DNA of 45,268 nt from Geobacteraceae bacterium (lineage in GTDB: Bacteria; Desulfobacterota; Desulfuromonadia; Geobacterales; DSM-12255): the NCBI GenBank assembly GCA_013377075.1, contig JACABD010000022.1, positions 8,678 to 53,945 of the forward strand, read 5' to 3'. Position numbers and translations under genes: made by a program. This document shows, piece by piece, positions 1-45,268 of the stretch. The notes under the pieces were generated by a model. The model saw nothing but the letters and a program-made list of their open reading frames with translations, had not been told where the DNA came from and did no database searches. Position 1 is the stretch's first letter; each line of letters opens with the position of its first letter.

Positions 1-486
1 CTCACCGAGTACGACGGCAGGAAACTGAAAGCCGTTGACCGTGGTGATGTTGAGCTGGACAGCGAAGACGAAAAGAAGGAAAAGGAAGAGAAGAAGAAAG
101 AGACCCAGGAGCAGTACAAGGATCTGCTTGAGTTCATCAAAGGGAAACTGGAAGAGAACGTCAAGGAGGTACGCCTCTCAAGCCGCCTCACCGAGAGTGC
201 CTGCTGCCTCGTTGCCGATGAGTACGGCATGAACGCCAACATGGAGCGGATCATGAAAGCGATGAATCAGGATGTCCCCAAGTCAAAGCGGATCCTGGAA
301 CTGAACCCGACCCACCCGATCCTCCAGGTGCTCGGCACCATGTACGCTGCCGACAAGGAGAACCCGAAACTGGCCGACTACTGCGAACTTCTCCTCGACC
401 AGGCGCTCCTCACCGAAGGTTCGCCAATCAAGGATCCGCTGAAGTTCACCAAACTGATTTCGGAGTTGATGGTCAAGGCCGGGTAA
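1..486 (+). CDS. htpG: Chaperone protein HtpG (Hsp90), C-terminal part, 5' end outside window
   Basis: This is the last 161 codons of an Hsp90-family chaperone, an ATP-driven cytosolic folding dimer. The reading frame is open from base 1, so the ATPase and most of the middle domain lie upstream of the window. What is visible is a charged Glu/Lys-rich linker (about residues 22-36 of the fragment), then the C-terminal dimerisation domain. That domain contains the family-typical stretches [18 protein letters not shown] and [10 protein letters not shown], and ends near [11 protein letters not shown]. Partial length and end agree with bacterial HtpG, which has no eukaryotic MEEVD tail. It is followed directly by a strong intrinsic terminator. 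Identification is confident; only the truncation limits it. Confidence 0.95.
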
Positions 487-508
487 TCACCGTTATTATG
501 GCATCATA

Positions 509-548
509 AAAAGGGGCGACTGCTAAAATGCGGCCGCCCCTTTTATCG
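509..548 (+). terminator. Intrinsic terminator after htpG
   Basis: Perfect 10-bp stem AAAAGGGGCG (509-518) with CGCCCCTTTT (535-544) around a 16-nt loop, ending in a T-rich tail. It lies 23 bp after the htpG stop codon. Confidence 0.9.
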
Positions 549-579
549 ATATCGCCAACAGGCTCAAAGCAGTTCTTTA

Positions 580-608
580 TTGAATTACCCTCATAAAGCC
601 AGTATTAT
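580..608 (+). promoter_or_regulatory. Predicted sigma-70 promoter for the TPR-methyltransferase gene
   Basis: TTGAAT (580-585), 17-bp spacer, TATTAT (603-608; 5 of 6 match). Transcription would start near 615 and give a leader of about 170 nt that includes the palindrome at 736-753. The rest of 487-783 shows no coding signal. Confidence 0.5.
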
Positions 609-735
609 CGCCCCACCAAAACACCAAGCCAGTTATAAATCCAGACAAAAGACGCACCATAAGCGAACCGGGTTAGTCCGGTACGGCCTGATACGGCAGC
701 TCCGTTTCATTATGCACCACATCAGGTTTTCATCG

Positions 736-753
736 TTATTGTCCGGACAATAA
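736..753. promoter_or_regulatory. Perfect 18-bp palindrome, candidate operator
   Basis: TTATTGTCCGGACAATAA is identical to its reverse complement over all 18 bases and sits 30 bp before the start codon at 784, just upstream of the ribosome binding site. With no unpaired loop it is a poor RNA hairpin and a good site for a dimeric DNA-binding protein. The regulator is unknown. Confidence 0.5.
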
Positions 754-783
754 TAAGCCTAAACCCTCTAAGGAGAGCCACAA

Positions 784-2892
784 ATGGGGAATTCTCAGTT
801 TTTCAACAAGGCACTTGCAAAACATAACGCCGGGAAATTCGAAGAAGCAATCAGACTGTACAAAACAGCTCTCATGAAAGCGCCAATGCACCTTGACGCA
901 AATTATCTTCTCGGGACTCTCTACTCGCAGACCGGTAGATTTGACGAAGGTAAAAAGTACCTGCTGAAGGCAGAAAAGATCATGCCTACCTCACCGTTTA
1001 TCAAGGTAAACCTGGGTATTGTCCATAAGGAACAGGGGGATTACGAAGCCGCTTTACTCTGTTTTAATCGAGCACTTGAGCTGCACCCTGACTTCCCTGA
1101 AGCATATTGCAATCTGGGAAAAACCTACAATGACCTTGGCAGACTGGAAGAGGCAGAACACTGCTACGTTCGAGCTATTGAGATCAGACCAGATTTTGCC
1201 GAAGCCTATAACAACCTTGCCTTGCTGCTCAACAAGCAGGGAAAGTCAGCCATGGCCCTGGATATAATCAGAAAGTCTCTGAACATAATGGGAACTGACT
1301 CAGCAAAAAGCATATTTGTAGCCTGCCTTAACCGACAGGAACCGATGCCTTACGACAAAGAGCTTCAGGAGATCATGGTTCGCGCGTTAACCGAAACCTG
1401 GGGACGGCCTTCCTGCCTGGAAAAAATCAGCACCATGCTCATTAAGCAAAATCCGGATTCAGCTTGCATTGGCCGAGCAGTTGCCGCCTGGCCTCTACGC
1501 CTGTCAGCCCAGGATTTATTCGGTGGCTATGGCATCTCGACAGTTCCATCCGATGAACTGCTGTTGGCCCTTCTCGTGTCATCACCAGTCTGTGACACTG
1601 AAATGGAGCGATTTCTTACTCTGTCACGAACTGCCATGCTTGAACTTGCCGCCGGGTCGAATGCTGCAGATGTCGATGTTGATTCTGCCTTAGGTTTTTT
1701 CAGTGCCCTGGCACGTCAATGTTTCATAAACGAATATCTCTTTTCTTACGGCGATGAAGAAATCAAAAAAGCCACAAATTTGAGAGATCGTCTTGCCAGT
1801 CTGCTGGAAGCAGGGGATCCGGTGCCAGACCTTTTAATAATTACGGTTGCTTCCTATTTCCCACTCTCTTCGCTATCGCCGGCGTCCAGGCTACTGGACG
1901 GCCAAAGGCCCGATGAAGTTGCTGCCGTTCTGCAGCAACAGGTTAGGGAGCCGTTCGAAGAGTCACAACTACGCGCTTCCATCCCCCGGTTGACCACAAT
2001 CCAGGATGAAGTTTCAATCATGGTTCAGAATCAGTATGAAGAAAATCCATACCCCCGCTGGGTCAATGTGACAACAGTCGTGAAACCTAAGAATATCGAC
2101 CAATACATCAGCCAGAAATTTCCCAACATTTCCTTCAATCATTACGGCAAGAGTGGCGATATCGATATTTTAGTCGCCGGATGCGGCACCGGCCAGCATC
2201 CGATTGAAACAGCGCAAGCATTCCTGGGCGCAAAAGTCCTGGCAGTCGATCTCAGCTTAAGCAGCCTTGCCTATGCCAAACGCAAGACCCTGGAACTCGG
2301 TCTGAACTCTATCGAATATGCCCATGCCGATTTGACCCGGCTTGGCACAATTGGACGAAAGTTTGACGTTATTGAGTCTTCCGGGGTGCTGCACCACCTT
2401 GCAAATCCCTGGGATGGTTGGCGTACCCTTTTGGGCCTCCTTCATCCCGGCGGATTCATGCAGATTGGTTTATACAGCAAATGTGCGCGTCGTGATGTTA
2501 TCAGGATCCGGACACTTATCAAGGAGCAGGGGATTGGCTCGACAGCTGATGAGATCAGACGATACAGGCAGAAGCTGGTTGATCTGGATGTGAAGGAAAA
2601 CTTCGGAGTCACGTTGCAATCAGCTGATTTCTTTACAACCAGTGAGTGTCGGGATCTGCTTTTCCATGCACAGGAACATCAGATAACGTTGACTGCTATC
2701 AATACATTTCTCATGGAAAACAGTCTTACTTTCCTTGGTTTTGAAATTGATGAAAATGTCCTTCATGCCTATCTGCAGAGCTTTCCTGACGACCATAGCG
2801 CCACAAATCTGGATAACTGGCAGATTTTTGAAAAGGAAAATCCTGACATTTTCCTGGGTATGTATCAGTTCTGGGTTCAGAAAGCGAAGTAA
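784..2892 (+). CDS. TPR-repeat protein fused to a class I SAM methyltransferase
   Basis: This 702-residue protein begins with about four tetratricopeptide repeats (residues 5-165, recurring A-x-Y-x-L/N-L-G patterns). A middle region of about 250 residues matches no domain I recognise. It ends with the signature EENPYPRW near residue 418. The C-terminal half is a Rossmann-fold methyltransferase: motif I is DILVAGCGTGQHP near residue 460, an acidic VDLS follows motif I, and FDVIESSGVLHHL lies near 525. The family is known as TPR methyltransferases with untested substrates, often protein or small-molecule modification. The start is supported by AAGGAG at 769-774 with a 9-nt spacer. The gene stands alone after a palindromic candidate operator. 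The catalytic class is well supported; the substrate is unknown. Confidence 0.85.
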   Translation: MGNSQFFNKALAKHNAGKFEEAIRLYKTALMKAPMHLDANYLLGTLYSQTGRFDEGKKYLLKAEKIMPTSPFIKVNLGIVHKEQGDYEAALLCFNRALELHPDFPEAYCNLGKTYNDLGRLEEAEHCYVRAIEIRPDFAEAYNNLALLLNKQGKSAMALDIIRKSLNIMGTDSAKSIFVACLNRQEPMPYDKELQEIMVRALTETWGRPSCLEKISTMLIKQNPDSACIGRAVAAWPLRLSAQDLFGGYGISTVPSDELLLALLVSSPVCDTEMERFLTLSRTAMLELAAGSNAADVDVDSALGFFSALARQCFINEYLFSYGDEEIKKATNLRDRLASLLEAGDPVPDLLIITVASYFPLSSLSPASRLLDGQRPDEVAAVLQQQVREPFEESQLRASIPRLTTIQDEVSIMVQNQYEENPYPRWVNVTTVVKPKNIDQYISQKFPNISFNHYGKSGDIDILVAGCGTGQHPIETAQAFLGAKVLAVDLSLSSLAYAKRKTLELGLNSIEYAHADLTRLGTIGRKFDVIESSGVLHHLANPWDGWRTLLGLLHPGGFMQIGLYSKCARRDVIRIRTLIKEQGIGSTADEIRRYRQKLVDLDVKENFGVTLQSADFFTTSECRDLLFHAQEHQITLTAINTFLMENSLTFLGFEIDENVLHAYLQSFPDDHSATNLDNWQIFEKENPDIFLGMYQFWVQKAK

Positions 2893-3259
2893 GCATTTCC
2901 AAAAGAGAACTCCTGAAAGGGATGTAGACGGGGCAAAAGGGATTCTGGTTTCACATGAACTGTGAACAGTTAACCTGCGCCCCGTCATCAACCATCATAT
3001 GAATGCCTGCCCTCCACAACATACATTTGTCAATAATACACACGGCTCGAAAACAGCCAGCGTCGGCTTTCGGCATACTGAAAGTTACGATCCATATTCC
3101 CCATTGATCTTGCCAAATTTGACAAACCCACCTGGCCTGATAAATTCACACATAACATGTTCTTAACATGCTGCCAGTTTGTGGGTTTAGCTATCTGTTC
3201 AGGATCTGCTGCCATCTATCATTAAAATCTATAGCCGATCTTAGAACTCTGAGGATTTT
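2893..3259. other. Intergenic region of 367 bp with a long hairpin and a promoter
   Basis: No coding signal seen. The first part can fold on perfect 8-bp arms GACGGGGC (2927-2934) and GCCCCGTC (2979-2986), with a smaller AACTG/CAGTT hairpin inside (2959-2972). There is no T-tract, so it is only a weak terminator candidate for the upstream gene. The second part carries the promoter at 3119-3146. Confidence 0.4.
3119..3146 (+). promoter_or_regulatory. Predicted sigma-70 promoter of the MshEN/HD-GYP block
   Basis: Perfect TTGACA (3119-3124), 16-bp spacer, TAAATT (3141-3146; 4 of 6). It lies about 113 bp before the first gene of the block and would give a leader of about 105 nt. Confidence 0.55.
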
Positions 3260-4147
3260 ATGCCTACTCGTAAGAGGCTTGGTGAAATTTTCGTTGAGCA
3301 GGGGATTATCAGCGCAAAGACCGTTGAGCGGATTCTTTGCCGGTCAAAACTGCTCAATCAGCGTTTCGGCACAGTGCTGGAAGATATGGAACTCGTCACT
3401 GGCGAAGAGCTTGCAGCCGCCCTCGGAATTCAGTACGGCTTCAAAACAGTGTCAAATCTCCTGAATTATGCTTATCCACCGGAAGTCCTCCGGATCATTC
3501 CGGAAGAAGTTTGCATAGAGCAGATTCTCTTTCCGCTTCGCCTGGAACAGAGCAAACTCGCCCTTGCCATGGCCGACCCCACTGACACCAGGATTGTTAA
3601 TAACATCGCCGAAAACAACGGCCTGACGATTACCCCTTACATAGCATCCAGAACTGAAATTTTCAGCGCGATATGCAAGTTCTATCTGGGAAGAGAATAC
3701 GTGCCATCAGGTATTGATACCGTGCTGGTCGTTGATGACGACCCGATCACACTTGACATGATCACCAACATCCTCAGTAAAAACGGCTATCGGGTAATTA
3801 CTGCAACTAACGGCATGGAGGGGTTCAAGTCTGTTATTGCCGAAAAACCGCAGGTGGTCATTACCGATATGGTTATGCCCAAACTTGATGGTTACGGTCT
3901 TTTAAGCGCCTTGCAAAACCTCCCGGAAATGATGTTCACTCCGGTGATCCTCATCAGCGCAGTGGCTCATGAAGATGAAGAGTCCAGTGCCTTCAAAAAG
4001 GGATTTTTCGATTTCATGACAAAGCCGGTGAATGAAATCACTCTCCTCATCCGGGTTAAACGCGCTTTCATCTTCCAGAAACACCACTACCGGTTCGAGC
4101 ATGAACCTGATGACCATAACAGACCAGCTGACATACACGATCAATAA
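3260..4147 (+). CDS. MshEN-domain response regulator (GspE N-terminal domain plus receiver)
   Basis: This 295-residue protein joins two domains. Residues 5-145 are an MshEN (GspE/PilB N-terminal) domain: RLGEIFVEQGIIS starts the first motif, a second FGTVL...ELVT...LAAALGIQYG motif follows, then the typical LALAMADPTD segment. In the MshE/PilB family such domains can bind cyclic di-GMP; here that is an inference because some consensus positions differ (for example S for the final Q of motif one). Residues 152-275 are a receiver: VVDDD acidic pocket at about 156-158, phospho-acceptor D203 in VVITDMVMP, ILISA, and TKPV with the conserved Lys. There is no output domain. It is the first gene of a block with a HEAT protein, an HD-GYP-like protein and a PilB-like ATPase, so it probably conveys a phosphorylation signal to them. 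Confidence 0.85.
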   Translation: MPTRKRLGEIFVEQGIISAKTVERILCRSKLLNQRFGTVLEDMELVTGEELAAALGIQYGFKTVSNLLNYAYPPEVLRIIPEEVCIEQILFPLRLEQSKLALAMADPTDTRIVNNIAENNGLTITPYIASRTEIFSAICKFYLGREYVPSGIDTVLVVDDDPITLDMITNILSKNGYRVITATNGMEGFKSVIAEKPQVVITDMVMPKLDGYGLLSALQNLPEMMFTPVILISAVAHEDEESSAFKKGFFDFMTKPVNEITLLIRVKRAFIFQKHHYRFEHEPDDHNRPADIHDQ

Positions 4148-4181
4148 CCGACAAGAAATGAATAAGCTGTAGGGAGCTGCT

Positions 4182-6347
4182 GTGATCCTTGCCCCCAATG
4201 ACAAATCAAGTTCCGCCATCAACATGGAGCTTTTAACGCAAGGTCTGATGGAATTCAGTCTTTTGCGCCGCTATGTGAACATATACCCCAGGCAGCACCC
4301 CAGCATCGCCCCTGGTGCTCGCAAGGTCATCGATATCTTCAACAGGATAGCTACAGAGTCCGGGGCTCTAACCATCGGCATTGCCATGGACGAACTTCTC
4401 ATTGCCGACTCCCCTCTCGAAAGGAAGAACCCGGTCTTTCAGGATGTGGCGAAATCCCTCTTCGCACACAAAATTGCTGCAGTTACAATTTCACCGGAGA
4501 TTGAAGTCAATGAGCTGCTTGCGTTTGTTGACATAATTAATACCTCTCCGGAAAAAATTGCCGGGGAGGGAGGCATTGCCCGGGCTGTTGCCGCCGCCAA
4601 CATCCGATCTATTCAGATAACCGAAATTGACTATGGCGCATTTAGATTGACTGAGGATGAGACAGTCGCCCTGGAAAGCTCTATCCCCGTAAAACGCTCT
4701 GCCTCACTGCTCTGGGAGAAATTTGTCCGGGGAATCCTCAATGATGTTCTTGACCCGCAGGGGAGTCCGTCCGTCACCTATTCCAGAGTGGCTCCTGCCA
4801 TGCTGGCAGAAATAATCAACCGGATGCAGAGTGAAACTGCCAATGGACGATCTCTCAGTTATGCCCAGGCCATAGTCCACTTTATACGTAAAGCCAAGCG
4901 GGATGGCGATGGAATCGAAAAAATAATCCAGTTCATCAATCATCTGAATCCTGAGATGCGTAAGGAATTCCTTGTCAGCACACTGGAAGCGCTCAAAGAT
5001 GACAGGAAACTGGCCGGTCAGCTTCTGGCAGAGTTGACGAGCGACGCCATCTTTGATGCACTGGTTGAAATGAACAACCGTGGAGAGACAATCTCCCCGT
5101 ATCTGCGAGCCCTTATGGAACGGCTCTCCACACTTGGCGTCAGCAAGGAGGTAATCTCGACGGCAAGTGAAAGAGGTGACTATAGCCGGACCGATCTGGC
5201 TGACAAGTTGAAAACTATTCTCAAGGATGATCAGGTGGAACTGTTTCTGCCTGTTGACTATGAGGCGCTGATTCGCTCAATCCTCTCTTCCGGGCAGATT
5301 TCGGTGGAAGAGATGGCAGAGAGGGAGCTGTTGCTCTCCAGCATGGCCGGCCATCCTCTTGAGCTCCAGATGAATGCTGTCATTCTCGATCTGCTTGAAC
5401 ACCCCTCCGGTGAAGATCGTCCTGAGGTATTGAAACAACACATCATTGACATGTTGTCATATTTCCTCGGCACCGGAGATTTTACGGCCCTCTGCGGCAT
5501 CCATGAACGACTGACCTGCAATATTGAAAACCAGGCTTTCAGGCATGACCTTCTTGGCTTCTTTGCCACGCCGGACTTCATTAATGAAGTTCTGAGCAGT
5601 GTCTCCATCTGGGGCAAGGCTAAATACGACGACATCAAGTCCCTGATCAGCCGGGTGGGAACCCCGTTCCTTATTCCCACTCTGGACAGACTGGCAGAAG
5701 AAGAGAGTATGTCCCTGCGGCGCTTCTATATGGAAAGATTGCGTGAGTTTGGCGAAAGAGCGATTGAACCGACTGTTGCCCGCCTGCGTGATGATCGCTG
5801 GTATGTGGTCCGAAATATGCTGGTGCTTTTGCGGACTCTGGAGGCGACCCAGACAGTAAGCCAACTGCGCAGACTGCTGACACACCCAAACTCGCGGGTA
5901 CATCAAGAGGCGCTCCGCACTCTGATTTATTTTCAGGATCCTGAAGCGGACCGGCAACTTCTCCAGGATCTAAATAGCGACAACCACGACGTCCAGTTCG
6001 CCTCCCTGCAATTGGCAGATACCAGCAAGAGCCCGCAGGTGCAGGCCAGGCTGCTGGAGCTGTTAAAAACCAGCGGCGACTTTACGCTGAGGATCGCCAC
6101 CCTCCACCCTCTTGCAGCTATTGGCAATCCGATGATCCTGCCGGAACTGTGGCAACTACTCAAAACCGGCAGCATCCTGCATCCAATCATGATGCACAAT
6201 TTGAAGCTGGAGATTGTCCGCTCGCTGGAACGCTATCCGGCGCTTCCGGCCGGCAAACTGCTTGAGAATATTCCGGAGATTGGCGACAGGGAACTCACCT
6301 TACTGGCAGCTGAAATTACCGGCAAACTTCAGACGAGACGCCCATGA
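4182..6347 (+). CDS. HEAT-repeat protein with an N-terminal domain shared with the next gene
   Basis: This 721-residue soluble protein has no signal peptide. It starts at GTG, with AGGGAG (4171-4176) a few bases upstream. Residues 15-130 form a domain that recurs at the N-terminus of the next gene product: both have a Y-x(n)-HP pair, an I-x-x-DEL-x-x-A-x-x-P core and a conserved segment ending in an Ile-rich helix. The centre is alpha-helical and unrecognised. The C-terminal third (about 485-700) is a run of HEAT/PBS-like repeats, for example ATVSQLRRLL, SRVHQEALRTL and DVQFASLQLAD, which normally serve as protein-binding scaffolds. The stop overlaps the next start by 4 bp (ATGA), implying translational coupling. 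Enzymatic activity is not apparent; a scaffold or adaptor role is an inference. Confidence 0.75.
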   Translation: MILAPNDKSSSAINMELLTQGLMEFSLLRRYVNIYPRQHPSIAPGARKVIDIFNRIATESGALTIGIAMDELLIADSPLERKNPVFQDVAKSLFAHKIAAVTISPEIEVNELLAFVDIINTSPEKIAGEGGIARAVAAANIRSIQITEIDYGAFRLTEDETVALESSIPVKRSASLLWEKFVRGILNDVLDPQGSPSVTYSRVAPAMLAEIINRMQSETANGRSLSYAQAIVHFIRKAKRDGDGIEKIIQFINHLNPEMRKEFLVSTLEALKDDRKLAGQLLAELTSDAIFDALVEMNNRGETISPYLRALMERLSTLGVSKEVISTASERGDYSRTDLADKLKTILKDDQVELFLPVDYEALIRSILSSGQISVEEMAERELLLSSMAGHPLELQMNAVILDLLEHPSGEDRPEVLKQHIIDMLSYFLGTGDFTALCGIHERLTCNIENQAFRHDLLGFFATPDFINEVLSSVSIWGKAKYDDIKSLISRVGTPFLIPTLDRLAEEESMSLRRFYMERLREFGERAIEPTVARLRDDRWYVVRNMLVLLRTLEATQTVSQLRRLLTHPNSRVHQEALRTLIYFQDPEADRQLLQDLNSDNHDVQFASLQLADTSKSPQVQARLLELLKTSGDFTLRIATLHPLAAIGNPMILPELWQLLKTGSILHPIMMHNLKLEIVRSLERYPALPAGKLLENIPEIGDRELTLLAAEITGKLQTRRP

Positions 6348-7468
6348 ACAGGATTCAGACCGACACACAACATGAGATTGTCCGCCAGCTGGTAATGGCA
6401 GCATCAACAGCTGCACTCTATGCAATTGATCACCCTCAGGTCATCAGGCTTTGCAACGCAGCCCATTCAAGCATCAAGGCTGCCATGGGGAGCGAAGCCG
6501 AAATTGTCATGCTTGCCATCGGCGATGAATTGATTATGGCAGAAATCCCCATGAAAGGGAGCTACTACAGCGAGAAGCTTGCCCGCCTGCTAAAGGCACG
6601 CGGCATTGGCCATCTGAAAATATTGCAGCCGGTTACCCTTGCCGAAATCCGCCAGCTGATAGTTACCATCTCCAGGGTAAGACCAGGCGGAGTTGATGCC
6701 CGTTCCAGTGAGAATATTCGCTATGGCACGGTTGAGGTCCGTCATAGTGATGTGACTGGCCGGGATATAGCCGGTTTTGAAGATCTGCTGGAAGACGAAC
6801 TGGCAACTCTCGTCAATACCTTTGAGCGGATTGCCGAGCGCCAACCTTTTGAGGTTTCAGGAATAACAAGCATTGTCTCCGGCTTTGTCGGTGCTATCCG
6901 CAACAACTTCAATCCGCTCCTCGCCCTGGTTCCGCTACGGCAAATGGATGAGTATACCTTTACCCACTCCCTAGATGTTTGCGTACTCAACCTTGTTCAG
7001 GGGATGTCGCTTGGTATCGAAGGACAACTCCTGACAGAAATCGGTCTGGCAGGGATGCTCCATGACGTGGGTAAAATCTTCATGAATGCCAGCATCCTCA
7101 ACAAACCGGCAAAACTTGATGACGCCGAGATGGCGCATATGCAACAACACCCCCGCCGCGGCGCCGAATACCTGCTCAGTTGCCCCGGCATACCGCGATT
7201 AGCGGTTCTCAGTTCATTCGAACATCACATGCAATACAGTCTGGCCGGTTACCCCTCCATGCATTCCGACTGGCAACTGGCTCTCCCCAGCCAGATGACC
7301 ATGATTTCCGACATCTTTGATGCCTTGCGTACCCGGCGGGTCTATCAGACTCCAAAAGATTTCGAACGGATTGAAAGCTTGTTGCTGGAAAAAGCCGGTG
7401 TCGAACTAAACCCGTCGCTTACCAGAAACTTCCTTAAAGTCATGAAGCGGCTGTCAGTAGAGCTTTGA
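6344..7468 (+). CDS. HD-GYP-like phosphodiesterase domain protein
   Basis: This 374-residue protein begins with the same domain as the upstream HEAT protein (residues 8-115, with HP near 25 and IGDELIMAEIP). The C-terminal half is an HD domain of the HD-GYP type. It has MLHDVGKI with H240/D241, then ILNKPAKL, MQQHPRRGAEYLL, FEHH at 292-295 and a later AGYP. Canonical HD-GYP proteins read HHE-x-x-D-G-x-GYP; here the Glu is replaced by Met and the DG pair is absent, although GYP is kept. Cyclic di-GMP hydrolysis is therefore plausible but not assured. It overlaps the previous gene by 4 bp. A cytosolic metal-dependent phosphohydrolase acting with the neighbouring MshEN proteins is the most likely role. 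Confidence 0.8.
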   Translation: MNRIQTDTQHEIVRQLVMAASTAALYAIDHPQVIRLCNAAHSSIKAAMGSEAEIVMLAIGDELIMAEIPMKGSYYSEKLARLLKARGIGHLKILQPVTLAEIRQLIVTISRVRPGGVDARSSENIRYGTVEVRHSDVTGRDIAGFEDLLEDELATLVNTFERIAERQPFEVSGITSIVSGFVGAIRNNFNPLLALVPLRQMDEYTFTHSLDVCVLNLVQGMSLGIEGQLLTEIGLAGMLHDVGKIFMNASILNKPAKLDDAEMAHMQQHPRRGAEYLLSCPGIPRLAVLSSFEHHMQYSLAGYPSMHSDWQLALPSQMTMISDIFDALRTRRVYQTPKDFERIESLLLEKAGVELNPSLTRNFLKVMKRLSVEL

Positions 7469-7573
7469 CAAACCTGAAACAGCTGGATTTCGTTTCACAA
7501 TTTTAGTCTGGACAGGTCAGAACCCACTTATTGCCAGATTCAATAGTCCAGAAACTGCTTACCAGAGGTTGTC

Positions 7574-9505
7574 ATGCCAGAAAAACGAATTGGTGAAATT
7601 CTTGTTGAAAACAGTAGGTTGACGCAGGAACAGTTTGCCACGGCTCTTGAAGTCCAGCAACAGACACCAAACATTCCTATCGGACAGATAATTTGCCAGC
7701 TCGGTTATTTGTCAGCAGAAGATATGAGTCTTGCCCTCGATATAAGCAAAAAGCGGCTCAACCTTGGGGATATTCTCGTTAAACAGAATCTGATTGATCA
7801 GGAAAAGCTGGAGAACGCCATAAATCTCAGCAAGAAGGATAATATTTCACTCGGCAGTGCTCTGGTAAAACAGCACATTATCAAGGAAGAGCAGTTGGCA
7901 CGGGCCATCTCCTCCCAGTACGACCTCCCCTATGTATCTCTTGACAAGTACATTCTGCCTGAAGAGCTGGGCAAATACTTCAGCGCCAGTTATGCCATGA
8001 AGCACCGGATTGTAGCCATTCAGAAGTGCCCTTGCAGCGTCACTGTTGCCATGGCATTTCCCCTTAGTCCCCACGTTCTGCACGAACTGGAAGAACTGAT
8101 CCATCTCACCATCAAACCGGTTATCGCCAGGGAGAGTGATATTTTCATGGCGCTGGAAAATATCTATGGTGTGCAGCGCAAGGCGCCAACCGCATCACAG
8201 GTTGATCCTGTTCAACTCGACATCATGGAGGATTTTTCTTCCGAAGAGCTCCGCTCCAAATACGTCCTCGACCACAACGTTGACTATATTGCAAAAAGGC
8301 TGATTTCTGTTGGCGTTCAGATTAATGCCAGTGATATCCATCTGGAGTTCACTGAATCCGGAGCCGATGTCCGCTTCAGGATCGACGGCGTCTTGCAGTC
8401 TATCGACATGGGAGGGGATTACCGGCTCATCATGACCCATGGCCGACCGCTGATCTCCAAAATAAAAATTCTCTGTGATATGGATATAACCGAAAAAAGA
8501 CGTCCCCAGAACGGCAGTTTCCGCGTCAAGATGACGGCTGGCAACTTCCCTAAGACCGTCGATTTCCGGGTCTCAACCGTCCCTACCAAATACGGTGAAA
8601 ACATGGTCATAAGGATTCTCGACCGCAAGGGACCGATGTCCTTGCAGACCCTGGGATTCAGTAATACAGTCAGTATTGAATTGGACAGACTCCTGGCCAA
8701 ACCGACCGGAATCTTTCTGGTTACCGGGCCGACAGGTTCCGGCAAGTCCTCGACCCTTTACTCCATCCTCGGAAGGCTAAACAGTCCGGGAGTGAAGACC
8801 ATGACGGTCGAAGACCCGATTGAATACACCATGGACGGTATCAGCCAATCGGAAGTCAATACGGCCATTGGCAATACCTTTGCTGAATACCTGCGAGCCT
8901 TCCTTCGCCAGGACCCTGACAACATCATGGTCGGTGAGATCAGGGACGTGGAAACGGCGATGATCTCCATCCGTGCATCCCTGACCGGCCATACTGTTCT
9001 TTCCACCCTGCATACCAATGACTCCACCGGCGTTGTCCCAAGGCTGCTGGACATGGGGGTAGATGCCACCCTGCTATCCTCAACCCTCCACTGTGTTATC
9101 TCTCAGCGGCTTGTCCGGATAAACTGCACCCACTGCCGAGAAGAGTACCAACCGAACGCGGAGATACTGGAAGAGTTCGGAGTTGCTTTGGGCTCCACGA
9201 GTCTATTCATCCACGGCAAGGGGTGCCCTAACTGCAACTGCACAGGTTTCAGCGGGAGGCTACCGATAGTGGAGATGTGGATTCCATCCCGTGAAGAGGC
9301 TCTGCTTATCAACAAACATGCAGAAAACCAGTTATTGCGTGAATCTGCTTTCATCAACGGGAATAATCTGACAATGTTGCAGGATGGCCTCGAAAGAGTG
9401 CTAAAGGGGGAGACGACTCTGGAAGAACTGGTCAGAGTCATCCCCTACGAACAGGTACTGGAGTATCGTCGTAAAATTGACATGGGGTTGGGCAAAAGGC
9501 TGTAA
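7574..9505 (+). CDS. PilB/GspE/MshE-type ATPase with tandem MshEN repeats
   Basis: This 643-residue hexameric-motor type ATPase belongs to the type II secretion / type IV pilus extension family. N-terminally there are two consecutive MshEN-like motif pairs: RIGEILVENSRLT (about 5), IGQIICQLGYLS (about 36), LGDILVKQNLID (about 58) and LGSALVKQHIIK (about 92). These are followed by the VAMAFPL segment. The ATPase part has Walker A GPTGSGKS at 385-392, an Asp box near 415-425 (VEDPIEY), Walker B IMVGEIRD near 453, a His box (GHTVLSTLHTND) and the tetra-cysteine zinc site CTHC...CPNC typical of PilB/GspE. All catalytic motifs look intact. No pilin, PilC or secretin gene accompanies it in the window, so it may serve a machine encoded elsewhere. 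Cyclic di-GMP control is inferred from the MshEN domains and the adjacent HD-GYP gene. Confidence 0.9.
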   Translation: MPEKRIGEILVENSRLTQEQFATALEVQQQTPNIPIGQIICQLGYLSAEDMSLALDISKKRLNLGDILVKQNLIDQEKLENAINLSKKDNISLGSALVKQHIIKEEQLARAISSQYDLPYVSLDKYILPEELGKYFSASYAMKHRIVAIQKCPCSVTVAMAFPLSPHVLHELEELIHLTIKPVIARESDIFMALENIYGVQRKAPTASQVDPVQLDIMEDFSSEELRSKYVLDHNVDYIAKRLISVGVQINASDIHLEFTESGADVRFRIDGVLQSIDMGGDYRLIMTHGRPLISKIKILCDMDITEKRRPQNGSFRVKMTAGNFPKTVDFRVSTVPTKYGENMVIRILDRKGPMSLQTLGFSNTVSIELDRLLAKPTGIFLVTGPTGSGKSSTLYSILGRLNSPGVKTMTVEDPIEYTMDGISQSEVNTAIGNTFAEYLRAFLRQDPDNIMVGEIRDVETAMISIRASLTGHTVLSTLHTNDSTGVVPRLLDMGVDATLLSSTLHCVISQRLVRINCTHCREEYQPNAEILEEFGVALGSTSLFIHGKGCPNCNCTGFSGRLPIVEMWIPSREEALLINKHAENQLLRESAFINGNNLTMLQDGLERVLKGETTLEELVRVIPYEQVLEYRRKIDMGLGKRL

Positions 9506-9525
9506 TTCTCGTTGCATTCCTGGAA

Positions 9526-10395
9526 CTAATCACTGCCAAGCATATACCGGTCAAGTATCCACCGGGCAATGCTCCTGTGTGGCGGAAGGCCGATCAACGG
9601 CTCATCGCGGTTGAACCAGCGGGCATCTTCCAGTTCACTCTCGTCAACAACAATCTCGCCGCTTTCGTAATCAGCTATAAAACCTGCCATAAGCTGGCTC
9701 GGAAAGGGCCAGCACTGGCTCCCGACATACTGAACATTTTTGATGACAATGCCGGTCTCCTCCAGCACCTCCCGTGCAGCGCACTCCTCCAGTGATTCCC
9801 CCATATCGAGAAAACCGGCCACAAGACCGTAACGACCGGGGAACCACTCCTTCTTTCGGGCAAGGAGAAACTGATCGCCACGGCGGACAAGGACGATGGC
9901 GCAGGGGTGGATTGAAGGGAAATGCTCGTAGTTGCAGACAGGGCAGAGCATCCCGAAGTTACCGGGCATTGGTGTCAAAGCGCCGCCGCAGCTGGAACAA
10001 AAACGGCTCTTCTTCTGCCAGTGAATGATCTGCATCGCCATACCGCCGAGAGTGAGGGTGGCGTCATCGAGACGATCTCCTGAGGCGTTGAACGGCTCGG
10101 CGGAAAATGACGGCGGTATCTCAATAGAGCGGCTGATTGCAGCAATCCACAGGGGTTTACCCTGCCAAAGCCCGATCGTCGAGGGTTCACAGCGCTCAGA
10201 CAAAAACTCCGGCATTGGGCCGAATGGCATCTGTAGCTGTTCCGTAACCAGCATAGAGTTCCCTTGCAGGATAAGCCAGAATCCATCCCCGTCAAGCCCT
10301 GCGCTCTGCGGGCTGCCAGGGAGAATCGCCACAAAACCGCTCTGCACGGCGGCTCGATTAAAGGGAAGATCTGCTGTCAATGGATAACGCATCAT
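9526..10395 (-). CDS. nudC: NADH pyrophosphatase / NAD-RNA decapping hydrolase NudC
   Basis: This is a Nudix hydrolase of 289 residues that cleaves NADH to NMNH and AMP; bacterial NudC also removes NAD caps from RNA. A zinc ribbon CSSC...CPVC precedes a complete Nudix box (GFLDMGE-x7-REVLEETGI), followed by the NudC signature SQ-x-WPFP, here SQCWPFPSQLM with Cys in place of the usual Pro. The start is set at the ATG at 10395 (a second ATG is at 10392) because AGGAG lies just upstream on the minus strand. A longer in-frame start at 10440 would place the N-terminus inside a strong hairpin and is unlikely. It is convergent with the ATPase gene, 20 bp away, and lies downstream of a TPR gene on the same strand. 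Confidence 0.92.
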   Translation of the reverse strand: MMRYPLTADLPFNRAAVQSGFVAILPGSPQSAGLDGDGFWLILQGNSMLVTEQLQMPFGPMPEFLSERCEPSTIGLWQGKPLWIAAISRSIEIPPSFSAEPFNASGDRLDDATLTLGGMAMQIIHWQKKSRFCSSCGGALTPMPGNFGMLCPVCNYEHFPSIHPCAIVLVRRGDQFLLARKKEWFPGRYGLVAGFLDMGESLEECAAREVLEETGIVIKNVQYVGSQCWPFPSQLMAGFIADYESGEIVVDESELEDARWFNRDEPLIGLPPHRSIARWILDRYMLGSD

Positions 10396-10407
10396 GCAAC
10401 TCCTGAA

Positions 10408-10441
10408 TTTGAAAGGGCGCCCCAAAGGACGCCCTTTCAAA
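10408..10441. terminator. Strong hairpin between the TPR gene and nudC
   Basis: Perfect 12-bp arms TTTGAAAGGGCG (10408-10419) and CGCCCTTTCAAA (10430-10441). On the minus strand it follows the TPR gene but ends directly at the nudC ribosome binding site and lacks a U-run. On the plus strand a T7 run follows nearby. It may end the TPR transcript, block antisense transcription, or stabilise the nudC 5' end. Confidence 0.5.
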
Positions 10442-10463
10442 TCATATTTTTTTCAATACTCAA

Positions 10464-11270
10464 CTACTTCCCCTTCTTCCCCTCAAGCTCCTCTTTCAGC
10501 CCTTCAATAACCGCCTTGACCTCATCGATCATTTCCTGTGCCTGGGGAGATTTTTCGTATTTGAGATATAGTTTGAGATATTTCACCGCTTCGGTGAGAT
10601 GCTCCCTGTCCATATGCAGGCTGCCGAGAGTCAGATAGGCAAGGGTAAACTCGGGGTCAAGTTTGATAGCTTCAAGGCATTCACGTTCGGCATCATCATG
10701 TTCGCCAAGATCGTAGAACAGCTCGCCCAGATTGAAGTGGGCTGCCGCATCATAGGGATCGACTGCTATCCCGCGGTTGAAAGCTTCAATGGCCTTGTCA
10801 CGGTTGCCGAGACCATACCAGGCATCGCCAAGGGCGTTATAGGCAAAGACATTGTCAGAGTCGAGCTCCAGGGCCTTTTCATAGGCTTTTATGGCATCCT
10901 CGACCCGTTCCATGCTGTTTTGAACAAGACCGATATTGACATAACCGTCGGCATCTTTCGGATTGATCTTGACAATCTTTTCGTAAGTATTGAGCGCTTC
11001 CTTGTGCTTCCCCTGCTCAAAATAGATGTCTCCAAGCGAAGTAAGAGCCTCTGTATCCTCTGGAGCCAGTTTCAGTCCGGCTTCATAGGCGGCTATTGCC
11101 TCGTCCGTTTTCTCCAGTCCCTCTAACGCCTCACCAAGAAAGAAATGTCCCTCCGGATCTTTCGGCTCCAGTTCTATGCATTTTCTCGCTCCATCACAGG
11201 CCTTTTTGAAATCTCCTGACTCTATTGCTGCAATGACACTCTCAATTGTCTCTTCAAATATTGCGCTCAT
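10464..11270 (-). CDS. Tetratricopeptide-repeat protein
   Basis: This 268-residue soluble protein is made almost entirely of TPR units, about seven in tandem. They show the usual W/L-x-x-LG-x-x-Y and A-x-x-x-Y-x-x-A-L-x-x-x-P pattern, for example AYNALGDAWYGLGNRDKAIEAFNRGIAVDP. The C-terminal tail is Lys/Glu-rich and probably charged coil. There is no signal peptide or membrane segment, so it should act in the cytosol as a protein-interaction scaffold; the partner is unknown. The start is well supported by AAGGAGGATAT immediately before ATG. A moderate promoter lies about 35 bp upstream. Confidence 0.85.
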   Translation of the reverse strand: MSAIFEETIESVIAAIESGDFKKACDGARKCIELEPKDPEGHFFLGEALEGLEKTDEAIAAYEAGLKLAPEDTEALTSLGDIYFEQGKHKEALNTYEKIVKINPKDADGYVNIGLVQNSMERVEDAIKAYEKALELDSDNVFAYNALGDAWYGLGNRDKAIEAFNRGIAVDPYDAAAHFNLGELFYDLGEHDDAERECLEAIKLDPEFTLAYLTLGSLHMDREHLTEAVKYLKLYLKYEKSPQAQEMIDEVKAVIEGLKEELEGKKGK

Positions 11271-11302
11271 ATATCCTCCTTCATCGAATGTTATCGCCTT
11301 AT

Positions 11303-11330
11303 ATCATAGGAAAACTTAATTAGCACGCAA
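11303..11330 (-). promoter_or_regulatory. Possible promoter of the minus-strand TPR gene
   Basis: Minus strand: TTGCGT (11325-11330), 16-bp spacer, TATGAT (11303-11308; 5 of 6). The -35 match is poor. Confidence 0.35.
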
Positions 11331-11415
11331 ATTCAAATCAATCTAGTGCAAAAACTGACAGCTACCATCTAGCCCTGCCAGCCGGGCACTCAGGGACTAA
11401 GAATATTGAACTGGC

Positions 11416-11444
11416 TTGATAATTCGCAAGTTTTGAAATAGTAT
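11416..11444 (+). promoter_or_regulatory. Predicted sigma-70 promoter of the Lys/Ala-rich protein gene
   Basis: TTGATA (11416-11421), 17-bp spacer, TAGTAT (11439-11444). The same two hexamers with the same spacing occur upstream of rlmN. Confidence 0.5.
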
Positions 11445-11477
11445 CTGGCAACAAATATTTCAACGGAGGAATAATAA

Positions 11478-11888
11478 ATGAAGAAAATTTCTACCATTAT
11501 CGCCGCACTTTTTGTCGCAGCATCTCTTTCAACCGTAGCTATTGCAGCGGATCCACTGCAAAAAGCCGACGATGCCCTTACCAAAGCGGCAACCGCAACT
11601 GACAAAGCTGTAAAAAAAGAGGCTGACCTGAAAGACAAGGCTGCCAAGAAAGACGCTGATCTGAAGGAAAAAGCCGCCAAGAAAGAAGCTGCGGCTAAAG
11701 AAAAGGCCGAGAAGAAAGCTGCTGCAGCAAAAGAAAAAGCAGAGAAAAAAGAAGAGGCTGCCAAAGCAAAGAAGCAAAAGGCTGATGAAAAGCTGGCCGC
11801 AAGCAAAGAGAAAAAAGATGCCACTGTAAAAGGGGCAAAGAACCTCAACGACGCAGTCAAGAAAGACGTTCAGGACATGAAGAAATAA
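11478..11888 (+). CDS. Exported Lys/Ala/Glu-rich helical repeat protein
   Basis: This 136-residue protein starts with a clear Sec signal peptide (MKKISTIIAALFVAASLSTVAIAA, cleavage likely after AIAA or nearby). The mature part is low-complexity, built of repeated K-x-A-D-L-K-[DE]-K-A-A-K-K and A-K-E-K-A-E-K-K-A units. It has no Cys, Trp or Tyr after the signal. It should be one long, highly charged helix or coiled coil in the periplasm. Similar composition is known from histone-H1-like and TolA-like linkers, but no homologous domain is recognised and no function is claimed. GGAGGA lies 8 nt before ATG, and an intrinsic terminator follows, so it is a single-gene unit, probably well expressed. 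Confidence 0.85.
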   Translation: MKKISTIIAALFVAASLSTVAIAADPLQKADDALTKAATATDKAVKKEADLKDKAAKKDADLKEKAAKKEAAAKEKAEKKAAAAKEKAEKKEEAAKAKKQKADEKLAASKEKKDATVKGAKNLNDAVKKDVQDMKK

Positions 11889-11918
11889 TCCTTTCAACCT
11901 CTACGAAAAACAGATTAG

Positions 11919-11950
11919 AAAAGGCGGCCTTAAAAGTCGCCTTTTTTTTA
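11919..11950 (+). terminator. Intrinsic terminator of the Lys/Ala-rich protein gene
   Basis: Arms AAAAGGCG (11919-11926) and CGCCTTTT (11938-11945) with an 11-nt loop, followed by further T residues to 11949. Confidence 0.9.
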
Positions 11951-12062
11951 TTACAAACTTGAACAGAAATTGCTCCAATGAGCATATTTGCAATCTTATT
12001 CTATACAGTATGGGGGAAAATCATTTATACTCCTTAAAAATTTCAGCATTTCGGGACAATTC

Positions 12063-14411
12063 ATGCCACAGCGAATCGAATCTCTCGGACTTCGTACCCT
12101 CGAAGACATAAGCGCACTGATTCTTCACTCCCACGACCTACAGGAGACGCTCGACAACATCGTCAATGTCGTCTCAAGACGGATGGCATCCGATGTCTGC
12201 TCCATCTATCTGCTTGATGATGACGGCGAAACGCTGCGCCTCCATGCCACCAAGGGTCTGTCCCTATCGTCGGTCGGCAAGATCACCATGAACATTTCCG
12301 AAGGACTCACCGGTCTTGTCGTTGAGCAGCGCAGCGTTGTAAGCCTTGAAAATGCCCATGAACACCCGCGTTACAAGTACTTTGCCGAAACAAAGGAAGA
12401 GCGCTACCACTCCTTTCTCGGCATTCCGATGTTAGAGCGCAAGAGTCCGGTCGGTGTCATTGTTGTCCAGCACCGCGAACCACGTGCCTATACCGAAACC
12501 GAGATCAGCACCCTTTCAACAATCGCCTACCAGATTTCAAGCATCGTCACGAATGCAAAGCTCCTCGACTCAATCCGCAAAAAAGATGAAGAAAGGATCA
12601 TTCTTGAAAATGAGCTGAAGAAGATTCACACCAAACGGATTCCAGGAGATGATCTGCCACCTGGCACAAGAGGGGCGGTTCCCGGTGTAAGGCGCGGAAC
12701 CGGCGTTTCACCCGGATTTGCAGTCGGCAGTATCTACATCCTCACCAGGCGCAACCAGCTTCTTTCAGCAATGATGGAGAGCACCCGATCGCCAGAGGAA
12801 GAGCACCACAGGCTGACTTTGGCAATTGAAAAAGCCCGCATTCAGACGCTCTACATGGAGAAGCGTGTGGCAGAAAGGCTTTCAGACGAGGATGCCTCAA
12901 TATTCCACACCCATCTGATGATCCTGGAGGATCGGGGTTTTATCGCCAAGATCGAGGAGTTAATCAATCAGAATTACGGGGCAGCAAGGGCTGTTCATGA
13001 TGTCGTCAAATTCTACATGGACGCCTTTGAGCGGATGGAAGATCCCTACCTGCGCAGCCGCTCCGCCGACATGGAAGATATCGGCCGCAGAATCATCGAC
13101 TCTCTCGATGGCAGGAGTACGGAGCAACCTACTTTCAACGAGAAGAGGATCCTGGTCGCCACCGAGATCCTCCCTTCCGACCTTGCAACTCTTGAGGTTG
13201 AAAACATTCTTGGCATAATCACCGAAAAAGGTGACCTCAACTCCCATGCTGCAATTATTGCCAGATCACTCGGTATCCCTGCGGTTGTTGGCATTGAGGG
13301 ATTTGCCCAGGATCTGGCCATGTCTGACGTGCTGATAATAGACGGCAATAGCGGCCACATTTACATAAACCCTGATAACCACGTCAAAAAAGAGTACGAG
13401 CGGCTTGAGAGCGACTTCGGAATAAAAAGGCGTGAACTCGACACTCTGCGTGACACACCGGCTGTCACCAAAGACGGTGTGCGCATCTATCTCAAGGCAA
13501 ACATCGGCCTGATAAGCGATATCCGCATTGCCGTTGCCAGCGGCGCCGAAGGGGTTGGACTCTACCGCACCGAATTCCCTTTCATGGCAAGAAAGCAGTT
13601 CCCGGACAGAAACGAGCAGGCAGCCATCTACTCGAAGATTCTTGAAGGCTTCGAAGGTAAACAGATTACCGTCCGGACCCTCGACATTGGCGGTGACAAG
13701 GGGCTTCCGTATTTTGAACACCCCCAGGAAGTAAATCCGTTCATGGGTTGGCGTGGCATCAGGATTTCCCTTGAGCAGCAGGGAATCTTCCGCGAGCAGC
13801 TTGCTGCGATCATGATGGCTTCTGTGAATTGCGATGCAAGGATAATGCTGCCGATGATCACCGGGGTTGAGGAGATAGTTCTGGCAAGGGAGATTTTTGA
13901 CGCGACTGCCGCAGAACTGCGTGGATCAGGAATACCTTTCAATGGGAACATTCCGCTCGGCATCATGATCGAAACACCGGCCGCAGTTCAGACTGCCGCC
14001 ATTCTCGCAAAAAAGGCCGACTTCTTCAGTATCGGTACCAATGACCTGATTCAGTATACACTTGCAGCTGACAGAAATAACGCTAAGGTTAAGAGCTACT
14101 ACACCCCTTACCATCCGGCGCTGCTTCACTCGATAAAAGCGGTAGCTGAAGCTGCTATCGAAGCGGGTATACCTGTATCACTCTGCGGCGAAATGGCTGC
14201 CGACCCCCTCAATGTCCTTTTGCTTGCAGGCCTGGGAATCACCGACTTAAGCATGTCCTCGCCGTCCATCCCCAAAGTAAAACAAGCGATCCTCGGTACC
14301 ACTCTCAAAACAGCAAAAAAGGTAGCAGAAGAAGCATTACAGCTTGAAAGCTGCAAAGAGATAGCCGCTTACCTGAAAGAGGCAAGCCTGGAGCTCGGCA
14401 TCATAATTTAA
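12063..14411 (+). CDS. ptsP: GAF-domain phosphoenolpyruvate-protein phosphotransferase (PtsP type)
   Basis: This enzyme I paralogue has 782 residues if started at the ATG at 12063. It transfers phosphate from phosphoenolpyruvate to an HPr-type protein in nitrogen-PTS signalling. Domains in order: GAF (about 1-165, FLGIPMLER...GVIVVQHREP); N-terminal PEP-utiliser domain (GVSPGFAVG near 215); the phospho-His loop KGDLNSHAAIIARSLGIPAVVG with H395; and the C-terminal TIM barrel with GLYRTEFPFM, TLDIGGDK, IMIETPAA, SIGTNDLIQY and catalytic C708 in SLCGEMAAD. The motif set is complete. A TTG start at 11988 would add 25 residues without a family match, so it is rejected. No HPr or EIIA gene is seen nearby. 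Confidence 0.92.
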   Translation: MPQRIESLGLRTLEDISALILHSHDLQETLDNIVNVVSRRMASDVCSIYLLDDDGETLRLHATKGLSLSSVGKITMNISEGLTGLVVEQRSVVSLENAHEHPRYKYFAETKEERYHSFLGIPMLERKSPVGVIVVQHREPRAYTETEISTLSTIAYQISSIVTNAKLLDSIRKKDEERIILENELKKIHTKRIPGDDLPPGTRGAVPGVRRGTGVSPGFAVGSIYILTRRNQLLSAMMESTRSPEEEHHRLTLAIEKARIQTLYMEKRVAERLSDEDASIFHTHLMILEDRGFIAKIEELINQNYGAARAVHDVVKFYMDAFERMEDPYLRSRSADMEDIGRRIIDSLDGRSTEQPTFNEKRILVATEILPSDLATLEVENILGIITEKGDLNSHAAIIARSLGIPAVVGIEGFAQDLAMSDVLIIDGNSGHIYINPDNHVKKEYERLESDFGIKRRELDTLRDTPAVTKDGVRIYLKANIGLISDIRIAVASGAEGVGLYRTEFPFMARKQFPDRNEQAAIYSKILEGFEGKQITVRTLDIGGDKGLPYFEHPQEVNPFMGWRGIRISLEQQGIFREQLAAIMMASVNCDARIMLPMITGVEEIVLAREIFDATAAELRGSGIPFNGNIPLGIMIETPAAVQTAAILAKKADFFSIGTNDLIQYTLAADRNNAKVKSYYTPYHPALLHSIKAVAEAAIEAGIPVSLCGEMAADPLNVLLLAGLGITDLSMSSPSIPKVKQAILGTTLKTAKKVAEEALQLESCKEIAAYLKEASLELGIII

Positions 14412-14504
14412 CAATGGCTAACATGACCTTAATTTTTTCTGGAGAAATTCGAGTCACTGTCGTATAACACGGCTTGGAACAGAACCCAGATCGGAGTACT
14501 GACA

Positions 14505-14783
14505 ATGAAACTCGGCATATACACTCTGCTGCTATCAATCCTGATGATATCAAGCGTTCAGGCAAAGATATTCAAAGCCTACAACGGCGATATCGACTTC
14601 AACCATTCAAAGCACATGGGCCTCTACCCATGCACCGAGTGCCACGAAGGACCACCCCGCCAGTTCGGCATAGACAAGCAGAAGGCCCACAAACTCTGCA
14701 TCGGCTGCCACACCAAAGAGGGTGCAGGTCCGACCCGCCACTGCGGCCAGTGCCACGGCAACGCCGATAACAAAAAGGATTAG
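14505..14783 (+). CDS. Periplasmic triheme c-type cytochrome (c7-like)
   Basis: This 92-residue protein has a signal peptide (MKLGIYTLLLSILMISSVQA) and three heme-c sites, C43-x-x-C-H47, C65-x-x-C-H69 and C80-x-x-C-H84. Additional His residues in DFNHSKH and KAHKLC can serve as distal ligands. Size and three CXXCH motifs place it near the cytochrome c7 group that shuttles electrons through the periplasm in Geobacter relatives. The N-terminal FNHSKHM followed by PCTECHEG also recalls the c(7)-type triheme domain of larger multiheme proteins, so it is not necessarily a PpcA orthologue. CGGAG lies 8 nt before ATG, and a strong terminator follows, so it is a single-gene unit. Confidence 0.9.
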   Translation: MKLGIYTLLLSILMISSVQAKIFKAYNGDIDFNHSKHMGLYPCTECHEGPPRQFGIDKQKAHKLCIGCHTKEGAGPTRHCGQCHGNADNKKD

Positions 14784-14800
14784 CCCGACAAATCATAACA

Positions 14801-14846
14801 AACAAACGCCCTGCCTCAAAAAGGAAGCAGGGCGTTTGTTTATTTC
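14801..14846. terminator. Strong hairpin terminator after the triheme cytochrome gene
   Basis: Perfect 14-bp arms AACAAACGCCCTGC (14801-14814) and GCAGGGCGTTTGTT (14827-14840), 12-nt loop, T-rich tail. Confidence 0.85.
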
Positions 14847-14868
14847 AGTTAAACCCACTGACTTCGAG

Positions 14869-14968
14869 AAATGGACCGGATGCAAGGCGCACCGGAGGAT
14901 TAGGCGCGAGGCATAGCAACGCTACGTTGAGCGCTTAATCCGAGGAGCAACGCCGCAGGCGGCCATTT
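14869..14968. repeat. Structured inverted-repeat element, about 100 bp
   Basis: The outer ends AAATGG (14869-14874) and CCATTT (14963-14968) are inverted. An inner pair GGATTAGGCGC and GCGCTTAATCC matches at 10 of 11 positions, and at the centre CATAGC faces GCTACG around AAC. The whole segment can fold as one long imperfect hairpin between two genes, like a dispersed intergenic palindromic element. Only one copy is in the window. Confidence 0.6.
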
Positions 14969-14980
14969 ATCGGAGCCGTA

Positions 14981-17900
14981 TTACCCCATGACGATTACGA
15001 GATCCTCTTTCTCCACCTTATCCCCTTCTTTAAACTTCACCTCAACAACCTTGCCATCGGCCTTGGCCTTGATGTTTGTCTCCATCTTCATTGCCTCGGT
15101 TACCATAAGGACATCGCCAGCCTTGACATCGTCACCGGCCTTGAAATTGACCTTAAGCACTTTTCCAGGCATTGGCGCGCCGACATGGGTCGGATTCCCT
15201 TTGTCAGCTTTCTCCCGGACAGTTGCATCTGTTGCAGCCGATTGATCACGCACAGTTACGGAACGGGCATTGCCGTTCAGTTCAAAATAAACCTGACGGG
15301 TGCCGTCGGGCTGGACTCTGCCGATGGCGTTCAGCTTGATGATGAATGTCTTGCCCGGCTCGATATCAAGGGAGGTCTCCTGGCCCGGCTCCAATCCGTA
15401 AAAGAAGATCGGCGTCGGGATGACTGAGGTATCGGAATACTCCTGGCGATGGCGGTCGAATTCCGGATAGACATTCGGGTAGAGTATCGACGAGATCAAC
15501 GCCTTATCGTCGATCTTGTGTCCAAGTTTCTCTTCCAGCATCAAGCGCTCTTCTTCAAAATCCGCCGGTTCCAAGAGCTCACCCGGACGACAGGTAATGG
15601 GCTGCTGATCCTTGAGAATGATCTTCTGCAACTCCTGTGGCCACCCCTGGTACGGCTGACCGAGCATCCCCTTGAACATGCCGACAACAGACTCGGGGAA
15701 GGCAAGCTCTTCTTTGGTGGTGAAGACATCTTCAGGCTCAAGGTTGTTTTTTACCAGGAACATGGACATGTCGCCGACAACTTTAGAAGATGGCGTCACC
15801 TTGACGATATCGCCAAACATCATGTTGACCTTGTGATACATCTCCTTGCACTCGTCCCAGCGCTCGATCAGGCCAAGCCCGGCAACCTGGGGCTTGTAGT
15901 TGGAGTACTGCCCCCCCGGAATTTCGTGATGATAAACCTCGGCAGTCCCTGATTTCAGTCCTGACTCGAACGGCGCATAGTAATCACGGACCGTCTCCCA
16001 GTAGTTTGCCAGTTGCTGGAGGCCGGCCGCATTGACGAGCGGATCGCGCTCACTGCGCTCCAGGCTTGAAACCAGCGCATTCAGGTTTGGCTGGGCAGTA
16101 AGTCCCGAGAGTGATGACAGCGCCGCATCGACTATATCCACGCCTGCTTCGCTCGCTTTGAGCAGCATGGCGCTGCCGTTGGATGAAGTGTCGTGGGTAT
16201 GGAGGTGAATCGGAATACCGATATTTTCTTTCAGCGCCTTGACCAGCTTGTAAGCGGCCATTGGCTTCAGGAGTCCCGCCATATCCTTGATGGCAAGGAT
16301 ATGGGCACCCATCTGCTCCAGCTCTTTGGCCATACTGACATAATACTCCAGCGGGTATTTGTCACGCTTTGGATCGGTAATGTCGCCGGTGTAGCAGATG
16401 GCCGCCTCGCAGATCTTGCCGCTCTTGCGAACCGCTTCCATGGCCACCTTCATGCCGGTTGTCCAGTTGAGGGAGTCGAAAACACGGAAGATATCAACCC
16501 CTGAATTGGCAGCCTCTTCTACGAACTTCTGCACCACATTGTCCGGATAGTTGGTGTAACCGACCGCATTGGAGCCCCGCAGCAGCATCTGGAAAAGAAT
16601 GTTCGGGATCATTTCCGAAAGCTTGTGCAGACGCTGCCATGGATCTTCCTTGAGGAAACGCATGGAGACGTCAAAAGTTGCTCCACCCCAACATTCAAGG
16701 GAAAAGAGATCGGCGCCCAGATATGAGGTCGGCTCGGCAATCTTGAGAAGATCATAGGTTCTGACCCGGGTTGCCAGGTTTGACTGGTGGGCATCACGCA
16801 TAGTGGTGTCGGTAATGAGCAGCTTCTTCTGCTCCAGAATCCACTTGGAAAGCCCCTCTGCACCCAGGGTCATGAAGAGGTCGCGGCTACCTGAAGGGCG
16901 CGGCTTGGTCATATCAATTTCAGGAACTCTCGCCTCGATCAGCTCTGCTGATTTAAGCGGCTTGGCAACCCCTGGTGAGCCGTTGACACTGACATCGCCG
17001 AGGAAGGTCAGCACCTTGGTTGCCCGGTCTTTCTTCTCGCGGATATGAAGCAGTTCCGGATGCTTGTCGATGAAGGAGGTGTTGCACTTGCCTTTCAAAA
17101 AGACCGGATGGGTGACGACATTTTCAAGAAAACCGATATTGGTCTTGACGCCGCGGACACGGAACTCCTGCAGGGAGCGATTCATGATATTGGCGGCTTC
17201 AGTAAAGGTAAGCCCCCAGGAGCTGACTTTTACCAGAAGCGAATCGTAATGAGGTGTTATCTGGGCGCCGGTTGAAGCGTTACCGGCGTCGAGTCGCACG
17301 CCGCAGCCTGCTGCGGAGCGGTAGGTTGTAAGGGTGCCGAAATCGGGGGCAAAGTTATTGGCCGGATCTTCAGTAGTAATCCGGCACTGGATGGCGTAGC
17401 CGCGCATATCTATGGCGCTCTGGGACGGGATGTTGATCTCCGGATCGGAAAGCTTGTGCCCGGCGGCAATGAGTATCTGGGTCTGGACGAGATTACGACC
17501 GGTGATCATCTCGGTCACTGTATGCTCAACCTGAATGCGCGGGTTCATCTCGATGAAGTAGTGATTTCCCTCGGCATCCACAAGAAACTCAACAGTTCCG
17601 GCGTTGCGGTATTTCACCTGTCCGGCAATTTTCAAAGCCGCGGTACAGAGCTCTTCACGCTGGTTCTGGGTGAGGCAGAGTGATGGCGCAAACTCGACCA
17701 CCTTTTGATGGCGGCGCTGCACTGAGCAGTCACGGTCAAAAAAGTGAACGAGGTTACCGTAGTTATCCCCCATGACCTGCACTTCGATATGCTTTGGATT
17801 TTCGATGTAGCGCTCAAGGAAAACATCAGCATTGCCGAAAGATGCTTTTGCCTCGCTGCTGGCAGCGACAAGCCCCTCAAGCAACTCTTTTTTATTTTGA

Positions 17901-18427
17901 GCGACCCGCATACCACGGCCACCACCACCGGCAGAGGCCTTGATGATGATCGGATAACCTGCCTCCTTGGCAAATTTAAGGGCTTCTTCTTCCTTGGTAA
18001 TCGGATTTTCAGTCCCTGGAACAACCTGCACACCGGCAGCTACTGCGGCCTTACGACCGGCAACCTTATCGCCAAGTGCCCGCTGCATCTCACCGGTCGG
18101 TCCGATAAATGATATCCCGTTAGCCTCGCACTTCTCGGCAAATTCTGCATTTTCAGCCAAAAAGCCGTAGCCTGGGTGGATTGCATCAACATCTGCCTTC
18201 AGCGCAAGGGCAATAATCTCGTCGATGCCGAGATAGGCATCAATCGGCGCCTTCCCCTTGCCGATCAGGTAGGCTTCATCGGCCTTGTATCTGTGGAGCG
18301 ACAGCTTGTCTTCTTCCGAGTAGATAGCAACAGTGCCGATGCCGAGTTCGGTACAGGCACGGAAAATCCTGATTGCAATTTCGCCACGATTGGCAGCCAT
18401 AATCTTCCTGAATTTTTTCTTCTGCAT
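14981..18427 (-). CDS. pyc: Pyruvate carboxylase
   Basis: This single-chain biotin enzyme of 1148 residues makes oxaloacetate from pyruvate, bicarbonate and ATP, refilling the TCA cycle. Domains in order: biotin carboxylase (1-450; KASAGGGGRGMR ATP loop, FIEMNPRIQVEHTVTE); carboxyltransferase (about 530-800; DTTMRDAHQSNLATR, ECWGGATFDVSMRFL, the AIKDMAGLL lysine, HLHTHDTS metal ligands); a carboxylase-associated domain; and a C-terminal biotinyl domain with the acceptor Lys in EAMKMET, about residue 1114. Length and order match bacterial PYC exactly. ATG at 18427 is preferred over the TTG one codon earlier, with AAGGGGG upstream. It is transcribed alone. Confidence 0.97.
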   Translation of the reverse strand: MQKKKFRKIMAANRGEIAIRIFRACTELGIGTVAIYSEEDKLSLHRYKADEAYLIGKGKAPIDAYLGIDEIIALALKADVDAIHPGYGFLAENAEFAEKCEANGISFIGPTGEMQRALGDKVAGRKAAVAAGVQVVPGTENPITKEEEALKFAKEAGYPIIIKASAGGGGRGMRVAQNKKELLEGLVAASSEAKASFGNADVFLERYIENPKHIEVQVMGDNYGNLVHFFDRDCSVQRRHQKVVEFAPSLCLTQNQREELCTAALKIAGQVKYRNAGTVEFLVDAEGNHYFIEMNPRIQVEHTVTEMITGRNLVQTQILIAAGHKLSDPEINIPSQSAIDMRGYAIQCRITTEDPANNFAPDFGTLTTYRSAAGCGVRLDAGNASTGAQITPHYDSLLVKVSSWGLTFTEAANIMNRSLQEFRVRGVKTNIGFLENVVTHPVFLKGKCNTSFIDKHPELLHIREKKDRATKVLTFLGDVSVNGSPGVAKPLKSAELIEARVPEIDMTKPRPSGSRDLFMTLGAEGLSKWILEQKKLLITDTTMRDAHQSNLATRVRTYDLLKIAEPTSYLGADLFSLECWGGATFDVSMRFLKEDPWQRLHKLSEMIPNILFQMLLRGSNAVGYTNYPDNVVQKFVEEAANSGVDIFRVFDSLNWTTGMKVAMEAVRKSGKICEAAICYTGDITDPKRDKYPLEYYVSMAKELEQMGAHILAIKDMAGLLKPMAAYKLVKALKENIGIPIHLHTHDTSSNGSAMLLKASEAGVDIVDAALSSLSGLTAQPNLNALVSSLERSERDPLVNAAGLQQLANYWETVRDYYAPFESGLKSGTAEVYHHEIPGGQYSNYKPQVAGLGLIERWDECKEMYHKVNMMFGDIVKVTPSSKVVGDMSMFLVKNNLEPEDVFTTKEELAFPESVVGMFKGMLGQPYQGWPQELQKIILKDQQPITCRPGELLEPADFEEERLMLEEKLGHKIDDKALISSILYPNVYPEFDRHRQEYSDTSVIPTPIFFYGLEPGQETSLDIEPGKTFIIKLNAIGRVQPDGTRQVYFELNGNARSVTVRDQSAATDATVREKADKGNPTHVGAPMPGKVLKVNFKAGDDVKAGDVLMVTEAMKMETNIKAKADGKVVEVKFKEGDKVEKEDLVIVMG

Positions 18428-18578
18428 CAAAAAACCCCCTTGCTGTTTTATGCAAATTAAATATTTAGTAAAAGTAAAATTATTTAGTTATTTTAGATAG
18501 TTACGCGTCTTTCAGATGCTGCATAGAAACAGAATGAGCACAAATTGTCAACAAGAAATGGTCCAAAGAGCTGCATGA

Positions 18579-18606
18579 TTGAAAAACTGCTCCGCTTGTG
18601 TATAAT
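18579..18606 (+). promoter_or_regulatory. Sigma-70 promoter of the parvulin gene
   Basis: TTGAAA (18579-18584), 16-bp spacer, perfect TATAAT (18601-18606). Predicted start near 18613, 48 bp before the gene. A weaker minus-strand TTGACA (18546-18551) could serve pyc, but no good -10 accompanies it. Confidence 0.75.
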
Positions 18607-18660
18607 GAACCAGAATTTTATCCGCAAACCGGTATCTTGTCAAAAAGGAGAACATAATTA

Positions 18661-19689
18661 ATGCGCAAATTACTTCCTGTTTCCGCCATGCTGCTCTGCA
18701 CTGCTCTTCTGGCAGTCAACTCTACTGCCGAAACTCTGCCTGAGAAGAGCGTGTCCGCGCCTGCTGCGGCAAAAGAGCCTCAGGCAAAACCTGCTGCAAT
18801 ATCACCGGAAGACACTGTTGCAAAAATTGACACAACCACCATTACAAGAAAAGAGCTCGACAGGGCACTATCGGTGCTTGTTGCCCAGAACAGGATTCAG
18901 CAGGGCTCCACACCGGAGGCAATGAAGGAGGCTCAGAAGTCTGCCCTTGAGCAACTTGTATTTGCCGAGCTGATCTATCAGCAGGGGATGAAGGTTGCTC
19001 CGGCTGACCTGGAAAAACAGGTCGAGTTCAAGATGGCACAGAACAAAAGTAAATTCGGCACACCTGCTGAGTTCGAGGCTGCACTCAAAGATTCTGCAAT
19101 AACCGAAAATGAGCTTGCTGCAATCAGCCGCAAGGATATCGTCATCACCAACTACATTGAGACTAAAATAGCCCCGTCTATTGCGGTAACAGATGAAGAG
19201 ATCAAGAAATTCTACGAAGACAACAAGGCAGGACTTGTGGAAGAGCCCCAGGTAAAGGCAAGCCATATCCTCATCGGCGTGGATTCTGCCGCAGCACCGG
19301 TGGTAAAGGCAGAAGCAAAAGCAAAGGCCGAAGCCATCCTGAAAGAACTGAAAGGGGGCAAGGACTTTGCCGAAGCGGCAAAAGCCAACTCAACCTGCCC
19401 CAGCAAGGATCAGGGCGGCGATCTCGGATTCTTTGGTAAAGGACAGATGGTTCCGGCCTTCGAGCAGGCGGCATTCTCCATGAAGCCGGGGGAACTCAGC
19501 GATGTCGTCGAAACCCAGTTCGGCTACCACATTATCAAGGTAACGGAGAAGAAGGAATCAGACCCGCCGAAGCTTGAAGAACTCAAAGACAAGATCACTG
19601 CCTTTCTCAAAGGGCAAAAGACCCAGAAGGCCGTTTTTGATCACGTAACAAAACTGAGGAAAGAGTCAAAGGTAGAGATACTTCTGTAA
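18661..19689 (+). CDS. Periplasmic peptidyl-prolyl cis-trans isomerase, parvulin/SurA type
   Basis: This 342-residue exported chaperone has a signal peptide (MRKLLPVSAMLLCTALLAVNSTA). An Ala/Pro/Lys-rich linker follows, then a helical SurA-like N-terminal domain (about 55-190) and one parvulin domain (about 197-300). The parvulin domain shows VKASHILIG, GGKDFAEAAKANSTCPSKDQGGDLGFFGKGQMVPAFEQAAFSM and TQFGYHIIKV, the family core. It should assist folding of outer-membrane or periplasmic proteins. AAGGAG lies 9 nt upstream of ATG. It has its own near-consensus promoter and a strong terminator, so it is monocistronic. Confidence 0.93.
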   Translation: MRKLLPVSAMLLCTALLAVNSTAETLPEKSVSAPAAAKEPQAKPAAISPEDTVAKIDTTTITRKELDRALSVLVAQNRIQQGSTPEAMKEAQKSALEQLVFAELIYQQGMKVAPADLEKQVEFKMAQNKSKFGTPAEFEAALKDSAITENELAAISRKDIVITNYIETKIAPSIAVTDEEIKKFYEDNKAGLVEEPQVKASHILIGVDSAAAPVVKAEAKAKAEAILKELKGGKDFAEAAKANSTCPSKDQGGDLGFFGKGQMVPAFEQAAFSMKPGELSDVVETQFGYHIIKVTEKKESDPPKLEELKDKITAFLKGQKTQKAVFDHVTKLRKESKVEILL

Positions 19690-19708
19690 TCCACCGTTAA
19701 ATCAAAGT

Positions 19709-19746
19709 AAAAAGCCCGGCAGAGTCTTCTCTGCCGGGCTTTTTTA
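19709..19746. terminator. Bidirectional intrinsic terminator between the parvulin and ferritin genes
   Basis: Perfect 16-bp arms AAAAAGCCCGGCAGAG (19709-19724) and its complement (19729-19744) around TCTT. The A-run on the left and T-run on the right suit both converging genes. Confidence 0.95.
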
Positions 19747-19765
19747 TTATTTTAGTCAATCAATT

Positions 19766-20281
19766 TCAGGCTGCCGTCGCAGCAGGCGGCACAAAGACCC
19801 TTACTGAAAGCTCCTTATCCAGCATCAGTTGACCGTAGCCGTTATCGCCGATCATCTTCAGCTTGCCGATGATCTCACGGTCGTTCTCCTCTTCCTCAAT
19901 CTGCTCGGTGATGAACCACTGCAGGAATATCTGGGTGGCGTGGTCCTTCTCCATTACGGCCAGCTCAGTCAGCTCGTTGATACACTTTGTGATGAATTGC
20001 TCGTGCTTCAGGGTCTCCTCGAAGAAGTTAAGCAGTGTCGGAAAACTGCTGGCCGGCTTTGTCATCTTGTCGACAACAGCCTGTGACCCCTGGCTGTTAA
20101 TATAATTGTAGAATTTGGTGAAGTGAACCATCTCCTCCTGATACTGAACACTGAACCAGTTTGCCACCCCTTTAAATCCCATTTCGTTGGCTGCAGACGA
20201 CATATTCAGGTAGAGATACGCTGAAAAAAGTTCGGTGTTCATATGTTTGTTAAGTGCTGCGTAGACTGATTTTGAAAGCAT
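19766..20281 (-). CDS. ftnA: Ferritin (non-heme iron storage)
   Basis: This four-helix-bundle ferritin of 171 residues oxidises Fe(II) and stores the mineral in a 24-mer shell. Visible features are NTELFSAYLYLNMSS with the first ferroxidase Glu, YQEEMVHFTKFYNYI with the E-x-x-H pair, EETLKHEQFIT and FLQWFITEQIEEEE, in the family order. There is no heme-ligand Met arrangement of bacterioferritin. ATG at 20281 is chosen because GGAGG (20290-20294) sits 8 nt before it; an upstream ATG at 20296 overlaps that ribosome site and is unlikely. Upstream on the same strand, 31 bp away, is the stop codon of a stomatin remnant. It ends at a shared bidirectional terminator. Confidence 0.95.
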   Translation of the reverse strand: MLSKSVYAALNKHMNTELFSAYLYLNMSSAANEMGFKGVANWFSVQYQEEMVHFTKFYNYINSQGSQAVVDKMTKPASSFPTLLNFFEETLKHEQFITKCINELTELAVMEKDHATQIFLQWFITEQIEEEENDREIIGKLKMIGDNGYGQLMLDKELSVRVFVPPAATAA

Positions 20282-20312
20282 TTGTGAGTCCTCCATTCGA
20301 GTATTGATTTTG

Positions 20313-20459
20313 TTAAGTTACACCAGCTTTAGCGCTTTTTTCCATAAACATTTTCAAGAGGTCAATCGGTACAGGGAAGATTGTTATCGAGTTCTTTTCA
20401 GCGGCAATTTCGGTCAGGGTCTGAAGATAGCGAAGCTGTAGCGAAATCGGCTCTGTTGC
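20313..20459 (-). pseudogene. Remnant of a stomatin/slipin (SPFH, band 7) gene, C-terminal end only
   Basis: On the minus strand a 48-codon open stretch ending in TAA at 20313 encodes [18 protein letters not shown] followed by [14 protein letters not shown]. This is the very conserved tail of prokaryotic slipins (usual form LQLRYLQTL-x-E-I-A-x-EKNSTI-x-FPLPIDL). Similarity begins at about 20459 and no slipin sequence continues upstream, because the start region of the sigma-54 activator gene lies there on the other strand. No start codon and no SPFH domain remain. I read it as the 3' relic of a gene lost by deletion. Whether this transcript end still feeds the ferritin gene is unknown. Confidence 0.75.
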
Positions 20460-20561
20460 GAATTGCACCCTTTGACTGTACCGCAAAACATGGATTCGTC
20501 AACCACACCCGAAACATTGGAAATCTTGCAGAGAGTGCTAAACCGTGCTAATAGTTGCGCC

Positions 20562-21935
20562 ATGAATGAGAAACCATCTGTTCTGCTGATAGACGACGAG
20601 GAAGGGAGCCGCCACGCCCTGACCATGCTCCTCAAAGGGAACTACGAGGTCACCGGTGCGGCAAGCGGCCATGAAGCCAGGCAGCGTCTTGCTACGGAAA
20701 GGTTCGACATAGTCGTTACCGACCTGCGCCTTCCCGATTGCAGCGGCATCGACCTTCTCAAACAGGTCAAAAGCTATCACCCCTCAACCGAGGTCATTCT
20801 CATTACCGGTCACGCCTCGGCTGAAACCGCTGTCAGCGCCATGAAGGAAGGGGCTTTCGACTATGTGACCAAACCCCTGAACATGGATGAACTGAGGATT
20901 ATCCTCGCTAAAGCCCTTGAAAAGCGGCGGCTTCTCACGGAGAACACCTACCTGAAAAAACAGCTCCGCGAAAAGTACGGCTTTGCAAAAATTATCGGTA
21001 ATTCATCTGCAATGCAGGACCTTTTCCGCCTTATGCACAGGGTCATAAAAACCGACTCAACGGTTCTGCTCATGGGGGAATCGGGCACTGGCAAGGAGAT
21101 AGTTGCAAAATCAATTCACTTCAACAGCAACAGACTCGACAAGCCGTTTGTGGCTGTCCACTGCGGCGCCATACCGGAGACACTCCTTGAAAGCGAGCTT
21201 TTCGGCCATGCCAAAGGGGCTTTTACCGGTGCCGTAAAAGAGAAGATCGGCAAATTCGAGAGTGCCAATAACGGCACCATCTTCCTCGACGAAATCGGCA
21301 CCATGCCACTGCATCTGCAGATCAAGCTGCTCAGGGTTCTCCAGGAACAGGAGATTGAACGGGTCGGCTCCAACACTACGGTAAAGCTGGATGTAAGGGT
21401 AATTGCGGCAACAAATGTTTCACTGGAAGATGAGGTCAAAAATGGCCGTTTCCGGGAGGATCTCTTCTACCGCCTCAATGTAATTCCTCTTACAGTTCCC
21501 CCTCTGCGGGACCGGAAAGACGACATCGTCCCCCTTGTCCGTTTCTTCCTGACAAAATACTGCACCGCCATGAAGCGCCAGCCAATGACGATCAGCAGGC
21601 AGACCCTTGAAGCGATGGAGCTCTATGACTGGCCGGGGAATGTACGTGAGCTGGAAAACGCCGTGGAGCGGCTCGTCGCGCTGACAGAAGGTGACGTCAT
21701 AGCCATCTCCGATCTGCCGGACAATGTCGGCAGGCAGCATGGCAGCATGCTCTCCTTCAGCTACGAGTTCAATGATGACGGCCTCGACCTGGCAGCTGCG
21801 GTCAGTGAGATTGAGTCAAGAATCATCACCCGGGCACTCTCAAGATGCGATAACGTCAAGGCAAAAGCAGCTTCCCTTCTGAAGATGAACCGGACGACCC
21901 TGGTGGAGAAGATGAAGCGGTTGAAAATGGAGTAA
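20562..21935 (+). CDS. NtrC-family sigma-54 response regulator
   Basis: This 457-residue protein activates sigma-54 promoters when phosphorylated. The receiver has D11/D12, phospho-acceptor D54 (IVVTDLRLP), T82 and K104. The AAA+ domain has Walker A GESGTGKE (172-179), an intact GAFTGA sigma-54 loop (219-224), Walker B GTIFLDEIG and the arginine-finger region FREDLFYRLNVIPL. The C-terminus is a Fis-type helix-turn-helix (AKAASLLKMNRTTLVEKMKRL). The start is not certain: ATG at 20562 fits the family, but no ribosome site is obvious, and in-frame ATGs at 20463 and 20490 would add 33 or 24 residues. No kinase is adjacent. It is well placed to act on promoters such as the one at 43516, but there is no evidence for that link. 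Confidence 0.93.
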   Translation: MNEKPSVLLIDDEEGSRHALTMLLKGNYEVTGAASGHEARQRLATERFDIVVTDLRLPDCSGIDLLKQVKSYHPSTEVILITGHASAETAVSAMKEGAFDYVTKPLNMDELRIILAKALEKRRLLTENTYLKKQLREKYGFAKIIGNSSAMQDLFRLMHRVIKTDSTVLLMGESGTGKEIVAKSIHFNSNRLDKPFVAVHCGAIPETLLESELFGHAKGAFTGAVKEKIGKFESANNGTIFLDEIGTMPLHLQIKLLRVLQEQEIERVGSNTTVKLDVRVIAATNVSLEDEVKNGRFREDLFYRLNVIPLTVPPLRDRKDDIVPLVRFFLTKYCTAMKRQPMTISRQTLEAMELYDWPGNVRELENAVERLVALTEGDVIAISDLPDNVGRQHGSMLSFSYEFNDDGLDLAAAVSEIESRIITRALSRCDNVKAKAASLLKMNRTTLVEKMKRLKME

Positions 21936-21964
21936 AAACGGCAGTTGGGGGCTACAGGTTCTGC

Positions 21965-22471
21965 TCAGACCTCAAACTCCTTCGGATCGTCATCCCTCTC
22001 AACAACCGCCCAGTCAAACTCGGCAGGATCGTAATCGGCAATCTTTTCGAGCGGCACCTTCAGGTATCGCCCTTTTGCACTCACGGCAACAGAGCCGTCA
22101 GGCAGGAGAATCTCTCCGCTGCCGCTGAAAAAGCGGCTTTTCTCTTCCGTTATCCTGCCGAGCACCTTCAGTTCAATATCCAGCGGGATCGGCTTTTTAT
22201 ATTCGACAGTCAGCTCCAGCGTTACCCCCCAGACATCGGCGATGTTGCCTATCATTATTGCCCTGCCGATTGTCTCATCAAGTATTGTTGAGGCGAGGCC
22301 GCCATGAAGTCGCCCGGGATAGCTCTGATGCATTTCACCAGGGGTAAATGTCGCCACAAGCTCGCCATCATCGGTCTCATAAAATGAGGCCTTCAAACCC
22401 GCAATGTTCTTGAGCCCGCAGACAAAACATGACTTAGAATTCTGCTGTTTTTTTGTAACTCTCTTTTTCAT
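21965..22471 (-). CDS. PaaI-type hotdog-fold thioesterase
   Basis: This 168-residue acyl-CoA thioesterase relative has a hotdog core with the family's HGG motif in RLHGGLASTILDETIG, followed by VTLELTVEYKKPIPL and an ISxx-type strand. An N-terminal CFVCGLKN motif, seen in a subgroup of these proteins, precedes the fold, and the tail is very acidic. ATG at 22471 with GGGGAT upstream is preferred. A longer TTG start at 22531 would run across the TATAAT of the divergent promoter. The substrate cannot be told from the sequence; phenylacetyl-CoA or other aryl/acyl thioesters are usual in the family. It is alone on its strand. Confidence 0.85.
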   Translation of the reverse strand: MKKRVTKKQQNSKSCFVCGLKNIAGLKASFYETDDGELVATFTPGEMHQSYPGRLHGGLASTILDETIGRAIMIGNIADVWGVTLELTVEYKKPIPLDIELKVLGRITEEKSRFFSGSGEILLPDGSVAVSAKGRYLKVPLEKIADYDPAEFDWAVVERDDDPKEFEV

Positions 22472-22482
22472 GATCCCCGCTC

Positions 22483-22510
22483 TTGCTTTTTTGGTTGGTG
22501 GTTCTATAAT
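22483..22510 (+). promoter_or_regulatory. Predicted promoter of the transglutaminase-like/DUF350 pair
   Basis: TTGCTT (22483-22488), 16-bp spacer, perfect TATAAT (22505-22510), 48 bp before the gene. Confidence 0.55.
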
Positions 22511-22558
22511 CGACACGCTTTCTGATGACAAATAGCCAACTGCTGAACAGGGCGTATC

Positions 22559-23590
22559 ATGCCTGAAAACTGCCGGACTTTACAATCATTGAAATTATGG
22601 GGCATGGTCGCGGCCTGCTCTTTTCTTTTCTCAGCCCTTCTGGTCTGTACATCGGAAGAGTCGCCCCTGCCTGGGAAAACAGGAATTATGCTGCGCGGCA
22701 CCTCCGAACAGTCCCCCCAAACCAGGATAACAAAGCAGTCGGCAAAATCCCAGGCATCCCAGAAAATACGGGAGACCAGCGGAGTAATAACCAGCGACTA
22801 CACCTTTGTCAACTTCAATAATGACCAGCTTGCCCTCACCTTTTCAATCCACGCAAAAGAGCTTGCCACCTACAAACTTGAGTACGGCTATACAGCGGAT
22901 GAAAGGGCCGCAATTGACCGCTGGCAGCAGAATGCCATGGAAGATGCCTACAAGAATGCGGTAAAAAACCACCAGAGCCAGGAGCAGCTGAACCTTGCAG
23001 GAGAACGGATTGCTGCCGAATACAAGGCAAAGGTTCTGGCATTTTACCGGTTGCGTGGTTTCACCCTTCTCTCAGGCAATGTTCTGGTAGCTGACATTCC
23101 TGAAATCGTCCGCAGAAATGTGAGAAAAGCCAAACCGCTGGCTCTCTCCCTGAGCAGTTCTGCCGAAAGACTCGGCTACGACTCTGACAGTATCATCTCG
23201 GCAGCACTCTCCTTTATCCAGACAGCTGTTCTTTACGAAAATGTGCCGATGGAGATCAGGGGAAGACAGACCGGCGGGGTCTACCCGCCGCTCGAAACAG
23301 CAGCCATCGGCAAAGGGGATTGCGACACCAAGAGCGCACTTCTTGCCACCATCCTTCTCAACTGGAACAGGATCAGGATGATAGGCGTGAACGTTCCGGG
23401 TCACTATCTGGTTGGAATAATGAGGAACCCTGCAAAAGGAGATGTCTTTGTCGAATACAAGGGGATCAAGTACGTTCTGATGGAGGCGGCAGGCCCTGGG
23501 TGGCTGCCACCCGGGAGTGTTGACAAAAAAACCCTTTCACAACTTGGCGTAACAGAGAGTGTAAAAATAGATCCCTTTACTCTGAACTGA
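22559..23590 (+). CDS. Exported transglutaminase-like cysteine protein
   Basis: This 343-residue protein has an N-terminal hydrophobic signal or anchor (residues 13-30), a Ser/Gln/Lys-rich linker and a soluble domain. The C-terminal part carries the transglutaminase/protease-like triad pattern: C255 in GKGDCDTKSALLATIL, H282 in VPGHYLVGI and an acidic residue in KYVLMEAAGPG (about E309). The fold is shared by proteases, amidases and crosslinking enzymes, so the reaction is open. The catalytic face should be periplasmic. It is followed 15 bp later by a DUF350 membrane protein, presumably in one transcript, suggesting an envelope process. Start ATG as given; there is no strong ribosome binding site. 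Confidence 0.75.
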   Translation: MPENCRTLQSLKLWGMVAACSFLFSALLVCTSEESPLPGKTGIMLRGTSEQSPQTRITKQSAKSQASQKIRETSGVITSDYTFVNFNNDQLALTFSIHAKELATYKLEYGYTADERAAIDRWQQNAMEDAYKNAVKNHQSQEQLNLAGERIAAEYKAKVLAFYRLRGFTLLSGNVLVADIPEIVRRNVRKAKPLALSLSSSAERLGYDSDSIISAALSFIQTAVLYENVPMEIRGRQTGGVYPPLETAAIGKGDCDTKSALLATILLNWNRIRMIGVNVPGHYLVGIMRNPAKGDVFVEYKGIKYVLMEAAGPGWLPPGSVDKKTLSQLGVTESVKIDPFTLN

Positions 23591-23605
23591 TAACAGGAGA
23601 GAAAA

Positions 23606-24157
23606 ATGTTTTTGATCCAGCTTATGGTAAGTCTGTTTGAGCTTATGCTGATGGTGGTGATGTCCGGCGTGATTATTTACACCATCTACCGGATTTTCAT
23701 AAAGGCAAACAGAGATTTTGACATGGAAGAAGAGATTGCAAAGGGGAACATCGCTGTCGGTATTCTTGTTGCGACAATCATGGTTTCAGCTGCGCTGCTG
23801 CTCGAAAAGGGGCTGGGAGCGTCAGTCGGCATGTTCAAGCTCTCACTCTCCGCTCCCGATGAAATAGCCATGCCCCTCTGGCAGACAGCCCTTCTGACAC
23901 TCAGCCATCTGACTCTAACCCTCGCCATAGCACTGTTTACGGTTTCAGCAACCCTGAGACTCTTCGGAAGACTGGCACGGAACATAAACCCGCAGATGAA
24001 ACTTGGTGAGCATCTGAAAAACGGCAATGTCGCTGTGGGTATTCTGCTTGCAGCAGTTGTTTTTATTGCCACACACTATGTCGGTGAAGGGGTAAGTTCC
24101 CTGACCAAGGCGCTGGTGCCCCAGCCGAAGATCGGCAAGATCGAGATAATGAAGTAA
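23606..24157 (+). CDS. DUF350 membrane protein with internal duplication
   Basis: This 183-residue inner-membrane protein has about four hydrophobic segments (6-29, 46-65, 92-115, 141-160). It contains two DUF350-like halves: EEEIAKGNIAVGILVATIMVSAALLLEKGL and KLGEHLKNGNVAVGILLAAVVFIATHYVGEG share the GN-x-AVGIL core. DUF350 (UPF0719) is a small conserved membrane family of unknown activity. AGGAGA lies 7 nt upstream of ATG. It is co-directional with the preceding transglutaminase-like gene, and a stem-loop follows. The duplication and the partnership are direct observations; the function is not known. Confidence 0.85.
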   Translation: MFLIQLMVSLFELMLMVVMSGVIIYTIYRIFIKANRDFDMEEEIAKGNIAVGILVATIMVSAALLLEKGLGASVGMFKLSLSAPDEIAMPLWQTALLTLSHLTLTLAIALFTVSATLRLFGRLARNINPQMKLGEHLKNGNVAVGILLAAVVFIATHYVGEGVSSLTKALVPQPKIGKIEIMK

Positions 24158-24187
24158 CCAACCTGACTTAGTCACCATTGATTTTCA

Positions 24188-24228
24188 TGACCCTCCTGAG
24201 CTGTAAAAAGATGACTCCAGGAGGGTCA
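24188..24228. terminator. Hairpin between converging DUF350 and mtnP genes
   Basis: Perfect 11-bp arms TGACCCTCCTG (24188-24198) and CAGGAGGGTCA (24218-24228). There is no clear T-tract, so termination efficiency is uncertain. Confidence 0.6.
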
Positions 24229-24263
24229 CATTAGAGACGGTTTTCAGCTGTCAGGTGATCAGA

Positions 24264-25127
24264 TCAAAGGTACTTTCCAACAATTACATCAAGATCAGCC
24301 TTTGCCTTCTCAGGGATCGTTTTCCTGTCTGTTATGACCGCATACTGCATTGCTGTTGCGCAGGGGCAGGATCTCTCCGCAGCTATGCCACTTACAGCAT
24401 GACGAATGATGTTTTTCGCCATGGCGACATTCTGGTGGATAATCTTGATGATAGCCTCCACCGTCACATCTTCATGGGAATTGTGCCAGCAGTCGTAATC
24501 TGTCGAAAGGGCAATGATTCCGTAGCAGATCTCCGCTTCCCTCGCAAGTTTGGCTTCAGTCAGGTTGGTCATGCCGATAATCGAGGCATCAAGTCCCCTG
24601 TACATGAGCGACTCCGCCCGTGTGGAGAACGCCGGACCTTCCATGCAGATGTAGGTTCCACCACGGTGAACAGTTGCACCGGCGCTCTTTGCGGCACTCT
24701 CTAGCCTGTCGGAGAGGCTGGCGCAGACAGGATCGGCAAAGCCTGCATGGGCAACAACACCATTGCCGAAAAAGGTATCTTTCCTGACCCCTTTTGTCCG
24801 GTCGATGAACTGGTCGGGGATGACGATATGTCCGGGGACAATCTCTTCTTTAAGGCTGCCAACCGCAGAGACAGAGATTATCTGCTCGACACCGAGCTTT
24901 TTCATACCGTAGATATTTGCACGATAATTTACTTCCGATGGCAAGAAGCGGTGCCCACGGCCATGGCGGGGTAGAAATACCATCTTCACTCCGTTCAGAG
25001 TCCCGGTTATAAAGAGATCTGAAGGGTCACCAAAAGGTGTTGACACAACCTCCTCATTCACATCTGTAAGCCCCTCCATCTCGTACAGTCCACTGCCGCC
25101 GATAACTCCGATTACCTTTTCAGACAT
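24264..25127 (-). CDS. mtnP: S-methyl-5'-thioadenosine phosphorylase
   Basis: This 287-residue PNP-family enzyme splits methylthioadenosine, the by-product of polyamine and related SAM reactions, into adenine and methylthioribose-1-phosphate for methionine salvage. Landmarks are [15 protein letters not shown] at the N-terminus, [53 protein letters not shown] and [31 protein letters not shown], all in family order. The last motif (DYDCWH) favours MTA phosphorylase over purine nucleoside phosphorylase. The start overlaps the end of rlmN by 8 bp, with GAGGTGG upstream, so the two genes are translationally linked. Confidence 0.95.
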
Positions 25128-26169
25128 CTTCCACCTCGTTAATTAATTTGAGCTTATCAAGTTTTCCTTTCAGCTGACCGCAGGCAGCAGAGATTTCGCC
25201 ACCACGACTGCTTCTGGTTATGACCGTCACGTTGCGATCAATTAGATATTTGTGAAATGCGTCTACAGCCGCTTGCGTCGGGCTTTTGAAGCCAGCCCCC
25301 TCATGCTCGTTGAACGGGATCAGATTCACCTTATTGGGAATGTCGCTGGTTAGTTTCAGCAGCCTTTTTGCATCTTCCAGCGAATCGTTAAGACCACCTA
25401 TCAGGACATATTCAATGGTGATCTTGCGACTGGAGGGGAGCGGAAACTCACGACAGGCCTTGAGCAGCTCTTTCAGCGGATATTTACGATTGATCGGCAT
25501 AATCTGGCTGCGCAGCTCGTCCGTTGTGGCATTAAGCGATACGGCCAGGTTGACAGTAACCCGCCTGCCAAGCTCAGCCATCTGCGGAACAAGACCGCAA
25601 GTGGAGACCGTGATCCTCCGGTTTGAAAGCTGCAATCCGTTGCCATTGAGCATGATCTCGATAGCCCGGACGAGGTTGTCCAGATTTTGTAGCGGCTCAC
25701 CCATCCCCATGAAGACGATGTTGCGGATCTCTGCGTCTTTTTTTGCAGCACAGACCTGATTGATTATCTCAGCTGTAGTCAGGTTGCGCTTGAGCTTGAA
25801 GGTTCCGGTAAGGCAGAATTCACACCCCATGGCACACCCCACCTGTGTTGAGACACAGAGGGTGTTTCTCCCCTCGTCAGGGATCAGAACCGATTCGACA
25901 GCCTCCCCGTCTTCGAGAGTAAAGAGATATTTCCTGACGCCGTCACTCCCCTCTTCCACGGTAGCTGCCGTAAATTCGCTGATGCAGGCCGTGGCTTCGA
26001 GTTCGGCGCGAAAATCCTTGGAGAGATTGGTCATCTGTTCAAAGGAAGTCGCCCCCAACTGGTAGATCCATTTGAATATCTGTGTGGCACGGAACCGCTC
26101 TTTCCCCTTGCCGGAAAGAAACTGCTCAAGTTCCTGCAAATTAAAGTTTTTAAGGTCTGTTTTTGGCAT
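25120..26169 (-). CDS. rlmN: Dual-specificity rRNA/tRNA adenine-C2 methyltransferase RlmN
   Basis: This 349-residue radical SAM enzyme methylates A2503 of 23S rRNA and A37 of some tRNAs. The [4Fe-4S] motif C112-x3-C116-x2-C119 lies in [12 protein letters not shown]. The resolving Cys in [13 protein letters not shown] is at about 330, and GMGEPL, STCGL and the C-terminal GGLNDS are present. Length is typical. GAGGAG lies just upstream of ATG. In many gammaproteobacteria rlmN is co-directional with pilF and rodZ; here it is adjacent but divergently transcribed from a pilF-like/rodZ pair, with mtnP downstream. Confidence 0.97.
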
Positions 26170-26190
26170 AAATCTCCTCTTCTGCCAAAC

Positions 26191-26219
26191 ATACTAAGAC
26201 AAACGCAGATTGCTATCAA
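26191..26219 (-). promoter_or_regulatory. Predicted promoter of rlmN-mtnP
   Basis: Minus strand: TTGATA (26214-26219), 17-bp spacer, TAGTAT (26191-26196), 22 bp before the rlmN start. The same hexamers and spacing are seen at 11416-11444. Confidence 0.55.
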
Positions 26220-26248
26220 GTTAAAGAAGTTTCGCAAAGTGACGTTCA

Positions 26249-26277
26249 TTGACAAGTAGCGGTAATTCTGCTACTTA
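26249..26277 (+). promoter_or_regulatory. Predicted pilF-rodZ promoter containing an inverted repeat
   Basis: TTGACA (26249-26254), 17-bp spacer, TACTTA (26272-26277) preceded by an extended TG. A perfect inverted repeat AAGTAGC (26254-26260) and GCTACTT (26270-26276) spans the spacer, placing a possible operator exactly under RNA polymerase. Confidence 0.5.
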
Positions 26278-26342
26278 TCCGTTATTCAGTCAAATTTCAA
26301 GATGACCTGCTGACGGCTTAAGACTTCCCAAAAGGGGATATT

Positions 26343-27095
26343 GTGAGAGTGCGTTTTTCGAGATTTTTCCTCTATGCCTCCGCTGCACTGCTCTTCACAG
26401 GTTGTGCTCTGGGCGTTTCATCAAAAAAGCAGGCCACTTATCACTTCCAGATGGGACTTTCATACCTAGGCGAGAACAATGTCACCAGCGCCCTGGTTGA
26501 ATTCACCGAAGCCGAAAAAATAGACCCGGACAACCACGAACTACAGAACTATCTCGGGTTGGTCTACTTCAGAAAAAACAAATTCGACATCTCCGAAAAG
26601 AAATATCTCCGCTCCATCGCCTTAAAACCCGACTACTCTGATGCAAGGAACAATCTTGCAGTAACCTATCTTGAGATGAAACGATGGGATGACGCCATTT
26701 ATCAGCTAAAGCAGGTAAGCGAGGATATCTTCTATCAAAATCAGGCTAACGCAGGCATAAATCTGGCCATCGCCTTGCATGGTAAGGGTGATTTCAAACA
26801 GGCCATGGAAGTACTTCGCCCCCTGGCGGTCTCTTACCCCCTTGACCCAAGAATCCGCTACAATATGGGCAAGATCTATTATGCAACTGACAAGATGGAT
26901 CTTGCTGTCACAGAGTACAAAAAGTCCATCGACATCTACCCTGACTACCTCCAGGCCCACTACAGCCTTGCCCAGGCAAAGATGAAACAGGGCGACCGCA
27001 AAGGCGCTGCAAAACATTTCCGCGAAGTTGTCAGAATCGCTCCTGATACCGAGATGGCCCAACTCTCCAGGGAATATTTAGATCTCCTCAAATGA
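26343..27095 (+). CDS. pilF: TPR lipoprotein, PilF/PilW-like type IV pilus biogenesis factor
   Basis: This 250-residue protein starts at GTG behind AAGGGGAT. A signal peptide ends in a lipobox-like LLFTGC with Cys about residue 21 (Phe at -3 is less usual), so it is probably an outer-membrane lipoprotein. The mature part has about six TPRs (LQNYLGLVYFRKNKFDISEKKYLRSIALKPDYSDARNNLAVTYLE and so on). In type IV pilus systems PilF/PilW is the pilotin that brings the secretin to the outer membrane. The assignment rests on the TPR lipoprotein form and the rlmN-pilF-rodZ neighbourhood. It overlaps rodZ by 4 bp. Confidence 0.8.
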   Translation: MRVRFSRFFLYASAALLFTGCALGVSSKKQATYHFQMGLSYLGENNVTSALVEFTEAEKIDPDNHELQNYLGLVYFRKNKFDISEKKYLRSIALKPDYSDARNNLAVTYLEMKRWDDAIYQLKQVSEDIFYQNQANAGINLAIALHGKGDFKQAMEVLRPLAVSYPLDPRIRYNMGKIYYATDKMDLAVTEYKKSIDIYPDYLQAHYSLAQAKMKQGDRKGAAKHFREVVRIAPDTEMAQLSREYLDLLK

Positions 27096-27910
27096 CCCCC
27101 TTTAATACAGATAACAGCTCAGAATCGCTGGACATAGCCACACTCGGCTCATGGCTCAAAGCTGCAAGAGAGGAGCGGGGCCAGTCTGTTGACGATGTTT
27201 CAAAAATAACCCGGATCGGCAAGAACTATATTGAAGCAATAGAAGAAGGGGCTGAATCAAAACTGCCGAGTCAGGCATACACCAGAGGGTTTATCCGCCT
27301 CTATGCCTCCCATCTTGGTTTTTCGGCTGAAGAGACACTCGCGAAAATGAATATGTCTAGCGCTGAACCTCCCCCGGCAGAGCCATCATCCTCAGCGGCC
27401 CGTATCACGATCAGTTCCGCCAAAGCCCATTACAGCCGGGCGATTATCCTGGTACTGCTCCTCTCCATGACATCTGTTTGCGGATATTTATTTTTTAAAA
27501 CAAGATCTGCTAAAAAAACCGCTGAACAGGCACCCAGCAAAGCAACAGTGCAGCCCCTTAACAACGAAAAGAGTTCCGTTGCTGTTCAGCCAAAAGTTGC
27601 CACTGGAACCCCAGCATCACCCCTTTTACAGAGCGTTCCCAAAGCAGTCGATTCTCAGGGGATAATATTGAGGCTAAAGGCTATCACAGACGGCAGGATT
27701 CATATCACCTTAGACGGTTCAATATCTCAGGATTACGATCTTGTTACTGGGGATCTTGTCGAATGGAAGGCCGAGAACAATTTCCTGCTTGATCTTGACA
27801 ATGCAGCCTCGGTTGAAGGCGAGCTTGACGGAGTCAAACTTGGTGTCTTTGGCGACCCCGGAAAAGCAGCCCATCTTTTACTGAAAGCAGACGGCGTTCA
27901 CAAAGAGTGA
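27092..27910 (+). CDS. rodZ: RodZ-like cell-shape protein (HTH, one membrane span, DUF4115)
   Basis: This 272-residue protein has an N-terminal Xre-type helix-turn-helix of the RodZ class (about 16-85: LGSWLKAAREERGQSVDDVSKITRIGKNYIEAIEEG...RGFIRLYASHLG). A Ser/Pro/Ala-rich stretch follows, then one membrane helix (116-135), a second linker and a C-terminal periplasmic DUF4115-type beta domain (IILRLKAITDGRIHITLDGS...). RodZ links MreB filaments to the elongasome. It is translationally coupled to the pilF-like gene by ATGA overlap. The ispG gene, which often follows rodZ elsewhere, is absent here. Confidence 0.88.
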   Translation: MTPFNTDNSSESLDIATLGSWLKAAREERGQSVDDVSKITRIGKNYIEAIEEGAESKLPSQAYTRGFIRLYASHLGFSAEETLAKMNMSSAEPPPAEPSSSAARITISSAKAHYSRAIILVLLLSMTSVCGYLFFKTRSAKKTAEQAPSKATVQPLNNEKSSVAVQPKVATGTPASPLLQSVPKAVDSQGIILRLKAITDGRIHITLDGSISQDYDLVTGDLVEWKAENNFLLDLDNAASVEGELDGVKLGVFGDPGKAAHLLLKADGVHKE

Positions 27911-27930
27911 AATTTCAGTAGCAGATCACC

Positions 27931-27958
27931 TTGACACCCGAATACTCCATGATAAGAT
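27931..27958 (+). promoter_or_regulatory. Predicted promoter of the receiver-uspA pair
   Basis: Perfect TTGACA (27931-27936), 16-bp spacer, TAAGAT (27953-27958). Confidence 0.55.
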
Positions 27959-27979
27959 TTTTTCACAATAAAATGATTC

Positions 27980-28375
27980 ATGGAGTCTTGTTTGCCTAAA
28001 TCCGCCAAACGGATACTGCTTGTAGATGATGAAGAAAACGCCAGGGTAGCCCTCTCCCGGCTTCTTACCAGAGAGGGCTATATCGTTGACACTGTTGCCA
28101 ACGGCTTTGAGGCTCTCAATCATCTACGCGAGCATGATGTAAATCTTATCGTCACTGACATAAACATGCCGGAGATGGACGGGATAGAATTTCTGCGCGA
28201 GGTAAATAAATCCTTCCCTGGCAGCAATGTCGTCATGATCACAGCTTACGGCGGAGTCGAAACATATATTGAAGCGATCAATCTTGGTGCATTCGAATAC
28301 ATAAACAAACCGGTCAGGATTGAAGAGTTAAAATCGATAATCGACCGTGTTTTTTCACCACAGGTTAGCCATTAA
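27980..28375 (+). CDS. Single-domain response regulator (CheY-like receiver)
   Basis: This 131-residue protein is just a receiver domain: acidic D16/D17, phospho-acceptor D60 (LIVTDINMPEMDG), MITAY with the switch Thr, and NKP with K110. It has no output domain, so it should act through protein contact or as a phosphate relay. The start is ambiguous: ATG at 27980, or TTG at 27992 with GGAG (27982-27985) 6 nt before it. The second option gives 127 residues and removes MESC. A uspA gene follows 13 bp after the stop. The candidate partner is the receiver-kinase downstream. Confidence 0.88.
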   Translation: MESCLPKSAKRILLVDDEENARVALSRLLTREGYIVDTVANGFEALNHLREHDVNLIVTDINMPEMDGIEFLREVNKSFPGSNVVMITAYGGVETYIEAINLGAFEYINKPVRIEELKSIIDRVFSPQVSH

Positions 28376-28388
28376 GACGGAGGGGCGG

Positions 28389-28832
28389 ATGAAAAAGTTC
28401 TCAACAATTCTTTTTGCAAACGATTTTTCCGAAGGGGCAAATCACGCTTTTGATTATGCCCTCTCACTAGCAAAGCAGTACTCGTCAAAACTTTTGATCG
28501 TCCATGTAATAAATGAACCGGTAGACCTGCGGGGTTTTTATGTGCCCCATATCTCTTTCGAAAACCTGGAGCAGGAGATTGCAGACAGTGCAGACAAGAT
28601 GATGCATCGCTTTTGCAGCGAAAATCTTGCCGGTTTTGATAATTTTGAAAGATTTGTTCTAAGCGGTGTCCCCTACGAGGAGATTGTCAAAAAAGCCGAT
28701 GAGAGCGGAGCCGACCTGATCATCATGGGGACCCACGGCAGGAAAGGGGTCGACCATCTCCTTTTTGGCAGCACAGCAGAGAGGGTTGTCAGAAATGCCC
28801 TCTGCCCTGTAATGACGGTTCGCCTCTCCTAG
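28389..28832 (+). CDS. Universal stress protein (UspA family)
   Basis: This 147-residue cytosolic protein of the ATP-binding Usp class has FSTILFANDFSEGANHAFDYALSLA at the N-terminus and a complete G-x2-G-x9-G-S/T nucleotide loop (GTHG...GST) near the C-terminus, followed by AERVVRNALCPVMTV. Such proteins respond to starvation and redox stress. ATG at 28389 with GGAGG at 28379-28383 is chosen over an upstream in-frame ATG that lies inside the preceding gene. It is in one operon with the receiver protein and is followed by a terminator. Confidence 0.93.
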   Translation: MKKFSTILFANDFSEGANHAFDYALSLAKQYSSKLLIVHVINEPVDLRGFYVPHISFENLEQEIADSADKMMHRFCSENLAGFDNFERFVLSGVPYEEIVKKADESGADLIIMGTHGRKGVDHLLFGSTAERVVRNALCPVMTVRLS

Positions 28833-28860
28833 AATACACCTGCCTTAAAATTCCACTTAC

Positions 28861-28890
28861 GAGCAGCAGACCGTCTGCTGCTCATTTTTT
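28861..28890 (+). terminator. Intrinsic terminator after uspA
   Basis: Perfect 10-bp arms GAGCAGCAGA (28861-28870) and TCTGCTGCTC (28874-28883), 3-nt loop, then ATTTTTT. The next start codon begins directly at the end of the T-run. Confidence 0.9.
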
Positions 28891-30072
28891 ATGGGACCCA
28901 TGCCAAACAGAGCCAATGCCAGAATCCTTGTAATAGATGATGAAGAGAGCATCCTTAACCTTGTTGCCATAGTCCTTGGCAATCAGGGGTACAGGATTGA
29001 AAAAGCCAATGATGCTTTCAAAGGGATGGAGATGGTTGCAGCCCACAACCCCTCGCTGGTTATCCTTGACTACATGATGCCGGGCATGGATGGCCTACAG
29101 GCGCTAAAACAGATCAAGAGCGGCTATCCAGATACCTATGTCATCATGTTTACCGGCAAGGGGAGTGAAGAAATTGCCGTTGAACTGATGAAGGCCGGCG
29201 CATCCGACTACATAATTAAGCCATTCAGCAACAAAGATCTGGTCGAACGGGTTCAAAATGTACTCAAGGTAAGAACGGTCGAGATATCCAACCGCGAGCT
29301 GACATTAGAGCGGGAACAACTGCTGCAAGAGATAAAAGCATGGAATGAAGAGCTCGAACTGAGAATTAGAAAGGAATCCGAAGCCCTTAAAAAAGCCCAT
29401 GCAGAGGTTGTTCAGTCACAAAAACTCGCGACACTCGGCTATCTTGCCGCAGGGATGGCCCATGAGATCCGGAACCCCCTCAATTCAATTGCACTTTTTG
29501 TACAGTTAATAAAGGAAGGGGTTAATGATCTTGAAAAGGTAGAATATATCGAAAAGATCCTCAAAGAAGTTGACCGTGTTGACGCAACTCTTGGCAAACT
29601 CCTCGACACGGCAAGAAGACCGCGTTTTGAGCTAGCCGAAGTTGATATAGGGGAAGTGATACAGAAGGCTCTGGATAGCTTCACACCGCAGATAAATACT
29701 CAAGGGATTGAGCTCAACTACTCCTCCAGAAAAAATATTCCACACCTTATGGCAGACCCGGCTGAGATTCAGCAGATTTTCACAAATCTTCTCCTTAATG
29801 CTGTTGATGAAATGCCTGAAAGCGGCAGACTCGACATCGAACTCGATTACGACAGCAATGACATTGTAATTCTTGTAAGCGACAGTGGCAGGGGCATTCC
29901 GGAAAAACACCTGCCTAATATCTTTGATCCGTTCTTTACCACAAAAAACCGTGGCACAGGAATGGGTCTGCCGATTGTCCTCAGAATCGTCAAAAATTAT
30001 GGGGGCAAGATCGAAATAACCAATACCGGCAATAGCGGAACAACATTCCTTATACGACTGCCCATTGCCTGA
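28891..30072 (+). CDS. Hybrid receiver-histidine kinase, soluble
   Basis: This 393-residue cytosolic protein has an N-terminal receiver (D16/D17, phospho-acceptor D60, K110), a coiled coil (about 132-175) and HisKA with the phospho-His H191 in GMAHEIRNPLNSI. HATPase_c follows with N box NLLLNAVDE, G1 DSGRGIP and G2 GTGMGLPIV. It has no membrane segment or sensor domain, so its input is probably phosphorylation of its own receiver by another kinase. The ATG at 28891 directly follows the uspA terminator T-run and has no ribosome site; ATG at 28900 is an alternative. A stand-alone receiver follows. Confidence 0.93.
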   Translation: MGPMPNRANARILVIDDEESILNLVAIVLGNQGYRIEKANDAFKGMEMVAAHNPSLVILDYMMPGMDGLQALKQIKSGYPDTYVIMFTGKGSEEIAVELMKAGASDYIIKPFSNKDLVERVQNVLKVRTVEISNRELTLEREQLLQEIKAWNEELELRIRKESEALKKAHAEVVQSQKLATLGYLAAGMAHEIRNPLNSIALFVQLIKEGVNDLEKVEYIEKILKEVDRVDATLGKLLDTARRPRFELAEVDIGEVIQKALDSFTPQINTQGIELNYSSRKNIPHLMADPAEIQQIFTNLLLNAVDEMPESGRLDIELDYDSNDIVILVSDSGRGIPEKHLPNIFDPFFTTKNRGTGMGLPIVLRIVKNYGGKIEITNTGNSGTTFLIRLPIA

Positions 30073-30176
30073 TTGCAGAAACTTCGAATTATCACCTTCC
30101 TAAAATAACAGTACCCTTTCAATTTCATGTAAAATTAGATATTATTACGCCTCACCTGAACAAAGAGGCCCTAACC

Positions 30177-30566
30177 TTGAACCGACCCGTAACCGTTCTG
30201 CTTATTGACGACGACACCTTCTTCCTGAAAGTACTCTCTGAGGCCTTTTCCGGGAGTGGTTTTGACGTTTTTACAGCAGTTGACGGCAATGAAGGGGTAA
30301 AGGCGTTTATCGAAAACAAGCCGCAAGTCGTTATCTGCGATCTCATCATGCCAGGAATGGGCGGAGTCAGCACCTGCATGACCATCAGAAAAATTGCCGC
30401 ACAGAACGAACCGATCATCGCCCTTCTCACCTCAATGTTCAAGGGCCCGCCAAGAATGCTACAGTCACCTGAAATGGGAGCAAAGATACATATCCCGAAA
30501 TCAACCCACCCATTGAACGTGGTCGTCCTTGTTGAGCAGCTTCTTGCCAGAGCAGTAGAGGCGTAA
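30177..30566 (+). CDS. Single-domain response regulator, divergent receiver
   Basis: This 129-residue receiver domain has the acidic triplet DDD at 11-13, phospho-acceptor D55 (VVICDLIMPGMGG), LLTSM with the switch Thr, and K108 in IPKST. The proline that usually follows the Lys is missing, and the C-terminal helix is short. Start is TTG at 30177 behind AAGAGG. It has no output domain. Position after the receiver-kinase suggests it is one phosphate acceptor in the same relay; it ends 4 bp before the flavoprotein gene, probably in one transcript. Confidence 0.82.
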   Translation: MNRPVTVLLIDDDTFFLKVLSEAFSGSGFDVFTAVDGNEGVKAFIENKPQVVICDLIMPGMGGVSTCMTIRKIAAQNEPIIALLTSMFKGPPRMLQSPEMGAKIHIPKSTHPLNVVVLVEQLLARAVEA

Positions 30567-30570
30567 CCAA

Positions 30571-32172
30571 GTGCTCCCTGAAAAAACATTTTTTCTTCTC
30601 AGAAACATCTGCGCCCCTTACACGGAAAACGAGGCAGAAGTGCCGATCAGGGTTGCCCGGCTTTTCTCATTAAATCCAGATGAAATCCTCGATTTCAGGA
30701 TAGTGCGAAAAGGTGTTGATGCCCGCAAAAAGTCGAAAATCCTCTATGTGTACACTATCGAGTTCAGGGTGAGCGATGCGGAGAGGTTCTGGCTGAGGCA
30801 TTCAGATTCGCCGGATCTGAAAATCTCGGAAAAGATTTCATCGCCAAATCCGGAAATATTAACCAGTACAAAGAAAATCGCCATTGTCGGCAGCGGCCCT
30901 GCAGGTCTTTTTGCGGCGCTAAGACTTGCTGAGTATGGATTGACACCGCTTTTGCTTGAGCGAGGCCGGCCGGTGGAAGAACGGATTCACGATGTCAACA
31001 GGTTCTGGCAGGATGGTATTCTCAATGAAAACAGTAATGTCCAGTTCGGCGAGGGTGGCGCCGGGACATTTTCCGACGGCAAACTGACTACCCGCGTCAA
31101 GGATCAAAACTGCGGCTATATCCTGCGAAGGCTTGTCGAATTTGGTGCCCCGCCGGAGATAGAGTGGCTTGCAAAGCCCCATGTCGGTAGTGACCGTTTG
31201 CGGGCCGTGCTTGTCAACGTCAGGAAATATTTACTGCAGAAAGGTCTTGAGATTCGTTTCTCCACAAAGCTCACCGGACTTGGGCTTATAAATAGCGGAT
31301 TGCAGAAGGTTATCCTCAATGAAAAGGACGAGGAATCCTGTGACGCTCTGATCCTCGCTCCGGGACACAGTGCCCGTGACACCTACGCCATGCTCCACTC
31401 CATCGGCGTGACGATGGAGCAGAAACCTTTTGCCGTAGGCTTCCGGGTCGAGCATCCACAGGAGCTGATAAACTTTATCCAGTACGGTATTGCCTCTGAC
31501 GTGCGCCTCCCTGCAGCCGACTATGCCCTCGCCTGGAATGACCCTGCCACAGGCCGCTCTGCCTACTCCTTCTGCATGTGCCCCGGAGGTGAGGTCATCG
31601 CAAGCTCTTCGGAGAACGACGGAGTGGTGGTGAACGGCATGAGCAACCTGAAAAGAGACAGCGGTTTTGCCAACAGCGCCCTTGTGGCAACCGTCAAAAC
31701 CAGTGACTTTAGTGGCAGTTCGCCCCTTGCAGGGATAGAATTCCAGCGAGACCTCGAAAGATCTGCCTTCAGAGCCGGAGGCAACGCCTATAAAGCCCCT
31801 GCACAAGGGTTGATGGAGTTCATGAAACTTAAGGGGGGGAGAGATTTTAAATCATCCTACCTCCCGGGAGTTACCCGCTCTCAACTGGATGAACTGGTAC
31901 CGGATTACATCACAAAGACCATCAGGGACGGAATCACTTCCTTTGACCGTAAAATGCGCGGTTTCCTCTGTGCCGAAGCAACTCTGGTCGGTGTCGAAAG
32001 CCGCACATCCGCCCCTCTGCGGATTTTGCGCGGCGAGGATTTTCAGTCACTCTCCATCAGGGGGCTATACCCATGCGGTGAGGGCGCGGGCTATGCCGGA
32101 GGGATAATGAGCGCGGCACTTGATGGTATCAGGGTTGCCGATGCTCTTGCAAAGGAACTTGGAGCAGAATGA
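30571..32172 (+). CDS. FAD-dependent dehydrogenase-like protein (COG2509)
   Basis: This 533-residue flavoprotein starts at GTG. An N-terminal domain of about 100 residues precedes a Rossmann dinucleotide fold with IVGSGPAGLFAALRLAEYG near residue 103-121, then ERG, and GEGGAGTFSDGKLTTRVKD, which is characteristic of this uncharacterised group. The end has the FAD-binding GLYPCGEGAGYAGGIMSAALDGIRVADAL. The family is widespread and annotated only as an FAD/NAD(P)-binding oxidoreductase; no substrate is known. It overlaps the next gene by 4 bp. Confidence 0.9.
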   Translation: MLPEKTFFLLRNICAPYTENEAEVPIRVARLFSLNPDEILDFRIVRKGVDARKKSKILYVYTIEFRVSDAERFWLRHSDSPDLKISEKISSPNPEILTSTKKIAIVGSGPAGLFAALRLAEYGLTPLLLERGRPVEERIHDVNRFWQDGILNENSNVQFGEGGAGTFSDGKLTTRVKDQNCGYILRRLVEFGAPPEIEWLAKPHVGSDRLRAVLVNVRKYLLQKGLEIRFSTKLTGLGLINSGLQKVILNEKDEESCDALILAPGHSARDTYAMLHSIGVTMEQKPFAVGFRVEHPQELINFIQYGIASDVRLPAADYALAWNDPATGRSAYSFCMCPGGEVIASSSENDGVVVNGMSNLKRDSGFANSALVATVKTSDFSGSSPLAGIEFQRDLERSAFRAGGNAYKAPAQGLMEFMKLKGGRDFKSSYLPGVTRSQLDELVPDYITKTIRDGITSFDRKMRGFLCAEATLVGVESRTSAPLRILRGEDFQSLSIRGLYPCGEGAGYAGGIMSAALDGIRVADALAKELGAE

Positions 32173-32855
32173 AACTTTCCATTATCATACCGGTCTACAA
32201 CGAGGCCGAGACAATCACCATGGTCATCGACTCGGTTCTTGCCACACCGTTTGACAAGGAGATAATAGTTGTCGATGATGGCTCAACTGACGGCACCCGC
32301 CGGATCCTTGAAAAGCTTCATCACCCACAGGTCAACTGCCTGTTCCATCAGAGAAATCAGGGGAAAGGAGCTGCCCTTCGCAGCGGCTTCAAGGAGGCAA
32401 CAGGGGATTTCGTCATCATTCAGGATGCAGACCTCGAATATGATCCGTCTGACTATCCGAAACTGCTTAAACCCCTTATTGACGGACGGGCGGATGTTGT
32501 CTACGGCTCTCGCTTTATCGGCGGGGATGAACACAGAGCCCTGTTTTTCTGGCACATGGTCGGCAACAGGCTGTTGACTCTCTGTTCGAACATGTTCTCC
32601 AACCTCAACCTGACCGACATGGAGAGCTGCTATAAAGCGTTTCGCAGGGAGATCCTGCAAAAAGTGACCATAGAAGAGAACCGTTTCGGCTTTGAGCCGG
32701 AGATAACAGCCAAAATGGCAAAACTGAAGGCAAGGATTTTCGAGGTCGGCATATCCTATTCCGGCAGAACCTACTCTGAAGGGAAAAAGATCGGCTGGAA
32801 GGATGGCATTTCGGCCCTTAGATGCATTATCAAATACAATCTGTTTAAAGGATAA
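32169..32855 (+). CDS. GT2 glycosyltransferase, dolichyl-phosphate-mannose-synthase-like
   Basis: This 228-residue family 2 glycosyltransferase has the opening LSIIIPVYNEAETI, nucleotide site VVDDGSTDGT, donor-loop NQGKGAALRSGF, metal-binding D-x-D in IQDADLEYDP and the acceptor-region motif DMESCYKAFRR with FGFEPEITAK. It resembles polyprenol-phosphate hexosyl transferases (DPM1/GtrB type) but lacks the C-terminal membrane helices some members have. A role in envelope glycan or lipid-linked sugar synthesis is likely; sugar and acceptor are unknown. ATGA overlap with the flavoprotein gene implies coupling. Confidence 0.92.
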   Translation: MKLSIIIPVYNEAETITMVIDSVLATPFDKEIIVVDDGSTDGTRRILEKLHHPQVNCLFHQRNQGKGAALRSGFKEATGDFVIIQDADLEYDPSDYPKLLKPLIDGRADVVYGSRFIGGDEHRALFFWHMVGNRLLTLCSNMFSNLNLTDMESCYKAFRREILQKVTIEENRFGFEPEITAKMAKLKARIFEVGISYSGRTYSEGKKIGWKDGISALRCIIKYNLFKG

Positions 32856-32861
32856 CCCACT

Positions 32862-33953
32862 GTGAGAAAAGTTTTCGTGAAGGACATAAAGGATCGGGAT
32901 CAGCTGCGCGAGGTTTTTCTGGTCAAAGAGAAAATTACGGCCATGGCCAAGAACGGTAAGCCGTATATGAACCTCAAACTGATGGATAAAAGCGGTGATG
33001 TCGATGCCAAGATCTGGGACAATGTCGATGAGATTTCAGGTCGCTTCGAGAAGAACGATTTTCTCGAACTGTCGGCCAAAGCCTCAGTTTATCTGGGCAA
33101 GATGCAGCTGGTCATATCCGATCTTCGCAAAGTCCCTGAAGAAGATGTGGAGCTTGCCGACTTTCTTCCCCAGACTGAGAGAAATATAAAGGAGATGGAG
33201 GGTGAACTTGCTGCCCTGATCGGCACAGTTGCAAACGACTGGCTGAAAAAACTCCTTGAATGCTTTTTTACCGACCCGGATATCATGGGGCTCTACAGGG
33301 TTGCCCCGGCAGCCAAGGGGATGCACCACGTCTATATCGGCGGGCTTCTTGAGCACTCTTTGGCGGTCTGCGCCCTTGTAGACTCTGTAGTGCCTCTCTA
33401 CAAGGGGCTCAACAGGGATCTTCTCATTGCCGGAGCGCTTCTGCACGACATCGGCAAGGTGCGGGAGATGAAGTTCTTCAGGTCGTTCGACTACAGTGAC
33501 GAAGGGAAGTTGATCGGCCATATCACCATCGGCGTCGAGATGATTCATGAACGTGTCTGCAAGATTGACGGCTTCCCCCCCGAGCTTGCCATGCACCTGA
33601 AACACCTGATTCTCTCCCATCACGGCCAGTACGAGTACGGCTCGCCAAAGAGACCGAAAACCCTTGAAGCGACAATTCTCAACTACCTTGATGATCTCGA
33701 TTCAAAGATAAACGGCATCAGGACCCATATCAACAAGGAGAACGAGCTCCAGGGGAACTGGACATCGTACCACCGCCTCTATGACCGTTACTTCTATGTT
33801 GACCGGAGTGAGGAGAGAGTAACGGCAGAGCCGGAGATCAGGGAAGTGACAGTGGTGCCTGAAGCCATGCCGGCAAGGAAGGGATTTCACAACAACCCTT
33901 TTGACAAACTGAAAGAAGAGACGGCAAAAGCCGAAAATCTGGATCTGTTTTAA
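32862..33953 (+). CDS. 3'-5' exonuclease of the YhaM type (OB fold plus HD domain)
   Basis: This 363-residue protein starts at GTG, 6 bp after the previous stop. Residues 1-95 are an OB-fold nucleic-acid-binding domain (FLVKEKITAMAKNGKPYMNLKLMDKSGDVDAKIWD). Residues 150-300 are an HD domain with HHVYIGGLLEHSLAV, catalytic H195/D196 in GALLHDIGKV, H218-type residues in IGHITIGVEMI, and a later LILSHHGQYEYGSPK. This arrangement is that of YhaM/CbfA exoribonucleases, which trim RNA and single-stranded DNA from the 3' end. The C-terminal tail of about 60 residues is variable. Confidence 0.92.
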   Translation: MRKVFVKDIKDRDQLREVFLVKEKITAMAKNGKPYMNLKLMDKSGDVDAKIWDNVDEISGRFEKNDFLELSAKASVYLGKMQLVISDLRKVPEEDVELADFLPQTERNIKEMEGELAALIGTVANDWLKKLLECFFTDPDIMGLYRVAPAAKGMHHVYIGGLLEHSLAVCALVDSVVPLYKGLNRDLLIAGALLHDIGKVREMKFFRSFDYSDEGKLIGHITIGVEMIHERVCKIDGFPPELAMHLKHLILSHHGQYEYGSPKRPKTLEATILNYLDDLDSKINGIRTHINKENELQGNWTSYHRLYDRYFYVDRSEERVTAEPEIREVTVVPEAMPARKGFHNNPFDKLKEETAKAENLDLF

Positions 33954-33960
33954 AAAAACA

Positions 33961-34036
33961 GGCTGAAGGTTGAAGGTTGAAGGAAAGTCAAAATCATGAA
34001 AACGAGTTTCATACCTTCAGTCTTCAGCCTTCAGCC
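33961..34036. repeat. GGCTGAA heptad inverted repeat, copy 1
   Basis: Left arm 33961-33983 is three heptads of the type GGCTGAA/GGTTGAA; right arm 34014-34036 is the inverted counterpart, 20 of 23 positions pairing. The 30-nt loop holds the candidate start codon at 33996 of the MBL gene. A related copy lies at 38889-38944. Confidence 0.75.
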
Positions 34037-34748
34037 TAAACACCTGAAGTCAGTCACTTTTATCCTGTTTATTACAATTTTAGCATTGGCAGGCTGCCAG
34101 AAAAACGGAGCAAAGCGAGGAGATATGATTTTTGAGACATTAGTAGTCGGCGAGCTGGGTGTAAACTGCTTCATCATGGCTGACAGCCAGACAAAAGAAG
34201 GTCTGGTGATCGACCCTGGTGCAGAGCCGGAGCGCATACTTGCCGCAGTCAAAAACAGCGGCGTTAAAGTGCTTTATGTCCTCAACACCCACGGCCATTT
34301 CGACCATATCGGCGGCAACCGCAAAGTCAGTGAGGCCACCGGGGCAAAGCTGATGATCAACAAAGAAGATGAGCCGTTCCTTACCCGTGCATCCACCTCA
34401 GCAAGGATGTACGGGCTGAGCGCCGAAGACTCCCCTGCACCGTCATCATACCTTGTAGAAGGGGATATTATCCGTTTTGGCAGCCACGAGATCAAGGTTA
34501 TCCATATACCGGGGCATTCGCCCGGTGGCAGCTGTTTCTATCTGGAAAAGGACGGCATCCTCATCAGCGGCGATTCGCTCTTTGCCGAATCCATCGGCAG
34601 GACAGATCTGCCGGGTGGTTCACAGGCGCTCCTCGTCCTTTCTATCCGTGCGAAACTGCTGACTCTCCCGGAAGCAACCCAGGTATTTCCGGGGCATGGA
34701 CCGTCAACAACAATTGGCCATGAGAAAAAGCATAATCCTTATCTGTAA
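33996..34748 (+). CDS. Metallo-beta-lactamase-fold hydrolase (glyoxalase II-like), possible lipoprotein form
   Basis: This is a zinc hydrolase with THGHFDHIGG (HxHxDH site), GHSPGGSCF, SGDSLFAESIGRTDLPGGS and PGHGPSTTIGHEKKHNPYL, the order found in small GloB-like hydrolases of unknown substrate. The start is uncertain. ATG at 33996 gives 250 residues with a hydrophobic segment and lipobox LALAGC (Cys34), but its first 14 codons come from a repeat hairpin. ATG at 34125 (MIFETLVVGELGVN) fits the family norm and has AGGAG only 2 nt upstream, giving 207 residues. If the long form is made, the enzyme would be an exported lipoprotein. The frame continues without stop between both starts. Confidence 0.85.
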   Translation: MKTSFIPSVFSLQPKHLKSVTFILFITILALAGCQKNGAKRGDMIFETLVVGELGVNCFIMADSQTKEGLVIDPGAEPERILAAVKNSGVKVLYVLNTHGHFDHIGGNRKVSEATGAKLMINKEDEPFLTRASTSARMYGLSAEDSPAPSSYLVEGDIIRFGSHEIKVIHIPGHSPGGSCFYLEKDGILISGDSLFAESIGRTDLPGGSQALLVLSIRAKLLTLPEATQVFPGHGPSTTIGHEKKHNPYL

Positions 34749-34758
34749 GGGGGAAGAG

Positions 34759-35958
34759 ATGCTGAAAGATAAAACCATAGTCCTTGGTGTAACCGGCGGA
34801 ATCGCCGTCTACAAGGCTGTAGAACTGCTGCGCCTTTTGACAAAGGCTGGCGCCGATGTCCATGTCATCATGACAAAATCGGCAATGGAGTTTGTCTCCC
34901 CCCTCACCTTTCAGACCCTCTCCGGTAACCCTGTCCATACGGAGCTGTTCAACATGATCACCGAGCGGGAGATCGGCCACATCTCCCTGGCCGAGCGGGC
35001 GGATCTCTTTGTCATCGCCCCGGCAACGGCCAACGTCATTGGCAAGTTAGCAAACGGCATTGCCGACGATCTTCTCTCCACAACTGTCATGGCAACGAAA
35101 GCGCCGGTGCTTATTGCTCCTGCCATGAACGTCAACATGTATGAGAACCGGATTTATCAGAGAAACGAAGCAACACTGAAGAAGTACGGCTACCTGTTTG
35201 TGGAGCCTGCCCACGGCTGGCTCGCCTGCAATGTGGTTGGCAAAGGCAAACTGCAGGAGCCCTCAATAATTTTTGAAGAGGCAATAAACGCCCTTACGGA
35301 CAAGGATATGCTTGGAGTCAAGCTACTTGTCACTGCCGGTCCGACCCGCGAAGAGATTGACCCTGTACGCTACATCACAAACCACTCCTCAGGGAAGATG
35401 GGTTATGCCATCGCCCGGATGGCAAGGCTGCGAGGGGCGGATGTCACCCTTGTAAGTGGCCCGGTATCCCTCCCTGTGCCCCATGGGGTCAGGGTGGTTT
35501 CCGTAAGCAGTGCTAAAGAGATGTATAATGCCACCATATCCCGCGCTGCTGAGTCTGATATTATCATCAAGGCAGCTGCGGTTGCAGATTACAAGCCGCT
35601 TCAGCGTGTTGAGCAGAAGATAAAGAAAAATGACGAAGAGACAACCATCTCTTTACTTAAAACAGATGACATTCTTGCCGAACTGGGGAGAATAAAAAGG
35701 GGTGGTCAAGTTCTGGTGGGATTTGCCGCAGAGACTGAGAATCTCGACGCAAATGCTTTGGCCAAGCTGAGAAAAAAGAACCTGGACATGATCGTTGCCA
35801 ACGATGTAACGCTGGAAAATGCCGGATTCAACACAGACACCAACATTGTCAGGTTCATCACCAAGGGTGGAACTGCTGAAGAGCTTCCGCTCATGTCAAA
35901 AGAGAAGGTGGCAGCGAGAATACTCGATCAGGCAATGACGATAAGGTCAGCTGCTTGA
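34759..35958 (+). CDS. coaBC: Bifunctional phosphopantothenoylcysteine synthetase/decarboxylase
   Basis: This 399-residue enzyme performs two steps of coenzyme A synthesis. The CoaC flavin domain (1-185) has GVTGGIAVYKA, catalytic H74 (GHISLA), substrate-binding PAMNVNM (121-127) and active-site C157 in LACN. Most relatives have LACG at that spot. The CoaB domain (190-399) has VTAGPTREEIDPVRYITNHSSGKMG, AAAVADY, an IKK lysine pair and AETENL. ATG at 34759 is chosen behind AGGGGG; an in-frame ATG at 34696 lies within the preceding gene. The 3' end overlaps the convergent phospholipase-like gene by 12 bp. Confidence 0.95.
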   Translation: MLKDKTIVLGVTGGIAVYKAVELLRLLTKAGADVHVIMTKSAMEFVSPLTFQTLSGNPVHTELFNMITEREIGHISLAERADLFVIAPATANVIGKLANGIADDLLSTTVMATKAPVLIAPAMNVNMYENRIYQRNEATLKKYGYLFVEPAHGWLACNVVGKGKLQEPSIIFEEAINALTDKDMLGVKLLVTAGPTREEIDPVRYITNHSSGKMGYAIARMARLRGADVTLVSGPVSLPVPHGVRVVSVSSAKEMYNATISRAAESDIIIKAAAVADYKPLQRVEQKIKKNDEETTISLLKTDDILAELGRIKRGGQVLVGFAAETENLDANALAKLRKKNLDMIVANDVTLENAGFNTDTNIVRFITKGGTAEELPLMSKEKVAARILDQAMTIRSAA

Positions 35959-36855
35959 AATAATCCTGCTCAGCTCTTCCGGCCTGAGAATGGCGCTCTC
36001 AAGCCTTTTCTTCATGGCAACAAGCTCCTGGTCGGCAGCCTCTTTACTGATCTTGCCGCTGATGTAAAGGAGCCTCAGATTTTTACGGACTGCCTCTGCA
36101 GCATTTAAAGCCTGCTCTCCGGTAGGATCGGCAGCAAGCCATATCGAAGAATTAATATCAGCAACGGTTTCAATTACGGCACGCTCGGAAAGCCTGGTAA
36201 ATTCGGCAACCTCATTTTCGTCAAGCTGGAATCGGGATACATCATTCATGGCCAGCATCAGCTGCTGCCACTTTTCCAGACGGCTGACAAGCAGGATCGA
36301 ATTGAATATCTTCTTGTTGGTGCCAAAAGAGAAGAGCGTATTTGATATCTCACGGCGAAACAGCTCGTCGTTCTCCTGAAAGTGCCAGGTTGCTGCACGT
36401 TTTCCACGCGCCCATATCTGCGGAGAGGTGAAACTGTCAAACCTCATCTCCCAGTAGGCGTGCTTCAGAACCACACTCTGGAAACTGCGCATTATATTTA
36501 ACGGGACATAGTAGTTGTGGGCAATGGTATCAGCTGCCAGGTGGGAGATATAGCCGTATGCACAGGCTCGCTGCTGATCGCTGCAACTTTTGTCGACAAG
36601 TTTTCTGCCAACATGCCAGCGATGACAATGAAGCATGTACCCTGTATACTTCTTCCCCAGGGTAATATCAGCGGCCAGGCAGCCATAGAGAAAGTCATTG
36701 GGGAAACTGCCGATCAGTCCGGCAACCGATGAGGGGAGCAAATGGAGTGAACCAAGAACCGTTGCCCCCATTTGCAAATGAAATCCGGGGCCCCAGGCAA
36801 AAGAGCTGTCAGGCAGAAGAACGAGGATTATTACGGCGATAACAGTTTGAAACAT
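35947..36855 (-). CDS. Zinc-dependent phospholipase C-like secreted protein
   Basis: This 302-residue protein has a signal peptide MFQTVIAVIILVLLPDSSFA followed directly by Trp21. In bacterial zinc phospholipases C the mature N-terminal Trp itself ligates zinc, and here the mature sequence would start WGPGFH, fitting that rule. More candidate zinc ligands appear in order: DFLYGCLAADI, HCHRWHVG, and YISHLAADTIAHNYYVP with a His-x3-Asp-x3-His pattern. The C-terminal half is helical. Substrate is unknown, and many environmental members are untested. It overlaps coaBC convergently and lies 2 bp from the opposite-strand uracil-DNA glycosylase open frame. Confidence 0.85.
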   Translation of the reverse strand: MFQTVIAVIILVLLPDSSFAWGPGFHLQMGATVLGSLHLLPSSVAGLIGSFPNDFLYGCLAADITLGKKYTGYMLHCHRWHVGRKLVDKSCSDQQRACAYGYISHLAADTIAHNYYVPLNIMRSFQSVVLKHAYWEMRFDSFTSPQIWARGKRAATWHFQENDELFRREISNTLFSFGTNKKIFNSILLVSRLEKWQQLMLAMNDVSRFQLDENEVAEFTRLSERAVIETVADINSSIWLAADPTGEQALNAAEAVRKNLRLLYISGKISKEAADQELVAMKKRLESAILRPEELSRIISSS

Positions 36856-36902
36856 CTTTGTATCTTATTGATAGAGCATTGAAAAGTAAAGAGGATTGGG
36901 AA

Positions 36903-37601
36903 ATGGCTGAACCTGATGAAAGAGTGCTGCTTGCCGGAGCGCTGAAACGTTATCTTGAAGAGCTTCGTGATACCGGCGTCGAAGAGCTTGAGTATGCAAC
37001 TGGTGCCGCAGCCGCTCCCGTTTCCCAGACTCAGTCACCAGCACCCCCTTCTCTGGCCGAATCGCTGGAGGATATTCGCAATGAGCTTGGCGACTGCCGC
37101 AGATGTCAGCTCTGCGAAACGAGACAAAACATCGTCTTTGGAGTCGGCAGCGACAGTGCCAAAGTGCTCTTTGTCGGCGAAGCACCTGGACGGGACGAGG
37201 ATCTCCAGGGCGAGCCTTTTGTCGGTGAGGCCGGACAGCTCCTGACAAAGATGATCAAAGCCATGGGTTATGAGCGGAGCGAAGTCTACATCTGCAATGT
37301 CATAAAGTGCCGTCCGCCGGAGAACCGCAATCCACTCCCTGCCGAGATTGATAACTGTAGCCCTTTTATGCAAAGACAGATAAAATCGATAGCACCGAAA
37401 GCCATCGTTGCCCTCGGCACCTTTTCCAGCCAGACTCTGCTTGGCAGCAAGGAGCCTATCAGCAAGCTCAGGGGCCATTTCCACGACTATCACGGCATAC
37501 CGCTCATGCCGACCTTTCATCCGGCCTTCCTCCTCCGCTCTCCGGAAAAAAAACGCGAAGTCTGGTCTGATTTGCAGCAAGTCATGAAACTTATGGTATA
37601 G
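36903..37601 (+). CDS. Family 4 uracil-DNA glycosylase (4Fe-4S)
   Basis: This 232-residue enzyme removes uracil from DNA. N-terminal helix and Pro/Ala linker are followed by the cluster ligands CRRC-x2-C (LGDCRRCQLCETR), then FVGEAPGRDEDLQGEPFVG (motif 1), YICNVIKCRPPENRNP, LVALGT-like ALGTFSSQTLLG and the catalytic-region PTFHPAFLLR. These are the conserved elements of thermostable-type family 4 enzymes. ATG at 36903 with GAGG upstream is preferred to an upstream TTG at 36858 that would add 15 residues. glgC follows 31 bp later and could be cotranscribed. Confidence 0.94.
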   Translation: MAEPDERVLLAGALKRYLEELRDTGVEELEYATGAAAAPVSQTQSPAPPSLAESLEDIRNELGDCRRCQLCETRQNIVFGVGSDSAKVLFVGEAPGRDEDLQGEPFVGEAGQLLTKMIKAMGYERSEVYICNVIKCRPPENRNPLPAEIDNCSPFMQRQIKSIAPKAIVALGTFSSQTLLGSKEPISKLRGHFHDYHGIPLMPTFHPAFLLRSPEKKREVWSDLQQVMKLMV

Positions 37602-37632
37602 TTAATGTTCATTTCATCTTGAGGAGGGATTC

Positions 37633-38880
37633 ATGTTTACCACCGGAGGAGCTGAAAGAAACACACTGGCAATGGTTCTGGCAGGTGGCAAAGGGGAGCG
37701 GCTCAGCCCCCTGACAAAAAGCAGGCCCAAGCCTGGCGTCCCGTTCGGCGGCAAATACAAGATCATCGATTTCGTCCTCTCAAACCTCTTCAACTCAGGC
37801 ATCAGGCAGGTCTATATCCTCACCCAGTACCGCGCCTACTCAATGATGAAGCATATCCGCGAATCCTGGGGGAAGTGGACCGGGCTGAACGAATTCTTCG
37901 TTGCCATCTCCCCGGAGACCAAGAACGAATGCGAAGAGTGGTTCAAAGGGACCGCCGACGCCATCTACCAGTACATCCGCTTCATTGAATCCTCGGACGC
38001 AGAGTATGTGGCCATCTTCGGCGGCGACCACATCTACAAAATGGATGTGAGCCAGATGATCAACTTCCACCGCATGAACCGGGCAGACATCACCATCTCC
38101 TCCCTTGAAGTCCCTGTTGACGAGGCTTCGCGCTTCGGCGTGGTTGTAGTTGATGACGACAATCGCGTCATCGGTTTTGAAGAGAAGCCTGAAAATCCGA
38201 CAACAATCCCCGGCAAAGATGTCTGCTTTGCCTCCATGGGGAACTACATCTTCTCCACCCGAAAGCTGATTGAGGTATTGCAGAAAGGAAAGCGTGAGCA
38301 TGAAGATCTGGATTTCGGCAAACATGTCATCCCGATGATGCTGGAGGCAGGAGACCGGGTATTTGCCTACAATTTCAATGACAACCTCATCCCCGGCATG
38401 AAGGCCGAAGAGCGTGGTTATTGGAAGGATGTCGGCACAATCGATTCATACTACGAAGCGAACATGGACCTGATCCATGTCTCCCCCCAGCTCAACCTTT
38501 ACAACTACAAATGGCCGGTACTGACCAATCAGGGGAATCTGCCGCCTGCTAAAACCATCTTTGACGACGAAGACCGCCGCGGCATCAATATCGACTCCTA
38601 CGTCTGCGCCGGCTGCATCACCAGCGGCGGCACAGTACGCCGCTCAATAATCGGCCCGAAAACCAGAATCAACAGCTTCAGCCTGGTGGAAGACTCCATT
38701 GTCTTTGAAAATGTCACCATCGGCAGACATACGAAGATCAAAAAGGCAATCATCGACAAAAACCTTGTCATCCCCGACAACACGGTCATTGGCTACGATC
38801 ACAAGGCTGATGCAAAAAGAGGCTTCACCGTTACTGAATCGGGCATAGTTGTTGTCTCGACCCAGGAGAGTCTGAAATAA
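37633..38880 (+). CDS. glgC: Glucose-1-phosphate adenylyltransferase
   Basis: This 415-residue enzyme makes ADP-glucose for glycogen. The N-terminal nucleotidyl-transferase domain has LAGGKGERLSPLTKSRPKPGVPFGGKYKIIDF. It also has the ATP/sugar site FFVAISPE...WFKGTADAIYQ, the metal site FGGDHIYKMD and VGFEEKP-type IGFEEKP. After YWKDVGTIDSYYEANMDL comes a left-handed beta-helix C-terminus with repeats typical of GlgC (SIVFENVTIGRHTKIKKAIIDKNLVIPDNTVIG). Complete and typical in length. GGAGGG lies 7 nt before ATG. No other glycogen gene is in the window. Confidence 0.96.
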   Translation: MFTTGGAERNTLAMVLAGGKGERLSPLTKSRPKPGVPFGGKYKIIDFVLSNLFNSGIRQVYILTQYRAYSMMKHIRESWGKWTGLNEFFVAISPETKNECEEWFKGTADAIYQYIRFIESSDAEYVAIFGGDHIYKMDVSQMINFHRMNRADITISSLEVPVDEASRFGVVVVDDDNRVIGFEEKPENPTTIPGKDVCFASMGNYIFSTRKLIEVLQKGKREHEDLDFGKHVIPMMLEAGDRVFAYNFNDNLIPGMKAEERGYWKDVGTIDSYYEANMDLIHVSPQLNLYNYKWPVLTNQGNLPPAKTIFDDEDRRGINIDSYVCAGCITSGGTVRRSIIGPKTRINSFSLVEDSIVFENVTIGRHTKIKKAIIDKNLVIPDNTVIGYDHKADAKRGFTVTESGIVVVSTQESLK

Positions 38881-38888
38881 AGGTTGAT

Positions 38889-38944
38889 AGGCTGAAGACT
38901 GTCAGGAGAAACTGCACTTAGGTTAGACCTTCAGCCTTCAGCCT
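38889..38944. repeat. GGCTGAA heptad inverted repeat, copy 2
   Basis: Left arm AGGCTGAAG (38889-38897) and right arm CTTCAGCCT (38936-38944) pair perfectly. The right side contains two CTTCAGC heptads. Same unit as at 33961-34036, here after glgC, where it may act as a transcript end. Confidence 0.65.
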
Positions 38945-38980
38945 TATATAATTATCTATCCCTTTTAAACCCTGCAAGCG

Positions 38981-39012
38981 CACCGGCGGTGATGATAATC
39001 TGACCGCCGGTG
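38981..39012. repeat. Perfect inverted repeat with 10-bp arms
   Basis: CACCGGCGGT (38981-38990) and ACCGCCGGTG (39003-39012) around 12 nt. There is no T-tract. Possible operator or transcript-end hairpin. Confidence 0.55.
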
Positions 39013-39082
39013 AACACCCCTGAATTATCCCATCAGTGACCCTCTGACGTTCGTTCCCTTCTGATTACACCACCCTTCTTCC

Positions 39083-39111
39083 TTGACAGCATTTAATCTC
39101 TACTTTATTGT
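39083..39111 (+). promoter_or_regulatory. Predicted promoter upstream of the DUF2339 gene
   Basis: Perfect TTGACA (39083-39088), 17-bp spacer, TATTGT (39106-39111; 4 of 6). Predicted start near 39118, about 175 nt before the gene, with a terminator in between. Confidence 0.6.
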
Positions 39112-39140
39112 GAGCACACTTTTATGATTTGGAGCAAATA

Positions 39141-39170
39141 ATGCCGGAATGTTTGATAATCCAGACTTAG
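39141..39170 (+). CDS. Possible 9-codon leader peptide
   Basis: GGAG (39131-39134) is followed after 6 nt by ATG and the codons for MPECLIIQT, then TAG at 39168-39170. A shorter upstream mini-ORF (MIWSK, 39124) ends at TAATG, sharing bases with this start. The stop lies 1 nt before the terminator stem. The arrangement is that of a leader peptide, but the peptide has no run of one amino acid and chance cannot be excluded. Confidence 0.3.
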   Translation: MPECLIIQT

Positions 39171-39171
39171 C

Positions 39172-39212
39172 AAAGGCCGTTTTACCGGGACTACCGGCAG
39201 AGCGGCTTTTTT
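39172..39212 (+). terminator. Intrinsic terminator inside the DUF2339 leader
   Basis: AAAGGCCG (39172-39179) pairs with CGGCTTTT (39203-39210), one mismatch. An inner CCGG/CCGG pair (39185-39188, 39194-39197) closes on GACTA, and a T6 run follows. It lies between the promoter and the gene, so it may be an attenuator or the 3' end of a small RNA of about 95 nt. Confidence 0.6.
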
Positions 39213-39292
39213 CATCTAGGTGCAATATTGATCAAGCTAAACGTTTTTTGGCAGCAACCGTGAAAAGACCAGGCTCGTAAGGAGTTAATTTT

Positions 39293-42007
39293 ATGACCAT
39301 TTTCTATTTTATCTGCGGAGCAATTATCGGCGGAATAGTTTCTTCCATATCCCGCGAGTTGGTTGGAGTCGTTGCCGGTGGGGCACTTGGCCTGATGTTC
39401 TCTGTAATAGCAACACTCCGCAGCCGTCTGGACAGCCTGGAGAGACAGCTTCACAAAATAAATCGTGACACTCCCGCTTCTGCGACGCTGGCAGAGATTG
39501 AAGCCAAGCCCCAATGGAATGAGCCGCTGTTTGAGCCGGAACCCGAAGAGTTGACACCAGATGCGATCCTCGGGCCGGTTGATCAGCCGGTTTATGCAAG
39601 AGACCAGGAGGAACAGAGCGATCAGTTCAGTTACGAACCGGTTCACTCACCCACCCAAAAAGAGCCGAGCCAATACAATGAGCCGTCGCCAGTCGTGGAA
39701 GCCATCAACCGTTTTTTCACCGGTGGCAACCTGATGGTCAAGATCGGTGTCATCATCCTCTTTTTCGGGGTCTCCTTTCTGGTTAAATTCGCTGCCGAAC
39801 GGGGGATGATCCCGGTGGAGCTGCGGCTTGCAGCCGTTACCGCAGGGGCGATTGCCTTACTGGTTGTCGGCTGGCGTCTGCGTGATGTTCGTGAGCAGTA
39901 CGCACTGGTGCTGCAAGGTGGTGGCGTGGGGATTCTCTACCTGACGGTGTTCGCCGCACTGCGCCTCTATTCCCTGATTCCGGCCCCCTTTGCCTTTGGG
40001 CTCATGGTCGCCATCTGTGCACTTTCTTCGGCGCTGGCCATCATCCAGAATTCCAGAACCCTTGCCGTGCTCGGTGTTTCCGGAGGGTTCCTTGCGCCGA
40101 TCCTCGCATCCACCGGTAGCGGCAGTCACGTGGCGCTCTTTTCCTATTACGCGCTCCTCAATGCCGGGATATTCGGCATTGCCTGGTTCAAGGCATGGCG
40201 CCTGCTCAACCTGATCGGCTTTGCCTTCACCTTTGTCATAAGCGCTGCCTGGGGAGCACATTATTACCAGCCCCACTACTTTGCAACGACCGAACCTTTT
40301 CTGATCCTTTTTTTCATCATGTACACCACCGTTGCCGTGCTGTTTGCCATTCGCCAGGCCCCGGAGCTAAAAGGGTATGTTGACGGCACCCTCGTTTTCG
40401 GCACGCCGCTGGTTACGGCTGCCATTCAGTCGTCCCTCGTCTGGGATTATGAATACGGTCTTGCCTGGAGCGCCCTTGGGGCCGGTTTTTACTACATCGC
40501 CCTGGCAACCTGGCTCTTCTCCAGAAAGCGCCATGAACTGCGGCTCTTATCCGAAGCATTCCTTGCCTTTGGAGTCGTCTTTGCCACTTTAGCGATCCCG
40601 CTTGCCCTGGATGGCAGATGGACCGCCGCAGCGTGGGCCCTTGAAGGTGGCGCAATGGTCTGGGCCGGACTGCGCCAGAAACGGTGGCAAGTCCGTATTT
40701 TCGGCGTAATACTTCTCTTGGGGGGCGGCGTTTTCTTCCTTGCAGATCTGCCGCCAAAAGGAAACTTTGCCTGCCTGAACGCTTTCTGGCTGGGAACTGC
40801 GCTGATAGCTGCGGCAGCTCTTCAGACAGCGCTCTATTTAAGCCGCAACCGTCAGAAGCTTGAAACATGGGAACTGTCGTTTGCCGATGCCCTGCTGGCC
40901 TGGGGTCTAATCTGGTGGTTTTTCGGTGGTCTTTTCGAGATTTCCCGCTGGCTTGTGGATACGCGCCTCATGGCAGCTCTTGTTTTTGTCGCGCTCAGTG
41001 CAAGCGCTTGTGATTTCGCTGCAACACGTCTCAAGTGGAACGCTCTTATCATGCCCTCTTTTCTCATCCTTCCGGCTCTTTGCAGTGCACTTATTCTCCA
41101 GGTTCTCTCCGCCAGCCATCCTGTTGCCCATGGCGGCTGGCTCGCATGGCCGCTATCTATCGGGCTCTACTATCTCATCCTCAGCCGCCGCGAAACCCTG
41201 ATTGACACGCTCCGCCCCTATATCCACCCCGTTCCGGTCTGGATTGTGGCAATCCTTGCTGCCTGGGAGCTGCACTGGCAGGCAGGACGGATTGGCGGCA
41301 TTGCCGAGGTCTGGTCGCTGCTGCCGCTCGGGCTTGTACCTGCGGTTCTCATCCTCCTGATCCAACTCCTGCTTGACCGCCTATTCTGGCCTTTCGGAGC
41401 CAATCGCCGCGCATACCTGCAAATAGGAGCACTGCCGCTTGCCGTCGCAGCATGGCTCTGGTGCATTCTCATGAACATTCACTGCTCCGGCGATGCTGCG
41501 CCGCTCCCATTCATACCGTTTTTGAACCCGCTTGATATTACTCAGGGAGTTATTACCGCCGTAATCATCAACTGGGTACTACAGTTAAGACGCGAAGAGC
41601 CTGGATTGATTCGCGAAGCTAGTCAACTTTTGCAAATAATTTTTTACCCGACCATGTTTTTCTGGCTCAATGCTGAAATAGTCAGGGGCGTACACCACTT
41701 TGGCGGAGTACCCTTCTCCTTTGAACCGATGTTTTCCTCACACCTTTTCCAGGCGGCCATATCTATCATCTGGAGCATTACGGCTTTCTGTTCCATGACT
41801 TTTGCAACCAGAAAAGGTATACGGACAGTCTGGATTATCGGCGCTGTCATCCTCGGTGCGGTTGTGCTCAAGCTTTTTGTCATCGATCTCTCCGGCAAAG
41901 GGACTGTAGAGCGAATAGTCTCTTTTGTCGGAGTCGGCTTCCTCATGCTGATAATCGGCTGGTTCTCGCCAGTCCCACCCGGCACCGATACGAAGGAGGT
42001 GCAATGA
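39293..42007 (+). CDS. DUF2339 multi-span membrane protein
   Basis: This 904-residue inner-membrane protein has a first N-terminal hydrophobic segment (about 1-45), a coiled-coil/Glu-Pro-rich soluble stretch (about 46-135), then some 20 or more membrane helices to the end. The DUF2339 hallmark FFTGGNLMVKIGVIILFFGVSFLVKFAAERGMIPVELRL begins near residue 140, followed by LVLQGGGVGILYLTVFAALRLY and AVLGVSGGFLAPIL. The family has no known activity. AAGGAG lies 8 nt before ATG. The ATGA overlap with a DUF3999 gene is the typical partnership of this family. Confidence 0.93.
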   Translation: MTIFYFICGAIIGGIVSSISRELVGVVAGGALGLMFSVIATLRSRLDSLERQLHKINRDTPASATLAEIEAKPQWNEPLFEPEPEELTPDAILGPVDQPVYARDQEEQSDQFSYEPVHSPTQKEPSQYNEPSPVVEAINRFFTGGNLMVKIGVIILFFGVSFLVKFAAERGMIPVELRLAAVTAGAIALLVVGWRLRDVREQYALVLQGGGVGILYLTVFAALRLYSLIPAPFAFGLMVAICALSSALAIIQNSRTLAVLGVSGGFLAPILASTGSGSHVALFSYYALLNAGIFGIAWFKAWRLLNLIGFAFTFVISAAWGAHYYQPHYFATTEPFLILFFIMYTTVAVLFAIRQAPELKGYVDGTLVFGTPLVTAAIQSSLVWDYEYGLAWSALGAGFYYIALATWLFSRKRHELRLLSEAFLAFGVVFATLAIPLALDGRWTAAAWALEGGAMVWAGLRQKRWQVRIFGVILLLGGGVFFLADLPPKGNFACLNAFWLGTALIAAAALQTALYLSRNRQKLETWELSFADALLAWGLIWWFFGGLFEISRWLVDTRLMAALVFVALSASACDFAATRLKWNALIMPSFLILPALCSALILQVLSASHPVAHGGWLAWPLSIGLYYLILSRRETLIDTLRPYIHPVPVWIVAILAAWELHWQAGRIGGIAEVWSLLPLGLVPAVLILLIQLLLDRLFWPFGANRRAYLQIGALPLAVAAWLWCILMNIHCSGDAAPLPFIPFLNPLDITQGVITAVIINWVLQLRREEPGLIREASQLLQIIFYPTMFFWLNAEIVRGVHHFGGVPFSFEPMFSSHLFQAAISIIWSITAFCSMTFATRKGIRTVWIIGAVILGAVVLKLFVIDLSGKGTVERIVSFVGVGFLMLIIGWFSPVPPGTDTKEVQ

Positions 42008-43356
42008 TACGTGCCGCGCTTCTCTTACTGATTCTATGTGCCAACCAGGCAATGGCGGCGACGCCGCTCCCCAAAGACTTTGCCTGGAAAAGCAGCCTTA
42101 ATCTGCCTCCTGGCGGAACGCTTTATGAACTGACCCTGCCCGCTGCCGTCTACCGAGGCACAGTTTCTCCTGATCTGGCTGACATCTGCGTTTTTAATGG
42201 CCGTGATGAAATGGTACCATTCACACTGACAACGCCGCCTTTGCAAGCGGTGAAGAAACTTGCCCCGTTGCCCCACTTCCCCCTTCCGGAAACACCCTTG
42301 CCTGGAGAAAAGCTGTCAATCCGCATTGAACGGCGCACGACAGGAGAAATCGTCACTGTCTCCCAAAACAGGACGACTGCAAAACCGCCAGCCGCCTACC
42401 TGCTGGACACCACTTCAATCAAGGAACCGATTGAATCTCTTGAGTTCGAATGGAGCGACATCCCCGCCGGGTTTGTAGAGCGTGTCAGCGTGGAAGGGAG
42501 CGATGACCTTGAGCATTGGCGTCATGTGACAACAGCCACTCTGGCAGCGCTCCAGCGTGGTGACAACAGGGTTGAACAGAGGCAGATTCAGCTATCTGGC
42601 ATCAAAATGCGCTACCTGCGGATAGTCCAGTTGGATCCCGGTTCGATAATCAATGTAACCAGAGTAACAGCAACTCTCGCTGCCGGTAGTGCCGAACCTG
42701 CACACGAACGGCTGGCAATTGACGTCACCGCCATACCTGGACAGACTGGAGAATTCACATTCGACCTCGGCGGACAGATGCCGCTTGACCGGATCAGGCT
42801 GCTGCTCCCGGAGAGAAACAGCCTGGTCAAGGTGGCATACTTTTCCAGACCCAGGGAGAGCGATCCATGGATTCAACGAATTGAAGGGGTCAGCTATCGG
42901 CTCGACAGTCAGGCAGGAGAACTCTCTTCACCGGAGCTGACACTCCCTGCAAACAGAGATCGTTACTGGAAGCTGAAGATATCCGAAGCAGGGGGGGGGA
43001 CAGGTACCGGCAAAGTAAAGGTCGCAGTAGCATGGAGACCGCAAAAGATCCTCTTTCTCCACAGAGGAGATGCACCATTCACACTGGCATTCGGTAGTGG
43101 CCGGGTCGATACACGCACTCTCCGCGGCGCTGACCTGCTGTCAACTCTCCCTGCCACAGATCCTGCAAAGGTAAAGATTGTCCGTGCTGAAGCGGGTGAA
43201 GCCATAACTCTTTCCGGTGAAGCTGCTCTGAAAAAGGAGCTGTCAGCCGTAACCAAAAAGAAGCTGCTGCTCTGGGGGCTGCTTCTTCTGGGGGTCGGCT
43301 TGCTGGCATTGATGGCCTTGCGGCTGGGAAAGCAGATGCAAAGTAATGGGGGGTGA
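42004..43356 (+). CDS. DUF3999 periplasmic-facing membrane protein
   Basis: This 450-residue protein has a signal peptide (MIRAALLLLILCANQAMAA), a large beta-rich extracytoplasmic part and a single C-terminal membrane helix (about 420-440, LLLWGLLLLGVGLLALMALRL) followed by a short basic tail. The sequence ATPLPKDFAWKSSLNLP...LYELTLPAAVYRGTVSPDLADICVFNGRDEMVPF and the later region with PGGTLYE match the DUF3999 form, which is regularly encoded beside DUF2339. Function is unknown. It overlaps DUF2339 by 4 bp and is presumably coexpressed with it, perhaps as its periplasmic subunit. Confidence 0.88.
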   Translation: MIRAALLLLILCANQAMAATPLPKDFAWKSSLNLPPGGTLYELTLPAAVYRGTVSPDLADICVFNGRDEMVPFTLTTPPLQAVKKLAPLPHFPLPETPLPGEKLSIRIERRTTGEIVTVSQNRTTAKPPAAYLLDTTSIKEPIESLEFEWSDIPAGFVERVSVEGSDDLEHWRHVTTATLAALQRGDNRVEQRQIQLSGIKMRYLRIVQLDPGSIINVTRVTATLAAGSAEPAHERLAIDVTAIPGQTGEFTFDLGGQMPLDRIRLLLPERNSLVKVAYFSRPRESDPWIQRIEGVSYRLDSQAGELSSPELTLPANRDRYWKLKISEAGGGTGTGKVKVAVAWRPQKILFLHRGDAPFTLAFGSGRVDTRTLRGADLLSTLPATDPAKVKIVRAEAGEAITLSGEAALKKELSAVTKKKLLLWGLLLLGVGLLALMALRLGKQMQSNGG

Positions 43357-43515
43357 CTATGGCGTTCAGCATCTGAGCTGCCCCCCCCTGTATAAACTCC
43401 CCATACTAATCCACCCGTTTCCACCCCTCTGAACCGCCACGGCTTAAATAACAGCCACAAAGACATCTCGTAATATCAACAACTTACAATATCATTTCCC
43501 TCCGAAGAGCCAGTC

Positions 43516-43531
43516 TGGCACTGGCTATGCA
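43516..43531 (+). promoter_or_regulatory. Sigma-54 promoter
   Basis: TGGCAC (43516-43521), 5 nt, ATGCA (43527-43531). The GG and GC pairs are exactly 10 nt apart, as sigma-54 requires, and only one core base differs from TGGCAC-N5-TTGCA. Predicted start near 43542, 47 bp before the small membrane protein gene. Confidence 0.75.
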
Positions 43532-43588
43532 ATAGTTATTAGCAAATGCAAATAATTACTTCACAGCCGGAAACAGATGGAGGATGTC

Positions 43589-43810
43589 ATGAGAGCACTA
43601 GCCACATTAATTGGGATTTTGACCCCGGTATCAGCACTTGCAGCATCAGGAGTTCGTGAAGACACCAGTGGAATCTTTGTATGGATCTTTCTCGGCATCT
43701 GCGCAATGATCGTGGTAGCACAGGTAATTCCGGCAATACTGCTGATGGTCGGAATGGCAAAAGGGCTTAAATCTGTAGTGAAAGAAGAGATGTCGGTTGC
43801 CAAGAAATAG
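43589..43810 (+). CDS. Small membrane protein of unknown function
   Basis: This 73-residue protein begins with MRALATLIGILTPVSALAASGV, a signal-peptide-like segment with a possible cleavage after ALA. A short polar stretch (REDTSG), one strong membrane helix (about 28-52) and a Lys-rich cytoplasmic tail follow. ATG at 43589 is chosen because GGAGG (43579-43583) stands 5 nt before it; the ATG at 43577 overlaps that site. The gene has a sigma-54 promoter and a terminator, so it is a separate unit. I do not recognise a family. Strong conditional control of such a small protein suggests a specific envelope or stress role. Confidence 0.75.
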   Translation: MRALATLIGILTPVSALAASGVREDTSGIFVWIFLGICAMIVVAQVIPAILLMVGMAKGLKSVVKEEMSVAKK

Positions 43811-43844
43811 CTCCGGAGGGTTATATGAGCGGACACAGCGCCTG

Positions 43845-43876
43845 AAAGGCCACCTTATGAGTGGCCTTTTTCTTTT
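43845..43876 (+). terminator. Intrinsic terminator of the small membrane protein gene
   Basis: AAAGGCCAC (43845-43853) pairs with GTGGCCTTT (43861-43869) around a 7-nt loop, followed by a T-rich tail. It overlaps the end of the convergent gene. Confidence 0.9.
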
Positions 43877-44184
43877 TCGGATCCATTTATATGAAGCTGG
43901 CAGTGCAGGCATTTACGCAGGGGCAAAAAAGTCATGCCATGCAGATGGAAATAGTTACCACATCTCGGGCACCTGCATAACGCAGCAAGAGTGGTTGCAA
44001 CAATAAGAGCAACAAGCCACAGAACAAAGAAAGTCCCCATGGCACTGTGGGTGGGGGATATTTTATTGATTATGAATAAGGCCGGTATGTAAGAAATGAT
44101 TGTGAAGAAGAACAGTTTCCGGCGAAACCTTGTCTGCTTCATGACAGCTGCATATCTAACCGGATCGACAGGACTGTTTTCCAT
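43855..44184 (-). CDS. Small membrane protein with a C-terminal zinc-ribbon-like motif
   Basis: This 109-residue protein has two membrane helices (about 24-41 and 49-70) with a short outer loop. A cytosolic tail has C72-x2-C75 and C92-x2-C95 (CPRC...CLHC) and several His residues, a likely zinc ribbon. GGAGG lies 8 nt before the ATG, strongly supporting the gene. No family is recognised. It lies downstream of another two-helix protein on the same strand (42 bp gap), so the two are probably one operon. The terminator of the convergent gene overlaps its 3' end. Confidence 0.75.
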   Translation of the reverse strand: MENSPVDPVRYAAVMKQTRFRRKLFFFTIISYIPALFIINKISPTHSAMGTFFVLWLVALIVATTLAALCRCPRCGNYFHLHGMTFLPLRKCLHCQLHINGSEKEKGHS

Positions 44185-44226
44185 TCATCACCTCCTGAAA
44201 CCATTATGAACCTGAGCATATCCGAA

Positions 44227-44460
44227 CTATCCGTTCCTGAAAAGAAAATACCAGATTGAAAAAATGGCCTCTCCGAGAGCAATAAGGAGCAGGTAAGGTA
44301 TAATCATAGCAATCCTGTCATCAAGGAGCAGCTTGTAGAGAGCAGGGAATAACGATGGTGTCAGGCAGATCAGTAATATGGCGGTGCCAAAGACAATGGT
44401 GCCGATTGAGACGGCCAGATGTGTTTTTACAAAGAAGTTCTCGTCCAAAGGCTTTTTCAT
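44227..44460 (-). CDS. Small two-helix membrane protein
   Basis: This 77-residue protein has two hydrophobic helices (about 14-38 and 51-72) and a short charged N-terminus (MKKPLDENFF). ATG at 44460 is chosen because AGGAG lies 7 nt upstream; the longer in-frame start at 44484 lacks such support. No domain is recognised. It is the first of two small membrane genes on this strand, facing away from the heme sensor kinase, with which it shares a 220-bp intergenic space. Confidence 0.7.
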   Translation of the reverse strand: MKKPLDENFFVKTHLAVSIGTIVFGTAILLICLTPSLFPALYKLLLDDRIAMIIPYLLLIALGEAIFSIWYFLFRNG

Positions 44461-44681
44461 GGTGGCTCCTTTTAGCGCTGACATAAATCAAAGAGCATTG
44501 ACTGTGCCGTAAAAGGCAGAGGGAATGAACAACCTGCAACCTCCCGGTTCACGGACATCTACAGGAGATGTAACTGCAGTCACCCGGCTCGGGCGGTCTG
44601 ACAGCTGCCCGAATGTATAAAAACCATTACTGACTGTATAAGATTTCTATACACCACTGGCATTCATAAGGAAGCCGGAGC

Positions 44682-45268
44682 ATGAAGATCCAGATATCCC
44701 TCATAGCTAAATTCACCTTTGCCGCACTCATCATTCTCCTTCTGTTTATGGGGCTTCTCGACAGCATCAACCTGAAAAACTTCAGAAAACAGATGATCGA
44801 ATATGCCGCCTCCAATGCCGAAGAGATTGCCGAGATCATCAATCAGAGCGCTTTTGAGAGCATGATGAGAAATGACAAGGTCTCCTTGAGCGGTATGATC
44901 GACAGGATTGCAAAGAGTGAAAACATCGATCATATCCGCCTGATCGACCATAACGGCACGGTGGTTTTTTCAAGCAACAGGGATGAAATCGGCGCAGCTA
45001 TCGGCAAGCATGCCGATGAATGCGTCATGTGCCATGATCCGCCAGGGATTAAATCTACGACAGTGAACCGGAGCAGAATCGTTACCACAAGAGGCGGCAA
45101 GGAGGCTCTGGGCTTCACCAAGGAGATTCATAACCGGCCAGAGTGCTTCAGCGCCCCCTGCCACTTTCATGGCAAAGACAATTCAGTACTCGGTTTTCTC
45201 GACATTTCGGTCTCCCTCGAAAATCTTCGGCAAAAATCCCACGAATACCGCCTGCAGTTCATCATGCT
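44682..45268 (+). CDS. Membrane sensor protein with heme-c motifs, probably histidine kinase; 3' end outside window
   Basis: The first 195 codons are visible. A membrane helix (about 8-28) is followed by an alpha/beta extracytoplasmic sensor domain with the pattern IDRIAKSENIDHIRLIDHNGTVVFSSNRDEIG, typical of Cache/PAS-type sensors. Two heme-c attachment motifs are present: CVMCH (CXXCH) and CFSAPCH (CX4CH, a rarer variant), the second followed by GKDNSVLGFLDISVSLENL, which leads to the second membrane helix. Such heme-bearing sensors are known in Geobacter relatives, where heme redox state or ligand is sensed. The output domain is not seen; kinase is likely, a chemoreceptor possible. AAGGAAG precedes ATG by 6 nt. 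Confidence 0.8.
   Translation, partial: MKIQISLIAKFTFAALIILLLFMGLLDSINLKNFRKQMIEYAASNAEEIAEIINQSAFESMMRNDKVSLSGMIDRIAKSENIDHIRLIDHNGTVVFSSNRDEIGAAIGKHADECVMCHDPPGIKSTTVNRSRIVTTRGGKEALGFTKEIHNRPECFSAPCHFHGKDNSVLGFLDISVSLENLRQKSHEYRLQFIM

Follow-up and report, generated by a model that had tools for sequence, protein, structure and literature searches.

A HEAT-repeat protein and a divergent HD-GYP protein with a common N-terminal domain form a conserved gene pair beside an MshEN motor gene in a Geobacteraceae genome

The systems closest to the locus described here are the HD-GYP phosphodiesterases and the proteins with MshEN domains. In the HD-GYP family, the residue set H...HD...H...HH...D provides the ligands of the dinuclear site, and a review gives the rule that dinuclear enzymes carry out one-step hydrolysis (PMC8177086). 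The inactive family member Bd1817 is without the Tyr of the GYP triad and the last Asp (PMC8177086). The MshEN domain contains the consensus RLGxx(L)(V/I)xxG(I/F)(L/V)xxxxLxxxLxxQ twice, and Bd2402 of Bdellovibrio, an MshEN response regulator, binds c-di-GMP (PMC5013675). We took Arg at the first and Gln at the last position of both 24-residue motifs as the criterion of c-di-GMP binding (PMC5013675, PMC12002112). In the GSPII-A domain of PilF, restoring Ser at the position of the motif-II Arg abolishes binding in spite of both Gln residues being present (PMC12002112).

We analysed a window of 45,268 nucleotides from a Geobacteraceae bacterium, in which a sequence-only reading had suggested a four-gene circuit with phosphorylation and c-di-GMP jointly setting the activity of a motor ATPase. 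The four open reading frames, A to D, were found where that reading had placed them, all on the plus strand, and Pfam bore out its domain calls: MshEN-receiver for A, HEAT for B, a divergent HD-GYP for C and MshEN-T2SSE for D (Table 1). The intergenic gaps are 34 bp (A-B), -4 bp (B-C) and 105 bp (C-D). Given the common strand, these gaps and the lack of a plus-strand terminator-like site between the genes, a single transcript across A to D is plausible. No riboswitch (GEMM or other Rfam family) was detected in the window at Rfam cut-offs. The locus was also considered as a defence system, for which PADLOC gave weak partial matches only. Upstream of gene A, at a distance of 367 bp, an open reading frame at 784-2892 fuses TPR repeats to a class I methyltransferase.

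Table 1. Features of the window and of related loci in the same genome (window positions unless a contig is named; domain limits in residues).
Feature	Position	Strand	Assignment and layout
Gene A	3260..4147	+	Pfam MshEN 5.7e-15 and Response_reg 1e-23; MshEN motifs 6-29 and 35-58, MshEN_C 67-145, receiver 155-266
Gene B	4182..6347	+	721 aa; Pfam HEAT_2 8e-14; N-terminal domain ~14-152, helical linker, HEAT solenoid ~430-715
N-domain copy 1 (in B)	4221..4637	+	Alpha/beta; conserved Tyr and His-Pro
Gene C	6344..7468	+	Pfam HD_5/HD 1e-10; divergent HD-GYP; N-domain ~9-131, HD-GYP ~200-370; ATG overlaps stop of B by 4 bp
N-domain copy 2 (in C)	6368..6736	+	C residues ~9-131
Gene D	7574..9505	+	Pfam T2SSE 6e-109 and MshEN 5.7e-15; four tandem MshEN_N motifs 5-115, MshEN_C 116-202, PilB/GspE-type ATPase 241-621
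Empty syntenic site of D	24267..26169	-	MTAP-like (24267-25127) and RlmN-like (25123-26169) genes abut
B'-C' pair (locus L084)	contig C2, 6898-9932		Neighbours: RadA-like, small HEAT protein, FabH-like
Third pair, B''-C'' (locus L085)	contig C94, 9250-12391		Very divergent; same N-terminal domains; weak OmpA-like protein before pair
L086 block	contig C13, 6859-12678	co-directional	Receiver protein, Ras/Arf-like small GTPase, histidine kinase, receiver-MshEN-T2SSE ATPase (806 aa), receiver-HD-GYP

With moderate confidence, we favour the reading that the biological unit at this locus is the B-C pair, in which B would control or position C, a putative cyclic-dinucleotide phosphodiesterase, and that the motor D is probably not gated by c-di-GMP. 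Orthologues of C were present in 28 of 58 sampled relatives (E < 1e-50), plus one broken copy, and in each of the 26 relatives' loci for which we read the neighbourhood, B lay immediately upstream of C. Counted by C, the pair is present in 72 of the 141 genomes of the order; it also occurs in Nitrospirota and is spread through many soil and sediment bacteria. We further examined 80 loci from named genomes (Geobacter, Desulfuromonadales, Syntrophus, Syntrophorhabdus, Nitrospirota and others), of which 71 passed a strict rule of B-C adjacency, i.e. 70 loci and L180, where another ATPase is also nearby. The remaining nine were at contig ends (five loci) or had overlapping, split or shortened gene calls (four loci, among them L237), and C or a fragment of it was visible in them wherever sequence remains. 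The idea that all four genes form one conserved unit was not borne out, as they were not found together in the 26 relatives' loci or in the 80 named-genome loci. Recurrence of the four genes in relatives had been set beforehand as a check on this idea; A stood beside the pair in one of the 26 relatives and D in none, and neither A nor D adjoined B-C at any of the 80 named-genome loci.

The pair is not obligate. Among the best 150 matches to the N-terminal domain, 108 had a same-strand partner 1.5-2.3 kb away, and of 20 sampled single matches 13 had a partner too, while six were B without C and one was C without B. B-type genes (N-domain plus HEAT) with no adjoining C were seen at six loci in several Desulfobacterota genomes. 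We also looked at the operon mates for a hint of the target of B-C; they were mostly housekeeping genes (ClpB, citramalate-synthase-like, DEAD helicase, MetRS), with the exception of a GGDEF gene. The ClpB-type AAA+ chaperone (~870 aa) is located just downstream of B-C in several genera (five named loci and others).

The sequence-only reading had also proposed that the HEAT and HD proteins share a domain, and this proved sound. In the Pfam scan of B, the N-terminal third contained no known domain. Compared by hhalign, the N-terminal profiles of B and C aligned with 98.7% probability (E 2.3e-15), against 0-0.5% in four control pairings, and the profiles of the paralogous B'/C' pair aligned as well (E 9e-15). 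Judged by these profiles, the homology of the two domains over ~130 residues is real. In the AlphaFold models of B and C, the elements of the domain follow in the same order (two long helices, strands, helix, strand, helix). Its Tyr is invariant, and the His four residues later, usually followed by Pro, is nearly so. Where read, the domain fronts only HEAT repeats or HD-GYP. It has no family in Pfam or NCBIfam, where a single member of 40 gave a weak match, to Pop8, yet 120 of 297 genomes sampled across the phylum (~40%) contain it. Sequence matches in the PDB were to designed or repetitive proteins over short stretches and were taken as chance. Fold searches returned HD-GYP and HEAT relatives only; the HEAT solenoid of B, whose model helices have pLDDT > 90, matched alphaRep and PP2A-A. 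The deep tree of the domain was poorly resolved. In the papers searched, none joined HEAT, HD-GYP and Geobacter, and those with both HEAT repeat and HD-GYP look unrelated, as judged by title. What is new here is the pairing of B with C and the undescribed domain common to both, HD-GYP signalling being already known. The domain could be a dimerisation surface, and B would be a dedicated partner of C, the two proteins associating via their N-terminal domains. The HEAT solenoid of B may then recruit C to a target or gate its activity.

The HD-GYP-like domain reported for C is present with all its metal ligands: H208, H240, D241, H269, H294, H295 and D323 are invariant in 35 homologues, as is the GYP triad (G302, Y303, P304). 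The best solved relatives of C are the HD-GYP phosphodiesterases PmGH and V-cGAP3. Compared with PmGH (4MCW), PA4781 (4R8Z), V-cGAP3 (5Z7C) and PmxA, C keeps the fold, the H...HD...H...HH...D ligands and the GYP triad. However, it differs from them in having no DG before GYP and no Glu as the eighth ligand. The position of PmGH E185, the third-metal Glu, is taken by Tyr204, which is invariant. C is divergent for a phosphodiesterase of this family, reading HHMQYSLAGYP in place of the extended motif HHExxDGxGYP, with the DG missing throughout the C family. C also differs from the known enzymes in carrying the new N-terminal domain in place of a GAF, PAS or REC input, and in having an adjoining HEAT partner with the same domain. 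Residue Q297 is specific to the window and is K/R in near relatives. On this pattern, C is predicted to belong to the dinuclear subclass, and the predicted two-metal site would therefore yield a linear dinucleotide as the product.

The loss of the DG and the replacement of the third-metal Glu by Tyr204 could also mean that C has lost the ability to hydrolyse cyclic dinucleotides, or uses another nucleotide, and that B-C is a structural or sensory module with HD-GYP as a binding domain, comparable to Bd1817, which was among the structural neighbours of C. We consider this unlikely, since none of the 35 divergent members departs from the seven dinuclear-site ligands or the GYP triad, and C, unlike the inactive Bd1817, retains both the GYP Tyr and the final Asp ligand. 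A further point against it is that a GGDEF enzyme adjoins the pair in six genomes.

Six genomes of two genera encode this GGDEF protein, with GGEEF and the Asp of GHxxGD intact, directly after C and on its strand. The Asp of GHxxGD is expected of c-di-GMP synthases (compare PleD with GacA). The adjacency of such a gene favours c-di-GMP as the substrate, and in our preferred view C probably has HD-GYP phosphodiesterase activity, most likely on c-di-GMP. The GGDEF proteins seen after C are ~400-420 aa long (eight loci), and the one that was scanned, in L173, has a Tll0287-like sensor. The pair could instead act on 3'3'-cGAMP, as relatives from Geobacter use Hypr cGAMP signalling (PMC6456294), V-cGAP3, which ranks second among the solved relatives of C, is specific for cGAMP, and VcMshEN binds cGAMP weakly (PMC5013675). 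This substrate appears improbable: the GHxxGD Asp is retained by the GGDEF enzymes that adjoin the pair in six genomes, and the window contains no GEMM or other Rfam riboswitch.

The ATPase of D has the T2SSE domain with Walker A, Walker B and tetracysteine, but it scored below the equivalog cut-offs of both PilB (457.8 vs 675.65 bits) and GspE (447.0 vs 630.25 bits). The two MshEN-like repeat pairs ascribed to D are indeed there, as four tandem 24-residue motifs of the MshEN_N type, reading RIG...Q, PIG...S, NLG...S and SLG...Q. The key residues are thus R,Q / P,S in pair 1 and N,S / S,Q in pair 2, so that both pairs are without the motif-II Arg and each is one Gln short. PilB of the same genome, which is followed by a PilT-like ATPase and served as a positive control, reads RLG...Q twice (R,Q / R,Q). 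MshEN is often taken as a c-di-GMP receptor by name alone; the motifs of the D motor look unable to bind. D is probably not c-di-GMP-gated, and the opposite view, that D is a c-di-GMP-gated motor, was rejected on the comparison of the motifs with the PilF data and with the genome's own PilB. In comparison to the PilB/GspE/MshE and PilF assembly ATPases with multiple GSPII/MshEN domains, D likewise has the T2SSE core, Walker motifs, tetracysteine and tandem MshEN_N motifs followed by MshEN_C. It differs in its sub-cut-off scores, in the degenerate c-di-GMP residues and in having no recognised pilus genes adjoining it in the genomes seen. The motor was correctly noted to lack a pilin or secretin beside it: none was recognised by eye among the listed open reading frames of the window, the nearest seven of which were scanned against Pfam.

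The position of D is not conserved either. Orthologues of D occur in 26 of the 141 genomes of the order, and D adjoins the B-C pair in none of the 26 relatives' loci, only in the genome of the window. In nine relatives' neighbourhoods, no pilin, platform or secretin gene was recognised near D by cluster content or N-terminal sequences, and the genes beside it resemble MutS2, MTAP and RlmN among others. The D gene of the sister species G002 and G003 lies between MTAP-like and RlmN-like genes. In the window, D adjoins C, 15 kb from the site at which the MTAP-like and RlmN-like genes abut. That these two genes abut points to D having been lost or moved. G002 and G003 cluster together in the D tree (98%) to the exclusion of the D of the window, which sits on a long branch with weak support (60%). 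Either a foreign copy replaced the native D, or D moved and changed fast; in both cases the C-D junction would be recent and private to this genome. D would have arrived beside the pair in this genome only, and the motor is probably a chance neighbour of the pair there.

These results bear on the four-gene circuit, according to which A to D would be one operon, and phosphorylation of A together with turnover of c-di-GMP by C would set the D motor via MshEN. The common strand, the short gaps and the lack of plus-strand terminator-like sites speak for it, as do the MshEN folds in A and D and the phosphodiesterase fold in C. C was also present in 19 of the 26 genomes with D, against 13.3 expected (P 0.011 over the 141 genomes of the order, kinship not corrected for), somewhat above expectation, which may indicate a loose functional tie of D to the B-C pair. 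However, seven of the 26 have D without C, the arrangement was seen in no other genome, and D is native to another site, which is empty here. Moreover, both repeat pairs of D are without the key Arg/Gln combination, all four residues of which are kept in the PilT-linked PilB. Taken together, we regard the circuit as very doubtful. From the sequence-only reading, the domains, the shared domain, the receiver and the orphan motor remain, and the four-gene circuit is given up; its assumption of c-di-GMP binding by the MshEN domains likely fails for D and is left as a possibility for A.

The receiver of A (PF00072, E 1e-23) is the intact input it was said to be, with the phosphoacceptor D203 as well as S233 and K255 retained. 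Its MshEN motifs read RLG...S and RFG...Q, so that the key positions are R6 and S29, where Gln is lost, and R35 and Q58. Since three of the four key residues are present, A may bind c-di-GMP. A has the same MshEN plus receiver architecture as MshEN response regulators such as Bd2402, and an intact phosphoacceptor. It differs from them in that the first-motif Gln is replaced by Ser and the turn Gly of the second motif by Glu, and any binding of c-di-GMP or cGAMP by A is expected to be weak. Within the 26 relatives' loci, A was upstream of B only in G002, a species of the same genus; with the genome of the window, this makes two species of the genus in which A has joined the pair. In these, A may add a phosphorylation-dependent, possibly c-di-GMP-responsive input to the pair.

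The genome of the window contains two further paralogous pairs, B'-C' and B''-C'', so the two genes were passed on or duplicated together. B' (~530 aa) and C' (~455 aa) have a fixed neighbourhood in many genomes of the order, including RadA-like and FabH-like genes. We tentatively propose, as a view that is well possible although we would not call it probable, that B and C are the first representatives of a two-protein system of wide distribution. In such a system, the HD-GYP phosphodiesterase and its HEAT regulator would assemble via an undescribed homologous N-terminal domain, and the coexisting paralogous pairs would act as insulated local sinks of cyclic dinucleotide, each steered by its own solenoid. 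Many cells possess dozens of c-di-GMP enzymes, and how they keep the signals apart is an open question. Three parallel pairs in one genome, each of a predicted phosphodiesterase and its own solenoid partner, would allow local signalling to be tested directly.

The same genome contains a different cluster, the L086 block, in which phosphorylation, an MshEN motor and HD-GYP are likewise found in one block. In contrast to the locus described above, it is a separate locus with the receivers fused to the other domains, and it comes much nearer to a motor circuit governed by phosphorylation and c-di-GMP. In two relatives (L180 and L237), a different MshEN-ATPase from D lies on the opposite strand ~560-970 bp beyond the B-C pair; an 807-aa ATPase of the L086 type is found close to the pair in these two.
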